From Desulfovibrio sp. (GTDB lineage: Bacteria > Desulfobacterota > Desulfovibrionia > Desulfovibrionales > Desulfovibrionaceae): a DNA stretch of 64,000 nucleotides. Positions within the stretch are counted from its first letter, which is position 1. Every line of letters begins with the position of its first letter. The stretch is taken from positions 39,621-103,620 of the forward strand of contig JAISWB010000096.1 of assembly GCA_031271265.1 (NCBI GenBank), written 5' to 3'. Shown here piece by piece: positions 1 to 64,000 of this stretch. The notes under the pieces are model-generated. The model was not told the origin of the DNA. It was given only the letters and a program-made list of their open reading frames with translations, and ran no database searches. A program made the position numbers and the translations under genes.

Positions 1-1
1 A

Positions 2-106
2 TTTGTGGAACGTGCGGCGCGCCTGACGCGCGAGGCCGGCAAGGAAGCGGCCACCCCGGATGAGGCACGTCTGATTCTGGGCCTCGGCAACTCTAAAAAG
101 CAGTGA
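2..106 (+). CDS. C-terminal end of a 3-keto-5-aminohexanoate cleavage (BKACE/DUF849) family protein, truncated by window edge
   Basis: Frame 2 reads FVERAARLTREAGKEAATPDEARLILGLGNSKKQ*, resembling the BKACE C-terminus (LARELGREIATPDEARxLLGL). Confidence 0.6.
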   Translation, partial: FVERAARLTREAGKEAATPDEARLILGLGNSKKQ

Positions 107-114
107 GACGGAGT

Positions 115-1053
115 ATGAAAAGAGAAAAGATATCCGTCATCGGTTCTGGTCTTATGGGGCACGGCATTGCCCAAATCTTTGCTTTATGCGGTCATGCGGT
201 GCGGCTGTACGACATCAGGCGGGAATTTCTGGATAAAGCCATGCAGAGCGTGCGCGGCAATCTGGAGGCGCTTGTGGAGCGAGGTCTCATCAGTGAGCAG
301 GATGCCGCCGCCGCTCCTTCGCGCATCACAACTACACTCAGCTTGGAAGAGGCGGCCTCGGACGCGGATTTCATCATTGAAGCCGTACCGGAGGATATGT
401 CTCTCAAACAGGATATCTTCCGGCAACTTGACCTCTTCAGCAAGCCCTCTGCCATACTCAGCAGCAACACCTCGGTCATGAGCATTACGGAAATAGCCTC
501 CCGCGCAACGCGTAAAGAGCGCATCGTGGGCACGCATTTCTGGAATCCGCCTTATCTCATTCCCTTGGTGGAAGTGGTGCAGACTGGAGACAGCTCTCCG
601 GAAAGCGTAGCGTTTACCATGGATGTTCTGCATCGGGCAGGCAAGCGCCCGATTCACTGCCGCAAGGATGTGCCCGGTTTTGTGGCCAACCGCATGCAGC
701 ATGCCCTGTGGCGGGAAGCCCTGTATATTGTGGAACAAGGCATAGCGGACGCCTCCACCGTGGATGAGGCCGTGCGACTGAGTTTCGGCCTTCGTCTGCC
801 GCAGTTGGGTCCGCTGGAAAACGCCGATCTGGTGGGGCTGGATATGGCTCTGGCCATACAGGACTATCTCCTCCCGCATCTTTGCGACAGCCACACGGGA
901 TCCTCCCTGCTGCGCGAAAGAGTAACGGCAGGAGAATTGGGATTTAAAACCGGACTGGGGCTGCGGTCTTGGACCGGGGAAGAGAGCGCCGCCTCACACC
1001 GCGCCCTCCGGGAGTATTTGCTGGACATGGCCGGACGCCGCGGCACGGGTTGA
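115..1053 (+). CDS. 3-hydroxyacyl-CoA dehydrogenase family NAD-binding protein
   Basis: N-terminal Rossmann motif VIGSGLMGHGIAQIFALCG, EAVPEDMSLKQ, SSNTSVMSITEIA, GTHFWNPPYLIPLVEVV, DVPGFVANR. Confidence 0.85.
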   Translation: MKREKISVIGSGLMGHGIAQIFALCGHAVRLYDIRREFLDKAMQSVRGNLEALVERGLISEQDAAAAPSRITTTLSLEEAASDADFIIEAVPEDMSLKQDIFRQLDLFSKPSAILSSNTSVMSITEIASRATRKERIVGTHFWNPPYLIPLVEVVQTGDSSPESVAFTMDVLHRAGKRPIHCRKDVPGFVANRMQHALWREALYIVEQGIADASTVDEAVRLSFGLRLPQLGPLENADLVGLDMALAIQDYLLPHLCDSHTGSSLLRERVTAGELGFKTGLGLRSWTGEESAASHRALREYLLDMAGRRGTG

Positions 1054-1110
1054 AACCATTTCGCACCGGCGGCAGGCCTGTTTTTCACTTTGCAACCAAG
1101 GAGACCCTCA

Positions 1111-2451
1111 ATGCTGTGGAAAATCTCAAAACGCTTTCAGTTCGCCGCGGACAGAATCATTCCGGAATCCTTTGTTTTCTGCATCATACTCACTTTGATA
1201 GCCTTTGTACTCGGTCTCATAGTCCACGGCGGCAATCCCATGGATCTTGTGACCGGTTGGTATAACGGTCTTTGGAGCATGATCGCCTTCGCCTTCCAGA
1301 TGTCTTTCATGGTCATCACCTGCGGAGCGGCGGCCAAGGCTCCGGCCATGTCCAGAGGGTTGGCCCGGGTGGCATCAATCCCCAAATCGCCGGCTGCTGC
1401 CTATACCGTACTCCTGCTCTTCGGCATCGCAAGTTCTTTTGTCAATTGGGCCTTCTGCACCATTCTCACCCCCATTCTGGCCATGTATCTCTCCAGGAGC
1501 GTCAAGGGTCTGCATTTCCCCCTGATGGTGGCTTCCGGTTACAGTATGATGATCCTCGGGCAATGTTGGGGACCGAGCGCCAGTGTATACGCCTTGGTGG
1601 CCAGTAAGGGACATTTTCTGGAAAGCAGCATCGGCATCCTGACCCAAGACATAACCGTGTACAACTCCGTGAACACCATACTCTTCTTCACCACCTTTCT
1701 GGTCATCCTGCTGGTCACCATCTATACCAGGCCGCCGGAGGACGAATTGGTCGTCTATGACGGCGACATCACCAGCGGAAGCGCCGCCGGGGAGGAAGAC
1801 AAGGACCACACCCCGGCCGGCATGATGAACCGCAGCCGCGTACTCATGTGGATCATCGGCGCGGCAGGGATTGTGCTCATCATCCGCTCTTTTCTCGACA
1901 AGGGCGTTTTGGGCTCGCTCAACTTCAACTTTGTCATTTTCTTCTTCATTATCCTGAACTGTTTCCTCTACAACTCGCCCAGTAAATTCCTGAATGCCTA
2001 CCGTGACAGCATGCGCTCCGCCACCGACGTCATGATCCAATTCCCCTTCTATGGCGGAATCATGGGCATGATGACTGCCTCCGGATTGGGCAAGGCCATT
2101 TCTTCCCTGCTGGTGGACATAGGCTCCAAGGACAGCTTTTATACCCTGTCCTTCCTCTCCTCCGCCCTGCTCAACATGTTTATCCCCTCCCAAGGAGGGC
2201 AGTGGATAGTGCAGGGACAGATACTCACGGATGCGGCACAGCATCTCGGCGCAAGCATTCCCTATGTGATCAACGCCTTTGTTGCCGGCGATGAAGTCAC
2301 CAACCTGCTCCAGCCCCTATATCTCATCCCGGCCTTGGCCTTGGTGGGCATGAAGCTGAAAGACGCCTGGGGTATCTGCGCCTTCCTCTGCGTCTTCTGG
2401 CTTCTGACCATGGGCATAGGCTTTTATGTGCTGCCGCAGATCTTCGGCTAA
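1111..2451 (+). CDS. Short-chain fatty acid transporter (AtoE/TIGR00366-like)
   Basis: Polytopic protein; FNFVIFFFIILNCFLYNSP, MIQFPFYGGIMGMM, NMFIPSQGGQWIVQGQI motifs; ATG preceded by AAGGAGA. Confidence 0.75.
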   Translation: MLWKISKRFQFAADRIIPESFVFCIILTLIAFVLGLIVHGGNPMDLVTGWYNGLWSMIAFAFQMSFMVITCGAAAKAPAMSRGLARVASIPKSPAAAYTVLLLFGIASSFVNWAFCTILTPILAMYLSRSVKGLHFPLMVASGYSMMILGQCWGPSASVYALVASKGHFLESSIGILTQDITVYNSVNTILFFTTFLVILLVTIYTRPPEDELVVYDGDITSGSAAGEEDKDHTPAGMMNRSRVLMWIIGAAGIVLIIRSFLDKGVLGSLNFNFVIFFFIILNCFLYNSPSKFLNAYRDSMRSATDVMIQFPFYGGIMGMMTASGLGKAISSLLVDIGSKDSFYTLSFLSSALLNMFIPSQGGQWIVQGQILTDAAQHLGASIPYVINAFVAGDEVTNLLQPLYLIPALALVGMKLKDAWGICAFLCVFWLLTMGIGFYVLPQIFG

Positions 2452-2486
2452 GCCGCGCGTTCACCTTTTTCCAACTCTTGCGTTTT

Positions 2487-2525
2487 ACCCGTTCCGGCTG
2501 GTAATATAGACCGGAACGGGTTTGC
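2487..2525 (+). terminator. Hairpin terminator after transporter gene
   Basis: Perfect 11-bp stem ACCCGTTCCGG / CCGGAACGGGT (2487-2497 / 2511-2521), 13-nt loop, followed by TT. Confidence 0.55.
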
Positions 2526-2838
2526 GCAACGCGCTTTCGGCATGTTTCAATCCACGTCCGGATCTGTCCGACGGATGCCCCTGCTCCGGTTCCTAATCGC
2601 CGGCCGACATGCCCTGCCTTGAAGGGAACGGTTGCAAACTATAAAGGAATTCCTGATGAAAATCGAATAAAACGAACGCGGAGCAGCAATTCTAATTATC
2701 GCGTTGAGCAATACGCCGTCAAGCCGGTATGTTGAGCTGAACTCTTGATTTTTCGTCGGGCGGAATGCCTGAAAAGCTGCGCCTGTGCGCGAAAAAACCA
2801 TAATTCGAATTGCTGAACGCGGAGGGAGAGAAAATTTT

Positions 2839-4755
2839 ATGTTTTGGGATGTTCGGCGCCCTGCGGAAAGCGGTATTTCGGCTACAGCCCTTGCCGGTCG
2901 CGGTAGACAAGATGCCGGAATACGATTTGCCGATGGAAAAGGGGGAGAGGTATCTCCTTTCTCTTTGCAGGCTGAGCTGGCTTCCGGGATGTTGCCTCCG
3001 GGGCCGTTTTTTTTGCTGACCATGATCGCGCCGGACAGGCGCATCGTAGAACAAATCCCCTCCTCCTTCGCCTCAGAGATGCAAAAAAAGCATGTTTCCG
3101 CCCCTTACCCCCCGATTGCGCACTTAGATGAACTCCTGAATATATATGAAAAAATGCCGACTGCGAAGCGCTTCTCCTGTTCCCGAGGTTGTTGCATCGC
3201 CGCCGTCCTGCGGGAAGAGACTGATGAGGGCGGGATTCCTGTGCCCTTCACAGCCCCGTCGGAAACAGAGCGGACGGCGTTCTGGTTGCTGCTCGCCTCC
3301 TGCCCGCCTGCGGAAGCTTCTCCGGAAAGAATCGCCTTTATGAATTCGGCCCTGAACTGTCTGGCCTGTGCTTGGCAGTGCCGGTATACGGAAAGAAAAT
3401 TTTTTGAACAGGTACACTTTGTGGAAAATATCGTGCGATCCATGTCTTCGGGTTTTCTGATTTTAACCCCGGAACTGCGGGTTACGGCCGCCAACAAGGC
3501 CGCGGCCGAACTCCTTCAGACCACGGAAAAAAAGCTGGTGGGAGCCAAACTCACGGACCTGATTTTTTCCAAACTTAAGGTGCGCCGGGTTTTCAGCACG
3601 GGCGAACCCTTGATCGACGAAGAAGTTTTTATCAAACTCGCCAATAAAACCGTGCATATCCTCAAAACTTGCGTACCCGTATTCAACATGCAAGGCGAGG
3701 TGATCGCCGCACTGGATCATTTCCGCGAAATAAAGGAAGCCCATCGGATGGTCAGCCGCATCAGCGGCACGCGAGCCGGTTTTTCCTTTGATGACATCAT
3801 CTACGGCAGCCGAGTCATGGATGAAGCTGTTGAATTGGCCCGCCTGGCATCCAAAAACTCGCTCTCAGTATTGATACACGGTGAAAGCGGCACCGGCAAG
3901 GAACTCTTCGCCCATGCCATACACCAATCAAGCAGTAGGCACGCCGCGCCTTTTATTGTCATTGATTGCGCCTCCATGCCTCGCGAGCTGGTGGAAAGCG
4001 AACTTTTCGGCTATGTGGAAGGCGCCTTTACCGGAGCTCGAAGGGGCGGTAGACCGGGTAAGTTCGAGCTTGCCGACAGCGGTACCATTTTTCTGGATGA
4101 ATTGGGCGAACTGCCGCTGGAACTGCAATCTCGCCTGCTCCGGGTCTTGCAGAGTCGCGAGGTGGTCCGGTTGGGAGGGGTGGAGCGCATGCCGGTGGAT
4201 ATAAGAATCATCGCCGCAACAAACCGAAATCTTTACGAAGAAGTCCGTCTTGGGAACTTCAGGGCGGATCTCTTCCATCGGCTCAACGTATTGGTTATTC
4301 ATATACCTCCCCTGCGATCAAGACCGGAAGACATCAAAATCCTTTCCGAGTATTTTCTCGGCAAATACCGTGCCCGCTTCAACATGCCTGATTTGCATCT
4401 AACGGCGGAAGTACATGCTGAACTGCAGGCCCGTGCCTGGCCCGGAAACGCCAGGGAGCTGGAAAACACCATAGCCAGAGCCGTGCATGTCTGCCGCGGC
4501 AGGATTGAGCCGGTACATATACGCCTTAATGTCCCATCCCCGATTGACCCGCCGGCCTCGGACTCGTGCCCCTCTTCCTTGATACGCTCTCTGCACGATA
4601 TTGAGCATAATGCTTTTAAAGAGGCTGTCGCGGCCTGTAACGGCAATATTTCCCGCGCCGCCCGCAGGCTGGGCGTAGCCCGCAGCACTGTCTACAAAAA
4701 ACTGCAGAAGGAGCATCAATGTTGTAATTCCGATTACAGGTCAAAATTGTCATAA
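2839..4755 (+). CDS. Sigma54-dependent transcriptional activator with PAS domain and Fis-type HTH
   Basis: [82 protein letters not shown]-terminal [33 protein letters not shown] upstream of ATG 2839. Confidence 0.9.
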
Positions 4756-4778
4756 AGGACGGGTCCATACCTGGAATA

Positions 4779-4816
4779 GCGCGACAGGGTGTCGCGCCGA
4801 AATACGAAGTATTTCG
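4779..4816. repeat. Two contiguous perfect triloop hairpins
   Basis: GCGCGACA-GGG-TGTCGCGC (4779-4797) immediately followed by CGAAATAC-GAA-GTATTTCG (4798-4816). Confidence 0.8.
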
Positions 4817-5040
4817 CGAGGTAAGGCGGGACCACTACCGTCTGATTCCCCGTTCATGAAGGTGCCAGTCACCTGACTCCCCGGCTCAAGGCCGGCGACA
4901 TGACCGTTTGATTCCCCGTTCATGAGGGTGACCCCTCATTCTCCGTCCCGGCGCGGCATCACCTGCGCGGAACATGCCTGTTGTCGCCCTTACGGCCACC
5001 CTTACTCTCCGTCCCGGCGCGGCATCACCTGCGCCGTTGT
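4815..5040. repeat. Degenerate tandem repeat, 66-bp period, overlapping 3' end of the minus-strand glycosidase gene
   Basis: tgattccccgttcatga(a/g)ggtg at 4843 and 4909; ctccgtcccggcgcggcatcacctgcgc at 4941 and 5007; both offsets are exactly 66. Confidence 0.8.
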
Positions 5041-6164
5041 ACGGCAAGCACGTTCGGCAGGGCGCCCCGCGGGTCGCCGTCGGCATTCAGCAGGGAACTG
5101 CGCCCTTTCCAGACGTATACCATCCCGTCCGGCGCCGGAAAGGACGATGCCCCGGCAAACCCGGCCGCACTCACCGACTCCCGGGCGTTGTCGACGCGCA
5201 GAAAGATGCCGGCCTGCGCTCCGCCTTCCACATACATAACCGTGCGCAAGGCGAGGGAAAAATCTTTCAGGGCGGCGGCAAAACGCTCGGCGGTCAGGGC
5301 GTCGCGGCACAGGATGAAGAGGATACGCCCCGCTTCGTCCTCGGCCACGACGGCCATGCCCGCGGCGCGGCCGCCCTCCGGCCAGAGCGCGTTGCCCTCT
5401 TTGTCCATGAACCGGAAATTCTGCACCACTACGGCGTATTCTTCGAGAATTCCCGGCATGCCGGGCGCATCGCGTTCCAAAATGCAGGCTGCCGGGAACG
5501 CGGCCGAAGGAGCGCCGCGTTGCCCGCAAACCCCGCCCGGCCGCTCCGGGCAAAGCCTCGCCGCTTCACTCGTTGCGTTCCCCGCGGCATCTCCGGGCGC
5601 GTGTACCGCCGCATCGCCTTTAGTGTCGCCCGTTGCACCGCCCGCCGTGTTCCTCATTGCGCCGCCCGTCACGTTTCCCGTCGCTTTGCCGGGCGCAATC
5701 CCGGCGCGCCGATGCGGCCCCGCCGCGAAAAACGCCCCGAGTCTCGGACCGGCGTTTTCGTTGTTTACGGATTCCCCGTTGCGCATGTACCCGGTGCTCG
5801 TGATTCCGTCCGGCAGGTACATCGAGGCGTTGATTCCGGCCCGCAGGTCGCGCTGTGCGCTCCAGTCCGGCAATGACCGCGCGCGCCCTTCTTCCGACGC
5901 CATGCACAGGGTAAAAGTATGCAGAAGCGGGTCGATACGCAGCATCGTGAACAGGGCTTCACGATCGTCCGGCCCGCCGCGGACGACGGCTTGCGCCAGT
6001 TCCAGGCCGGGCTCAAGCGGGATGAAGACCGGCGTGCCGGCATAGGCCCGCGCTTGCCTGCCTGCAAGCGGGAACACGAGGAAAATTGAGAGCGCGAGGC
6101 AGGACAAAACGCGCCGGCGCAACAGTCCTGTTGCCGAAAGCACTGCATTGCCTCCCGTCAACAT
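5025..6164 (-). CDS. Secreted phosphodiester glycosidase (NAGPA/DUF2233)-family protein with low-complexity insertion
   Basis: Signal peptide LSCLALSIFLVFPLAGRQARA; AGINASMYLPDGITSTGYMRNGE, AALYVEGG-like MYVEGGAQAGIFL; start chosen at ATG 6164. Confidence 0.6.
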   Translation of the reverse strand: MLTGGNAVLSATGLLRRRVLSCLALSIFLVFPLAGRQARAYAGTPVFIPLEPGLELAQAVVRGGPDDREALFTMLRIDPLLHTFTLCMASEEGRARSLPDWSAQRDLRAGINASMYLPDGITSTGYMRNGESVNNENAGPRLGAFFAAGPHRRAGIAPGKATGNVTGGAMRNTAGGATGDTKGDAAVHAPGDAAGNATSEAARLCPERPGGVCGQRGAPSAAFPAACILERDAPGMPGILEEYAVVVQNFRFMDKEGNALWPEGGRAAGMAVVAEDEAGRILFILCRDALTAERFAAALKDFSLALRTVMYVEGGAQAGIFLRVDNARESVSAAGFAGASSFPAPDGMVYVWKGRSSLLNADGDPRGALPNVLAVQRRR

Positions 6165-6303
6165 GCCGGTGTTCCGACAACAGGTATCGGAACCACGCAG
6201 GATTACAGCTTTTAACAGACCTTTATGTATATGCTGCGCACTCCCCGAGTCAAGGATGAAATGTGCTGTTGACAGGATGAAATGTGCCGGTGCCGTGCGC
6301 ATC

Positions 6304-6332
6304 TTGACCGTGCCGCCGGCATGGGTTAAATA
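6304..6332 (+). promoter_or_regulatory. Putative sigma70 promoter of greA leader
   Basis: TTGACC (6304) with TTAAAT/TAAATA (6326/6327), spacer 16-17 nt. Confidence 0.4.
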
Positions 6333-6357
6333 GGCAAAGCTTCACCCCGCGAAGGGC

Positions 6358-6393
6358 ATCCGGAAGAGCCGACAGACTTCCGGATATTTTCTT
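6358..6393 (+). terminator. Intrinsic terminator / attenuator in greA leader
   Basis: 9-bp perfect stem ATCCGGAAG/CTTCCGGAT (6358-6366 / 6377-6385) followed by attttcttttct; no plus-strand CDS upstream of it. Confidence 0.6.
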
Positions 6394-6568
6394 TTCTCCA
6401 AAGATGCCGTTGTGTTTGTGATATCAACTTCTTCCTTCAGGGAAAGGGCAGTTTGTCCGGCTTCTGTCCGCCGGGATACAGATTCGGCAGGCAGCCGGTG
6501 CCGGCTGCGGACGCAACGCCTACAGCTTGCAACATATTCCCGAGTTGTGCCGCCGGGAGGGTCACAAT

Positions 6569-7069
6569 ATGGAAAGCATTCCCGTTTCCGAACAGGGCTT
6601 TGCGCGCGTATACAGGGAACTTGAGCGCCTCAAAAAGGAACGCCCCGAAATCATTCAGGCCATCAAAGACGCCAGGGAAGAAGGCGACCTCAGCGAAAAC
6701 GCCGGCTACGAAGCCGCACGAGAGAGGCAGGCCATGCTGGAGGCCAGAATATGCTCCATCGAATCGCGCATGGCCTTCTACAACGTGGTCAAGCCGGAGC
6801 AGATGCGCGGCGGACGTATAGCCTTCGGCGCCACCGTGCGCCTGAGGGACCTGGAGTCGGGACAGGAGCGCGAATACACGCTGGTCGGACCGGACGAAAC
6901 AGATTTCGTGCCCAGGGAAAAACACGCCGTGAGCGTCTTTTCCCCGGTAGGTCGGGCGTTGCTCGGCCGGGAAAGCGGCGATGAAGTCGTTGTGGACGCG
7001 CCCAAAGGCAAAATCTTTCTGGAAGTAATCGACATCGCCTTCAACGGGCCTTTCATCGAGGCCGGCTGA
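6569..7069 (+). CDS. greA: Transcription elongation factor GreA
   Basis: RPEIIQAIKDAREEGDLSENAGYEAARERQAMLEARI and C-terminal FKBP-like domain; start at ATG 6569 chosen. Confidence 0.9.
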   Translation: MESIPVSEQGFARVYRELERLKKERPEIIQAIKDAREEGDLSENAGYEAARERQAMLEARICSIESRMAFYNVVKPEQMRGGRIAFGATVRLRDLESGQEREYTLVGPDETDFVPREKHAVSVFSPVGRALLGRESGDEVVVDAPKGKIFLEVIDIAFNGPFIEAG

Positions 7070-7079
7070 TCGGCGATAC

Positions 7080-7253
7080 CCTTACGGTTTGCAGCCTCTC
7101 CTTTCAAGGAAATTTCTCATTGACTCCCGGCGAAGCCGGACATATCGTTCAAGTAAGTCTTCCCTTCAGGGAGGGGACAATCCACCGGGTTCCCATCCGG
7201 CGGAGCGGAGTCCTCCGGCCGATGGGAGTCGGATGCGGATTGAAACATCAAGG
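7080..7253. repeat. Family B dispersed repeat, long copy (B2)
   Basis: cttacggtttgcagcctctcctttcaagg...ctcccggcgaagccggacat...cccttcagggagggg...cccatccggcgg...; co-linear with 53546-53735. Confidence 0.65.
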
Positions 7254-7260
7254 CGGAGTG

Positions 7261-8040
7261 ATGCGCCTGTATTCATGGAACGTCAACGGCTTCCGCGCCT
7301 TGTGCGCCGGCGGGGCATGGTCGTCCTGGTTTCCCCGTACCGCGCCGGACATTGTCGGGCTGCAAGAGGTCAAGGCCGAGTTAACGGATGTGCCGGAAGC
7401 CTGCAGAGCGGTCCCCGGATACCGTGTCTTCTGGCTGCCGGCCGTCAAAAAACGCGGCTATTCGGGCGTTGCGGCCTTTTCGCGCCTTGCGCCTCTGGCC
7501 GAACAGTATGATTTGCCGGACCCGGCCTTCCGCGATGAAGGCCGGCTCATCCACCTGGAACTGCCTGCCTTTCACTTTTTCAATGTTTACTTCCCCAACG
7601 GGCAAAAGGACGAAACGCGCCTGAACTACAAGCTCGGCTACTATGACGCTTTTTTGAGCAGGGCGGAAGAACTGCGCCGCTCCAAACCCGTCGTCGTGTG
7701 CGGCGACTTCAACACGGCTCACAAGCCCGTGGACCTTGCCCGGCCGGCGGAAAACGAACACGTTTCCGGCTTTCTGCCCGTGGAACGGGCCTGGATGGAC
7801 CGTTTCACGGCTGCGGGCTATGTGGATACCTACCGTCTGGTACACGGCGACAAGCCGGCAAGTTATACTTGGTGGTCCTACCGCGTCCGCGCGCGTGAGC
7901 GGAACGTGGGTTGGCGCATAGACTATTTCTTTGTGTCCGAGGAGTTGAAAGGAAAGGTGAAAAACGCCTGGATCGAGGACGCCGTGCCCGGCTCCGACCA
8001 CTGCCCCATAGGGCTGGAGTTGGACTGCCCCTCGGTCTGA
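7261..8040 (+). CDS. xth: Exodeoxyribonuclease III / AP endonuclease
   Basis: MRLYSWNVNGFRA, DIVGLQEVKA, GDFNTAHKPVDL, WRIDYFFVS, GSDHCPIGLEL. Confidence 0.93.
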   Translation: MRLYSWNVNGFRALCAGGAWSSWFPRTAPDIVGLQEVKAELTDVPEACRAVPGYRVFWLPAVKKRGYSGVAAFSRLAPLAEQYDLPDPAFRDEGRLIHLELPAFHFFNVYFPNGQKDETRLNYKLGYYDAFLSRAEELRRSKPVVVCGDFNTAHKPVDLARPAENEHVSGFLPVERAWMDRFTAAGYVDTYRLVHGDKPASYTWWSYRVRARERNVGWRIDYFFVSEELKGKVKNAWIEDAVPGSDHCPIGLELDCPSV

Positions 8041-8083
8041 CCCGCGCTTTCGAAGCACAATTCGTCAACACCCCGCAACGCTT

Positions 8084-8160
8084 GGGAAACGCTGATTATA
8101 TCGGGGCGCTGCCCCGACTCCCGCCGGGTCGACCCGCACCGGCGCAAGGCCGACATGCCG
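8084..8160. repeat. Family A dispersed repeat copy (A1)
   Basis: gggaaacgctgattatatcggggcgctgccccgactcccgccggg; matches 56463-56505 and the reverse complement of 24190-24230. Confidence 0.5.
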
Positions 8161-8244
8161 GCGAGTTTGAGAGGGCGGCCTCCCCCAAAAGCATACATCG
8201 GCGCTTCCTTTGAAAAGCCTCGGGGGAGATCGGGAGGCTCCGCC

Positions 8245-9411
8245 ATGATACGCCTGCTGACCGCGTACACCTGTGAACTCGACGATATCAACGGCGCCGT
8301 TGATGAAATCATGCAGCAGTTACAGTTGGAAAAACGCCTGCTGCGGCATTCCGTCGGGATATTGGCATTTCATCCGGAATTTCTGGAAACGGGCGTCGTC
8401 AAAGCCGTCAGCGACGCTCTCCCCTTCGATGCCGTCGGCGGCACGGCTTCCACCACGGCGGTGACGGGAGCGATGGGCGACCTGATGCTGACCGTCGGCG
8501 TGCTCACGAGCGACGACATCCTGTTCCGGACGGGTGCTTGCTGCCTCGCGCAGGAAGAACCGCAGGCCGCGATACAGCGGCTGTATGCGCGGCTCGTGCC
8601 GCCTTTCACGGAAAAACCGGCACTGCTGTTCACCTTGGCGCCGGTCATGGCCGACTTTTCGGGCGATGATTTCATTGCGGCCCTGGATGCAGTTTCCGGC
8701 GGAGTTCCCGTGTTCGGGTCCTTGCCCTTTACGCATATGCCCGACTCAAGCGGCATTGAAATCTGTTGCAACGGCGAACATCATGCCGGCCTGTTTACGC
8801 TTGTCGCCATGTTCGGTGAGGTCAATCCCGAATTTTACCATACAGACATACCGGACGACAGGATCATACATAAAAAGGCCGTCATCACCGGGGCCGTGAA
8901 AAACAGGATTCAGAGCATCAACAACATTGCATCGCTCGACTATCTTGAGTCCATAGGCTTGGCGGAAAAAGGCAGCATCGCAGGCATCGGCGCCCTTCCC
9001 TTCGTCCTGACCCTGGACGACGGTTCCCGCGTGGTGCGCTCCGCGTACAGCATCGCGGGGGAAGGAGAGATTCTGACGTACGGCGCCGTCCCCCAAGGCG
9101 CGAAGATCGGTTTTGCCGACGGCAGCGCCGCCTATGTGCTCCAATCCGTAAAGGACGACATAGCCCGCGCCGTTGCGGCCCGGGGATCCTCCGATGCGCT
9201 GATTGTCTCCTGTGAGGGCCGCAAATGGACTATCGGCACGGACGCAACGGCGGAGATAAAAGAACTGGCCGAGCATCTGGACCGGTCATGTGCATACCAG
9301 TTCGCCTACGCGGCAGGCGAACTCTGCCCCGTGAAAAACCTCGGCGGCCGGACGGTCAACGCTTTTCATAATTTTTCGATGATCGCCTGTGTGTTGCGGT
9401 CCGGACGGTGA
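8245..9411 (+). CDS. FIST N/C-domain sensory protein (paralogue 1)
   Basis: MIRLLTAYTCELDDI..., PFDAVGGTAST, GGVPVFGSLP, GDDSRVVRSAYSI-type FIST_C, ends GELCPVKNLGGRTVNAFHNFSMIACVL; SD GGGAGG upstream. Confidence 0.75.
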   Translation: MIRLLTAYTCELDDINGAVDEIMQQLQLEKRLLRHSVGILAFHPEFLETGVVKAVSDALPFDAVGGTASTTAVTGAMGDLMLTVGVLTSDDILFRTGACCLAQEEPQAAIQRLYARLVPPFTEKPALLFTLAPVMADFSGDDFIAALDAVSGGVPVFGSLPFTHMPDSSGIEICCNGEHHAGLFTLVAMFGEVNPEFYHTDIPDDRIIHKKAVITGAVKNRIQSINNIASLDYLESIGLAEKGSIAGIGALPFVLTLDDGSRVVRSAYSIAGEGEILTYGAVPQGAKIGFADGSAAYVLQSVKDDIARAVAARGSSDALIVSCEGRKWTIGTDATAEIKELAEHLDRSCAYQFAYAAGELCPVKNLGGRTVNAFHNFSMIACVLRSGR

Positions 9412-9453
9412 TGCGGCAGGCGTTCGCTTTAGCGGCCGAGGTCTGCTGAAAAT

Positions 9454-9481
9454 ATTGCTGATTTCTGCAGAAATCAGTAAT
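9454..9481. promoter_or_regulatory. Long palindrome between convergent genes
   Basis: Perfect 20-bp dyad CTGATTTCTGCAGAAATCAG (9458-9477) with flanking ATT/AAT; overlaps the stop codon of the kinase gene. Confidence 0.5.
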
Positions 9482-11966
9482 CGGCGTTTCCCTTGAGCAG
9501 CGCGCCGATTATCTCCTCCGCTTTTTGGAAGTCAGCCTCCAGGGCGCAATCGGCCGTCGCGGATACGGCTTCCCGCAACGCTTCCGGCAAAGTCAGGGCC
9601 TGCAGATACGCCAAGGCGGCATCCGTCGCGTCGATGTCTTTTGTCTCCAACGCCTTCAGCAGGCGCATCAGGGCGTTGTCGATTTCCGGCCCGCGCGCCT
9701 CCGCGCCGTCTCCGGAGCGGGCTGTGGTCGATGCCTGCGCAACGACCTCGCCTATCCGCTCCGCAAGGGCGGCAAGCGTTTCCCGAAACGGCGCAAGATG
9801 TTCGCGGATCACGGGCATCTCGCCCTCGCGCCCCGCCTTTTCCAGCAAGGCGGCCGTCTGCGACAAGGTGTCCGCGCCGACAGCGGCCAGGGCGCTTTTC
9901 AGGGCGTGAACCTGCGTTACGAAGGCGCGCAGGGAACCGGCCGGGCTTTGCCCGGAAGTTTCCGCAGGAGTCTTCGCAGGACTCTCTCCCCCGGCGGCGT
10001 CCGAAGATGAGGCGTCCGGCTCGCGCGCAAGCAACGCCGCCGCGGCTTGCGCATCCCGCCGGAACACCGTCAGCAAATCCAGGTAGCGGCGTTGCGACCC
10101 GCCGACCACGGCAATCCCGGCGGCGGTATTCAGCCCCGCGATTTCCGGAAACAACGGCGCAGCATCATCTTCTGCGCCTTGTTGTTCGCCGTTCCCGCAG
10201 CCGTTCCCGCCCGAACCGTTGTCGTCGTCCAACGGCAGTTTTCGACGTTTAGCATCGGGAATCCACTTTCTCAGCAACGCGTCCAGCTTGGGCACTTCTA
10301 TGGGTTTGGAAAGAAAGTCGTTGAAACCGTTTGCCAGGAACATTTCACGCATGCCGGAAACGGCGTTGGCCGTGAGCGCGACGACAGGCATCGTCCGGCA
10401 ACGTTCATCGGGCATGGCCCTGACGGCACGCGTAGCTTCCATGCCGTCCATGCCCGGCATCATGTGATCCATGAGGACAAGATCGTAAGTATACGCTTCA
10501 ATCATAGCCAGAGCATCCTCTCCGCTCCGGCAGGCGTCGGTTTTCATCCTGTACGGTGCGAGCAGGCCTTCCGCCACCATCAGGTTGGTATCCATGTCGT
10601 CGACGATGAGCACGCGAACATCCGGGGCGGTAAAACGAATATCCCGCCCCCGGACCTTGCCGGCCGACCTGCCGCTCAGGGAACCCATGGGACGGGCATC
10701 GGCTATGCCCTGGACGACGGTCGCGGTGAAGGTCGATCCGGTCCCGTACTCGCTCGTCACGCGCGTATCGCCGCCCATGGCGCGGCACAGGCTGCGCGCA
10801 ATGGCCAGACCCAGACCTGTACCCTGAATGGCCCTGTTGTGCATTTGGTCAAGGCGGACAAAATCCCCGAACAGGCGCGGCAAATGCTCGGGCTTTATGC
10901 CGATGCCGCTGTCGGCGACCGTGAATGTCAACTTGACCGTATCCGAAGACAACAATTCGTATTTGACCGTAAACCTGATGAAACCTTTACGGGTGTATTT
11001 GACGGCATTGGACAAAAGATTCAACAAGATCTGGCGCACACGCATTTCATCGCCGAAGAGCGCGGCCGGTATGGATTCATCCAGCTCACTTTCGAACACC
11101 AAAGGCTTGTCTTCAAGACGGACCTTGATAATCATCAATATATCGTTCAGCAGGGAAGCTGTATCATAACGCGTCGGCGCGATCTCCATCCGACCCGATT
11201 CAATCTTGGAAAAATCAAGGATATCGTTGATAATGGACAGCAGGTTCGCTCCGGCTTGCTGTATCCCGGTGATGTATTCCATGCATTGCGCTTTGCCGTA
11301 GTGCATGGCGGCCAGTTCGCTCAGTCCCATGACGGCGTTCATGGGAGTGCGTATTTCATGGCTCATGCGGGCCAGAAAAAGGCTTTTGGCAAGACTGGCC
11401 TGTTCCGCCTTTTCCTTGGCTGTGGCCAGCTCGGTAATATCGTGCAGAAGCAGCATGAAGCCTTCAACAGCGCTTCCCTGGTCCACAAGAGGCGTTATGT
11501 AGACGGAAAACACGCATACTTCATTTTTTTCACCGATACGGAGGGAGGCCTCGGCGCTGATGGTGCCTTTATCACGGTAGGCTTGCGTGAACAGGTCCGC
11601 TATCGGCGCCAGTGAAAAGCCGCTCTTCTGCGATATTTCGACAAGATCGGGAAAAGTTAAGCCCTTGAGCGTATCGACGTTCTCAATACCGACGAGTTTA
11701 AGGAACCGGTCCGTGCAGTATGCGACCTCTCCTTGCTTGTCCAGCAGCAGGATACTGTTGATGCTGTTGCTCAGCAGCATGTTCAGGTATTTTTCCTGCC
11801 GCAATTTCTCAATTTGTAAATTCGCATAGAAACGCGTCTGGGCCTGGGTAAAGGAATCCGCCAGCGTCATGGAGTTTTTCAGCGCCGTATTTTCCCGCTG
11901 CAATTTGCGTATCTGCACTTTAAGCGCCGTTACGGCGGCGGATTCATCAGGCGTGGTGTCGTTCAT
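9474..11966 (-). CDS. Hybrid sensor histidine kinase (PAS-HisKA-HATPase-REC-Hpt-like)
   Basis: LARMSHEIRTPMNAVMG, NLLSNAVKYTRKG, GTGLGLAIARSL, receiver LIVDDMDTN...LMDHMMPGMDG...KP, C-terminal HALKSALAAVG; ATG at 11966 is 3 nt after the upstream FIST stop. Confidence 0.9.
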   Translation of the reverse strand: MNDTTPDESAAVTALKVQIRKLQRENTALKNSMTLADSFTQAQTRFYANLQIEKLRQEKYLNMLLSNSINSILLLDKQGEVAYCTDRFLKLVGIENVDTLKGLTFPDLVEISQKSGFSLAPIADLFTQAYRDKGTISAEASLRIGEKNEVCVFSVYITPLVDQGSAVEGFMLLLHDITELATAKEKAEQASLAKSLFLARMSHEIRTPMNAVMGLSELAAMHYGKAQCMEYITGIQQAGANLLSIINDILDFSKIESGRMEIAPTRYDTASLLNDILMIIKVRLEDKPLVFESELDESIPAALFGDEMRVRQILLNLLSNAVKYTRKGFIRFTVKYELLSSDTVKLTFTVADSGIGIKPEHLPRLFGDFVRLDQMHNRAIQGTGLGLAIARSLCRAMGGDTRVTSEYGTGSTFTATVVQGIADARPMGSLSGRSAGKVRGRDIRFTAPDVRVLIVDDMDTNLMVAEGLLAPYRMKTDACRSGEDALAMIEAYTYDLVLMDHMMPGMDGMEATRAVRAMPDERCRTMPVVALTANAVSGMREMFLANGFNDFLSKPIEVPKLDALLRKWIPDAKRRKLPLDDDNGSGGNGCGNGEQQGAEDDAAPLFPEIAGLNTAAGIAVVGGSQRRYLDLLTVFRRDAQAAAALLAREPDASSSDAAGGESPAKTPAETSGQSPAGSLRAFVTQVHALKSALAAVGADTLSQTAALLEKAGREGEMPVIREHLAPFRETLAALAERIGEVVAQASTTARSGDGAEARGPEIDNALMRLLKALETKDIDATDAALAYLQALTLPEALREAVSATADCALEADFQKAEEIIGALLKGNADY

Positions 11967-11968
11967 GG

Positions 11969-13120
11969 TTACAGTACGCAGGCAATCATTGAAAAATTCT
12001 GGAAGCTGTTGACAAGCCGGCCGTCGCGATTTTTCACGGGACAGAATTCTCCGCCGGCATAGATGATGCGGTAGGGGAGCAGGGGACCCAGGCAGTCGAC
12101 CACTTCCCGCATTTCCGCGGTCGGTCGCATGCCGAGCGTCCATTTGCGGGCGCTGCAGGAGACGATCAGCACGCTTGCTCTTCCGGAAGCAGCGACGGCC
12201 CCGGCTATGCTTTCTCTTGCGGAGTTGAGGACAAATTCCGCGTTGCAGTCGGAAAAACCTATTGTCGCGCCCTGGGGGACGTTGCCGTATGTCGCGATGT
12301 ACCCTTCCTGCGTGGCCCGGTAGGGGGAGCGTACCAGACGGGTGCCGTCGTTCAGGCGCAGGACGAAGGGGATGGCGGCGATGCCGGAGATGCTTCCCTT
12401 GTCGGCCAAGCCTATGGATTCAAGATAGTCGAACGCTCTCAGGCCGTTGATGCTCTGAATCAGGTGTTTTTCCGACCGGGTAATGACGGCGTTTTGATGT
12501 ATCACCCTGTCGTCCGGAACGGTGGTATGGTAAAATTCCGGCTTGACATCCCCGAATAAGGCAACAAGCGTGAACAGGTTCTCCTGAGGCTCGCCGTTCA
12601 TGCATGGCGAACTGTTGCCTAAGCCGGGCCGGGCACCGGCGGCCAGAGAGCCGAACACGGGAACTCCGCCGGACGCCGCGTCCAGAGCCTCGATGAAGTC
12701 GTCCCCCCCGGCGTTGTTTATGATCGGGGCGACCGTCAGGAGCAGGGCGGGCTTCTCTCCGTCATGAGGCGCGAGTTCCGCGTACAATGCCCGTATGGAC
12801 GCGCCGGGGTCGTCCCCAAGGGGGACGGCGCCCGCCCTGAACTCGACATCGTCGCTCGTCAGCACGGTAACGGCCAGCATCAGGTTCCCCAGGGCACCGG
12901 GAACTGCAAGATAGGACGTCGTTCCGCCTATGCTGTCGAAAGGCAGAGCCGCGCTCACGGCCTTGATAACGCCTGTTTCCAGGAAGTCCGGATAAAAGTC
13001 CGTCAACGCAACGGAATTGCGGAGCAGGCGTTCGTCGAGGCGCAACTGCTCCAAAATTTCCGCCGCGGTGCGCTCGATGTAGTCGATCTCCCGTGTGTAT
13101 GCGGTCAGCATGCGTATCAT
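11969..13120 (-). CDS. FIST-domain sensory protein (paralogue 2)
   Basis: MIRMLTAYTREIDYI...; co-linear with 8245-9411 product through GEFCPVKNRDGRLVNSFQNFSMIACVL. Confidence 0.75.
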   Translation of the reverse strand: MIRMLTAYTREIDYIERTAAEILEQLRLDERLLRNSVALTDFYPDFLETGVIKAVSAALPFDSIGGTTSYLAVPGALGNLMLAVTVLTSDDVEFRAGAVPLGDDPGASIRALYAELAPHDGEKPALLLTVAPIINNAGGDDFIEALDAASGGVPVFGSLAAGARPGLGNSSPCMNGEPQENLFTLVALFGDVKPEFYHTTVPDDRVIHQNAVITRSEKHLIQSINGLRAFDYLESIGLADKGSISGIAAIPFVLRLNDGTRLVRSPYRATQEGYIATYGNVPQGATIGFSDCNAEFVLNSARESIAGAVAASGRASVLIVSCSARKWTLGMRPTAEMREVVDCLGPLLPYRIIYAGGEFCPVKNRDGRLVNSFQNFSMIACVL

Positions 13121-13301
13121 GCGGTCGCCCCTGTGCGGGAGCATCCCCTGTTCTGTGGGTAGGAATAGTTCTGCGTGTCCACGAGCCCCCTGCGTTGCGG
13201 TTGTAAACGGCAGAACGGGACCGGCGTTGCCCTGAAACGGCAACCAACGGCAATCCGCAATCTCCGGCGTACACAACTGCTGAAGCCGCATACCACGAAA
13301 A

Positions 13302-14624
13302 TTACAGGAGAGCAAGCGTGTGCAGTTGCGTGAAGCTGTCCTCCAGCGAACAGGCGGTGCCGACATCCTGGCGCAAAAAGGTGTTCGCAGGCGTGCGCGT
13401 GTCTATGGCCTTGTCTGTTTCCGGATTGGAACCGCGGGCATAGGCCCCGATATTGATCATGTCTTCCACGCGCCTGTAGGCGGCGAGTCTGGAAACGACC
13501 ACGCGTCCGTCTTGCGTGACGCCGTCCGACACCAGGTCCGGGCGCAGGCGGCTTATGCTGCGCAAGACGTCTATAGCCGGAAAATGTCCTTCGTCGGCGA
13601 GTTCGCGGGTCAGCACGATATGCCCGTCGAGGATGGAACGCACGGCGTCGGCTACCGGCTCCGTGAAATCGTCGCCGTCCACCAGGACCGTGTAGATGCC
13701 GGTGATGGACCCGGCGGCGCTGCGTCCGGCGCGTTCCAGCAGCTTGGGAAGTTGGGCGAAAACGGAGGGCGTGTAGCCCTTGGCGGCCGGAGGTTCGCCG
13801 ACGGCCAGACCGATCTCGCGCGCGGCCATGGCGAAACGCGTTACGGAATCCATCATGAACAGGACATCCTGCCCCCTGTCCCGGAAGTACTCGGCCACGG
13901 CCGTGGCCGCGTAAGCCGCCCGCATGCGCAGCAGGGGCGAGCGGTCGGACGTGGCCACGACCAAAACGGAGCGCGCCGCGCCTTCCCTGCCCAAATCCTT
14001 TTCGATGAATTCAAGAACTTCGCGCCCGCGTTCACCGACCAGCCCGATGACGTTGACGTCCGCCTGCGTATAGCGGGCCATCATGCCCATGAGCGTGGAT
14101 TTGCCCACTCCGGACCCGGCCATGATGCCCATGCGCTGCCCCTTGCCCAGCGTGAGCAGGGCGTTGACCGCGCGTACCCCCACGTCCAGAGCCTCGGTTA
14201 TGCGCGGCCGGGACAGGGGAGGAGGGGGATCGGCATACAGGGGCACGGATTCCGGAAGATCGACGGAAACGGAAGGATCGAGGGGTGCGCCGAAGGGGTC
14301 GAAGGCTTTGCCCCGCATATCCGGGCCGACGGGAAACAGGGGAGAACGGCCGACAACGCCGACCAGGCTGCCCGGCCGCACCCCGCGCAGGTCGCCGTAA
14401 GGCATGAACAGCAGCGAACCGTCGCGGAACCCCACAACCTCGACGTCCACCCCGACCTCCCGCCGCGTTCCGCCGTCCGGAAAAATACGGCACACGGACC
14501 CTACCGGGGCATTCAGGCCGCTGCCTTCGGCCACCAGCCCGACGACCTTGTTGACCTTGCCGTAACAGGTTACGGGCCGAAGCGCGGACAGGGCGCGCAA
14601 CGCGCCGCGCGGGGCGGAACTCAT
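13302..14624 (-). CDS. fliI: Flagellum-specific ATP synthase FliI
   Basis: GIMAGSGVGKSTLMGMMARY, VIGLVGERGREVLEFIEKDL, MDSVTRFAMAAREIGLAVGEPPAAKGYTPSVFAQLPKLLERAG. Confidence 0.96.
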   Translation of the reverse strand: MSSAPRGALRALSALRPVTCYGKVNKVVGLVAEGSGLNAPVGSVCRIFPDGGTRREVGVDVEVVGFRDGSLLFMPYGDLRGVRPGSLVGVVGRSPLFPVGPDMRGKAFDPFGAPLDPSVSVDLPESVPLYADPPPPLSRPRITEALDVGVRAVNALLTLGKGQRMGIMAGSGVGKSTLMGMMARYTQADVNVIGLVGERGREVLEFIEKDLGREGAARSVLVVATSDRSPLLRMRAAYAATAVAEYFRDRGQDVLFMMDSVTRFAMAAREIGLAVGEPPAAKGYTPSVFAQLPKLLERAGRSAAGSITGIYTVLVDGDDFTEPVADAVRSILDGHIVLTRELADEGHFPAIDVLRSISRLRPDLVSDGVTQDGRVVVSRLAAYRRVEDMINIGAYARGSNPETDKAIDTRTPANTFLRQDVGTACSLEDSFTQLHTLALL

Positions 14625-15448
14625 GCCGGGCGCGCGTCCGGGCCTTGCCCGGCGTTGTCCGGGGAGGGCCGCGCGGGATGCGCTCCCCCGGTTGCGCGCG
14701 CCGTATCGGTGAAACCCGCGTCCTGCCCGAAGTTTTCGGCAAGGCTGAGATCCTTGAGCACTTCGTCCACCGCCGCGATACGGCTCTCCAGGCGCCCGTC
14801 GGCCAACGACGATTCGCTCTCCACCAGCATGCCGCCCGGAGTAATTGCCGGGTCGGCGCGCACGCGCCAGGACGCGACATCCGGAAAACGCTCCCCGGCC
14901 GAGGCTATGATGTCCTCCAGGACGGGCGCGTCCTCAGCGCTCACGTGTATGACCAGCGTCCGGCGTTTTTCCAGAAGCGCCGCGGCTTCGTCGAGCAGGG
15001 CGGTCAGCACGGCGGCGCGCCTTTCCGACAGTTCAAGGGCCGTGATCCGCTCCACGGCCAGACGGGCCACTGCCGTGATATCGTCGCGCTGCTGTTCGAA
15101 GATATGCGAACATTGTCCTTCTATGGCGCCCAGAACGGCGGCAAGCGACTCGGACGTCCCCGCGCGGAACTCCTCAAGTTCTTCGGAGGCCCGGGCCATG
15201 CCGGCGGCGTAGCCCGTTTTTTCCGCCTCGGCGCGGAGTTCGGCCGCCTCGGAAGCGGCCGCGGAAAGAATGTCCGCGGCCATGGCCTCCGCCTTGCGGC
15301 GCACACGCGCCAGGTATTCAGTTTCGTCCTTGTCGTTCCACGCGGTCGTCCGCCCGCGCTCGAAGCTCCCCAGACCGTATTCGTCGCCGCGCGAGTAAAT
15401 CGTGCCCCACGCATCGGCGCGTTTTTCCCCTGCGTCAGACAAAGACAT
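14621..15448 (-). CDS. fliH: Flagellar assembly protein FliH
   Basis: Position between fliG and fliI; coiled-coil region and C-terminal HVSAEDAPVLEDI...RVRADPAITPGGMLVESESSLADGRLESRIAAVDEVL. Confidence 0.85.
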   Translation of the reverse strand: MSLSDAGEKRADAWGTIYSRGDEYGLGSFERGRTTAWNDKDETEYLARVRRKAEAMAADILSAAASEAAELRAEAEKTGYAAGMARASEELEEFRAGTSESLAAVLGAIEGQCSHIFEQQRDDITAVARLAVERITALELSERRAAVLTALLDEAAALLEKRRTLVIHVSAEDAPVLEDIIASAGERFPDVASWRVRADPAITPGGMLVESESSLADGRLESRIAAVDEVLKDLSLAENFGQDAGFTDTARATGGAHPARPSPDNAGQGPDARPA

Positions 15449-16448
15449 CGCCTCCGCCGCGGCTGATCATGATGCGGCCCTCGCCTTCCAGTTTGCGCAC
15501 TACCTTGACGATGTTCTGCTGCGCGGCCTCGACGTCCGAAAGCCGCGTCGGCCCCATGATTTCCAGGTCTTCGCGGATCATGTTCCCGGCGCGCTCGGAC
15601 ATGTTCCTGAAGAACAGCGCCTTCATGTCGTCCGTTGCCCCGCGCAGGGCCATGGTCAGATCCTCGTTGGAAATTTCCTTGAGAATCTCGCGGACGGAGC
15701 GGTCTTCAAGACCCTTGACATCCTCGAAGACGAACATGAGGTTGCGGATTTCCTCGGCCATTGAGGACGAGGTTTCCTCGATTTCCGCCAGCACCTCTTC
15801 TTCGGTGGCGCGGTCCACGGCATTGAGAATCTCAGCCACGGAGTTGATGCCGCCCACTTTCTTTCCTTCTTTTCCGCCCATAGCTATCAGTTGGCTCTCC
15901 AGCACCCTGTCGACAGCCATGAGCATATCTTCGGGCACGGACTCCAGGTTGGCGAGGCGGATGAGAATTTCCGACCGCACGCCGGTCGGCAGTTTGGTCA
16001 GCAGGTCCGCCGCCTGATCCGTAGGAAGGTTGCCCAGGATCAGCGCCAGTGTCTGGGGATGTTCGTTGCGCAGGATCTGCGCCAGTATCTTGGTGGACAC
16101 CTTGCCTATGCCCCTGAAAGGCACGGGGCCGGTGTCCAGTTCCAGATAATCGCTTACATATTTGGCCGTATCGCTGTCCACATTGGGCAGCAACAGGCGT
16201 TTGACGGCGTCCTGCCCGCCCCTGACCAGTTCGCGCCCCGTGACCAGAGCATGGTAGTATTCGCGCAGAACCGCCTCGACCAGTTCCTTGGGCACCGTTT
16301 CCATCTGCAGCATGGCTTTGGAAACGGCGGCCAGCTCGTCGCGGTTCATACGCTTGAAGACCTCGGCGGCGAACTGTTCACCCATGGTGAGCAGCAAAAC
16401 CGCTGTCTTTTTCGCGCCTTCAAGGGAAAACTGAGTGTCCGTCGCCAT
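15435..16448 (-). CDS. fliG: Flagellar motor switch protein FliG
   Basis: GAKKTAVLLLTMGEQFAAEVFKRM, LRNEHPQTLALILGNLPTDQAADLL, MFVFEDVKGLEDRSVREIL. Confidence 0.97.
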   Translation of the reverse strand: MATDTQFSLEGAKKTAVLLLTMGEQFAAEVFKRMNRDELAAVSKAMLQMETVPKELVEAVLREYYHALVTGRELVRGGQDAVKRLLLPNVDSDTAKYVSDYLELDTGPVPFRGIGKVSTKILAQILRNEHPQTLALILGNLPTDQAADLLTKLPTGVRSEILIRLANLESVPEDMLMAVDRVLESQLIAMGGKEGKKVGGINSVAEILNAVDRATEEEVLAEIEETSSSMAEEIRNLMFVFEDVKGLEDRSVREILKEISNEDLTMALRGATDDMKALFFRNMSERAGNMIREDLEIMGPTRLSDVEAAQQNIVKVVRKLEGEGRIMISRGGGDVFV

Positions 16449-16514
16449 ATTCCGATCCTCCGCCGGCCGAGGAATAAGTTACGCGTGTACCGTGAAGCCT
16501 GCAATCGGATAAAT

Positions 16515-18158
16515 TCAGGCCGCCTTGGCCGGGACGGAAGCGGGCACGGCCGTTCCGCCGGTCTTGAGCCAACTCCTGAGAATTCCGATGGCCTGTTCGA
16601 TGTTCTGCTCACTCAGTTGCATGGCATGGACCTTGATGTCCTCGAGTTTTTCCAGCATGGCGGTGGCGGCCACGGCTTCCTCGTCGTCTTCCATGAGGGC
16701 CAGGCGCTCGTCCGCGGCGGCCAGACCTTCCAGTCCTTCGATGCCTTCAAGCATCGTGCCTTCGACCTTGGGACGGATCAGGGCCATGATGACCGGACGG
16801 ACGATCAGGAGCAGGAAAAGAAAGGCCAGCAAGGCATTGAGCAGGGGTTTGCCGAAGCGCAGGGCGTTGTCGGCCAGGTAGCCGGCCATGCCCTTGGGCG
16901 CATCCAGTTCCACGCCCTGGAAGGCGATGTTGCTCACTTCCAGGGTATCGCCCCTGGCCGAGTCGTAACCCACCGCGTTGGCCACAAGCTGGCGAATGCG
17001 CTGCATTTCCTCGGCAGAGCGGGGAGCGAAGACGCTCGTGCCGTCGTCATTTTTCTCATAGTTGCCGTCCACGACCACGGCAACACTAAGGCGGTCCACG
17101 GTGCCGACATCGGACACTATGTTTTGTTCTTCCTTGTTGATTTCAAAGTTGGTGGAGCGGTTTTCGCTGGTGGAATTCTGGTTGGACACGGTGCCGGACG
17201 GGCCGTCGCCCCTGAAATTCGGGTCCGGAACTCCGCCTTCAATAGCCGCCCGTCCCTGGGTACCGGTTTCCGAGCGCGTTTCCGAGCGCACCACGGTTTT
17301 TTCCGGGTCAAACAGTTCGCGGCGGATGGTTTTCCGGCTGAAATCCAGTTCCGCGTTGACCCTGGCGATGACCCGGCCCGCGCCGACCACGGGCATGAGC
17401 ATTTCTTCTATACGCCGCTCCAGGGTTCGCTGGGCGGTCATTTTGTAATCGTGTTGCGTGCGGGTCAGTCCGTCCAGGCTACCTTCCTCTTCGGGCTGGT
17501 AGAGGGATTTGCCGTTGGTGTCGGCTATGGACACCTTGCCCTTGTCCAGGCCTTCCACGGCCATAGTCACCAGATTGACCAGGGCCTCGATGTCGCTGCG
17601 TTCCATCTTTCTCATGCCCGACAGCTTCAGCAGCACCGAAGCCGACGGTTTTTGCTGTTCCTCGATAAAGAGGCTGCGGTTGGGTACGACAAGGTGGACC
17701 CTGGCGCTTTCCACGCCGGGAAACTCGCTGATCGTGCGGGCCAGTTCGCCTTCAAGGGCGCGGCGGTAGAAGAGCTTCTGCACGAAATCGGTCTGCCCGA
17801 CCTTGACGTCGTCGAAAATTTCAAAGCCCACGCCCTGCCCGGTCATGATATTCTGCCCGGCTATGCTGATGCGCAGGGCATGTACCCTGTCCTCGGGCAC
17901 CATGACGGCGCTGCCGTTCTTTTCCAATTTGTAGTCGACCTTTTCGGTTTCCAGCGCCTTGATGACGTTTGCGGCGTCCTGCGGGGTAAGATCGGCATAG
18001 AGCAGGCCGTATTCCTCGCCTCCCAGCCAGACGGCCAACACCAGAAAGCTGCCCACCGCGAGTACGGACAGGCCGCCCAAAAACACGCGCTGAGTTATGT
18101 TTCTGCCGGACCAGAAGTCAAATATGCGGCTCTTGGCCGATTCCAGAAAGGGCGACAT
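16515..18158 (-). CDS. fliF: Flagellar MS-ring protein FliF
   Basis: GLLYADLTPQDAANVIKALE, GFEIFDDVKVGQTDFVQKLFYRRALEGELARTISEFPGVESARVHLV. Confidence 0.97.
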   Translation of the reverse strand: MSPFLESAKSRIFDFWSGRNITQRVFLGGLSVLAVGSFLVLAVWLGGEEYGLLYADLTPQDAANVIKALETEKVDYKLEKNGSAVMVPEDRVHALRISIAGQNIMTGQGVGFEIFDDVKVGQTDFVQKLFYRRALEGELARTISEFPGVESARVHLVVPNRSLFIEEQQKPSASVLLKLSGMRKMERSDIEALVNLVTMAVEGLDKGKVSIADTNGKSLYQPEEEGSLDGLTRTQHDYKMTAQRTLERRIEEMLMPVVGAGRVIARVNAELDFSRKTIRRELFDPEKTVVRSETRSETGTQGRAAIEGGVPDPNFRGDGPSGTVSNQNSTSENRSTNFEINKEEQNIVSDVGTVDRLSVAVVVDGNYEKNDDGTSVFAPRSAEEMQRIRQLVANAVGYDSARGDTLEVSNIAFQGVELDAPKGMAGYLADNALRFGKPLLNALLAFLFLLLIVRPVIMALIRPKVEGTMLEGIEGLEGLAAADERLALMEDDEEAVAATAMLEKLEDIKVHAMQLSEQNIEQAIGILRSWLKTGGTAVPASVPAKAA

Positions 18159-18204
18159 GCGCGGCTCCTTACACTTTATTTGCGTTGCACTGTGTTACAA
18201 GTAT

Positions 18205-18537
18205 TCAGAATTGAAGCCTGGACAATTCTTTGTAGGCTTCCATCACCTTGTTGCGCACGGCGGCGGTCATGTTCATGGCCAGACTCGCCTTCTGCATGGA
18301 AATCATGAGTTCGTGCACATTCTGGTGTTCACCTGAAGCAAAGGAGGCTACAAGGTCCGAACGTTCGATCTGCGCTTTGTTGACTTTTTCCAGAGATGCG
18401 CCGAGCACCTCGGCGAAAGCGTCGACACGGCCCGCCTCTTTGGGCACGGTCATGCTTTTGGCCTTGTTTTCGGCCTTGGCGAAATTACGCAGGGCTTCGT
18501 TGTATGCCTTGAGTCCGACGGCTTGAATGCTCATCAA
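18205..18537 (-). CDS. fliE: Flagellar hook-basal body protein FliE
   Basis: MSIQAVGLKAYNEAL...NVHELMISMQKASLAMNMTAAVRNKVMEAYKELSRLQF. Confidence 0.9.
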   Translation of the reverse strand: MMSIQAVGLKAYNEALRNFAKAENKAKSMTVPKEAGRVDAFAEVLGASLEKVNKAQIERSDLVASFASGEHQNVHELMISMQKASLAMNMTAAVRNKVMEAYKELSRLQF

Positions 18538-18625
18538 AAATTCCTTTACGGTTTACCGGCGCTCCCTTCCGGGAGATTCCCGATCGACTCCCGGCCGGAC
18601 CGGGAAGGACTTTTCGGAACGCCTT
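18538..18625. repeat. Family B leader-type repeat copy (B3) at fliE start
   Basis: ttcctttacggtttaccggcgctcccttccgggagattcccgatcgactcccggccggaccggg. Confidence 0.5.
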
Positions 18626-18627
18626 GC

Positions 18628-19065
18628 TTATCTGTTGATTTCAAGCGCTTTGCCGTACATCTGCTTGACGGCGTCAATGGTGGCCACATTGGCCTCATAT
18701 CCGCGCTGGGCGGTCATGAGGGCGGCCATTTCCTCCATGACGTTGATGTCGGGGTAAGCGACATAGCCGTCTTCGTTTGCATCGGGATGCCCCGGTTCGT
18801 AGACCAGTTTCAGGGGTCGCTGGTCCACGGGTATGGCCTGCACGCGCACGCCGCGCAATTCCTTGTCCAGTTCCCCGCGCATCTGCGTTTTGAAATCGGC
18901 GTCCAGGGGCGTGGATTCCATAATCACGCTGCGTCTGCGGTACGGACCGCCGTTTGCCGTCCTGGTGGTTTTGACGTTGGCCAGGTTCATGGAAATGATG
19001 TTGATATGGGTGCGCTCGGCGCTCAGGGCGGAAGCGCCCATATCCAGAGCAGTGATGAAGTCCAT
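18628..19065 (-). CDS. flgC: Flagellar basal-body rod protein FlgC
   Basis: INIISMNLANVKTTRTANGGPYRRR...YVAYPDINVMEEMAALMTAQRGYEANVATIDAVKQMYGKALEI. Confidence 0.95.
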   Translation of the reverse strand: MDFITALDMGASALSAERTHINIISMNLANVKTTRTANGGPYRRRSVIMESTPLDADFKTQMRGELDKELRGVRVQAIPVDQRPLKLVYEPGHPDANEDGYVAYPDINVMEEMAALMTAQRGYEANVATIDAVKQMYGKALEINR

Positions 19066-19475
19066 TATTTCTGTCCCTCGACTATCATTTGTTTGAGCCC
19101 TTCGAACTTGCTGCGGATAATCGTGCTCAGGGCCGAATAGTGCAGGTTGGTCTTGGCCATTTCGGCCATTTCCTTATCCAGGTCCACACGGTCCTCGCCG
19201 TGGACGATGCGCGGCTTGAACGCCTTCTCCCAGGCCGGCGCAAAGCCTTGTGCCGAAAACTGCGAAGGGACGTGCGCCGGGTCGGTGCGGGTCATCTTGC
19301 CCTTGGCGTCAAGGCCCAGCGCCGTCTGCAGATCATCTTCGAATTTCAGCTTCCGCGCCCGGTAGCCGGGCGTCTTGACGTTGGCCATGTTGCTGGAAAT
19401 GACGTTCTGTCGCTGCAGCAACAGGTCCAAAACCTTCCCCGACAGCATCACATCCCGATCAAAAAGACTCTTCAT
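19065..19475 (-). CDS. flgB: Flagellar basal-body rod protein FlgB
   Basis: QNVISSNMANVKTPGYRARKLKFEDDLQTAL...VDLDKEMAEMAKTNLHYSALSTII. Confidence 0.95.
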   Translation of the reverse strand: MKSLFDRDVMLSGKVLDLLLQRQNVISSNMANVKTPGYRARKLKFEDDLQTALGLDAKGKMTRTDPAHVPSQFSAQGFAPAWEKAFKPRIVHGEDRVDLDKEMAEMAKTNLHYSALSTIIRSKFEGLKQMIVEGQK

Positions 19476-19548
19476 GACTCCCTCCGCTGTTCCCCGGCCG
19501 TGCCGGGCGCCGACGGGAAAATTTTTCCCGGTGCATTGCCCGAATCGG

Positions 19549-19566
19549 CAGCAAAAAATATGCCAC
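19549..19566 (-). promoter_or_regulatory. Sigma54 (-24/-12) promoter upstream of flgB operon
   Basis: Minus strand TGGCAT-ATTTT-TTGCT with GG-N10-GC spacing. Confidence 0.7.
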
Positions 19567-19800
19567 TACTGTACTATACTGAAATGTTTATGTTTAAATA
19601 AATTTTGGAAAAACGGCGTCATTTTTTTGGAGCGAAGCAAACGGGCCGGGTCATATGTCCGAAGAGGAAGACTTTTCCCGTTGGGGGCGGCGGAAATCGG
19701 TCGGAACGGCCGGGGCGGGCGGACGTACATACGCGGGTACGGCCCGGCAAAGCCTTGTGGAGAGCGGAAAATAAAGCATCGCCGGAGTCGGCTGTTCAGC

Positions 19801-19817
19801 TTGGCACGGTCTTTGCT
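19801..19817 (+). promoter_or_regulatory. Sigma54 (-24/-12) promoter upstream of TPR gene
   Basis: TTGGCACGGTCTTTGCT, GG-N10-GC spacing, ~54 bp from ATG 19871. Confidence 0.75.
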
Positions 19818-19870
19818 GTGGAGCAGGCAGACAACCATATCGCTTCGGCGAAACTTCTCAGGAGGGGATC

Positions 19871-20428
19871 ATGAACCACGTTGACTATGAAATCAACAAA
19901 GAACTCGGCGAATGCTACCTGTTCATGGGCGAGTACGACAAGGCCCGCGACTATTATCACAAGGCTGTGGAGTGCGATGCAGGCATGATAGACCCCTATC
20001 TCGGTCTGGCGGCCGTAGCCGTGCACAAGGGCGATTATGACGATGCCCTGGCCTTGTACAGAAAGGCGCATCAGGTAAGTCCGGGAGAAAAATCCCTGGC
20101 GGGCATGGGTATGATGGAAGTGGAGCAGGGCAGCTATCCGGAAGCCTTCGGGCACTTTTCCGCCGCCCTGGGGCACAATCCCGGCAACATGATGGCCGTC
20201 AACAGTCTGGTGCAGCTCGGCTATGTGCTGAACCGCCTGGAAGACGTGCTGCCGCATCTGGAGGCGGCTCTTGAGCCGGGCGACACGCCGGCCGTGCGCT
20301 ACACCCTGGCGGCCTGCCTCATCGCTCTCGGCCGTGAAAACGATGCCAGGGAGCATCTGGAAATTTTGCTCGGCGAAAATCCGTCACATGACGACGCCAA
20401 ACAACTTTACGCGCAATTAGCCGCGTAA
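19871..20428 (+). CDS. Tetratricopeptide repeat protein
   Basis: ELGECYLFMGEYDKARDYYHKAVECDAGMIDPYLGLAAVAVHKGDYDDALALYRKAHQ; TPR consensus repeats. Confidence 0.85.
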   Translation: MNHVDYEINKELGECYLFMGEYDKARDYYHKAVECDAGMIDPYLGLAAVAVHKGDYDDALALYRKAHQVSPGEKSLAGMGMMEVEQGSYPEAFGHFSAALGHNPGNMMAVNSLVQLGYVLNRLEDVLPHLEAALEPGDTPAVRYTLAACLIALGRENDAREHLEILLGENPSHDDAKQLYAQLAA

Positions 20429-20480
20429 AACGGTGTGTAGGGGGTAGCCAATCCTCCATCGCACGATCCCCCCCGTACGA

Positions 20481-20515
20481 TTTCCCGGCCTTACGCCGGC
20501 GCGGGAGGCCGGGAG
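20481..20515. terminator. Family A hairpin (A2) between convergent TPR and thiC genes
   Basis: CCCGGCCT-TACGCCGGCGCGGG-AGGCCGGG; resembles the hairpin at 24152-24180. Confidence 0.45.
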
Positions 20516-20775
20516 ATCAACAAAAAACGGGGGGAGAGAAACATCTGGGAACATCTTTGCGCGCCGGAGCCCGGCGGGGATTGAACGGCAGCGCGGGCCG
20601 GGGCAACAACGGGAAGAGCAAGGCCGCGCCAATATAGCTCCGGCGGCAGGCAGTCCCTGCGGCCGACAGGGCTTCATTCCGGCGGCTGAGGTGATCGCGC
20701 GGCATACGGCGCGCGCGGCGCCGGCGGGTTCATCACGAGGCCGGCGGCCGGCAGTCGTTGCGCCCGGCCGTGATT

Positions 20776-22050
20776 TCACTCCCGCAGCATGGTGACCGCG
20801 CAGAACCCGCCGCACATCGCGCAGACTTCTTCGTCTGCGTGTTCTGCGCGTTTGGCGCACACTGCCGCCGGGTCCAGCGCATTTTCCTGCATCAGTTTCC
20901 AGTCGAGTCTTTTTCTGGCCCCGGACATGGCCTGTTCACGCTTCAGCGCATGGGGCCTGCCCAAGGCGCGTTCGCCGGCCTGAGCGGCTATGCGCGATGC
21001 GGTCACGCCGGCGCGCACGTCGTCCCTGTCCGGCAGCGTCAAATGTTCCGCGGGCGTCAGGCAGCAGAGAAAATCCGCGCCGGCCTCCACGGCAAGCGCC
21101 CCGCCTATGGCCCCGGCGATATGGTCGTAGCCCGGACAGACGTCGGACACCAGGGGGCCGAGCACATACAGCGGCGCGCCGCCGCAGGCGGCCTTGATGC
21201 CGAGAATCTGCGCGCGCACCATATTCAGGGGCACATGCCCCGGCCCCTCCACCATGCACTGCACACCGGCCTGCAGGCCGCGCTTGGCCAGTCTGCCCAG
21301 CGTGACGACCTCCTCCCACTGGGCCGGGTCTCCGGCATCGGCGCCCGCGCCGGGCCGCAGACCGTCGCCCAGGGACAGGACGACGTTGTGCGCGCGGGCT
21401 GTCTTCAGTACGCGTTCATAATCTGTGAGCAGGGGATTTTCCTTGTTGTGCGTGCGCATCCAGCGGGCAAGTATGGAACCGCCGCGCGACACGATGCCCA
21501 TGACGCGCCCCCCCGCTTCCGAAGCCCAGGCCGCGCCGCGTTGCGTGAGGCCACAGTGTACCGTCATGAAGTCGACTCCCTGCTCGGCCTGCCGCTCTAT
21601 TTCCTCGAAAAGCTCGGCCGGGGAAAAGTCGGCCGGGTCTTTGCCGGCATCTATATAGCGTTGGGCCACGGCATATATAGGTACGGTGCCCAGGGGCAGA
21701 GGGCAGGCGGCGAGCATCGTTTCCCGGCAGAGGCGTAAATCTCCGGCCACGGAAAGGTCCATCACCGTATCGGCCCCGGCCGCCGCGGCAACGGCCAGTT
21801 TGTCCAGTTCCTTGTCCAGGTCGTTGCGCAGAGGGGAGGTGCCGATATTGGCGTTGACCTTGACGCGGGCAGGCTGCCCGACCAGGCAGGGCTTCAGGCC
21901 GGGATGGCGCGGGTTGCCGAGCAGGACCATGGTGCCCTGTTCCAAAGCCGAGCTGATGTCGGCCGGCGTCAGACCTTCCTGCTCTGCCAGGCAGGCTTGG
22001 GAACTCTCCAGAAGACCGGCCAGAGCCGTGTTCTGTTCAAAAAGAGACAT
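20776..22050 (-). CDS. thiC: Phosphomethylpyrimidine synthase ThiC
   Basis: KVNANIGTSPLRNDLDKELDKL, GADTVMDLSVAGDL, DFMTVHCGLT, VEGPGHVPLNMV, C-terminal CAMCGGFCAV Fe-S motif. Confidence 0.95.
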   Translation of the reverse strand: MSLFEQNTALAGLLESSQACLAEQEGLTPADISSALEQGTMVLLGNPRHPGLKPCLVGQPARVKVNANIGTSPLRNDLDKELDKLAVAAAAGADTVMDLSVAGDLRLCRETMLAACPLPLGTVPIYAVAQRYIDAGKDPADFSPAELFEEIERQAEQGVDFMTVHCGLTQRGAAWASEAGGRVMGIVSRGGSILARWMRTHNKENPLLTDYERVLKTARAHNVVLSLGDGLRPGAGADAGDPAQWEEVVTLGRLAKRGLQAGVQCMVEGPGHVPLNMVRAQILGIKAACGGAPLYVLGPLVSDVCPGYDHIAGAIGGALAVEAGADFLCCLTPAEHLTLPDRDDVRAGVTASRIAAQAGERALGRPHALKREQAMSGARKRLDWKLMQENALDPAAVCAKRAEHADEEVCAMCGGFCAVTMLRE

Positions 22051-22274
22051 TGCTGCAACCCCTGTTGCGTGTTGTCGGCGCATTGCGCCTCAAAGGGCGT
22101 CTGTCCATAGCGCAGGAATGCCGGTGACGCAAGCCGGCCGCATTTTCCGGGCGAAACGGCTTATGCGCACAGTGAATAAGGGTATACAAAATAGTTCGTT
22201 CACAGGACGCGGGGTCCGCATGTTAAGACGACGTGCACAACCCGCTGAATGTTTATGAAACGAGGAGGTTTTGT

Positions 22275-23276
22275 ATGCTGAAGAATGTGTTCGCATGCGC
22301 CGTTCTGGTTCTGTCGGCGCTCGCCGTCCCTCTGCCTGCTTACGGCGCAGCCGCCGGCAGGGACGGGAAAAAAATTATCGTGGCCGACGCCAATTCCACC
22401 CATCACCTGAACCTGTATGTGGCCTTTGAAAAGGGGTTCTTCAAAAAACGCGGCCTGGATGTGGAAATCAAACAGACCAGTTCGGGGGTCGCCGCCGTGG
22501 TGGGCGGCGAGGCCGACATCGTCTTCAACTGCCCCACGGGAGTCATTACCCCCATCGGCAAGGGACAGAACATCACCATCATCGCCCAGGTCAAGATCCC
22601 CTGCACCTCCGTGCTGGTGGCGCCGGTCAACGCGCCTTTCAAAAAACCCGAAGACCTCAACGGCCGGCAACTGGCCGGACTTTCCAACACCTGCTGCGCG
22701 GTTATCGCCATACGCGACACGCTGAAAAAACGCTACAACACCGAATTCACCCTGACCGCCCTCGCGCCCGGCGCCGCTCTGGCCGCCCTTGAAAGCAACG
22801 CTGTGGAAGGGGCCATCCTGGAAGAGCCGTTTGTCGCCGAGGCCCTGCTCCTCAAAGATGCCGCGGGCAAGGCCAAGTACAGGACCTTTTTCGACGGCCG
22901 TTCCGCCGGCGCCGACGGCAAGATCGAACCCAACCTGGCCGGGGAAAATCCGCCCTGCCGGACCATCAACGCCAACAAGGATTTCGTCAAAAACCGCACC
23001 AAGGAAGCCAAGGCATTTATTGAAGCCGTCGACGAAGCGGACAAGCTGATCCGCAAAAATCCCGTCGCGGCCGACATTGTCGCCGTCGCTCAGAAGTATG
23101 TCCCCAACGTCTCCAGGCAGGCGATCATCAACAGCAACCCCAAACTGGGTTTCCAGATCAAGCTGGATACCGGGGGCCTGATCGGCTACGCGCAGGCGCT
23201 GGTCAACCAGGGAACCATAGCGAACAATCCCGGCGAAGCGCTCTTTGCGCCCGAATTCAAAGGGATTACCTGGTGA
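22275..23276 (+). CDS. ABC transporter substrate-binding protein (NMT1/TauA/SsuA-like)
   Basis: Signal peptide MLKNVFACAVLVLSALAVPLPAYG; NLYVAFEKGFFKKRGLDVEIKQTSSGVAAVVGGEADIVF. Confidence 0.85.
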   Translation: MLKNVFACAVLVLSALAVPLPAYGAAAGRDGKKIIVADANSTHHLNLYVAFEKGFFKKRGLDVEIKQTSSGVAAVVGGEADIVFNCPTGVITPIGKGQNITIIAQVKIPCTSVLVAPVNAPFKKPEDLNGRQLAGLSNTCCAVIAIRDTLKKRYNTEFTLTALAPGAALAALESNAVEGAILEEPFVAEALLLKDAAGKAKYRTFFDGRSAGADGKIEPNLAGENPPCRTINANKDFVKNRTKEAKAFIEAVDEADKLIRKNPVAADIVAVAQKYVPNVSRQAIINSNPKLGFQIKLDTGGLIGYAQALVNQGTIANNPGEALFAPEFKGITW

Positions 23277-24103
23277 CGGACGATTGTTACGAAACAACCG
23301 GAATCCGCCGGGTTATACAGGAACTCGGCGGATTCTGTAAAAATGCGCTGGGAAATTTCTTCTCTCCGGAATTTCTGTGCGTTCTGGCGCCCTTGCTCCT
23401 GCTCTGGGAACTGCTGCCGCGTTACGACATTATTCCCGCGAGCCTGTTGCCTCCGCTGAGCACGGTGGCGGCTACCTTCAAGGATATGCTCCTGCATAGG
23501 AATCTCACGCTCCACATAGCGTACAGCATGGGCAGATTTTTCGTCGCCTTCGGCATCGCGGTGGGGCTTGCCGTCCCCATAGGCATGCTCATGGGCTGGA
23601 ATCAGAAAATTCGGGCCTTCATTCTCCCGCTCTGGCAGCTTCTGTCGCCCATCCCCCCGCCCGCCTGGGTGCCGATGACCATCATTGTTTTCGGCATAGG
23701 CTCAAGCATGCACATCTTTCTCATGGTCATCGGCATCTTTTACCCCGTGCTGTTCAACACCTACCAGGGCATCAAGGATACCGACCCGCGTTATCTTGCT
23801 TCGGCCAGGGTTTTCGGCGCGAGCGAGTTCACCCTGCTGCGCAAGGTGTACTTTTGGCACGCCTTCGGCGCGATTATCATGAGCCTCAAAACCGGCGTCG
23901 CCATGGGGCTGGTGATGCTGGTCATCGGGGAAGCCTACGGCGGCAGGATGGGTATAGGCTTCCTCCTCGGGCAGGCCAAGGACTATTTCTTGATTCCGGA
24001 AATGATGGTCTGTATGATGGTCACCGGGTTCATAGGTTGGTTTCTCATTGAAGTTTTGAAATACGTGGAAATAAAGGCGGCGATCTGGAAGGTGGGGAGA
24101 TAG
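23273..24103 (+). CDS. ABC transporter permease (SsuC/TauC-type)
   Basis: GTG start overlapping preceding stop; PPLSTVAATFKDML, GRMGIGFLLGQAKDYF, six-TM BPD-type profile. Confidence 0.85.
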   Translation: MTDDCYETTGIRRVIQELGGFCKNALGNFFSPEFLCVLAPLLLLWELLPRYDIIPASLLPPLSTVAATFKDMLLHRNLTLHIAYSMGRFFVAFGIAVGLAVPIGMLMGWNQKIRAFILPLWQLLSPIPPPAWVPMTIIVFGIGSSMHIFLMVIGIFYPVLFNTYQGIKDTDPRYLASARVFGASEFTLLRKVYFWHAFGAIIMSLKTGVAMGLVMLVIGEAYGGRMGIGFLLGQAKDYFLIPEMMVCMMVTGFIGWFLIEVLKYVEIKAAIWKVGR

Positions 24104-24149
24104 GACTGTTTAGAGCGATTTAACCTTGAAAATGCACATCCCCGATGAG

Positions 24150-24245
24150 GGGGTCGGCCTGAGCCGGCGTAAGGCCGACCAGGGAAAGCATTTCCCCCGG
24201 CGGGGTCCGGGGCAGCGCCCTGGTCGCCGTAGGCGTATAAATAAA
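24150..24245. repeat. Family A dispersed repeat copy (A3) inside the ABC operon
   Basis: 9-bp stem GGTCGGCCT/AGGCCGACC (24152-24160/24172-24180) followed by gggaaagcatttcccccggcggggtccggggcagcgccctgg. Confidence 0.6.
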
Positions 24246-24262
24246 CGGAGAGCCGGGAACCG

Positions 24263-25177
24263 ATGATTGAAGTTTGCAGCATCAGCAAATTTTTTTCCGT
24301 GGTGAACGACAAGGGGTTGGCCGAGGGGCTGACGGCCGTACTCAACGTGTCCCTGCTCATTCCCGACGGCAGCATTGTCAGCCTTATCGGCCCGTCGGGT
24401 TGCGGCAAATCGACCTTTCTTGAAATCCTGGCCGGGCTTCAGGCCCCGACGGACGGCGAAATCCGCATCGACGGCAAACGCGTGCTGGAGCCTTTGCCCT
24501 CGACCCGCAAGGAAATGGAGGACTACAAGCGCCGCTACCGCTTCATTTCGCCCTTGGCCAACGGGGTGTTCACCGACCGCCCCAAGCACGACATAGCGAT
24601 GATTTTTCAGGATTACGCCGTCTTTCCCTGGATGACGGCCTTGGGGAACGTAGTTTTCGCCCTGGAACTCCGCTCGGCGGGTAAAAGGCGCTCCGAGCGG
24701 CCTTCGCGTGCGGAATTGGAGGAAAAAGCCCGCATTTACCTGGGCAAAGTGGGGCTTGCCGGGGCGGAACACAAGTACCCTTCGCAGCTTTCCGGGGGCA
24801 TGCGTCAGCGTCTCGCCCTGGCGCGGGCGCTTTCCGTGGAGCCGAAAATCATCCTCATGGACGAACCCTTTGCCGCCGTGGATGCCCTGCAGCGCGAAAA
24901 ACTGCAGGACGACCTGCTTTTTCTCTGGAAAGAAGCCGGGGACAACGCCGCGCCGATCAGCATCGTCATAGTCAGCCACGATGTGCCCGAGGCGGTCTAT
25001 CTCTCGGATGAGGTGATCGTCTTTTCTCCCGGTCCAGGCGGCACCGTCCGCAACCGCATTCTCGTGGACGTGCCTCGCCCGAGGGCGCGCACAGATCCGG
25101 AAATCCTCGAGATACAGGAGCGGATTTTCGCCGTCCTGCAATACGACATCAACCAGGAAAGCATGTACGCCATATGA
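24263..25177 (+). CDS. ABC transporter ATP-binding protein (SsuB/TauB-type)
   Basis: [70 protein letters not shown]. Confidence 0.9.
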
Positions 25178-25248
25178 ACCTGTCTCAGAAACAGGTCGTT
25201 GCCGTCCTGCAATACGACATCAACCGGGAAAGCAAGTACTCCATATGA
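25130..25248 (+). repeat. 71-bp-period duplication of the ATPase gene 3' end
   Basis: 25130-25177 and 25201-25248 match at 45 of 48 positions; second copy carries the cysK ATG. Confidence 0.9.
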
Positions 25249-26285
25249 GCATATCCGCTGAAAGCCCGCCGGAGACAGGCGGGGCGCCGTGTCCTTCAAA
25301 CAATGCTCCGGCCCGTGTCGGACAAGGCCCGGACGCCTCCCCGGCCGACAGCCGGGGTAGAATTTACGCCTCAATCATTGATGCGCGCGGCAATACGCCT
25401 TTGGTGCGCCTCGACAAATTCGGAAAAGGACTTCCCGGCGTACTGCTGGCCAAGGTGGAATCCTTCAATCCCATGAACAGCGTGAAGTGCCGCATAGGCG
25501 CCGCCATGCTGGACGCCGCCGAACGCGAAGGCAGACTCGGCCCCGGAAGCACGGTCATTGAGCCTACCTCCGGCAACACCGGCATCGGGTTGGCCTTCGC
25601 CTGCGCCGCCAGGGGATACAAGCTGGTGCTGACCATGCCCGAAACCATGTCCATCGAACGCCGAAAACTCGCGGCCATGCTCGGGGCGGACGTGGTGCTC
25701 ACTTCCGGCAAAGACGGTATGGTCGGTTCCGTGCGCAAGGCCAGGGAACTCCTCGCCCGGATACCGGGCAGCTTCATGCCGCTCCAGTTCGAAAACCCGG
25801 CCAACCCCGAGGCCCACCGCCGCACCACGGCGGAGGAAATATGGGCCGATACGGGCGGCGCCGTGGACTGTTTCATATCCGGGGTCGGCACGGGAGGCAC
25901 GATCACCGGCGTCGGCGAGGTGTTGAAGGAGCGCAGGCCTTCGGTCCGTATCGTCGCCGTGGAACCCGATGCCTCGCCCGTGCTGTCCGGCGGCCGGCCC
26001 GGCCCGCACCGCATCCAGGGCATAGGCGCGGGCTTTGTGCCGAAAATCCTCAACCGTTCCGTCATCGACGAGATCGTGCGGGTTACCAACGAGGATGCCC
26101 TCAGTACGGCGCGGGAAGTCGCGCGTATCGAAGGCATTTTGACCGGCATTTCCGCCGGCGCTGCGCTGTGGGCGGGTGCGGCCGTGGCCGCGCGTCCCGA
26201 GAACGAAGGCAAAAACATAGTGGTCATTCTGCCCGATTCCGGCGAACGCTATCTTTCCACCCAACTGTCGAACCTGGAGGAATAA
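25245..26285 (+). CDS. cysK: Cysteine synthase (O-acetylserine sulfhydrylase)
   Basis: [75 protein letters not shown]. Confidence 0.92.
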
Positions 26286-26289
26286 TCCC

Positions 26290-27306
26290 ATGCGGCAACG
26301 CCGTCCCGCGGGGGGACTCATCGGCCTGTCTCGCTCCCGGCGGTTTCCCGGGGGCCGGCTTCCCTCCCACCTGCGCCCCTCCCGCTTGCTTCCCTCCCAC
26401 CTGCGCCCCTCTCGCTTGCTTCCCTCCCGCCTGCGCCCCTCCCGCTTGCTTCCCTACAGCCTGTTTCGCTTCCGGCTGTTTCGCTCCCACCTGCTTCCCG
26501 GCGGTCGGATTTTCCTCTGTTTGTTTATCCTCGGCCTGCTCTCCGCCGCCTTGCGCCCGCTTCCTCTTGCCGCCGCCGAAGCGACATACACCAATTCCCT
26601 CGGTATGGAATTCGTCTTGATCCCGGCAGGATCCTTCATGATGGGTTCGGAAGCGCGGGACAGTGAGAAGCCGCGCCGCCGCGTGAGCATCGGCAAAGCC
26701 TTTTACCTGGGCAAGCACGAGGTAACGCAGGCGCAGTGGGCGACACTCATGGAGGAGAATCCCAGTTGGTTCAGGGGAGCCGAACTCCCTGTGGAGCAGG
26801 TCTTCTGGGACCGGGCGCAGGAGTTCATCAACCGCCTGAACCGCAGGGAAGGGCACACGCGTTATCGTCTGCCGACGGAAGCGGAGTGGGAATATGCGGC
26901 ACGGGCAGGCCGCGATGACGCGGGCCTTGGGGATGCCGGATCTGTTGCGGAGGTTGCGGGCGTCTTGGGGCGGGTTGCCTGGTACGACAGAAATTCCGGC
27001 AACAGCACGCATCCCGTGGGACAAAAGGAGCCCAATGCCTTGGGACTCTACGACATGCTCGGGAACGTAAACGAATGGGTGCTGGACCGGTTTGCCGCCG
27101 ACTATTACGCGCACGGGCCGGGGCAGGACCCGCCGGGACCGGAAAGCGGGACGCTCCGGGTGCGCAGAGGCGGCAGTTGGAGCGACGAGGCCGCGAACTG
27201 TCGCGTTGCGGCGCGCGCTTTCGATGCGCCGACCGAGAGCCTCTGCGGACCGCCGGGCTGCCGGCTCGGTGATTTGGGGTTCAGGGTGCTGCTCATGCCG
27301 GAGTAG
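26290..27306 (+). CDS. Secreted SUMF1/formylglycine-generating-enzyme-like protein with Arg-rich N-terminal repeat
   Basis: TNSLGMEFVLIPAGSFMMGSE, YLGKHEVTQAQWATLM, YRLPTEAEWEYAARAG, LYDMLGNVNEWV, RVRRGGSWSD. Confidence 0.85.
   Translation: MRQRRPAGGLIGLSRSRRFPGGRLPSHLRPSRLLPSHLRPSRLLPSRLRPSRLLPYSLFRFRLFRSHLLPGGRIFLCLFILGLLSAALRPLPLAAAEATYTNSLGMEFVLIPAGSFMMGSEARDSEKPRRRVSIGKAFYLGKHEVTQAQWATLMEENPSWFRGAELPVEQVFWDRAQEFINRLNRREGHTRYRLPTEAEWEYAARAGRDDAGLGDAGSVAEVAGVLGRVAWYDRNSGNSTHPVGQKEPNALGLYDMLGNVNEWVLDRFAADYYAHGPGQDPPGPESGTLRVRRGGSWSDEAANCRVAARAFDAPTESLCGPPGCRLGDLGFRVLLMPE
26326..26505 (+). repeat. 15-bp/30-bp tandem repeat array in the SUMF1-like gene N-terminus
   Basis: Units tccctcccacctgcgcccctcccgcttgct at 26361, 26391 and 26421; degenerate 15-bp units on both sides. 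Confidence 0.9.
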
Positions 27307-27500
27307 GGTGCCGCCGATGCCGGAAAGAGGAAACATCCGCGAAGCGTACTCCATTCCAACCCACACGATATCCGCGCCGCGCTCCGTTCTCGGGCGCCGC
27401 TTGCGCCCGCACTGAAAGTGCAGAAAGATCTGGTCGGCGGCTTGACAAGGGCCCACATAAGAACTCTACGAGGAAGGATGCGGGCGCCGGTGCCGCTTCT

Positions 27501-29462
27501 TCACGTGCCGGTCGATGCGGCGGCGATGGCCGCTTCCGAGGCGGCGAGACGTTCCAGCAGCGTTTCCGCCCGCTGTTGCAGGACATGGAATTCCTTCAGC
27601 AGTTCGGTATTCCGGGCGGCATCGGCGTAAACTTCCGGCAGCGCGAGCAGGCGTTCCGTTTCGCCCTGCCGGGCCAGGGCGTCCTCAAGCTCGCGTTCCA
27701 GCCGCGCATGCGTATCCCGCAACGGTTTCAGGGTCAGCGCCTGCTTTTTGCGCGCTTCGGCGGCTTCGCGTTTGCGCCGCTTCAGTTCCTCGCGGCCCAG
27801 ACCGCTCAGGCGGGAGCTTTCCGTGCGCCGCACGGCCGCCGTGCGTGCGCTTTCCTCCCCCGCGGCCTCGCGGCGGAAGGCCGCGTACTCCTCCCAGCCG
27901 CCGTCGAAAACGGTAAAGCCCTGCGGAGTAAACGCCCAGATCCCGTCTGCCGCCTCGCTCAGCAGATGCCGGTCATGGGCCACCATGAGCAGGGTGCCGG
28001 AAAAGAGGGACAATGCCTCGATCAACGCCTCGCGGCTTTCCAGGTCCAAATGGTTGGTCGGTTCGTCGAGGATGAGAAAATCGGCGCGGGTCAGGAACAG
28101 ATTCGCCAGAGAAAGACGGCTTTTTTCACCCCCCGAAAGACTGCCCACGCTGCGCTCGAAATAGTCCCGCCCCAGCATGAACAGGCCGAGGACGCTCATC
28201 AGTTCCTCTTCCGTAGTGCGCGGGTCCGAGAGCCGGCGCAGTTCTCCCTGCACCGTGCCCGCAGGGTCCATGGACTCGAGACGATGCTGGGAAAAATACC
28301 CGGCCTTGACGTTTTTCCCCATGACGATGCTGCCGCTTTCATACGGCAGAGCCCCGGTGATCAGCCGGAGCAACGTGGATTTGCCGCAGCCGTTTGGGCC
28401 GGCCAGAGCGATCTTTCTCCCCCGGTACAGGGTGAAGGACAGGGAATCCCAGAGACGTATGCCGTCGGGAAAGACGAAACGCAGATCCTCAACGGCGAGG
28501 ACAACGCGGTCCGTACGCTGCGGTTCCGGCCAGCGGAAGCGCAGTTCCCGGCGGCGCGGTTCCGGGCGCAGTCCTTCCAGTTCCTTTTCCAGTTTTTTTG
28601 CCGCTTTCTGCCGGGAAGCCGCCTGTCGGGCCTTGCTCGCCTTGGCCCGAAAACGGCGCACGAAATCCATCTTACGTTCCAACTCGGCCCGCACCCCGGC
28701 CTCTTCGCGTTTGCGGCGCTCTTCCTGTTCCTCCTGCATGCTCAGAAAGTCGCTGAATACGCCCTTGCGGAAGATCGCCCTGCCGTCGCCCGGCAGATAG
28801 AGCAGGTGCGTGCCCACGCGGTCCATAAACACTCTGTCGTGGGCCACGAAAACCAGTATGCCCTCGAACTTGAGGAGGAAGCTTTCCAGCCGTTCGACGG
28901 ACTCAAGGTCCAGATGGTTGGTGGGTTCGTCAAGCAGCAGGATGTCCGACCCGGCCGCCAGGGCACGCGCCGGTTTCGCCCGCTCGCGCATGCCGCCGGA
29001 GAGGGCGCGCAGGGGCAAGTCGCAATGGCCGGGAGAAAAACCCAGGCAGGAGAGCACGGCATCGGCCTTGTGTTCCGGGCTGAAGCCGCACTTCAGTTCC
29101 ATCTCGTGCCGGCGTTCGGAAAGACGGGCCAGGGCGGTCTCGTCTCCGAGGGAGCGTTCCCAGTCGGCCCAAAAATCGTTCCAGTCCGGCAGGGCTTCGA
29201 GAACGAAGGAACGCAGGGGACGGGACAGAGCGCGCTCGTCAAGTTCCTGCTCCACACAGCCGATCCCGGCTCCCCGCGCCGCGCTCGCACTACCCGCGTC
29301 GGGCTCTTCACGCCCGGCGAGCATGCGCAGCAACGTGGATTTGCCGCCTCCGTTGGGACCGCAGACGCACAGCCGCATCCCGGCCTGTATTTCCAGGGAG
29401 AAGTCCTCCAGAATGACGCGGTCGCCGTAGCTTTTGGAAAGATTTCTGATGCTCAGGTGCAT
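27501..29462 (-). CDS. ABC-F family ATP-binding protein
   Basis: Two ABC domains (GPNGGGKSTLLRML, GPNGCGKSTLLRLI), two LSGG motifs, charged inter-domain linker, no TM. Confidence 0.9.
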   Translation of the reverse strand: MHLSIRNLSKSYGDRVILEDFSLEIQAGMRLCVCGPNGGGKSTLLRMLAGREEPDAGSASAARGAGIGCVEQELDERALSRPLRSFVLEALPDWNDFWADWERSLGDETALARLSERRHEMELKCGFSPEHKADAVLSCLGFSPGHCDLPLRALSGGMRERAKPARALAAGSDILLLDEPTNHLDLESVERLESFLLKFEGILVFVAHDRVFMDRVGTHLLYLPGDGRAIFRKGVFSDFLSMQEEQEERRKREEAGVRAELERKMDFVRRFRAKASKARQAASRQKAAKKLEKELEGLRPEPRRRELRFRWPEPQRTDRVVLAVEDLRFVFPDGIRLWDSLSFTLYRGRKIALAGPNGCGKSTLLRLITGALPYESGSIVMGKNVKAGYFSQHRLESMDPAGTVQGELRRLSDPRTTEEELMSVLGLFMLGRDYFERSVGSLSGGEKSRLSLANLFLTRADFLILDEPTNHLDLESREALIEALSLFSGTLLMVAHDRHLLSEAADGIWAFTPQGFTVFDGGWEEYAAFRREAAGEESARTAAVRRTESSRLSGLGREELKRRKREAAEARKKQALTLKPLRDTHARLERELEDALARQGETERLLALPEVYADAARNTELLKEFHVLQQRAETLLERLAASEAAIAAASTGT

Positions 29463-29475
29463 GGGATACGCGGGA

Positions 29476-30690
29476 TCAGGTCCCCACCGTGTCTATGATC
29501 GCGCAGATTTCCGCCGGATGCCGGTCCTCGCCGTTTTCCTCAAGGCGCAGAACGACGGCAGCCGCGCTGCCTTCCCGCAATGACCGTTCCGCCAGCAAAA
29601 TGTTGATGCGGCGTCCCTCATGTTCCTGTTCCATGCGCAGCATCCAGGCGTCCTCCCGTTCTTCCCACAGGAACCTGAAATGGCGGGGCGGGGTGAACGT
29701 GAACACAAACAGGGCCTTGAGGTCATTCAAGGAAAAACGCCCGCGCCGCTTTCCCCCCGCCCCGATATACCCGCCGTTCCCGACCGCGGCCATCAACGGC
29801 AGGGCGAGGAAACGGCGCGGGGGTTCAACCTGGCCGCGCTCCGGCATGGGGGCGGTTACGGCGTCCGACGCGGCGAGTTCCGGCGCGTCTTGCCTGCGCA
29901 GAGGAAAAATGCGGCATACGTGCCCCGCCGGCTCCTCCGCACGCGCTTCGGGGTCGTGTTCCGCGCGGCTTTCCCCGCGCCCCTTCGGTTCAATCCCGGA
30001 CGCATCCCGCGCATCGGTAAAACCGTACTCTTCGCTGTCCGTGCCGTGCCGTCCCGAAGCATGCGCGGGAGCATACACGGAAGCATCGTCCATCCACGGG
30101 GGACCGTATTCTCCGTTGCCGCCTGTATGCCGTTCCGTGTCGGATGCGGACGCATTCCGCGCATCCGTACTGCCGTATTCTCCGCCGATTTTGTCTGGCT
30201 GCCTGTAAGCAAGCCCGGCCGCATCGTTATGCCCGGTACCTTGAAAAGGCGTTGGAGCAAGGGGAACTGCAGGCGGAGCCTGGAGCAGGGCGGCCAGGTA
30301 CTCCAGGCGTTTGATGATTTCCTTCTGGCCCAGGAAAATATCGACCATGCTCCGGGCCAGACCCGCGAGCAGGGTGTTCGGGTCGGGCCGGAGCGTTTCG
30401 TCTTCCGCAGGGGCAGGCTGTTGTTCGTCGGCATCGGCTTGGGGGGGAGCGATCCAGTCGAATTCTCCGGCCAGACGCGCGTGGGTTTCGGCAACGCTCA
30501 GGCCGTGTTCAAAAAGGTCTCGGATGCGCCGCGCGACGCGCAGGGCATCTTCGCCGAAGCGGATGGGTTTGCCGTAGCCGGCAACGGGGATGCAGCCCGG
30601 AAACTTGCGGCGATAACTTTTGACCGTGGTTTCCGATACACCCAGCAGGCGGGACAAATCCTTATGGGTATATTCTTTGCCGCCGCTCAT
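29476..30690 (-). CDS. MerR-like HTH protein with repetitive linker
   Basis: N-terminal YTHKDLSRLLGVSETTVKSYRRKFPGCIPVAGYGKPIRF; repeats EYGSTDARNAS / EYGPPWMDDAS / EYGFTDARDAS. Confidence 0.6.
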   Translation of the reverse strand: MSGGKEYTHKDLSRLLGVSETTVKSYRRKFPGCIPVAGYGKPIRFGEDALRVARRIRDLFEHGLSVAETHARLAGEFDWIAPPQADADEQQPAPAEDETLRPDPNTLLAGLARSMVDIFLGQKEIIKRLEYLAALLQAPPAVPLAPTPFQGTGHNDAAGLAYRQPDKIGGEYGSTDARNASASDTERHTGGNGEYGPPWMDDASVYAPAHASGRHGTDSEEYGFTDARDASGIEPKGRGESRAEHDPEARAEEPAGHVCRIFPLRRQDAPELAASDAVTAPMPERGQVEPPRRFLALPLMAAVGNGGYIGAGGKRRGRFSLNDLKALFVFTFTPPRHFRFLWEEREDAWMLRMEQEHEGRRINILLAERSLREGSAAAVVLRLEENGEDRHPAEICAIIDTVGT

Positions 30691-32102
30691 TGCGCCGTCC
30701 CGTCCTGTCCCTGCGCCGATGCGTATTCGTCAAGGGAAACATCACCGTTCAACAGGGCGCGCATGCGGTCACGCTCAACCCCGAACGCCGTCAGCTTTGC
30801 CTTTGGTACCGCCTCGTCGCGTGGTGAGAGCACCTTTTCCGGATTGAGGAAGCGGCCGTTCTTTTTCATGCGGAAATCAAGATGCGGTCCGGTGGCGTAT
30901 CCCGTGCTGCCGACGAAGCCGATGACCTCACCCTGGCGCACGCGGCCGCCCTGCTTCAGGGAACGGGCAAAGCCGCTCAGATGCATGTACATGGATTCAT
31001 AGCCTCCGGCATGCTTGAGTACGACATAGTTACCCGCGCCGCGTCCGAAGCCGCGAAAGGTCACCACTCCGCCGCCTATGGCCTTGACCGGGGTTCCGGT
31101 CGGCGCCGCGTAATCCACGGCCGGATGCGCCCGCACGATGTCCAGAATGGGATGCAGGCGCGCCGAACTGAAGCGCGAGCTGATGCGCGTGAAGGCCAGC
31201 GGCGCCTTCAAAAAAGCCCGCTTCAGGCTCTCGCCGGCGGCTGTGAAAAAGGCGTTGTTGCCGAAGCTGTCCTTGAAGCGGAACGCTTCGAACTTCTTGT
31301 TCCTGTTGATGAATTCAGCAACGGGAATGGCCCCGTAGCCCTTGAATTCACCGTCGCGGTAGCGTTTTTCCACCAGCAGGCGGAAGGAGTCGCCGGGTTG
31401 CAGGTCGCGTATGAAGTTGATTTCCCAAGCGAAAATGTCGGCAAGGCGCACGGCCAGAGCCGGACTTTCCCCGAGAAGGAGCATGCTCTCAAAGAGGCTG
31501 GATTCTATGCTGCTTTCCACCCGCACAAGCCGGATGTCGTATTCGATTTTTTCCAGGGACGCCTTCCATCGGATGGCGCTGCCCTCAATCTCGCGCACGA
31601 TGACCAGGCGGTTGTTGTCGTCGGCTTCGTATTCAAAGCGCGTCAAGTCGCCCTGATCCAAGGTCACGGCATAGGGCCGGCCCGCCCGGATGCGGGACAG
31701 GGGCCAGACGCTTTTGGCCGCTTCCACCACGGCGTTGGTCGCCGCCGGGGAGAGCCACTGCTGCAGCAGGGCGCCCGCAGTGTCTCCGGGGGCAATTTCA
31801 CCCCGGATCAGATTGGGACTTTCCTCTTCGTCTTCCCCGGCGGTATCTTCAGTTCCCGGCTGAAAATAGGCTTCGGGAAGCTCGGCCTGCGCACTTTCTT
31901 CCTGCGTCGCCGGCACAGCGGCAACGGGCGCTTCCTCCTGTCTGGCGGGCTCCCGTCCGACGATTTCCATAAAAAAAACAATGACGATCAGAATCAACCC
32001 GGCAGCGGCGATCAGATAGGATGCGCCGACGGTTCCGCGCCCGGCAAAACGTGCGGGCGGTCTGAATCTCGACCGCTTGTCGCTGTTTTTCGCGCTCTTC
32101 AC
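30687..32102 (-). CDS. M23 family metallopeptidase (LytM/OapA-like), membrane anchored
   Basis: N-terminal TM YLIAAAGLILIVIVFFMEIVG; HPAVDYAAPTGTPVKAIGGGVVTFRGFGRGAGNYVVLKHAGGYESMYMHLSGF. Confidence 0.88.
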   Translation of the reverse strand: MKSAKNSDKRSRFRPPARFAGRGTVGASYLIAAAGLILIVIVFFMEIVGREPARQEEAPVAAVPATQEESAQAELPEAYFQPGTEDTAGEDEEESPNLIRGEIAPGDTAGALLQQWLSPAATNAVVEAAKSVWPLSRIRAGRPYAVTLDQGDLTRFEYEADDNNRLVIVREIEGSAIRWKASLEKIEYDIRLVRVESSIESSLFESMLLLGESPALAVRLADIFAWEINFIRDLQPGDSFRLLVEKRYRDGEFKGYGAIPVAEFINRNKKFEAFRFKDSFGNNAFFTAAGESLKRAFLKAPLAFTRISSRFSSARLHPILDIVRAHPAVDYAAPTGTPVKAIGGGVVTFRGFGRGAGNYVVLKHAGGYESMYMHLSGFARSLKQGGRVRQGEVIGFVGSTGYATGPHLDFRMKKNGRFLNPEKVLSPRDEAVPKAKLTAFGVERDRMRALLNGDVSLDEYASAQGQDGTAQ

Positions 32103-32261
32103 GGCACCCGACGGCGAGGTTTAGCCTTCTGCGGGACCTGCCGGTCCGCGCCGGGCAGGGGATCACGCTGCGGTCGATTCCGCGGCGCACGCCGCGGCGG
32201 GGCCGCCCGGTCCGCTCCGGACGGAATCCCGATGCGCCGCGCGCAGGGCGTGCGCCCGACG

Positions 32262-32618
32262 TCAATCTTCAATATCCGCGACAACGGCGACATAGGCATC
32301 GAGGGCGCTTTCCAAAGCGCCGAGGTGCATGACGGAGCCCGTCATATCCTCTTCTTTGGCGGCCTGTTCCAGTTGTTGCGCGGCGGCATAGACATCGGTG
32401 ATGGAGAGATTGGCGGACGAGCCTTTTATGGAATGGGCCTGTTCGCGCAAGGAGTTGAGGTCGCCGGACATGACGGCCGCGTTCATTTTTTCCTTGATGC
32501 CGGGGGCATCGGCCGCCACTTTGCGCAGCAGCTTGAGGTACAGTTTTTTGTTGCGGGCAACGCGGGCAAGCCCGTCCACGACATTAATGCCCGGAAGATT
32601 GGAAGAAAGATCGGACAC
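32262..32618 (-). CDS. Hpt (histidine phosphotransfer) domain protein
   Basis: LREQAHSIKGSSANLSITDVYAAAQQLEQAA. Confidence 0.85.
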   Translation of the reverse strand: MSDLSSNLPGINVVDGLARVARNKKLYLKLLRKVAADAPGIKEKMNAAVMSGDLNSLREQAHSIKGSSANLSITDVYAAAQQLEQAAKEEDMTGSVMHLGALESALDAYVAVVADIED

Positions 32619-32914
32619 GTTGTTGACTCCTGGTCACTTGTCGTTTTCGGCCGGTCGGGCGCGAGGCCGGCGTTTTTACCGGTACCGTCGCCGCATCGGC
32701 GCTGCGGCATCTGACAGCACGCAGTAACCTAACCGTTTTGGCGGATATGTCAATCCGCATAATGCCGGAAAGCGGCATCGCGGGCGCGAAAGGCGTGGTC
32801 GGGATCGCCACGGAGCGGCCTGCATGGAGGCAGCAAGGGCGTTTTTTTCGTTGCTTGCCGGGCACGCAGACCCGGCATCTGTCCTTCAACGCATGCAAGG
32901 CTGCGGAAAAGCTG

Positions 32915-35900
32915 CTACAGCACCTTGAGTATCGACCAGTCCTGTTCCACGGCCGTGCGCTCCAGGGCCGCGCCGCCGAGTATGCAGACCCTGCCCTTGT
33001 CCTTCAAGGCTTCCAGGGCAGCGGCAAAGTCCGTAAAATCCTTCCGCGTCGTACTCAGGATTTCCTCGCGCATGCGCCCGCGCCGCTCTTCGTCGTCCCC
33101 GCTCAAGGCGCGGACAAAAGCCGCTCGCCCCTTGGCATCGGGCAGAAGGTAGGCGTCCAGTTCCCCTATGGCCCCGATCACGGCTTTTTCCAGCTCTGCC
33201 CGCGAAGGCGGGTTCTCCGCGAGTTCACGGGCCGCGGCATCGAAGATGTCCAGCGTGGGCAGGATGTTCGGATCCCGGTACGAAACGGCGACCAAGGCCC
33301 CGCTTGCCCGGTCCAGAGCGCAAAGACAACCGTAAGCGCCGCCCTGCACCCGCACCCGATCCCACAGGTAGCCGGCACGCAGATGCTTGAGCACGACCTG
33401 CGCGGACCCGCCGTACACATAGCCCGCGTCAAACAGATTGACTCCCTTGCCCGTATAGTTGACCTGCACGGGCATCAGCAGCGCCTCGCGCTCCGGAAGC
33501 GACTCATCCGGGCCGGAGGTCGGAGCGTTCTCCGGGTTGTTCTCCAAGATATTGTCCGGGTTGTTCTCCGGCGCGTACGATGCGGCCAAACGTCCGGACA
33601 GGTCCGCGGCCTGCTTCTCCAGTTCCGTGCGCTGTCCGGGCAAGGCTGTGATGTTCAACTCTGCAACGCCCCCCCGCAGCACCACCCGGCGCAGGATTTC
33701 CAAGTCGTCAAGCACCGCGGCATCGCCGGCTTCCAAGTCCTTTGCCGCCCGGCGCAGGTAAGGCAGGGCGCTCAGGCCGCAGGTTTCTTCCTCAAGCCTG
33801 CCCGCCGCGCACAGGGACGCACGCAGACGCGAAGCCACGGCCAAGTGCCCGGCAGGGGCCAGATTGTGTTCAAGACGGGCTTTTTCTTCCAGCACCATGC
33901 GCAAAAAGCGCTTCGAGTCCGTAAACACGGTTTCGCACAGGGCTTCGCCCATCAGGTCGAAAAGTTCCGCCGTCTTGTCCGGCGCGGCTTTGCCCTCAAG
34001 GATCAGGCGGCCGTGCGGGGCGCCTTCCGTAAACCGCGTGAAAAAGAGCAGGTCGCCCGCCATGCCGCCGGTTTTGCAGGCCACGCGCATGCCGAACTCG
34101 ACAAAATCGCGCCTGCGCGTGCCCATTTCCACAAGCGCCCGCCCGAACAACGGCAGCAGGGGCAACAGACGCCCCGGCACGGCGGACACGGCAAAGGCCG
34201 CCCCGGCATAGACAATGCCCCCCGTGGGCAGGGGGTGAAAAAACAGTTCCGAAAACACGCCCGTGCGGCTGCTCTTCTCACTTTCCCCGTCCGTCCGCAC
34301 GGGGTGAAGCGGTGATACATTATTACCTGCCGGCGGCAGAGTGAGTATGTCCGTAGGGATAGATGTGTTACGCCGGGGCAGGTCCGCCGGGACCAGGCGT
34401 GGGATGCGCGCCAGGTCTTCCGGGGAATCAGGAGCGGCCTGCGCAGCGCGCAAGGCCGCGGCGCGCGGGGCAACGGCCGCGCGTTCCTCCGCGCTCATGC
34501 CCGCGGTCACGGCAGCGATGCGCGCTTTTTCCTCCTGCTCCAGACGCTCCCCCAAAGCCGGGTCCGGCTTCAGGATCACCGTAACCCGGTGCGGGTTGGA
34601 AAGCAGAAACTTGTCGATAAGTTTCTCAAAATACCCCCGGCTGCCGGATGCCGCCGCTATATGCTCCTTGATCTTGTGCAGCGGTCCTTCAAAGCGCAAG
34701 GGATCCAAGGGATCACCGTCGTGCAGCCAGGTGACGAGAGCGCGCAGCATCACGGAAAGGCCCACGGGGAAACGTCCGGAATTGTTTTCACGCAGGTCGA
34801 ACTCCACGCTGTTCACGGCCGCCTCGACCGCCGCCTCGGGCAAGCCTTGTTCCGCAAGGTCCCGCAGAGTCGAAAGAATCAGATCTTCCACGCGCCCGGC
34901 GGCGGATTGTTCCACACCCTTCAGGCCGACGGAAAACACAGCTTGGCGCAGTTCGTCCTCCAGCCCACCCCCGGCCAGGTCTTCCCCCAGGCCGGATTCG
35001 ATCAGGGCGCGGCGCAGGGGCGAGGCGGGCAGCCCGAGCAGGATGTGCTCCAGCATGCAAAAGGCAAGAGACAACTCTGTATTCGCCGTTTCCGGCCCCA
35101 ACCAGTTCAGGGTGACCATGCCTTTTTCCGCGTCTTCTCCGCCGGCGGACGACACGGCAAAGGGCACGACCGCGCTGCGCGGCGCGTCGAAAGGCGTCTG
35201 CAGGCCGACGGAGGAGTCCGGGGCAAGGAAACCGAAAGGCGCGAGTACGACGGCGATGCGCCGCAGGCGTTCCTCTTCGGGATCGTCGCCCCAGAAAAAG
35301 AAGCGGGCGTTGGACGGATGGTAATGACGTTCGTGGAAGCCGCGGAAGCGCGCATAATCCAGATCGGGGATGTGCGCCGGATCGCCGCCGGATTCCAGGG
35401 CATAGACCGTGTCCGGAAACAGGGAATGCAGGGTGTAACGCTCCAGCACGGAGTCAGGGGAGGAAAAGGCCCCCTTCATTTCATTGTACACCACACCTTT
35501 GAAAATCAGGCCGTCTTCCGCGGGTTCCAGGTGCCTGCCTTCCTGCTCGAAGGTCTGTTCGCTGATTGCGGGAAAAAACACCGCGTCCAGGTAGACGTCC
35601 GTCAGGTTGTAAAAGTCCTGAAGATTGGCGCTCGCCACCGGGTAACAGGTCTTGTCCGGGTAGGTGAAGGCATTGAGAAAAGTGTGCAGGGAACCCTTGA
35701 GCAGTTCCACAAAAGGTTCCTTGACGGGATAGTTCCGCGACCCGCAGAGAACGGAATGTTCAAGGATATGCGCAACGCCGGAGGAATCGAAGGGCGGGGT
35801 GCGGAAGGTCACGCCGAAGACCTTGTTCTCGTCCTTGTTTATAAAGGACAGAAGCGGAGCCTGCGTGGCATCGTGCCGCCAGAGGCGGGCCGTGGAGGAA

Positions 35901-35944
35901 AGTTCGGCGACGTTTTCTTCGCGCAACAGCGTAAATCCGTGCAT
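32915..35944 (-). CDS. M16C peptidase, PreP/presequence-protease-like
   Basis: FDSSGVAHILEHSVLCGSRNYPVKEPFVELLKGSLHTFLNAFTYPDKTCYPVAS; inverted zinc motif HILEH. Confidence 0.9.
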   Translation of the reverse strand: MHGFTLLREENVAELSSTARLWRHDATQAPLLSFINKDENKVFGVTFRTPPFDSSGVAHILEHSVLCGSRNYPVKEPFVELLKGSLHTFLNAFTYPDKTCYPVASANLQDFYNLTDVYLDAVFFPAISEQTFEQEGRHLEPAEDGLIFKGVVYNEMKGAFSSPDSVLERYTLHSLFPDTVYALESGGDPAHIPDLDYARFRGFHERHYHPSNARFFFWGDDPEEERLRRIAVVLAPFGFLAPDSSVGLQTPFDAPRSAVVPFAVSSAGGEDAEKGMVTLNWLGPETANTELSLAFCMLEHILLGLPASPLRRALIESGLGEDLAGGGLEDELRQAVFSVGLKGVEQSAAGRVEDLILSTLRDLAEQGLPEAAVEAAVNSVEFDLRENNSGRFPVGLSVMLRALVTWLHDGDPLDPLRFEGPLHKIKEHIAAASGSRGYFEKLIDKFLLSNPHRVTVILKPDPALGERLEQEEKARIAAVTAGMSAEERAAVAPRAAALRAAQAAPDSPEDLARIPRLVPADLPRRNTSIPTDILTLPPAGNNVSPLHPVRTDGESEKSSRTGVFSELFFHPLPTGGIVYAGAAFAVSAVPGRLLPLLPLFGRALVEMGTRRRDFVEFGMRVACKTGGMAGDLLFFTRFTEGAPHGRLILEGKAAPDKTAELFDLMGEALCETVFTDSKRFLRMVLEEKARLEHNLAPAGHLAVASRLRASLCAAGRLEEETCGLSALPYLRRAAKDLEAGDAAVLDDLEILRRVVLRGGVAELNITALPGQRTELEKQAADLSGRLAASYAPENNPDNILENNPENAPTSGPDESLPEREALLMPVQVNYTGKGVNLFDAGYVYGGSAQVVLKHLRAGYLWDRVRVQGGAYGCLCALDRASGALVAVSYRDPNILPTLDIFDAAARELAENPPSRAELEKAVIGAIGELDAYLLPDAKGRAAFVRALSGDDEERRGRMREEILSTTRKDFTDFAAALEALKDKGRVCILGGAALERTAVEQDWSILKVL

Positions 35945-36000
35945 ATCCGCATCCTTACTTTGTTTTTTTTCAGATTTGCGAAGGAATAATGTTACCGGAA

Positions 36001-36073
36001 AGCTATGCTCGGCTTTGCCGGCCGTCAAGCGGGAATCTCCCTGAAGAAGTGGTGCCCGGACGTAAAGGAAGTG
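36001..36073. repeat. Family B repeat, orphan copy (B4)
   Basis: agctatgctcggctttgccggccgtcaagcgggaatctccctgaagaag...taaaggaagtg; same order as 51935-52000. Confidence 0.45.
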
Positions 36074-36401
36074 TTGATCACAACCCGCCGGGCGTAACGG
36101 TGTGCTCCCTTCCAATTCCGCGTGTCCCGCCTGCGCGGCCGCTCCTGAATAAAAGTATATAATAGATTGTTATTATAGTAAATTTTTAATGTACGGCGAG
36201 CAAAATGTTTGCTTTGCCATCTGCGTGTTGAAGGTATACGCTTAAGTCGATGTTGAAATTTCCGGAAATACCGCCTGTTTTTTTTCGAAAAAATCCTTTG
36301 GAGGCGCATGCGCGCATTGTTTGCGCGGTCGGGCGTCCGAGTGCGGCCCGGATCATACAGCGACGGCACAAATTTGCTGCCGCGCAAGAGAGGATGAAAC
36401 C

Positions 36402-36941
36402 ATGTCCAAAAAAATCGCAGTCATAGTCGGCAGTCTGAGACGTGAATCCCTGAACCGCAAGCTGGCCTCGGCCCTCGCGGAGCTGGGCTCCGGCTTCGCA
36501 AGCTTCGACATTCTGCCCCTGGGCGACGTGCCCATGTTCAACCAGGATCTGGAAGACGATGTCCCGGCGCCGGTGTTGCAGATGAGGGAAGGCGTGCGCG
36601 CTGCCGATGCCCTGCTCTTTCTCACTCCGGAGTACAACCGCGGCGTCCCGGCCGTCATGAAAAATGCCGTGGACTGGTGTTCGCGTCCCACGGGCAAGGG
36701 CGTTCTGGCCGGCAAATCAGCCGCCTTGGGCGGGATGAGTCCCGGCGCCGTCGGCACCGCCGTGGCCCAGTCGCAGTTGAAGCCCGTCCTGCTCATGCTC
36801 GGCGTGCGGCTCATGGGGCAACCGGAGCTTTACATTCACGGGGGAGCGGACTATTTTGACGCCGGGGGGAAGGTTGCCGACGAGAATAATCGGCGCTTTT
36901 TGATCAACTTTATCAAACGCTTCGAGGCATGGATCGGATGA
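36402..36941 (+). CDS. NADPH-dependent FMN reductase
   Basis: KIAVIVGSLRRESLNRKLASAL, LFLTPEYNRGVPAVMKNAVDWCSRP, GKSAALGGMSPG. Confidence 0.9.
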   Translation: MSKKIAVIVGSLRRESLNRKLASALAELGSGFASFDILPLGDVPMFNQDLEDDVPAPVLQMREGVRAADALLFLTPEYNRGVPAVMKNAVDWCSRPTGKGVLAGKSAALGGMSPGAVGTAVAQSQLKPVLLMLGVRLMGQPELYIHGGADYFDAGGKVADENNRRFLINFIKRFEAWIG

Positions 36942-36949
36942 GGTCGCCT

Positions 36950-36982
36950 GCGGCCTCGCCGGTTTGTCGCCGTTGAGGCCGC
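36950..36982 (+). terminator. Hairpin after FMN reductase gene
   Basis: GCGGCCTC/GAGGCCGC 8-bp stem with 17-nt loop; no U-tract. Confidence 0.3.
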
Positions 36983-37001
36983 AACAAGGCAGTTTTCACC
37001 A

Positions 37002-37874
37002 TTGTCCGAACATACAGCATGTCTGCCGGTACGGTGTTACGACACCCTCCGTGAGTATTGGGAATGTCCGGCAACACTGCGCCGCATATACGGCGTTCTG
37101 GTTGTCGTTTTTATAGGCTCCGTGTGTACCGTGGTGCTGAATGCCCGAGGGCTGTTGCCGGAGCCTTTCGCACACGCGGCGGCGCGCAATCCCTTTGACG
37201 CCATTCGCATGGCCTTCAGCCTGATTCTGGTCGTGGAAGTCCTGGAGTTGATCTTCACGGTCGCGGATTCTGTATCCAAGGCCATGGGCAAGCAGCTTGA
37301 AATCATGGCCCTGCTGCTTCTGCGCGAATCATTCTCGGAGATCGGCCTGCTCAACGCCGCACCGTCATTGGAGCAGGACTGGTTTCTGTTTGCCCGGATA
37401 GGCGTGACGGCTGTGTCGGGGCTGCTGCTTTTCGCGTTCCGCGGCATTTTCCTGCGTCTGCACACGCCTTACGGACCCGGCAGCAATATTCGGGGATACA
37501 TCTGCGCCAAGAAATACATTTCCCTTTTCCTTTTGCTGATCTTTGTTCTCGGCGGCGCCTACGACCTGGGACGCATGGCCGTCACCGGGGAAAAAACGGT
37601 CTTTTTCCACATTTTCTACACGGTACTCATTTTTACGGACATCCTGCTGGTGCTGACGGGCCAGTATTTTATGCCTTCTTTTCAGGCCACGTTCAGGAAT
37701 TCCGGCTATGCCGTGAGTACCCTGCTCATGCGCATGTCCATGGGGGCGCAGCCTCTGACGGGGGCCGCGCTCTGCGTGCTTGCCGGCCTGTACCTGATCG
37801 GTTTGGCCTGGACCATATCCCGATTTGCCGATAAGTGCCCTGGCGGCGCGGAACGGCAGGTCCGGCAGCGCTGA
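37002..37874 (+). CDS. Uncharacterised multi-pass membrane protein
   Basis: Long ORF with several hydrophobic segments; family not recognised; TTG start assumed. Confidence 0.6.
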   Translation: MSEHTACLPVRCYDTLREYWECPATLRRIYGVLVVVFIGSVCTVVLNARGLLPEPFAHAAARNPFDAIRMAFSLILVVEVLELIFTVADSVSKAMGKQLEIMALLLLRESFSEIGLLNAAPSLEQDWFLFARIGVTAVSGLLLFAFRGIFLRLHTPYGPGSNIRGYICAKKYISLFLLLIFVLGGAYDLGRMAVTGEKTVFFHIFYTVLIFTDILLVLTGQYFMPSFQATFRNSGYAVSTLLMRMSMGAQPLTGAALCVLAGLYLIGLAWTISRFADKCPGGAERQVRQR

Positions 37875-37908
37875 CGCCGGTCGGCGGCAATACGGGTGCT
37901 GTCAGGTG

Positions 37909-37950
37909 AGGGGAACCGGCCTGAGCAGGCACAAGGCCTACCGGGGAAAG
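37909..37950. repeat. Family A hairpin copy (A4) between convergent genes
   Basis: ggggaaccggcctgagcaggcacaaggcctaccggggaaagcat; matches the 24150-24192 core. Confidence 0.5.
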
Positions 37951-37952
37951 CA

Positions 37953-40181
37953 TCAACTCAGGGGCAATTCCATGCTGATCACCGTGCCGCCGCCTTCGTT
38001 GCGCAAGGCGCGCACATAGCCGCGGTGGTCCGTGACGATGGAGCGCACGATGGTCAGGCCGAGGCCGGTGCCGCCTTTTTTGCGGGAAAAATACGGCTCA
38101 AAGATGCGGGATTGTTCCTCCTCGGTCAGCCCCGGACCGTTGTCGGCCACGTCGACGCGCACGAGGTTCAGCGCGGGCGGGCAGGATACCGCGATGCGTA
38201 CGAGCGGGTCGACTGTCCCTTCCCGCCCCAGAACTTCGGCGGCATTGCCCAGGATGTTCATAAAGGCCCTGTTCATGGCCTCGCCGTCGACGGGCAGGAG
38301 AGGCGGCGTGTCCGTCACGGCGAGTTCCCAGCGTATCTCGGCGTGGCTGTTGCGGAAAAGTTCCAGCACGGTGCGCAGCAGGATGAGAATGTCGTCCGGC
38401 CGGGGTCTGACCTCCGGGAGTTTGGCGAAAGCCGAAAATTCCCGGACCATGCTCTGCAGGTGCCCGACCTGCAGGACTATGAGTTCCGTGCTCTGGATGA
38501 ACGCCGGATCTTTGACGAGGGGGCCGAATTTTTTTGCCAGGCGTTGGGCCGAGAGTTTGATCGGCGTCAGGGGGTTTTTGATTTCGTGGGCGATACGCCG
38601 CGCGACTTCGCGCCACGCGGCCATGCGCTGCATGCGTTCAAGCTCCGTGATATCCTCAAAGACGGCCACTGCCCCGCGGTAGGCGTCACCTGCGGCAAAG
38701 CTCACGGTATTGAGGAGCAGGCGCTTTTCTTCACCGGCGACGCTCAGGCCGATGCTCTGCCGGTAGCGCGACTCGGCGCGCCGGCGCAGGCGCTCCCGCA
38801 CGGCTCTGTCCACGACACCGTAGGTATCGGGCATGAGATCGCCGAGCCGGTGTCCGACCGCGGCCCCAGGGTCCAGGTTCAGTATCTCGCCCGCCGCCTT
38901 GTTGACCGTGGATATGCGGCCATCGTCGTCAAATGACACGACCCCGGCGGCAATGTTGTCGAGCACGGTTTCCATGTACTTGCCGCGCCGCGCCGTTTCC
39001 AGGTTCTGTTGCTCCAGGAGCTTGTACGCGTCCGTGATTTCCCGGCGGCTTTTCTCCAGATCCGTGGCCATGCTGTTGAACGACCGGATGAGCATTCCGA
39101 ATTCGCCCTGCCGGTCTTCCGTCAGGCGCACACTGAGATCGCCTGCGGCAATTCTCTCCGTGCCTCGTGCCAGGGCGGAAACGGGCGCGGTCAGTTCCCG
39201 CGCCAGGCGGAGGCCGAACCAGACCGCCCCCAGAATAATCAAGGCCGTCAGTACGCCCAGGCTGCTGTACAGCACGAGTTTCAGCGGATTTTTGATACTG
39301 CGCAGGTGGCTGTATTCCCGTGAGCCGCGCATGACCCGCTCGGTGCCGGCGGAAAAGCCCGGGCCGAGTTCGAGGCCTGCCAGAAGCAGCCGTTCGGCCT
39401 CCGCGTCCAGGGCGACGGCAGCGAACATGTAGTCCTGCGTTTCCGTGGAAATGCGTAAAATATCATAGCCCTGCCGCCGGATTTTTTCCCTGTCCGGCTT
39501 CTCCCCCGCCTGCTTTGCGGCCGCAAGCGCCGCGTCGTCCGCCGGCGTTCCACCCGCATAGCCCGCCGCGTCGAAAACGGCGACCGGGCCGGTGTCGTAT
39601 TCGCGGGCTTTGGCCCGCAGCAGTTCCCGACCCGCTTCGCTTTCAGCGTTCGTCCCCGCCGCTTCCAGAGCCGCCTTGATGTTTTCCACCCGGCGCACCA
39701 GGGATTGCCCGGTGCGCTCGTAAAGGGCGCCGACCAGTTCCAGGGCCGTACCCATTGAGGTTTCAACGCGCTCCTTGAACCAGAAATCCATGGAAAGCTG
39801 CACGTACTTGGTGGTGATGAGGCACATGAGCAGACACGGAAGGAGGGAAAAGGCCACAAAGGCCGCGGCCAGGCGGGCGCGCAGCCCCGATCCCAGGATG
39901 CCGCGCCGGCGCTCCAGAAGCAGTTTGAACGCGTTGCGGAGCACGATCAGCAAAATGCCGACGAGCAGCACAAAGTTGACGTTGAACATGACCATGAACA
40001 GACTGTCGCCGGACCTGAACTGCTCAAGCTGCACCCAGGTCAGGAGCAGGACAAGCAGGAAAGCCAGGGCGGCGAACAGCAGTTCCCTGCGTCTGCGCTT
40101 GCGGTCCCTTGCGAGGAGTTCCGCCTCGGAGAGAGGAGGCAGTGACAGGTCGGGCGGAAAGCTTTGTTCGGAGCGCATCAC
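37953..40181 (-). CDS. NtrY-like sensor histidine kinase (TM-HAMP-PAS-HisKA-HATPase)
   Basis: REVARRIAHEIKNPLTPIKLSAQRLAKKFG, DNGPGLTEEEQSRIFEPYFSRKKGGTGLGLTIVRSIVTDH. Confidence 0.92.
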   Translation of the reverse strand: MMRSEQSFPPDLSLPPLSEAELLARDRKRRRRELLFAALAFLLVLLLTWVQLEQFRSGDSLFMVMFNVNFVLLVGILLIVLRNAFKLLLERRRGILGSGLRARLAAAFVAFSLLPCLLMCLITTKYVQLSMDFWFKERVETSMGTALELVGALYERTGQSLVRRVENIKAALEAAGTNAESEAGRELLRAKAREYDTGPVAVFDAAGYAGGTPADDAALAAAKQAGEKPDREKIRRQGYDILRISTETQDYMFAAVALDAEAERLLLAGLELGPGFSAGTERVMRGSREYSHLRSIKNPLKLVLYSSLGVLTALIILGAVWFGLRLARELTAPVSALARGTERIAAGDLSVRLTEDRQGEFGMLIRSFNSMATDLEKSRREITDAYKLLEQQNLETARRGKYMETVLDNIAAGVVSFDDDGRISTVNKAAGEILNLDPGAAVGHRLGDLMPDTYGVVDRAVRERLRRRAESRYRQSIGLSVAGEEKRLLLNTVSFAAGDAYRGAVAVFEDITELERMQRMAAWREVARRIAHEIKNPLTPIKLSAQRLAKKFGPLVKDPAFIQSTELIVLQVGHLQSMVREFSAFAKLPEVRPRPDDILILLRTVLELFRNSHAEIRWELAVTDTPPLLPVDGEAMNRAFMNILGNAAEVLGREGTVDPLVRIAVSCPPALNLVRVDVADNGPGLTEEEQSRIFEPYFSRKKGGTGLGLTIVRSIVTDHRGYVRALRNEGGGTVISMELPLS

Positions 40182-40981
40182 GGCCTCGCAGCTTCACCTG
40201 CGGCGTCGAACGTGAACGGCAGGATGAAGCGCAGTTGCGGCGCGACTTCGGAAGACCAGAAAACGATGTTTTTCTGCAGCCAAGGCGGCACGTCGGCATG
40301 CCGCAGGGCGATGTCGAGCCGGACGGCGAACTCCTCGTCTTCGCCTTCATCGCGCAGCGCCTTCAGCGGGACAAGGGGAAGCGCGAGTTTTTTCCAGCCC
40401 GCATACAGCAGGCGGGTGAGGTTTCTGTCCCGCAGCTCTGTGTCATCTTCAGCGCCGGGCACGGTCAGCAAAAATTCGCGGCTCAGGGGATCGTGGCGGA
40501 GGAGGGACACACGCGTCTGCCGGCTGAGTTCGGCGTTGCCGAGCAGGGAACGCAGGCGTTCCACGGACGCTTGTATCTCCAGTTCAAGGATCGCGCCGTC
40601 TTTCAGCAGGTCGCGCAGGCTCGCCTCGTTGTCCACAGCTATGGAGATTTCCGCGGTCAGGAAGGCATCGGCCGTGCGCAACGCGGGAGGAGGGTCGGCG
40701 ATCAGCCGGTGGGCGGGCGCGGCGGACGCGGATGCGCTGAAAACGCAGAACAGCAGGAGCAGGAAACAACCGACGACCCCGCGTATGTGACAGCGGTATA
40801 GACTCCTGCGCAACCGCCCGCAGCCGGTCCCCGACAAAGCCGGGGTACGGCCCGCGGGGGGAGGACCGGGGCAGCCGACCTGCGGACAAGCCGCGGATGT
40901 CTCCGAAGGGTTCGCGGCGTTTGCCGGCCGGAGCGCGCGGGCGGCGCCGGTGCACTTTGCCGAAGATTCTGCGGGGTTCAT
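40178..40981 (-). CDS. DUF4390-like protein; start uncertain (ATG 40981 or internal TTG)
   Basis: Located directly before the NtrY-like gene; hydrophobic segment GVVGCFLLLLFCVFSASASA then ADAFLTAEISIAVDNEASLRDLLKDGAILELEIQASVERLRSLL. Confidence 0.6.
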   Translation of the reverse strand: MNPAESSAKCTGAARALRPANAANPSETSAACPQVGCPGPPPAGRTPALSGTGCGRLRRSLYRCHIRGVVGCFLLLLFCVFSASASAAPAHRLIADPPPALRTADAFLTAEISIAVDNEASLRDLLKDGAILELEIQASVERLRSLLGNAELSRQTRVSLLRHDPLSREFLLTVPGAEDDTELRDRNLTRLLYAGWKKLALPLVPLKALRDEGEDEEFAVRLDIALRHADVPPWLQKNIVFWSSEVAPQLRFILPFTFDAAGEAARP

Positions 40982-41041
40982 GGCGTTTGCCGGCCGGAGC
41001 GCGCAGGGGCGCTATTGTACTTTGCCGAAGCTGTCGTTCAT
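40917..41041. repeat. ~60-66-bp tandem duplication of HD-GYP gene 3' end and its downstream flank
   Basis: gcgtttgccggccggagcgcgc at 40917 and 40983 (offset 66); actttgccgaag and ttcat also shared in order. Confidence 0.8.
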
Positions 41042-42013
41042 GAGCGAAGCCAGTATCTTACCCGAACAGGAGAGGTCGAAGCGCGCTTTCGTGTCCGCCA
41101 GTTCCCGCGCCGCGTCTACCGGAGCTCTGGCTTCGGCGTATGTCCTTTCCTGGATCATGGCCGAAAAGGCGTCGGCCACGGCCGTCAGCCGCCCGAAAGA
41201 GCTTATGCTCTTGCTGTGTTGCGGGTAGCCGGAGGCGTCGAGGCGTTCGTGATGTTCCAGCGTCGCTTGGCGCATAAGGTCAAAGCTCTGGTCAAGTTTG
41301 TGCATGAGCCTGTATCCGGTGACGGTGTGCGGCGGTATTTTTTCCTTTTCCTCCGGCTTGAGCGGCGTAGTTTTGTTGAGGATAAAGGCAGGCACCTTGG
41401 CCATGCCCACATCGTGCAGAAGCAGGGCAAGGGTAGCCTGATCCAGATCTTTGCGCTTCAAGTTTTCGTTTACAGGGTAGACGAAGAGCCACAGACCCAC
41501 GCTCATGGTATTGATACAGTGCCGGCTCAGGGTAAATTTTCCCGTGTGCAGGCGACGGACAAAGAGGCGCAGCCTGTGCATATCCGTCCACAAGTATTCG
41601 GTAAGCACCAGCACGTCGTGGTGCAACTGCTCGAACAGGGTTTTCACCGGCTGCCCGAAAAACTCCGAAAGACGTATATCCAGGGCACGGATACAAATAT
41701 CCGCGACCTCGGCTTCCTTGAGGTTGCGGTCAACGAGCACCAGGTCAAGCTGTTTGACGATATGCTGCGAGTAGACGGGATGATCCCGGCGTGAAACGAA
41801 AAGATTTCCGGCGGTGCACAGGGCGTGGACTTCTTCGACCTGATCGTTGGACAGGCGCGCATCCTTGCGGGAGTATGTGAGGAGCTGTGCCACTTTTTCA
41901 TCAAGCACAAAGAGGTCCAGGGGCAGGCGATACCTGGGAAAACTGTCCAGTATGGATTCGCTTATCTGGTAGTATTCCTCGGCAACGGCGGCAAGGGCAT
42001 CGGCGTCGGGCAT
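41012..42013 (-). CDS. HD-GYP domain protein
   Basis: ALLLHDVGMAKVPAFIL ... HHERLDASGYP ... RLTAVADAFSAM. Confidence 0.85.
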   Translation of the reverse strand: MPDADALAAVAEEYYQISESILDSFPRYRLPLDLFVLDEKVAQLLTYSRKDARLSNDQVEEVHALCTAGNLFVSRRDHPVYSQHIVKQLDLVLVDRNLKEAEVADICIRALDIRLSEFFGQPVKTLFEQLHHDVLVLTEYLWTDMHRLRLFVRRLHTGKFTLSRHCINTMSVGLWLFVYPVNENLKRKDLDQATLALLLHDVGMAKVPAFILNKTTPLKPEEKEKIPPHTVTGYRLMHKLDQSFDLMRQATLEHHERLDASGYPQHSKSISSFGRLTAVADAFSAMIQERTYAEARAPVDAARELADTKARFDLSCSGKILASLMNDSFGKVQ

Positions 42014-42019
42014 GCGCGG

Positions 42020-43426
42020 CTACTTGGTGTATATTTTTACGAGGTTGGTGCCGGAGACAGCCTGATCCTTGCGGAACTGCCCGGCTGTAATCACGCAGAG
42101 GTCGCCTGCGTCGAGTTCGGGGCAGGTGTCGATAAAGCGTTCCGCTCTTTCCAGGTGGCCGGACAGGGAGGCGTCCGCCATGCGCGGCTGCACTCCCCAG
42201 GAAAAATTGAGGTGCCGCAGCATTTTCGGGTCGGGGGTCAGTCCGTAAACGGGCTGCCTGGGCCGTTGCGAGGACAGGCTGCGCGCGGCGGCCCCGCTCA
42301 TGCTGTGGGCCACAATGGCCCCGGCGTTGCGGCGTTCCGCCAGCAGGCAGGCGGTATAGGAGAAAAAGTCCGCCGCCGAGTCCGGCATGTGGTACCGGGA
42401 AAGATGGGAGCGCTCCAGCAGCAGGGATTCTGCTTCCGCGGCGATGGCCGACATGAAGGAAACGGCCTCGACCGGAAAGCGGCCCATGGCCGTTTCTTCG
42501 GAGAGCATGACGCAGTCCGTGCCGTCGAGCACGGCATTGGCCACGTCGGTGGTTTCGGCGCGGGTAGGTATGGGATTGTTGACCATGGAGAGCAGCATCT
42601 GCGTGGCCACGATGACCGGCTTGTTCGCGTTGTTGCAGGCGGCTATGATGCGTTTCTGCATGGTAGGAAGGGTGGGCATGGGGCACTCTATGCCCAGGTC
42701 GCCGCGCGCCACCATGAGTATGTCCGCGACCGCGAGGATTTCCTCCAGGCTGTCCACGGCGTTCTTGCGCTCCAGCTTGACGCAGATGGGGATGGCGTAG
42801 CCGGCTTTCTTGATAATGGAACGGGCCTCAAGCACGTCCTCGGGAGTCTGGACGAAGGACAGGGCAACGGCGTCCGCGCCCAGCGCCAGGCCGTCCAGCA
42901 GGTCTTTTTTGTCTTTGCCCGTCAGGGCGGGCAGCATGATATGTTTGCCGGGCAGGGCCAGACCCTTGCGGGAGGTCACGATGCCGCTGTTGCCGGCTTC
43001 CATGACCACGCCGCCGCTTACCTTGGAATCGACCAGGAACTGCAGGGTACCGTCGGCCAGCACGACCCTGTCGCCGCTTTCCATGCCGTCGAGCAGTTCC
43101 TTTTTGTCGAAGGGGATATACTGCATATCGTTGCGTTGCGGCCGCTCCGGCCCGAGAAAGGCCCGGTCGCCCTTGCTGAAGCTCAGCGAGCCTTCTTCAA
43201 TCGCGCCGATGCGGATTTTCGGTCCGGACAGATCCTGCATGACGGTTATGGGGATGCCGTGTTTTACCTCAAGGTCGCGGATGGTCTTGATGGTGGTCGA
43301 GAACTCCGCAGCCGTGCCGTGGGAGAAGTTAAGGCGCACGATGCGGACCCCGGCGTCGATGAGCTGCGAGAGCTTTTCCGGAGTGTTGCAGGCAGGTCCG
43401 ATGGTGGCCACTATTTTCGTTTTCAT
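42020..43426 (-). CDS. pyk: Pyruvate kinase
   Basis: MKTKIVATIGPACNTPEKLSQLIDAGVRIVRLNFSHG, MVARGDLGIECPMPTLPTMQKRIIAACNNANKPVIVATQML. Confidence 0.97.
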   Translation of the reverse strand: MKTKIVATIGPACNTPEKLSQLIDAGVRIVRLNFSHGTAAEFSTTIKTIRDLEVKHGIPITVMQDLSGPKIRIGAIEEGSLSFSKGDRAFLGPERPQRNDMQYIPFDKKELLDGMESGDRVVLADGTLQFLVDSKVSGGVVMEAGNSGIVTSRKGLALPGKHIMLPALTGKDKKDLLDGLALGADAVALSFVQTPEDVLEARSIIKKAGYAIPICVKLERKNAVDSLEEILAVADILMVARGDLGIECPMPTLPTMQKRIIAACNNANKPVIVATQMLLSMVNNPIPTRAETTDVANAVLDGTDCVMLSEETAMGRFPVEAVSFMSAIAAEAESLLLERSHLSRYHMPDSAADFFSYTACLLAERRNAGAIVAHSMSGAAARSLSSQRPRQPVYGLTPDPKMLRHLNFSWGVQPRMADASLSGHLERAERFIDTCPELDAGDLCVITAGQFRKDQAVSGTNLVKIYTK

Positions 43427-43456
43427 TAAAAATCCTTTATGGTCTGAAGAAATGTC

Positions 43457-44620
43457 TTACTTGGTTTCTTGACGGCGAATAAGCTCAAGGGCCGCCTTGT
43501 CCGCCGGGACGCGTTCGCCCATGAAATCCAGCCGGGCGTTGAATGTTCTGCCTTCTTCCCAGGCAAAGGGTGTTTTGCCGTCCGGCATGCGGTTGAGTTC
43601 AAGCACGTTCACGGCGCGTCCCTTGCCGTCGGGGCGCAGCCAGATAAGGCCGGGAATCTTTTCGGCCAGGGAAAAGGCGAAGCCCACCCCTTCGCCGCCG
43701 CCCAGAATGCAGTCGAAAATCCCGCCGGCCTTGGGCAGAAAGCTTTTTTCCGCAACGAGGCCCCAAGGGCTGACGCCGAGAAGCAACGGAACCTGTCCGC
43801 GCAGTTTTTTGCCCCTTTCCAGAACCTGCCGTTCCTGCTCCGGCGTCGGTCCCTTGCCGGGCACGGGGCCTTCGGGGAAAAAGACGATGCCCACCGGCCC
43901 GGCCGGGCTCTGCAGGATTTTGTCGCGGGGTTCCCTGTCGATTTCAACATATCCCGCGGGAATGCCGGCACCGGCGGTTTTCAGCCAGCCGGCCGCGCTG
44001 CGGGAAATCCAGCCGGCATCAACCTGCAGCATCGCCTGCAGTTTGCGGGCGAAGACCGCTTCGGCGGCCGCAGGCGGAGCCGCGTTGCGGCCTTTTTCGG
44101 CGAGATGTCCGAAACGGAACGGGTCGTCTGCGGTAAACTCGTAGGGGCCTGCGAGTACAAGGCAGGGCTTGCCGGCGTTGCGGTATGCGCGGAACAGCCC
44201 GATGCGGCGGGCCATGCCGCCGTATGTGCCGCTGCCCAGGCCGCAGGTCGGGCAGGGGCGCGTTTCTCCGAAGGTGGACGCATTATAGAAAACGGTCAGC
44301 AAGGGGCCAACGGCGTGCAGGTCGCCGGAGGCGGAGAACAGCCCGCTGTCGGAATACGCCGCCCGCGCGGCGGCAAAGGCCGGAGGCGCGCCCCTTGTCG
44401 CAAGAAGCAGCAGCGCTGCTGCGACAACCTGCAACGCAACCCGTGCCGTGCGGGGCGGCCGTGCGCCGGCAACAGGACGTAAAGTATCAAACGCCGCGGA
44501 AAGCGACTCCGCAACTGCAACAGCCGGCCGCGCGCGGCGCGTAACGAAGAACGGCAGCGCGGCGGCGAGCGCCTTGAAAGGGGATACGCTCGTTCCCCGC
44601 AATATTCGGAACAACGGCAT
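43457..44620 (-). CDS. Secreted UshA/metallophosphatase-like protein with CPTCG motif
   Basis: FYNASTFGETRPCPTCGLGSGTYGGMARRIGLFRAYR; hydrophobic N-terminal region. Confidence 0.45.
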   Translation of the reverse strand: MPLFRILRGTSVSPFKALAAALPFFVTRRARPAVAVAESLSAAFDTLRPVAGARPPRTARVALQVVAAALLLLATRGAPPAFAAARAAYSDSGLFSASGDLHAVGPLLTVFYNASTFGETRPCPTCGLGSGTYGGMARRIGLFRAYRNAGKPCLVLAGPYEFTADDPFRFGHLAEKGRNAAPPAAAEAVFARKLQAMLQVDAGWISRSAAGWLKTAGAGIPAGYVEIDREPRDKILQSPAGPVGIVFFPEGPVPGKGPTPEQERQVLERGKKLRGQVPLLLGVSPWGLVAEKSFLPKAGGIFDCILGGGEGVGFAFSLAEKIPGLIWLRPDGKGRAVNVLELNRMPDGKTPFAWEEGRTFNARLDFMGERVPADKAALELIRRQETK

Positions 44621-44631
44621 GGGCGGCAGGC

Positions 44632-44910
44632 TCAGGAATTGACGAACTCTTTGAGTTCCTTGCCGGCGCGGAAAAAGGGAAGCTTTTTCGGCGCCACGGC
44701 TACCACTTCCCCGGTTTTGGGGTTGCGTCCCGTATAGCCGGCGTATTCTTTGATCTTGAAGCTGCCGAGCCCGCGTATCTCCACGCGACGTTCAGCCAGC
44801 AGGGCCTGACGGATGCAATCGAAAAAAGTATTGACGACCGTGCCCGCCTCGTCTGCCGAAAGAAAATTTTCCTCGGCCATTATCTTGATAATTTCACTTT
44901 TGTTCATCAA
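44632..44910 (-). CDS. HU/IHF family DNA-binding protein
   Basis: NKSEIIKIMAEENFLSADEAGTVVNTFFDCIRQALLAERRVEIRGLGSFKIKEYAGYTGRNPKTGEVV. Confidence 0.95.
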   Translation of the reverse strand: MMNKSEIIKIMAEENFLSADEAGTVVNTFFDCIRQALLAERRVEIRGLGSFKIKEYAGYTGRNPKTGEVVAVAPKKLPFFRAGKELKEFVNS

Positions 44911-44990
44911 TAATTCCTTTATGGTTTGCAGGCTCTCTCCTCAGCTTTGCGGGAGGTTCGCGGCAGGCTTCCGGCGGAGCGGCCGCTGCG
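44911..44990. repeat. Family B leader-type repeat copy (B5) at the HU gene start
   Basis: aataattcctttatggtttgcaggctctctcctcagctttgcggg. Confidence 0.5.
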
Positions 44991-45160
44991 CAAAAACGGG
45001 ATGCGCGCTCGCCGGATTGTTTTTGTTTTCAGGCAGTTTACTATGAAAGGGAATTCCGGTCCAGCAGAATATCGCGGATACAACCGCGCACAGAGCTTGC
45101 CTCGCAACCGTAACTCGGGGGAATCACGGAAGTATTTTTTTTGAGAGAGTCCTCCCCTGT

Positions 45161-45982
45161 TCAGTCGACGGCGTTTACGTTGCGCAGGGGGGTGCCGAGC
45201 GCTTCGCCGGCAGACAGAGTGCCGCGCAGTTGTTCCAGTTTTTCGGCCGCCGCCATGCAGTCCTGGGAGGCAGGCGAACGCGGCGCCAGATCCATGAGCG
45301 GCCGTTGTTTGCGCACGGCATCGGTCAGCCCCTTGTCTGAGCGGACTTCACAGAGAAAAGAGGGTGCAAAGCCGAGAAAGCGTTTGCATACGGCCGCCAG
45401 ACGATTGAAGGTCCGCTTAGCCTCGGCCTGTGACTCCGCCATATTCACGATGATGTGGAAGTCCGTCACATCATAGCGGGCCGACAGCACTTTCATAAGG
45501 GCGTAGCTGTCCGTTAGGGAGGTCGGCTCCGGGGTAATCACCACAAGGCGCAGGGTGGTCATTGTTGCGAAATTCAGGACGGTGGGCGAGATGCCTGCCC
45601 CGATGTCCATGCAGACGAAATCGTATTCTGCGGCCAGAGGGTTGAGCCTGTCGCGCAACATGCTGCGCGCCCCCGCGTCCAGGTCCACGAAGTCCGCCAT
45701 GCCGGAGTTGGCGGGCAGCAGATCCAGCCCCGGCCGGCCTCCTGCGCCGAAGGGGATCAGAATTTCCGCAGGGTCCTGGTTGTTGATGAGTATGTCCTGC
45801 ATATGCTTTTCCGGAGTAACACCCAAAAGGACATCCATATTGGCCAGCCCCATGTCGCAGTCTATGAGCAGCACCTTGCGGCCGTGCAGGTGCAACCCGC
45901 AGCAGATGTTCAGGGCCAGATTGCTTTTGCCCACACCTCCTTTGCCGCTGAGTATGGAAAAGCTGACGGTTTTTCTGTTCAT
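45161..45982 (-). CDS. MinD/FlhG-like ParA-family ATPase
   Basis: ILSGKGGVGKSNLALNICCGL, LLIDCDMGLANMDVLLG, VCMDIGAGISPTVLNF. Confidence 0.9.
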   Translation of the reverse strand: MNRKTVSFSILSGKGGVGKSNLALNICCGLHLHGRKVLLIDCDMGLANMDVLLGVTPEKHMQDILINNQDPAEILIPFGAGGRPGLDLLPANSGMADFVDLDAGARSMLRDRLNPLAAEYDFVCMDIGAGISPTVLNFATMTTLRLVVITPEPTSLTDSYALMKVLSARYDVTDFHIIVNMAESQAEAKRTFNRLAAVCKRFLGFAPSFLCEVRSDKGLTDAVRKQRPLMDLAPRSPASQDCMAAAEKLEQLRGTLSAGEALGTPLRNVNAVD

Positions 45983-45988
45983 GGCAGT

Positions 45989-46855
45989 TTACTCCGGATC
46001 CATATCGGCGAACAGGAATTGCTTTTCGCCCGCATGGACCAGACTGGTCCGGTCCTTGTTCAGTTTTGCGCTTGAGGCTGCGGCAACATTGTTTTTACCG
46101 TTTTTCTTGACCTCGTACATGGCTTTGTCCGCGCTTTCCAGGAGGCAGGCGCTGTTTTTGCGTTCGCGGTCAAGCAGGGCGAGGCAGGCAACCCCGCCCG
46201 AGAAGGTCATGGTGAAGTTCTCCCCTCTGCATGCGAAGTGTTCTTTTTTGAGCGCGGAGAGCAGGCGGTTGCCGAGCATGACTCCCGTCCAGACGGTTGT
46301 GGCGGGTAAAATAACGGCGAATTCCTCACCGCCGATGCGCGCGGTAATGTCGTAGTGGCGCATGGAGTTCTGCAGCAGTCTGGCCACATCCTGCAGAACA
46401 TGGTCGCCGCAGGCGTGGCCCCAGCGGTCGTTTACCTGCTTGAAGTCATCCAGATCTAAAAGTATCAGGCTCAACTCGGTGTGCGAGCGCAAGGCCCTGG
46501 AGACTTCTTCGTCAAGACGCCTGTTGAAGTAGCCGCGGTTGCCTATGCCCGTGAGCGCGTCGTGGTCGCGTTGAAACGCGAGGCGCTGCTGCAGTTCGAG
46601 CATCTTTGCCACCGCTTCGGCCCGGTCGCACTGCAGGGGCACGGCCAGCCAGTTGTCCAGACCGTAGGTGGACGCGCAACGCTCCCAGTCTTCGAGGGAT
46701 ATGCCCTGAAGAACGCGCACAAGGGCAGTTGCCGCGTTGTTCCGGACGGGCGCCTGCGCCAGAACGCTCCCGACCACGTCTTCCAGGTCGGCGAGCATAT
46801 TGCCGTATATGCCGCCTTCGGGCGGCAGCGGCGCGTCATTGAATTTTGTCGGCAT
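45989..46855 (-). CDS. GGDEF domain diguanylate cyclase
   Basis: DHDALTGIGNRGYFNRRLDEE, LILLDLDDFKQVNDRWGHACGD, ITARIGGEEFAVILP. Confidence 0.92.
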   Translation of the reverse strand: MPTKFNDAPLPPEGGIYGNMLADLEDVVGSVLAQAPVRNNAATALVRVLQGISLEDWERCASTYGLDNWLAVPLQCDRAEAVAKMLELQQRLAFQRDHDALTGIGNRGYFNRRLDEEVSRALRSHTELSLILLDLDDFKQVNDRWGHACGDHVLQDVARLLQNSMRHYDITARIGGEEFAVILPATTVWTGVMLGNRLLSALKKEHFACRGENFTMTFSGGVACLALLDRERKNSACLLESADKAMYEVKKNGKNNVAAASSAKLNKDRTSLVHAGEKQFLFADMDPE

Positions 46856-47952
46856 GGCGCAATAATAACAGAGAACGTATGAGGTTGTCGAGGTTGCCGT
46901 CGAGTACCGCGTCCACGTCCGTTTCGTCGGCGCCGGTCCTGTGGTCTTTGACGAGGCGGTACGGCTGCATGGTATAGGTGCGGATCTGGCTGCCGAAGTT
47001 GATGGCGTCCTTGTCCCGGTAACGGCTTTTTTTCTCGTCCTCCGCCTTGCGCAGTTCGCGTTCGTAAAGGCGGGCCCGGAGCACGGACATGGCCGCGTCC
47101 TTGTTGCTGTGCTGGGATTTTTCGTTCTGGCACTGGACGACGAGTCCCGTGGGCAGGTGGGTTATGCGTACTGCCGATTCGGTCTTGTTCACATGTTGTC
47201 CGCCCGCCCCGCCGGCCCGGAAAACGTCTATGCGCAGGTCGCTTTCGTCGATGGTGACGGCAATGTTCCGCCCCGCGTCAGGCAGCACGTCCACGGAGGC
47301 AAAGGAGGTGTGCCGTCTGCCCGAGGCATCGAAGGGCGAGATGCGGATAAGGCGGTGAATGCCGTTTTCGCTTTTGAGCAGTCCGTAAGCGTTGGGCCCG
47401 GTTACGCGCAGGCAGGCGCTTTTAATGCCTGCCTCGTCGCCGTATTGGAAATCAAGGTATTCGCAGGCACAGTCGTGCCTGTCCGCCCAGCGTTGGTACA
47501 TGCGCAGCAACATGGCAGCCCAGTCCTGGGCTTCGGTTCCTCCGGCGCCGGGATGCAGGCAGAGAACGGCGGGCAGGGCGTCCTCCGCGTCGGCGAGGAG
47601 CATGGCCGTTTCCGTCTGTTCCAGGAGGACGCGCAGATGTTCCAGAGATTGGGCCAGGCTTTCCAGCGCCTCTTCGTCGTCTTCTTCCCCGGCCAGAGCC
47701 AACCAGTCCTCGACGTCGCTCCTGGCTTCCTGCAACCGCGCAAAGCGGCTCTGCTCGGTTTCCAGGCGGCTTTTTTCCCGCAGTACAGGAGTCAGCAGTT
47801 CCGGCTTGTCCCAGGCAGCGGGAGCTGCCAGTTGCTTTTCCATTTCCGTGAGCCGGGCGTTGACGTCGTCGGGGTCAAAGACGCCCCCGTAAGCCGTCGA
47901 ATTGTTCGAAAAGGGGGTCTGCGGAGGATTTGAGTTCGGGAAAGGTATACAT
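46836..47952 (-). CDS. prfB: Peptide chain release factor 2, expressed through programmed +1 frameshift
   Basis: PGAGGTEAQDWAAMLLRMYQRW, RAGGAGGQHVNKTESAVRITHLPTGLVV; zero-frame leader MYTFPELKSSADPLFEQFDGLRGRL* from ATG 47952. Confidence 0.93.
47875..47885 (-). other. RF2 autoregulatory frameshift site
   Basis: Minus strand TTACGGGGGCGTCTTTGACCCC: GGGGG element then CTT TGA C. Confidence 0.88.
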
Positions 47953-47964
47953 GCGTTCACCTGT

Positions 47965-49788
47965 TTATTGTATGCCGAAAGCCGCAATGCGCCGCAGGGC
48001 ACCGAGCGCGAGGGCCGCTGCCGCCGCGACTCCGAGGAACAGTTCCGGCAGGGGATGCAGGCGGTGGTACAGGGTCCGTTCGGCTCCGGCGGCGACTTCG
48101 GCCGTCAGCGTATCTTCCGTGAACAATCCGTCCACGCGGGCCGTCAGCCTTCCCCGGTCGTCGAATACCGCGCTTATGCCGGTATTGGTGGCGCGGATCA
48201 GCGGTCTTGCCTGCTCTACGGCGCGTACCGCGGAATGGGCCAGATGCTGCAGTGGGGCGGAACTTTTTCTGAACCAGGCGTCGTTGCTGACGTTCAGCAG
48301 GATGTCCGCGCCCTGTCGCACCTGCTCCTGCGCCGGGTAGGGGAAGACCGCTTCATAACAGATCAGCGGCCCGAGGGAAAGGGGAGATTTGCCGTCCAAA
48401 ATCAGGAGCCGGGGGGTGGTGCCCGGAGAGAAGCTCATGCCCTGCAGCAGCCCGCGCAGGAAAGGAATATCGTCCACAAGGGGTATGTATTCGCCGAAGG
48501 GTACCAGATGCACCTTGTCGTAGCGTCCCGCGATTCGACCCTTGGGGGAGAGCAGAAAGAGCGAGTTGTGCAGGCGTGCCCCGCCTTGCTCGTCCGTGTC
48601 CGCCGCTATGCTGCCGAAGCCCAGGTACACGGCGTGCCGGGCGGCAAAGCGGCGCACAGGATCATCCAACTCCCGACGCCGGGAAAAATGGAAGGGCACG
48701 GCGGTTTCAGGCCAGACGACGAGGCGTACCGGGAGCGCGTCTTCGCCGGCGCGTCGCCCGGCGTCTTCGGCAAGGGCCTGTTCGGACAGTCGGATATAAT
48801 GTTCGACGGTTGCCTGCTGAAATGCCCTGTCCCATTTTCGGGACTGGTCGATGTTGCCCTGTACGGCAATGAAGCGCAAACGCGTCTGCGCGCCGCCGTC
48901 TTCCCCGTTGCGGGCATCGGGGTCGAGGCGTTGCGCGCCGCAGACAAAGAGGGCGGCGGGAATCATCAGCGCCGTGCCGATCAGGGCGGCACGTTCATGA
49001 AGAGCCGCGCCGACCAGGGAGGTGCTCTCCGCCGGAAGCGCTTTCAGCGCGGACGCGCACAGACAGGCCGCGACCGCGTAAGCCGCGCTCAGCGCATAGC
49101 CGCCCGCATAGGCCGCGCCCTGCAGCATGACGGGAAAAAACGCGAAGGCCGAACTCAGGGTCAGCCAGGGAAAACCGCTGAAGAGCACGCTGTTCAGCAC
49201 TTCAAAGCCGCCGTAGGCCAGGCCGCTCAACAGAGGCGGGGCCGCGGCGCGCAGCAGGCGTCCCGGCCTCCGCGCGCGGTCCGCGGCGGCGAAAACGCGG
49301 ATGAAGGTCCGGGCGGCAAAGGCCGTGAGGGCGCCGTAACAGGCCAGGAAGGCGTAAAGGGCGAGAAGCAGGGGCAGGACAAGGACCGGGGACATGCCCG
49401 CCACGTCCAGCATGGGCCAGGCCAGCCAATACAGGCCTGCCGCGTTGCTTAAAAAACTCAGAAGCCAGCCGTACGCCGCCGCTTCTCCGTCTGAAGCGGC
49501 ATGGGAAGCGGTCAGGTACAGGCAGAAGGGATGGAGCAGGGCCGTGAAGGGCGAATGGAGTACCGCGTTCGGCAGCCCGAAAAAAAAGCCTGCTGCCCCG
49601 ACGACGCTAAGAAGGACGAGTCCGGGCGCAACACGGAACGGCCGGACCGGTCCCGTGAGGGGAGAGACGCCCCCGCCGGAGGCCGGTTTGCGTCCGGGCT
49701 TCGCCCGGAGCGGATCGGCCGGGTCACGGGACAAGGCGTCCCGCTTGCGCTCCGGGGATGCCGGAACGGGACGCGGCGGCTTGCGCAT
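47965..49788 (-). CDS. lnt: Apolipoprotein N-acyltransferase
   Basis: LGPLICYEAVFPYPAQEQVRQGADILLNVSNDAWF, LIRATNTGISAVFDDRGRL, VVWPETAVPF. Confidence 0.93.
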   Translation of the reverse strand: MRKPPRPVPASPERKRDALSRDPADPLRAKPGRKPASGGGVSPLTGPVRPFRVAPGLVLLSVVGAAGFFFGLPNAVLHSPFTALLHPFCLYLTASHAASDGEAAAYGWLLSFLSNAAGLYWLAWPMLDVAGMSPVLVLPLLLALYAFLACYGALTAFAARTFIRVFAAADRARRPGRLLRAAAPPLLSGLAYGGFEVLNSVLFSGFPWLTLSSAFAFFPVMLQGAAYAGGYALSAAYAVAACLCASALKALPAESTSLVGAALHERAALIGTALMIPAALFVCGAQRLDPDARNGEDGGAQTRLRFIAVQGNIDQSRKWDRAFQQATVEHYIRLSEQALAEDAGRRAGEDALPVRLVVWPETAVPFHFSRRRELDDPVRRFAARHAVYLGFGSIAADTDEQGGARLHNSLFLLSPKGRIAGRYDKVHLVPFGEYIPLVDDIPFLRGLLQGMSFSPGTTPRLLILDGKSPLSLGPLICYEAVFPYPAQEQVRQGADILLNVSNDAWFRKSSAPLQHLAHSAVRAVEQARPLIRATNTGISAVFDDRGRLTARVDGLFTEDTLTAEVAAGAERTLYHRLHPLPELFLGVAAAAALALGALRRIAAFGIQ

Positions 49789-49815
49789 ACCGGAGATTAC
49801 CTTAACTGCCGCTGT

Positions 49816-50709
49816 TCAGTCCCGTTTTTCCGCAGGGCCTTCGGTTCCGTCCTTGCGCGGTGCGGCATCGACCGCGCCGCTTTCCGGAAACGTCAGGCGC
49901 ACGGAATTGATGTGCTTGGGGTCCGATTCGATAACGGTGAACACGGCGCCTCCGGCGTCGTCCGGCGCGAAGCTCTCGCCGGGCAGGGGCACGCGGCCGG
50001 CAAGATGCGTAAGATAGCCGCCTATGGTGTCCACTTCGTCGGATTCCAGGGTGAGGTGCAGGCTTTCGTTCAGGTCGTCCAGACCGGCGCGTCCGTTGAC
50101 CAGATAACTGCCGTCGTCCTGCAGGCAGATTTCCTCTTCGCGCGGCGCGTCGTGTTCGTCTTCGATATCGCCCACGATCTGCTCCAGCACATCTTCGATG
50201 GTGACCAGACCGGCCGTGCCGCCGTATTCGTCCAGTATGACGGCCAGATGATTTTTGCGGCTGCGGAATTCGTGCAGAAGATCCAGGACATTTTTGCTTT
50301 CGGGCACGAAAAAGGGTTCGCGCATGATTTCCGACAGCGCCCGCGTGTGTTTGTTCGGGTCCAGAAGACCCTGAATCAGATCCTTGGCATGCACGATGCC
50401 GACGATGTTGTCGCGGTTTTCGGAAAAGACGGGGATGCGGGAATGGCCGGTGGAAACGATGAGGTCGGCCATGGTTGTGATGGTTTCACTGTGCGGAAGA
50501 CAGGCTATGTCCGTGCGCGGGGTCATGATGTCCCTGACCTGCAGCTCGTCAAGGGTCAGAACGCTGAGGAGCATGCTCCTCTCTTCGGTGTCCAGTTCTC
50601 CTTCCTCACCCGCCTCCATAATGGCCTGTTCCACCGTGTCGGCGTGGCGTCCGCGGAACCACCCGCTTAGTGTGCGCCATATCCCGTGACTGTCTGAGCC
50701 TTCGTCCAA
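49816..50709 (-). CDS. corC: CorC/HlyC family CBS-domain protein (probable TTG start)
   Basis: VRDIMTPRTDIACLP, GHSRIPVFSENRDNIVGIVHAKDL, VILDEYGGTAGLVTIEDVLEQIVGDIEDEHD; GGGAGGAA upstream of TTG. Confidence 0.88.
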   Translation of the reverse strand: MDEGSDSHGIWRTLSGWFRGRHADTVEQAIMEAGEEGELDTEERSMLLSVLTLDELQVRDIMTPRTDIACLPHSETITTMADLIVSTGHSRIPVFSENRDNIVGIVHAKDLIQGLLDPNKHTRALSEIMREPFFVPESKNVLDLLHEFRSRKNHLAVILDEYGGTAGLVTIEDVLEQIVGDIEDEHDAPREEEICLQDDGSYLVNGRAGLDDLNESLHLTLESDEVDTIGGYLTHLAGRVPLPGESFAPDDAGGAVFTVIESDPKHINSVRLTFPESGAVDAAPRKDGTEGPAEKRD

Positions 50710-50759
50710 ATGTTCCTCCCTGGCTTGCCCGGATTTGCGCGCCGGCGGCCTTGTCGGCG

Positions 50760-51788
50760 TCAGATCGGGTGTTCTCTGAATAGTTCGATATGCCGGCGCA
50801 TGATCCATTTCCCCAGCGGTTCAATGTCGCTGGCAAGGGAAACGCGCAGCCATTCAAGACTGCCCGGCTCTCCCGGTATGGCGTGTTCGCGCGGCCTGGC
50901 CCAGGCCAGGCATTGCAGACCCAGGTTGGTCATCCTCGAGGCATGGTCCACCCACACGCTCTGGATGCGGCAGTGCAGCCACAGGCGCAGGCGTTTGTCG
51001 TTTTCCGGATCCAGGAGGTCCACCATCAGGATAAGCTGCTCAATCGCGTTGAACTGCAGGTGTCGTTCGTTCATGGTACTGTATGACAGCCCGAGGCGCG
51101 CGCCGCCCGCCGAGAGGTCGACGATCACGAACTGTTCGGCGATGCCGGGAAGATACAGCAGGCAGGGTGAAGGCCACAGGGAAATGTCGTGGAGTCTGTC
51201 CGGCATGGGCATGCTTTTGTTGTGCCAGATTGCACTGCCCAAAAGGCAGGAGGGAGGGGGCGATATGCGCAGGAAGGCGCGTTTTTGCTTGTTTTCAAGG
51301 GATTGCGGCAGCGGCAGGGTAATGTAACAGATGCCGGGCGGTTGCTGCTTGATGCCGGCAATGGCGGAGGTAAATGTGTAAAAAATAATTTCCTTGTTGA
51401 CCTTGATGCGGAAAAAGACTGCGAGGTCGCGGCCTATCCATTTGTCGGACAAACTTTTCAGTCCGTTCAATTCCAGTGAAATCTCAGAGGATCCGAGGTG
51501 GTCGGGCGCGCAGCTCAGGGTCGGCCTGCGCTGTCCGCCTGCCGTTTTGACCTGCACCTCGAAGGTCGCGCGCTGGTCGAAGGCCGTATTCAGAATGTTG
51601 CGTATCGTTTTTTCATCGTTGATGAACCCGCCGGGGTAGCGTCGGGTGCGATACGTCACCGCCAGTTTGATGACGAAAACGACAAGAACGACCAGTACGG
51701 AAACGCCGACGGTCAACAACCAAACGCGGATACCTTCCGGGTTCAGCGGGGGGAGAGAAAAAAAATGTTGTATGTCGGTCAGGGTCAT
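50760..51788 (-). CDS. Membrane-anchored PilZ (c-di-GMP binding) protein
   Basis: N-terminal TM; KQKRAFLRISP (RxxxR-type) and VDLSAGGARLGL (D/NxSxxG-type) motifs. Confidence 0.7.
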   Translation of the reverse strand: MTLTDIQHFFSLPPLNPEGIRVWLLTVGVSVLVVLVVFVIKLAVTYRTRRYPGGFINDEKTIRNILNTAFDQRATFEVQVKTAGGQRRPTLSCAPDHLGSSEISLELNGLKSLSDKWIGRDLAVFFRIKVNKEIIFYTFTSAIAGIKQQPPGICYITLPLPQSLENKQKRAFLRISPPPSCLLGSAIWHNKSMPMPDRLHDISLWPSPCLLYLPGIAEQFVIVDLSAGGARLGLSYSTMNERHLQFNAIEQLILMVDLLDPENDKRLRLWLHCRIQSVWVDHASRMTNLGLQCLAWARPREHAIPGEPGSLEWLRVSLASDIEPLGKWIMRRHIELFREHPI

Positions 51789-51894
51789 CTGTACATCCGG
51801 AACAGCCGGAGAGCATGGAAATTCCGTCCGGCGCGGCAATCCTTATCCGGCTCCGTCCACAGGCCGGCACCGCCCCGGCCGGCGGGAGCCGGCC

Positions 51895-52000
51895 GGCATC
51901 TCTCCTCCCTGAAGGGAGGCGCCGGCTAAAATGTATGCCCGGCTTTGCCGGGCGTCAAGTAGCAATCCTCCTGAAGAGAAGTTTTAAACCATAAAGGAAC
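51895..52000. repeat. Family B repeat, orphan copy (B6)
   Basis: ctcctccctgaagggaggcgccggctaaaatgtatgcccggctttgccgggcgtcaagtagcaatcctcctgaagagaagttttaaaccataaaggaacg. Confidence 0.6.
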
Positions 52001-52017
52001 GTCTGATAAATTTGCGG

Positions 52018-53241
52018 TCAGGTATCGAACAGCATGGTCAGCACGGTTCCTGCATCGGCTATGGTAGCGCGGATGTCCGATTTTTCGTCCGGGGCGTGGG
52101 CATTGGACGGCAACGTCGCCCATGCGGCTGCGTGCAGTCCGCGGCGGCGCAGGCACAGGGTGAGGGTTTGTCCGCCCGTCCCGCAGAGTTTGCCTTCAAT
52201 GCCCCGGTGTCTGCGCAGGGCGTCCAGCAGTCTGCGCACGACGGGCGCATCGGCGGGCGTTGCCGCCGTTGCCTGTTCGCCGCATATCCGTTCGACTTCC
52301 GCCGTTGCCCCATAGCGGCCGGTCGCCTCTTGCGCCAGGGCGCGGACCTTCGCTTCCACCTCCGCAAGACCCCTGTCCGGCAGGACGCGGCAGTCCAGGT
52401 AAAATACGTCCTTACCCGGCAGGGTGTTGATGTTTTCCACGTTGGCTTCTTTTTTGGTCGGCACGAAGGTGGAGCAGGGCGGGGAGAACAGGGGGTCGAA
52501 GCCGGGAAAGGCGCTTTCCAGGCCGTCCATTGCCTGGATGCAGGCGGCGGCGGCGCGCAGGGAGTTTACGCCGTTCTGCGGTGCGGCGGCGTGGCACTGT
52601 TTGCCGTTGACCGTCACTTTCAGCCACAGCCGGCTTTTTTCCGCCGTTTCCACCATATCGCCTGCGCTGTTGCCGATGTCCGGCACCAGAAACAGATCCC
52701 GAGGGCCGAAGAGTTCCGGCGCACAGTCCAGAACATGCGGCAGCCCGCGGCTCATGCCGGTTTCCTCGTCGGCGACGAAAAGCAGGCCCAGCGACAGGTC
52801 GGGGGTCACCCCGCAGGCGATCAGAGCCTCGGCGGCCAGCAGTGCCGTGACTACGGCCTGCTGGTTGTCCTCCACCCCGCGTCCGTAAACATAATCACCT
52901 TCCACGCGCAGGACGTGGGGCGGGTGTTGCCAAAGCGCCTCGTCTCCCGGCGGGACGATATCCAGATGCGCGATCAGCCGGAGGGTTTGATCGCGTTTTC
53001 CCTGCACGCGGGCCGATATGTTGGGGCGGAAACCGCTGGGGCAACGCGGGTCCGGGCAGTCATGGCGGCGGATCCGTCCGAGCCCGGCGCGCATCATTTC
53101 CAGTTCCAGCCAGTCAGCCCTGTCGGCTTCACCCGGTCCGTTGTTGTCGGGCCCCACGGCCGGCCTGGAGGTCAGCTCGCGTTGCAGGTCGATGACACGT
53201 CCGCGCCGGCCGTCAAGGTAGGCGAGTAAACGGGTCAGCAT
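52018..53241 (-). CDS. M20 family metallopeptidase
   Basis: RLIAHLDIVPPGDEALWQHPPHVLRVEGDYVYGRGVEDNQQAVV, LLFVADEETGM, C-terminal NAHAPDEKSDI. Confidence 0.9.
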   Translation of the reverse strand: MLTRLLAYLDGRRGRVIDLQRELTSRPAVGPDNNGPGEADRADWLELEMMRAGLGRIRRHDCPDPRCPSGFRPNISARVQGKRDQTLRLIAHLDIVPPGDEALWQHPPHVLRVEGDYVYGRGVEDNQQAVVTALLAAEALIACGVTPDLSLGLLFVADEETGMSRGLPHVLDCAPELFGPRDLFLVPDIGNSAGDMVETAEKSRLWLKVTVNGKQCHAAAPQNGVNSLRAAAACIQAMDGLESAFPGFDPLFSPPCSTFVPTKKEANVENINTLPGKDVFYLDCRVLPDRGLAEVEAKVRALAQEATGRYGATAEVERICGEQATAATPADAPVVRRLLDALRRHRGIEGKLCGTGGQTLTLCLRRRGLHAAAWATLPSNAHAPDEKSDIRATIADAGTVLTMLFDT

Positions 53242-53264
53242 GCGGAGGCCGGACGGAGGAATGT

Positions 53265-53543
53265 TTACCGTCCGCCCTTGGCGGCGCGCTTGGAGGCCTT
53301 GAGCGGGTTCACCTTGGCTTGGGCAGCCGCGGCAACGCGGGTATGCGTGGAAAAGTTGCAGGGCCCCATTGACCATTTGGCCGCGGGCTGCGGGTAGCTC
53401 GAACAGTACCGGGCGTCTTCAAAGTCGCGGATACGGGAGCATCCGTCGCATTGTTCCGTTACCGGCTGGAAGAGTGCGCCGTTGTACAGCATACCTTCCC
53501 GGGTCATGCTCGCTCCGGGGAAGCTTCGGGTTTCTTTGCTCAT
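53265..53543 (-). CDS. PxxKW family cysteine-rich protein
   Basis: QCDGCSRIRDFEDARYCSSYPQPAAKWSMGPCNFSTH. Confidence 0.85.
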   Translation of the reverse strand: MSKETRSFPGASMTREGMLYNGALFQPVTEQCDGCSRIRDFEDARYCSSYPQPAAKWSMGPCNFSTHTRVAAAAQAKVNPLKASKRAAKGGR

Positions 53544-53545
53544 CT

Positions 53546-53735
53546 GAAATTCCTCTATGGTCTGAAGTCTCTCCTTTTAAGGAGAGGCGCACTCGGTGCC
53601 CGGCAGAGCCGGGCATACCTTTCGGCCGCCTCTCCCTTCAAGGAGGGGTAAATTCACAGGGAGCCCATCCGCCGGGGCCGAGCCTGCGTACGGAGGGCGA
53701 GGGCTGCGGATTGCAACAGCACCGGCAACGCATGT
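53546..53735. repeat. Family B repeat, long copy (B7) at the PxxKW gene start
   Basis: ttcctctatggtctgaagtctctccttttaagg...cccggcagagccgggcatac...ctctcccttcaaggagggg...cccatccgccgg...gctgcggattgcaac; co-linear with B2. Confidence 0.65.
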
Positions 53736-53828
53736 AACCGAGTCCGGGCAAAAGTCAAGGTCTTTTTGCGCGGTCGCGGGGCCGCGCCGGGGCCGGACAT
53801 AGCCCGGCCGGTAAGCGGCAAAATGTTC

Positions 53829-55610
53829 TCACTGTTGCAATGTTTCCGGCAATGCGCATCTGGAAGAGCGCGGCCCGGCGAACAGCACGCGCCCTTTTTC
53901 CAGGCGCAGTTCATGCGTGAAAAGGTCCGCCCGGTCACCGTGGTGGGAAACGCAGATCAGGGTGACGCCGTGTTGCGCGAGTTCGTGCAGATTGTCGAAA
54001 AAAAGCGCCCGGCCCTCCGCGTCCAGCCCGGAGCAGGGTTCGTCCAGCAGCAGCACGGGCGGCGATGCGGCCAGCGCCCTGGCCAGCATAACCCTGCGCG
54101 CATTGCCTGTGGACAGGGAATACAGGGGAGCGTCCGCAGCGTGAAGCACGCCCATGCCTTCCAACCGGAAGCGGGCGCGTTTGCGCTCGTCACGACGGAT
54201 TTCCCCGTAAAGGCCGATGCTTCCGCGCAGACCGGAAATCACCGTCTCTTCGGCAGTCAGATCGTAGGCGTACAGATCCTGAAACTGGTCGGAAACATAG
54301 CCGACGTTCCTGCGCAGTTCCTCCAGACCGGGGCGTTTACCTCCCCACCACGACACGCTGCTCCCCAGCGCGGCCTGCTCATCACCGTAAAGCAGGCGCA
54401 GCAGGGTACTCTTGCCCGACCCGTTGGGGCCGGAAAGCAGCCATTGTTCACCCGGCAGCACGGTCCAGTGTATGTCGTGCAGGACTTTGCAGCCTTCGAT
54501 GAACACGTTTACCTGTTCCAGGCGCAGCAACGGCGCGCGGCGGGCTGCCCAAGCCCCGGTCCCGGCAAAGGAGCAGGGGGGAGTGCTGCGGGGAGTATTC
54601 GGGGCGGCAGGCGGCGTATTGTCCTCCCGTCCGGCAGGAGCGCAGTTGAAGCAGACCACGTCCGGCGGAGGGTTGTCTTCCCGTACGGACGCTGCCGCGC
54701 ATTCCAGGGCAGATTTTTCTTCGCTTACGGCCGATGTCGCGGCGTGTTCCGGGGAAAGGTCGGCCTGCCGCACAGCCGATGTCGCTGTGTGTTCCGGATA
54801 ACGGATATCTTCCGGCAGGGCCGGCGCGTCCGCACATTGCGGAGAAAGAACATCTTTCGTCAGGGCCGGCGTGTCCGCTCCGGCAGCGCATCGTGTGACG
54901 CGGCCGTTCCGCACCAGCAGCATTTCCCGCATGAAAGGCGGGATGTCCTCGTTTCTGTGGGCGCTTGCGATGAGCGTGCAGCGTCCGGCGGCGAGTTCCA
55001 GACCGCGCGCTGCGGCGCGCCGCGCTTCCGCGTCCAGGCCGTCGAGAGGCTCGTCCAGAAGGAGCAGCCGGGGACGGCCCATAAGCGCCCGCAAGATGAG
55101 GCAGAGACGGAGCTTGCCCCGGCTCATGGCAGGCAGACGGAGGGAAAGGATATCCGCGGCACCCGCGGCTTCGGCCAGTTCCAAGGCGCGCTCGTCGCGC
55201 CCGGACGGTGCCGTGCCGTAAAGCGTCAGGGCGTTGTCCAGACCGGAGAGCATGATCTCCCGGCCCGTCACCGGCGCGCCCAGCCTGACCAGACGGCGCT
55301 GTTGCGCAGGCGAAACCAGGCGCGCGTATTCGCGCGCCGTCAGCGGTGAAGAGTCGGCAACCCCTTCAAAGTACCAGTATATTTTCCCCGGCCGCGCGCG
55401 CTCCGGCAGATTCTGCGCAGGCCGCAGGTCGCCGTGCAGCAGGGAGAGCAAGGTGGATTTTCCCGAACCGTTTGCCCCGACCAAGGCCAGATGTTCCCCG
55501 AAACGCAGGTCCAGCGAAAGCTCGTTAAAGACAAGGTTGCGGCGGAAGCCGGCATACACCCTTTCCAGGCGGACCATAAGCGGCGCGGGTGAGGAGAAAC
55601 GGTCACGCAT
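53829..55610 (-). CDS. Dual-ATPase ABC protein (ModF-like) with repetitive inter-domain linker
   Basis: Two Walker A (GANGSGKSTLLSLL, GPNGSGKSTLLRLL), LSTGNARRVMLARAL, LLLDEP motifs; ATG 55610. Confidence 0.85.
   Translation of the reverse strand: MRDRFSSPAPLMVRLERVYAGFRRNLVFNELSLDLRFGEHLALVGANGSGKSTLLSLLHGDLRPAQNLPERARPGKIYWYFEGVADSSPLTAREYARLVSPAQQRRLVRLGAPVTGREIMLSGLDNALTLYGTAPSGRDERALELAEAAGAADILSLRLPAMSRGKLRLCLILRALMGRPRLLLLDEPLDGLDAEARRAAARGLELAAGRCTLIASAHRNEDIPPFMREMLLVRNGRVTRCAAGADTPALTKDVLSPQCADAPALPEDIRYPEHTATSAVRQADLSPEHAATSAVSEEKSALECAAASVREDNPPPDVVCFNCAPAGREDNTPPAAPNTPRSTPPCSFAGTGAWAARRAPLLRLEQVNVFIEGCKVLHDIHWTVLPGEQWLLSGPNGSGKSTLLRLLYGDEQAALGSSVSWWGGKRPGLEELRRNVGYVSDQFQDLYAYDLTAEETVISGLRGSIGLYGEIRRDERKRARFRLEGMGVLHAADAPLYSLSTGNARRVMLARALAASPPVLLLDEPCSGLDAEGRALFFDNLHELAQHGVTLICVSHHGDRADLFTHELRLEKGRVLFAGPRSSRCALPETLQQ
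54595..54900 (-). repeat. 45-bp-period degenerate coding repeat (15 aa) between the two ABC domains
   Basis: gccgatgtcgc/gccggcgcgtc-type starts at 54730, 54775, 54820 and 54865, with weaker units at 54685 and 54640. Confidence 0.8.
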
Positions 55611-56641
55611 CAGGGCGAAGGAACGCTGAACGGCATACGGCGCGCTTGTCCGCCGCGTGTGGGTATGCAACTGTAGGTGTAGCCGAAGGAGGCGGCATAG
55701 CGGGCCAGTTCCGCAAAGGCAAAAGCAGGCGTATCGACGCAGTGGGCATCGGAGGCGAACGCGATGTCCAGACCGAGTTCCGTCGCAACGGTCATGATGC
55801 GCGGACCGGGGTAGATTTCGCGGCACGGTTTGCGCAGGCCCGCCGACGACACTTCAAGCAGCATGCCGGCGTCGCGCACGGCTGTCAGGGCGCGGCGCAG
55901 CAGGGACACCGCTTCATCGGTGTCCAGCCAGAGCTTGAAATCCTCTATGCTGAATATCTTGATGAGGTCCGGGTGGGCCGCGATATGGAACAGCCCGCTT
56001 TCGCACATGGCGGTCAGATCGTCATAGTAGCGGGCATAGGCGCCGAAACGTTCCCGTCGGGAAAGCCGATCCCAGTCGGCACGGTCGGCATCGAAACCCC
56101 AGGTGCCTTGAAAATGCAGGCCGCCGATCACGTAATCAAAGTCCCGGCCGCACAGAAAATCACGCGTGTACGCTTCGTACCCGCGCAGGTAATCGGCCTC
56201 TATGCCGGACAATACCTCAATGCCGCGCGCGGCACCGCGCCGGGCGATTTCCCGCACTTCGCGCAGGTAATCGGGCAGCCCGCGCACAAGTTTTTCCCGG
56301 TAATCGGACGGGTAGACAAAGCCGTCCGGACGCGGGGAATGCTCGGAAAAACCTATGACCGCAAGCCCCTTGGAGCGCGCCGACAGGTACATGCTCTCGA
56401 CGTCGGCCGTGCCGTGCGAACAGCTGGTGTGCATGTGCAGGTCGACGACAACGGGAGATGCAGGGAAGCACTGATTAAGGGGGCTCCGCCCCAAACTCCG
56501 CCGGGGCCCCGTCCAGTCGTCCTTGCGCCCGTTCAGGCCGGCTCCTGCCGGGGGAAATGATTTCCCGCGGGCCCCCTCATTCGGCAAGGCAGAAGGCAAA
56601 AGACACCTCGTGACGACACTGTTTGTTACAAGGTAACGCAC
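55610..56641 (-). CDS. PHP-domain histidinol-phosphatase-like protein
   Basis: VVVDLHMHTSCSHGTADVE, FSEHSP, GLHFQGTWGFD, HPDL, ASDAHCVDT. Confidence 0.85.
   Translation of the reverse strand: MRYLVTNSVVTRCLLPSALPNEGARGKSFPPAGAGLNGRKDDWTGPRRSLGRSPLNQCFPASPVVVDLHMHTSCSHGTADVESMYLSARSKGLAVIGFSEHSPRPDGFVYPSDYREKLVRGLPDYLREVREIARRGAARGIEVLSGIEADYLRGYEAYTRDFLCGRDFDYVIGGLHFQGTWGFDADRADWDRLSRRERFGAYARYYDDLTAMCESGLFHIAAHPDLIKIFSIEDFKLWLDTDEAVSLLRRALTAVRDAGMLLEVSSAGLRKPCREIYPGPRIMTVATELGLDIAFASDAHCVDTPAFAFAELARYAASFGYTYSCIPTRGGQARRMPFSVPSP
56461..56575. repeat. Family A repeat copy (A5), inside the PHP ORF N-terminus
   Basis: gggaagcactgattaagggggctccgccccaaactccgccggggcccc...gccgggggaaatgatttccc. 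Confidence 0.55.
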
Positions 56642-56677
56642 AAATTTTTGCCTGCACTCCTAATGGGGGGTGCAGAG

Positions 56678-56760
56678 GGAATCATCAGCCTTACGCCTGC
56701 TCAGGCTGACCCTGCCGGGTCCAGGGCGGAGCCCCGGCCGCCGGAGGCATAAAAATAAAG
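56678..56760. repeat. Family A repeat copy (A6), upstream of PHP ORF
   Basis: TCAGCCT-TACGCCTGCTC-AGGCTGA hairpin then ccgggtccagggcggagccccggccgccggaggcataaaaataaa, parallel to 24195-24245. Confidence 0.55.
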
Positions 56761-56772
56761 CATTACGCTGTA

Positions 56773-57051
56773 CTAGGGGTTGTTCAGAACCAGACGCAAC
56801 GCCTCGCGGACGGCCTCGTCCACGGCGTTTTTGCGCACGGGCTCGCGCAGCACGATGGTGCCGCGCTGGGTGTAGCGCGGCGGAAGCAGATTCAGGGCCA
56901 TGGCGTAGATATCCCGAATCAGGTCGCCGTGGGGATCGCTCAATGCCTGAATATCTTCGTTTGCCGCCATGCTTTTCAGTACACGTTGTTCGTTGCGGTT
57001 GCGCACGGCATACAGATCCGTGCCCGATAATATATAGTTTTCGCGCTTCAT
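56773..57051 (-). CDS. ComFB-like protein
   Basis: DPHGDLIRDIYAMALNLLPPRYTQRGTIVLREP; small ComFB-type domain. Confidence 0.65.
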   Translation of the reverse strand: MKRENYILSGTDLYAVRNRNEQRVLKSMAANEDIQALSDPHGDLIRDIYAMALNLLPPRYTQRGTIVLREPVRKNAVDEAVREALRLVLNNP

Positions 57052-57078
57052 CGGAAATTCCTTTATGCCCGCTCCGCA

Positions 57079-57903
57079 TTATTGCCGGATTTTGGCCCGC
57101 CTGTTCTGCACATAGGCATCCCGGACGGACGCATACGGATCGACTGCGCCCAGCTTGAGTTGATCGTACATATCAAGAATCTGATCCAGGTTGTTGACGA
57201 CCTCAAGTGCCGACAGGCCCAGGCCGAGTTGCCACGGATCGTCGATCCAGGTGGTGGGGCTGAGCAGGTAGTCGCCGCCCAGACCGACAGTGTCGCGCAG
57301 TGTTTTCGGTCCCAGCAGCGGCCAGACAAGGTACAGCCCCTCGCCTATTCCCCATACGCCCATGGTCTGTCCGGTATCTTCGTCGCTGACGGGCACGACC
57401 GTTTCCAGTTTTTCGGCCGGGTTGAACAGTCCGCCGAGGCCGGCGGTGGTGTTGAATATGAAACGCGACATTTCCACGCCGGCCGCCAGCGGTTTGCCCT
57501 GCAACAGGTTGTTTGTGAAACGCACCGGGAAATTCAGGTTGTAGAAGAAGTTGGAAATGCCCTTGCGCATGAATTCCGGTGTGACAAAAGTATAGCCCGC
57601 GGACAGGGGCCGGGCCGCATGCTCCAGAATCACGTCGTTGATCACGAAAAAAGCACGGTTCACAGGCTCCAGGGGGTCGGCGATGATCCGCCCGACCTGG
57701 TCAGCATAGGCGTCGTCTTCGTCCAGGGAAGGCAGATGGTCGCTGCCGGCAACGCGCCCGCCTTCCCCGGACGTCTCGTAGGTGTCCTGGTCCGGCGCCA
57801 GCAGCTTCGCCCCGAAGGGAAACTCCGCAGCGCAGGCGTCCCGGCCGGGAACAGGCAACAGGAGCAACAGGGATACGGCGACAATAATTTTGAGCATCGA
57901 CAT
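57079..57903 (-). CDS. mlaA: MlaA (VacJ) family lipid-asymmetry protein
   Basis: DPLEPVNRAFFVINDVILEHAARPLSAGYTFVTPEFMRKGISNFFYNLNFPVRFTNNLLQGK. Confidence 0.93.
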   Translation of the reverse strand: MSMLKIIVAVSLLLLLPVPGRDACAAEFPFGAKLLAPDQDTYETSGEGGRVAGSDHLPSLDEDDAYADQVGRIIADPLEPVNRAFFVINDVILEHAARPLSAGYTFVTPEFMRKGISNFFYNLNFPVRFTNNLLQGKPLAAGVEMSRFIFNTTAGLGGLFNPAEKLETVVPVSDEDTGQTMGVWGIGEGLYLVWPLLGPKTLRDTVGLGGDYLLSPTTWIDDPWQLGLGLSALEVVNNLDQILDMYDQLKLGAVDPYASVRDAYVQNRRAKIRQ

Positions 57904-58526
57904 CAGCTCCCTGTTTTGCCGGCCGCGATTTCTTCGGTCTTTTGCCGGATCATGCGGACCAGCGTGTCGACATCGTCTTTGTCCAGAATCGACTGAAACT
58001 GCGAACGGTAATTTTGCACCAGGCTGACGCCTTCAATGATGACGTCGTATATCAGCCAGCGGTCGGCCTTCAGCATGCGGTAAGCCACCGGGACGGCTTT
58101 ACCGTCGCTTTCCACAACAGTCTGTATTTCCACCTTGTCGCCCTTGGTGCTCGCCGTTTCCCCGGTGTAGGTAATCTTTTCACCGTCGTAGCCGTCCATG
58201 CTGTGCAGGTAGCGCGCCCGCAAAAGGTCTTCAAAGGCTGTCTTGAACTGTGCTTTCTGCTCCGGAGTGAAGCTTTTCCATTTCGGACCCACCGTGCGCA
58301 TGGAAAGTTCGTCGAAGCTGAAGAGCTGCTTGATGATTCTTTCAATGTTCGCAAGTACGGGTTGACGGGTAGCCGGATCGCGCATTGCGGGCTTTTTCAG
58401 TTCCGTCAGAACCTGGTTGATCGTGTTTTCCAAGGCGTCGCGCGCTTCGGAGGCGGCGGCGGGGGCGGCAAAGAGGCAGGTCAGGCACAGCACCGCGGCC
58501 GCAATGACAGTGAAACGAGGCATCAT
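57903..58526 (-). CDS. mlaC: MlaC family phospholipid-binding protein
   Basis: FSFDELSMRTVGPKWKSFTPEQKAQFKTAFEDLLRARYLHSMDGY, VPVAYRMLKADRWLIYDVIIEGVSLVQNYRSQF. Confidence 0.92.
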   Translation of the reverse strand: MMPRFTVIAAAVLCLTCLFAAPAAASEARDALENTINQVLTELKKPAMRDPATRQPVLANIERIIKQLFSFDELSMRTVGPKWKSFTPEQKAQFKTAFEDLLRARYLHSMDGYDGEKITYTGETASTKGDKVEIQTVVESDGKAVPVAYRMLKADRWLIYDVIIEGVSLVQNYRSQFQSILDKDDVDTLVRMIRQKTEEIAAGKTGS

Positions 58527-58969
58527 TTTACACCTCCGAAAACATATTTGCTGATCAGGGCTTCAAGGTCCACCGCGGATTCGGTTTCCGTCACCTCACC
58601 GCCGGGCTGCAGCGCGACGGAAGAGCCGCCGGGCGAGATGCTGACGAATTTGTCGCCTATCAGCCCGCTGGTTTTTACGGATGCTATGGAGTCGTCGCTC
58701 AGTTCAATGCCTTTGTCAATCAACAGCGAAACCGAAGCCCCGTAGTTTTTGTTCAGGCTGATCCCGGCGACCCTGCCCACGCGCACGCCGGCGATTTCAA
58801 CTGCCGCACCGGGCTTGAGCCCGGCGACGGAACTGAAGCCCGCGGTCAGCGTGTAGCCGTCGTTGCCGAATACCTCCATTTTTCCGAGCTTTACCGTCAT
58901 GTAGGTCAGGCAGAGCAGACCGACGAACATGAACAAGCCTACTGAAAATTCACGCGAGTATTTGTTCAC
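58523..58969 (-). CDS. mlaD: MlaD (MCE domain) protein
   Basis: YTLTAGFSSVAGLKPGAAVEIAGVRVGRVAGISL, IASVKTSGLIGDKFVSISPGG. Confidence 0.93.
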   Translation of the reverse strand: MNKYSREFSVGLFMFVGLLCLTYMTVKLGKMEVFGNDGYTLTAGFSSVAGLKPGAAVEIAGVRVGRVAGISLNKNYGASVSLLIDKGIELSDDSIASVKTSGLIGDKFVSISPGGSSVALQPGGEVTETESAVDLEALISKYVFGGVK

Positions 58970-59100
58970 CGGGCCTTCCTCCGGGCTGTGCCGTCACAAG
59001 AGGCACAACGCTTTGCAATCATTGAATATCGTAAGTTACATGGGGCGCCGCCCTTACAAGGCTGGGGCCGCCTGCCGCGCAAGTTTACTGAATACCGTGT

Positions 59101-59925
59101 CTAAAAACCGAGGGCCTCATGCATGAGCCTGCGTGTTTCTTCGGCCAGTTGCAGGCGCGGGTCGTCGGCCTGCCCGGCCTGCGGGGGCGAACGGTCCATA
59201 AAGCTGCGCAGGTAGGGATCGTCCGCGTTTGCCAGCCCTTCAAGGCTGCCCGCATAGGCGATGCCGCCGTTGTGCAGGACAACCACGATGTCGGCTATGT
59301 TTTTGACCGAGGCCATGTCGTGGCTGACCGACACGATGGTCATGTTCGTAAAACGCGTCTTCATGTCCAGCAGCAGTTCGTCCATCTGCGCCGCGCTGAT
59401 GGGGTCGAGGCCGGAGGTCGGCTCGTCGCAGAGCAGCAGGGGGGGGTCGGTGACCAGAGCGCGGGCCAGGCCGGCGCGTTTTTTCATGCCGCCGGACAAT
59501 TCCGAGGGATAATAGTCGGCAAAATCGGCCAACCCCACCAGGGCCAGCTTGTGCAGAACGATTTCCCGGACTGCGGCCGGGAGAAGCCTCGTGTGTTCTG
59601 TGAGCGGCAACGCCGTGTTTTCCGCCACCGTAAGCTGTCCGAGCAGTGCGCCGTCCTGAAAAAGCACGCCCATGCGCCTGCGCGCCGCGCGCAGCTCCTT
59701 GTCCGGAAGGGAGAAAAGGTCGTTGCCGCCGAGCAGTATCCGGCCGCGCAGGGGTTTTGCCAGCCCTATGATATGGCGCAACATGGTGGTCTTGCCCCCG
59801 CCGGAACCGCCGAGGACCGCGCTGATGCGCCCGCCCGGAAAAACCACGGAAATATCGTCCAGGATGACGGTATCGCCGTACCCCATGCCGACGCTTTGAA
59901 ATTCTATGTCCCAGGGCCGTTCCAT
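59101..59925 (-). CDS. mlaF: MlaF ABC ATPase
   Basis: VLGGSGGGKTTMLRHIIGLAKP, LSGGMKKRAGLARALVTDPPLLLCDEPTSGLDPISA. Confidence 0.94.
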   Translation of the reverse strand: MERPWDIEFQSVGMGYGDTVILDDISVVFPGGRISAVLGGSGGGKTTMLRHIIGLAKPLRGRILLGGNDLFSLPDKELRAARRRMGVLFQDGALLGQLTVAENTALPLTEHTRLLPAAVREIVLHKLALVGLADFADYYPSELSGGMKKRAGLARALVTDPPLLLCDEPTSGLDPISAAQMDELLLDMKTRFTNMTIVSVSHDMASVKNIADIVVVLHNGGIAYAGSLEGLANADDPYLRSFMDRSPPQAGQADDPRLQLAEETRRLMHEALGF

Positions 59926-59928
59926 GAT

Positions 59929-60750
59929 CTACAGCAGGAAAGAGGTGAGTACATAGTCGGCCGCGAGCAGCAGGATGCAGGAAAGCACCACCGCCGACGT
60001 CGTGGCGTTGCCGACGGCCTCCGCTCCCATGCCGTCGTCGCGCGTGTGCGCGAAATAGCCCTTGCAGCAACATACGGTGACGACGATCAGGGCAAAGACC
60101 AGGGATTTGCCCAGGCAACCGCTCACGTCCGCCCAGCGCACGCTGCTCCCGATACGGGAAAAATACACCCCCCCGCTCATGCCCAGCATGAGCACTCCCG
60201 TGGCATAGCCTCCGAGTATGCCGACCGTGCTGAAAATCGAGGTCAGCAGGGGAAAGGTGATCAGGGAGGCCGTTATGCGCGGGGCGACAAGGTAGCCCAT
60301 GGGGTCGATGTCCATGACTTCAAGGGCGTCGATCTGGTCGCCGATGCGCATGACGCCGATTTCCGCAGCCATGGCCGAGCCGGCCCGGCCCGTGACCATG
60401 ATGGCCGTCAGCACCGGCGCAAGCTCGCGCACAAGGCTCAGGGCAACGGCCGAACCGAGAAAGCCTTCCGCGCCGAACATGCTCAGGGTGTAGTAGCCCT
60501 GCAGACCCAGCACCATGCCCGTAAACAGGCCGATGAAAACAATAAGGAACATGGAGCCGGCACCGATAACGCGTATCTGGCGCAGTACCTTGGGTAACTG
60601 AGTGCGGGAACTGAACATGCGCCTGATACCGCGCGCCAGGAAGATGCCCATGGCTCCCGTTTCGCACAGGAACAGCACGCCCGCCCGGCCGAGAGCACGC
60701 AACAGGGAAGCGGCGGAATTCAGCGAAGGCGCGTTTGTTTTGTCCGGCAT
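59929..60750 (-). CDS. mlaE: MlaE permease
   Basis: GMVLGLQGYYTLSMFGAEGFLGSAVALSLVRELAPVLTAIMVTGRAGSAMAAEIGVMRIGDQIDALEVM. Confidence 0.95.
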   Translation of the reverse strand: MPDKTNAPSLNSAASLLRALGRAGVLFLCETGAMGIFLARGIRRMFSSRTQLPKVLRQIRVIGAGSMFLIVFIGLFTGMVLGLQGYYTLSMFGAEGFLGSAVALSLVRELAPVLTAIMVTGRAGSAMAAEIGVMRIGDQIDALEVMDIDPMGYLVAPRITASLITFPLLTSIFSTVGILGGYATGVLMLGMSGGVYFSRIGSSVRWADVSGCLGKSLVFALIVVTVCCCKGYFAHTRDDGMGAEAVGNATTSAVVLSCILLLAADYVLTSFLL

Positions 60751-60784
60751 GGTATCCCTTTATTACAGCAGGCGAAAAATATTT

Positions 60785-60860
60785 CAAACTTTTCGCTGCG
60801 GAACGCCCGGCGAAAAAGGCGGTTTCCGCATCGCTCACGCTGCCTTCGACGGCGTGCCGG
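60785..60860. repeat. Family C repeat copy (C1)
   Basis: aaacttttcgctgcgg...cggcgaaaaaggcggtttccgc...ctcacgctgccttcgacggcg; matches 63909-63980. Confidence 0.55.
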
Positions 60861-60994
60861 ACGCTTGTCCGGCGCTTACCCGGATCAAGGAAAGTACTCC
60901 GAGTAATGCAGGCTTTGCATGTGCCCGCCGCAAAGCTGCTCTCAGCGCTTATCGGCAATCCTGAAAATTTCCTAAGATGCAAAAGCAACTAAAG

Positions 60995-62167
60995 TCAAAT
61001 ACTTTTGCGTTCTTCCAGCAAACATTCCACTCGATCCATGAAGGCGTCCAGACCGCATGCTGCGCCCGGCGGCGGGTTGAACCCGGCGGGAGGCGGTTTT
61101 CCGAGCAGGAGCCTGATGCGCCGCACCAGTTCCCCGACGTCTGCCGGGTCCTCCAATACCGCATCCCTGTCCAGAAAGAAGGAGGCGCCGTCGGCGGAAC
61201 TGCTCAGAGTCCGGCATCCCGATGCCAGGGCTTCGAGTACGGCATTGGAGCAGGCATCGTAAAATGTAGGGAGGACGAAAAGGTCCAGCGCCCGATAAAA
61301 AGCGGGCATATCCTCCGTTTTTCCCATAAAGACGACGCGCCGCTCAATTCCAAGGGCACGGGCCGGATCCAGATAGGAGGCCGCTTTTCTGCCGCCCGCC
61401 GTCAGAAGCAGGACATTGTCCGGCAGCAGGGCCGTTGCCCGTATCAGCCTGTCCACGCCTTTGAGCCGGAAATTGGTGGATGCGGTGCCGATCAGGATAT
61501 ATTCGTCGGGGTTGTCCGCGAGGTGCGGAGCATACCTGCGGAGCAGGGCGCGGCGGGCCTCACTGCGCTCCGCCGGTGAAGGGGGCCGAAAACGCGCGGG
61601 GTCCGGCCTGTTGTAGACCACGGCAACCTTGTCCGGGTCCAGGGCGGGATACGCCGACAAAAGTTGCTCCCGCGTCAGGTCGGAAACGGCAATGACCCGG
61701 CTTTCCGGTCCGAAAGCACGGCGCTCCAGAAACAGGATCAACAGGTTGGACGGCGACAGCCGGCGGAGGACGGTTTTCAGCGCACGCCGGTAACCGGAGG
61801 GAACAGCCCGTTCCGATTGTTTTCGGAAAATCTTCAGCGGTCCCCCGCCCATGCGGATCAGATCCTGGCGCAGACTTTTGCCGAGGCCGACGGTAAGGTC
61901 GTAGGCGCCTTTCGCGCGCAACCGCTCCGCCCGTACCAGGAAACAAAGCATCTTGAACAGACGGAAGCCGGGCGGGCGCCCGGTACTGATGACGCGCACC
62001 CCCGGCGGCGCCGGCGCCTCCTGCCGGGAACAGATGAAATCCACGCTGTACCCCCGGCCCGCCAGCCCCTCCGCCAGACGGTACCCGAACTGTTCAACGC
62101 CGCCGTACAGGGAAAAACGCGGCAGAAGAACGGCTATGCGGGCGTGCTTCGCGGCGGACGGAGGCAT
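60995..62167 (-). CDS. GT4 glycosyltransferase (WaaG-like)
   Basis: FSLYGGVEQFGYRLAEGLAGRGY, NFRLKGVDRLIRATALL, FVLPTFYDACSNAVLEALASGC; start at ATG 62167 chosen. Confidence 0.82.
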   Translation of the reverse strand: MPPSAAKHARIAVLLPRFSLYGGVEQFGYRLAEGLAGRGYSVDFICSRQEAPAPPGVRVISTGRPPGFRLFKMLCFLVRAERLRAKGAYDLTVGLGKSLRQDLIRMGGGPLKIFRKQSERAVPSGYRRALKTVLRRLSPSNLLILFLERRAFGPESRVIAVSDLTREQLLSAYPALDPDKVAVVYNRPDPARFRPPSPAERSEARRALLRRYAPHLADNPDEYILIGTASTNFRLKGVDRLIRATALLPDNVLLLTAGGRKAASYLDPARALGIERRVVFMGKTEDMPAFYRALDLFVLPTFYDACSNAVLEALASGCRTLSSSADGASFFLDRDAVLEDPADVGELVRRIRLLLGKPPPAGFNPPPGAACGLDAFMDRVECLLEERKSI

Positions 62168-62174
62168 TGTCCGG

Positions 62175-62299
62175 TCAGAACATGCGGGCGGTGTTCTTGC
62201 CGCCGTGCTTTGCCGTATACAGCGCCATGTCGGAACTCCTTCAGAACATGCGGACGGTGTTCTTGCCGCCGTGCTTTGCCGCATACAGCGCCATGTCGG
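62175..62299 (-). repeat. 66-bp-period duplication of the GGDEF gene 3' end
   Basis: 62175-62233 and 62241-62299 match at 57 of 59 positions; each carries the TGA stop. Confidence 0.95.
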
Positions 62300-63161
62300 C
62301 CCTGCGGATACACTCGTCGATGTCTTCCCCGTGCCGGTACAGCGTACAGCCGACACTGACGGTGAACATGGGCAGGGCGGGATCGACGACCGTCTCGGAC
62401 GTTTTTTTTCTGAGCTTTTCCGCAACGGTCAGAAGCTGCTCCTCGGTCGCGCCGGGGATCGCCAGGATAAACTCTTCTCCGCCGTAACGGCCGATGATGT
62501 CCTCCTGGCGCAGGTTGGCCGGCAACAGGTCGCCCAGCGCGCAAAGCACCTGGTCTCCCGCCTGATGACCGTATGTGTCGTTGATGCGCTTGAAATTGTC
62601 CACATCAAGCATGATCAGCGCAAGGCTTTTGCCCGTTTCACGCGCGCCTGCCGTCTTCTCTTCCAGTTGTTCCCTGAAGGCCGCCCTGTTCAGGAGTCTG
62701 GTCAGGCCGTCGGTACTCGCTTTTTGCTTGTAGCGCGTGATGTCGTTTTGCATCGCTTCGCGTTCCAGCAGCACCGTTCTTGCCTTGCGCAGCATCTCCC
62801 GCCGCCGGGCATAGCTCTCCGTGAGCAGGCGCACGGTTACGGCCTGCGTGTCCCCGTAACATACGGCTTCGGCCGTCAGAGCCTGGTTGTGCCCGCAAAG
62901 GTCGTCCTCTTCCCAACTGCCGGACGAGATGACACCGCTTTCGCCGGAGGCGAAAAATTCTTCCGCGGATTCATAAAAAAAACTCAGCATCTCCGATCGT
63001 TGCCACGGCGTATTGCAGCGGCCGCCCGGACCGGGCGGAAACAGTTCGTCATAAAAAGCGGGGGGAATGTCGATGAGGCGGTATTCTCCCGGAGCCGTCC
63101 GTTGCAGGACAGCCACATCCATGGCCTTGAGAATATCCGCCGCGATGCGTTCACTGCTCAT
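62241..63161 (-). CDS. GGDEF domain diguanylate cyclase
   Basis: ASTDGLTRLLNRAAFREQLEE, LIMLDVDNFKRINDTYGHQAGD, DIIGRYGGEEFILAIP. Confidence 0.93.
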   Translation of the reverse strand: MSSERIAADILKAMDVAVLQRTAPGEYRLIDIPPAFYDELFPPGPGGRCNTPWQRSEMLSFFYESAEEFFASGESGVISSGSWEEDDLCGHNQALTAEAVCYGDTQAVTVRLLTESYARRREMLRKARTVLLEREAMQNDITRYKQKASTDGLTRLLNRAAFREQLEEKTAGARETGKSLALIMLDVDNFKRINDTYGHQAGDQVLCALGDLLPANLRQEDIIGRYGGEEFILAIPGATEEQLLTVAEKLRKKTSETVVDPALPMFTVSVGCTLYRHGEDIDECIRRADMALYAAKHGGKNTVRMF

Positions 63162-63170
63162 CTCGGCTGC

Positions 63171-63665
63171 CTACAGCATGGCCTCGGCCAGGGTCCGGAA
63201 GGATTCTTCGACGGATTGGCCGGTTTTGGCGCAGGTGGCGAAGGTTGTGAGCCCTTCGTCGTTGCGCAGCCTGTCCACATCGTCGCGCGTCACCTGCCAG
63301 TCGGGAGCGAGGTCCGCTTTGTTGATGAGCAGACAGTGGGGTATGGGGCCGGTCACATCCAGAGCCGTCGAGCGCAGTTGGAGCGCCGCGTCCAGGGTAT
63401 CGCGCCGCGTGCCGTCGGCAACGAGAAAAAAGCCCATTGCCCCGCGCAGATACGAAATGTTGACATCCGTAAACGCATCACGTCCTTCCATATCCCAGAG
63501 AACCAAATTCATCTCGACGCCGTTCATCTCAATGATTTTTTTGCTGATCTTGACGCCTACCGTGGTCAGGTAGTCATCGGAGAATATGGAATACACGTAC
63601 TGTTTGACCAGAGAGGTTTTACCGACGGCAAAGGCGCCGAGCATACATATTTTCTTGGTGAGCAT
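63171..63665 (-). CDS. Ras/Rab-like small GTPase
   Basis: GAFAVGKTSLVKQYV (G1), LWDMEGRD (divergent G3), LLINKADL (G4), CAK (G5). Confidence 0.8.
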   Translation of the reverse strand: MLTKKICMLGAFAVGKTSLVKQYVYSIFSDDYLTTVGVKISKKIIEMNGVEMNLVLWDMEGRDAFTDVNISYLRGAMGFFLVADGTRRDTLDAALQLRSTALDVTGPIPHCLLINKADLAPDWQVTRDDVDRLRNDEGLTTFATCAKTGQSVEESFRTLAEAML

Positions 63666-63799
63666 GACCGTCTCCGGAAAAAAACCGGGCGCGAATCGCG
63701 CAGGCGCACGCTGTATACGCCGGCTCAAAAAATATGGCAAGCACGCGCCGCGGTAGAGAACAAAATCACATCCCGCTGCGGCACTGTCTCGGGAACGTC

Positions 63800-63824
63800 A
63801 AAAGCCCCGGTGACGGGGCTTTTT
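63800..63824. terminator. Bidirectional intrinsic terminator
   Basis: AAAAGCCCCGgtgaCGGGGCTTTTT. Confidence 0.8.
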
Positions 63825-63908
63825 CACGCGCGGTGCGCGGCGCGGCCTACAGGCTTTCTTTCAGCGCCTTATTATACGCAGCATCTTACTGATATCCGCA
63901 TTGAAAAG

Positions 63909-63985
63909 TAAACTTTTCCCTGCGGAGGATCGTCAGCCGAAAAGCGTGGTTTTCGGCTGACTCACGCCGCTTCGCGGCGATATCA
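63909..63985. repeat. Family C repeat copy (C2) with adjacent hairpins
   Basis: 12-bp stem GTCAGCCGAAAA/TTTTCGGCTGAC (63932-63943/63950-63961) then CGCCGC-TTC-GCGGCG. Confidence 0.6.
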
Positions 63986-64000
63986 GCCTAACGGCTGCTG

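Follow-up and report, generated by a model that had tools for sequence, protein, structure and literature searches.

The last 59 bp of a GGDEF gene in this Desulfovibrio genome are followed, after a 7-nt linker, by a second, near-identical copy that lies between that gene and a downstream glycosyltransferase (GT) gene. The most probable history, to which we assign a probability of about 0.7, is one recent and private slippage or template-switch event in which the 59-bp GGDEF end was re-copied before GT. Within the window (the whole 64,000-nt stretch of DNA analyzed), a repeat finder places the direct repeat at 62175-62233 and 62241-62299, with 57 of 59 positions identical (97%) and an offset of 66; the 66-bp repeat is also the top array of the window in TRF, with a score of 236. 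Both programs agree with the coordinates, length, identity, and offset given in the initial annotation. The features of the locus, in order of translation, are as follows:

63171-63665, minus strand: Ras-like small GTPase gene of the same operon, upstream of the GGDEF gene (Pfam Ras, E = 5e-29)
62241-63161, minus strand: GGDEF diguanylate cyclase gene, 306 aa (open reading frame, Pfam, and solved-structure matches), whose 3' end is the ancestral repeat copy
62241-62299, minus strand: repeat copy 1, the ancestral copy and true GGDEF 3' end, which agrees with single-copy orthologues at both differing sites
62234-62240, minus strand: 7-nt linker AGGAGTT, which with the last A of the TGA forms the Shine-Dalgarno sequence AAGGAG
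62175-62233, minus strand: repeat copy 2, derived, with two substitutions by comparison of the repeats
62175-62228, minus strand: 17-codon mini-ORF inside copy 2, encoding MALYTAKHGGKNTARMF and a stop (anti-Shine-Dalgarno duplex, -8.3 kcal/mol)
62168-62174, minus strand: 7-nt spacer CCGGACA from the copy-2 stop to the GT ATG; relatives have it as the ancestral intergenic spacer
60995-62167, minus strand: group 1/GT4-type GT gene, 390 aa, with a weak Shine-Dalgarno of its own (-3.2 kcal/mol)

Read along the minus strand, the GGDEF gene, ending in ADMALYAAKHGGKNTVRMF-TGA, is succeeded by AGGAGTT, copy 2, CCGGACA, and the GT ATG. A 59-bp sequence and the linker make up the repeated unit, and the longest stretch of perfect identity between the copies is 27 bp. 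The linker differs from both the 7 nt preceding copy 1 (CGCAGGG) and the 7 nt following copy 2 (CCGGACA), and neither flanks nor microhomology explain the junction as an exact head-to-tail joining; thus, this is not a simple exact tandem duplication. The initial annotation had placed the repeat exactly between two operonic genes; its position between two genes that lie close together in relatives stands, while 'exactly' is too strong for a duplication carrying a non-matching linker. In a search for a donor, the 12-mer over the linker, TGAAGGAGTTCC, was found nowhere else in the genome. A 19-mer allowed up to three mismatches occurs once more, on an unrelated contig and with two mismatches, and was not taken as the source. 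The junction 24-mer has no match in viral contigs. A template switch may have left filler at the linker junction, and slippage or template switching with filler would be the likeliest route; literature searches on short duplications yielded little that bears directly on this case.

The GGDEF protein is left unchanged by the duplication, the full gene being retained via the upstream copy. Its translation contains the active-site motif GGEEF and an RxxD I-site motif, RQED, and Pfam GGDEF (PF00990) matches residues 148-301 with E = 2.4e-45 over profile positions 1-160 of 161, so the domain is complete. TIGR00254 also matches, the nearest solved structures are diguanylate cyclases, and the motif and complete domain together identify the protein as one. 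The Ras-like GTPase gene directly upstream in the window adjoins the GGDEF orthologue in 11 of 11 genus loci (L003-L013), forming a conserved GTPase-diguanylate cyclase pair, and a GT lies downstream of GGDEF in the four nearest loci only, within the DNA fetched. Further downstream of GT, on the minus strand at 57079-60750, the genes read by eye as a putative Mla-type lipid transport operon (permease, ATPase, MlaD-like, MlaC-like, and MlaA-like).

Orthologues of the GGDEF gene are present in most genomes of the genus. The nearest three, in G012, G013, and G009 (90, 89, and 84% amino-acid identity, respectively), all carry the gene end in single copy. The GGDEF stop lies 7 nt ahead of the GT ATG in G012 and G013, where the sequence after the TGA is CCGGGCAATG and CCGGACGATG, respectively; in G009 it is CCGGGCAAAG, and that ATG has been lost. 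The three relatives all match copy 1 at both positions that distinguish the copies, which makes copy 2 the derived one at each. Adjacent, near-identical copies and a single-copy ancestral state in relatives are what a tandem duplication leaves behind, and the 57/59 identity, together with orthologues that show the pre-event state, excludes a chance repeat. Between this genome and G012, 24 of 89 four-fold degenerate sites differ; the two copies differ at 2 of 59 sites, and by this measure the duplication looks clearly younger than the split from G012, with the two changes giving a rough age only. The same two differences indicate that it has persisted for some time.

A pattern search over 288 family genomes found the doubled motif (GACATGGC..TA twice, 44-74 bp apart) in none of the 287 others; the pattern required GACATGGC twice, so diverged copies would escape it. 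Similarly, no comparable second copy follows the gene at 103 other GGDEF ends (score 92 here, 29 for the next). The idea that GGDEF ends are generally prone to duplication was dropped, as neither the 104 ends nor the 288 genomes searched by pattern gave a second case. With the nearest orthologues in single copy and the doubled motif absent elsewhere, the duplication is, on sequence comparison, private to this species (represented by one assembly), recent, and derived. The initial annotation had proposed a recent duplication from the letters of this stretch; the three single-copy relatives bear out the duplication, and the orthologues, the 288-genome pattern, and the site comparison place it in this lineage after the split from the nearest species.

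Short tandem duplications also occur elsewhere in this genome (G000). Its 411-kb sample (the window and L114-L131, from large contigs) holds 21 TRF arrays with a period of at least 30, of which 14 score at least 150; the corresponding counts are five and two in 354 kb from four congeners, and four and three in 536 kb from diverse species. Arrays with a period of 30-100 are in apparent excess in G000 over both sets, in samples that are non-random, smaller for the relatives, and composed of short pieces for the diverse species. For instance, a 42-bp tandem duplication (C85, L126:11111-11203) runs across the stop codon of an NtrC-like regulator gene and its ATGA junction with the next frame; it was not seen at the aligned place in G007, G009, G012, and G013. 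At C85, L123:9934-10065, 68 bp from the 5' end of an MFS-type transporter gene are duplicated in tandem, leaving a 23-codon upstream ORF whose stop overlaps the true start of the transporter as ATGA; this array was not seen at the aligned place in the relatives that allowed comparison. In the window itself, an array whose 15/30/60-bp unit abounds in CTCCC lies inside a long open frame at 26354-26499. The many short tandem duplications, two others of them at gene junctions, suggest that the GGDEF-GT locus exemplifies a mutational tendency general to this lineage. It is a long shot that such duplications repeatedly hit operon stop/start junctions in this species, making mini-ORF relays that would retune coupling, so that new leader ORFs would arise recurrently by duplication at gene junctions.

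The mini-ORF in copy 2 runs from an ATG at 62228 to a TGA at 62175 (17 codons and the stop) and shares the GGDEF frame, 66 nt being 22 codons. Its ATG lies 12 nt past the GGDEF stop and 7 nt from the AAGGAG at 62241-62236, and its stop is 7 nt before the GT ATG. The good Shine-Dalgarno, ATG, 17 codons, and 7-nt distance to GT reported in the initial annotation are all found on the minus strand, and the stop/start junction has been re-created as claimed, the copy-2 stop again standing 7 nt ahead of the next gene's ATG. The duplex energy of -8.3 kcal/mol at the mini-ORF compares with -3.2 at the start of GT itself and -2.3 to -3.2 at the corresponding place in relatives. Among random 7-nt linkers of this G+C, 1.8% would give a Shine-Dalgarno as strong, a post hoc figure for one feature; that the linker supplies a strong Shine-Dalgarno is suggestive. 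The GGDEF stop, 7 nt from the GT start before the event, is now 73 nt away from it. We took a stop and start separated by about -8 to +10 nt to mark a coupled pair; such a distance is found between the mini-ORF and GT (7 nt), as it is between GGDEF and GT in G012 and G013 (7 nt).

Reporters tested in E. coli and Haloferax lose nearly all reinitiation beyond a stop-start distance of roughly 20-40 nt, and the final 15 nt of the gene upstream are enough for coupling (PMC10666635). These values make it plausible that the duplication bears on coupling, and imply that GT would lose its coupling to GGDEF across a bare gap of 73 nt. We propose that slippage or a template switch inserted the second 59-bp GGDEF end and its non-matching linker between GGDEF and GT, creating a gap that would be too long for normal termination-reinitiation and that the mini-ORF would occupy. 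Ribosomes finishing GGDEF, or entering at the new Shine-Dalgarno, would translate the mini-ORF and, on leaving its stop at the ancestral distance of 7 nt, would reinitiate at GT, the expression of which would be roughly preserved or modestly altered. For the relay step alone, in which the mini-ORF passes ribosomes to GT, we put the odds at about even. A mini-ORF preserving coupling fits at least as well as one changing it, and since ribosomes would be brought to a stop 7 nt before GT, as in relatives, preserved coupling is more likely than a switch. Several points count against a relay: GT could initiate independently; G009, without an ATG here, indicates that even near relatives do not all keep the precise 7-nt coupling; predicted accessibility at the GT start shows no clear change (0.33 vs. 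0.36); and the 1.8% figure is a post hoc test.

Nearly as likely as a relay that preserves coupling, though somewhat short of even odds, is a neutral passenger that has no effect on GT translation and survived by falling outside both proteins. The intact GGDEF gene, the barely altered predicted structure at the GT start, and the frequency of short tandem duplications in the sampled part of the genome are all consistent with such a passenger, whereas the weak GT Shine-Dalgarno and the very short spacer in relatives suggest dependence on upstream termination, and the linker would have to be a strong Shine-Dalgarno by chance. A reversible switch of the kind suggested in the initial annotation, in which RecA-independent deletion and re-duplication toggle GT translation in populations, finds no support here and is highly unlikely: adjacent direct repeats that share a perfect stretch of 27 bp can recombine or slip, but two sites already differ between the copies, and a deletion would remove the linker, which nothing restores, so the change would be one-way and not a toggle.

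Less probable again is a misassembly in which strain variants were joined. The assembly has 116 contigs and is apparently a metagenome bin, which leaves some room for such a join, yet the 27-bp identical stretch is far shorter than an ordinary read, two differences separate the copies, a linker unique in the genome connects them, and similar arrays occur at unrelated loci. Readthrough of the UGA, which would extend GGDEF to a C-terminus ending in RSSDMALYTAKHGGKNTARMF, is the least probable of all; copy 2 is open and in frame, but that placement has one chance in three, no readthrough signal was identified at the GGDEF stop, and copy 2 only repeats the end of an already complete domain.

The duplication is most likely an ordinary young mutation and, taken alone, alters no view of the system. 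It does provide a natural before/after pair, with a 7-nt junction in near relatives and here a 73-nt gap bridged by a new mini-ORF. If the relay works, random duplication can add sequence to a coupled operon without breaking the coupling.

In general terms, the locus resembles the short tandem duplications produced by slippage or template switching in bacteria, with adjacent direct copies of tens of bp that are near identical and lineage-private, and differs from them in a 7-nt linker matching neither flank. It shares with termination-reinitiation coupling a stop 7 nt before the ATG, a weak downstream Shine-Dalgarno, and the need for only a short upstream stretch (PMC10666635, PMC6728339). Here, the ribosome would terminate on a duplicated remnant of 17 codons and not at the end of the natural upstream gene. 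Natural leader mini-ORFs and the expression leaders of bicistronic designs consist of a short ORF with a strong Shine-Dalgarno that ends just before the main start. The mini-ORF described here is alike in all three respects, being short, preceded by a strong Shine-Dalgarno, and ending just before GT, and differs in having arisen, as it appears, within an operon from the duplicated end of a gene.
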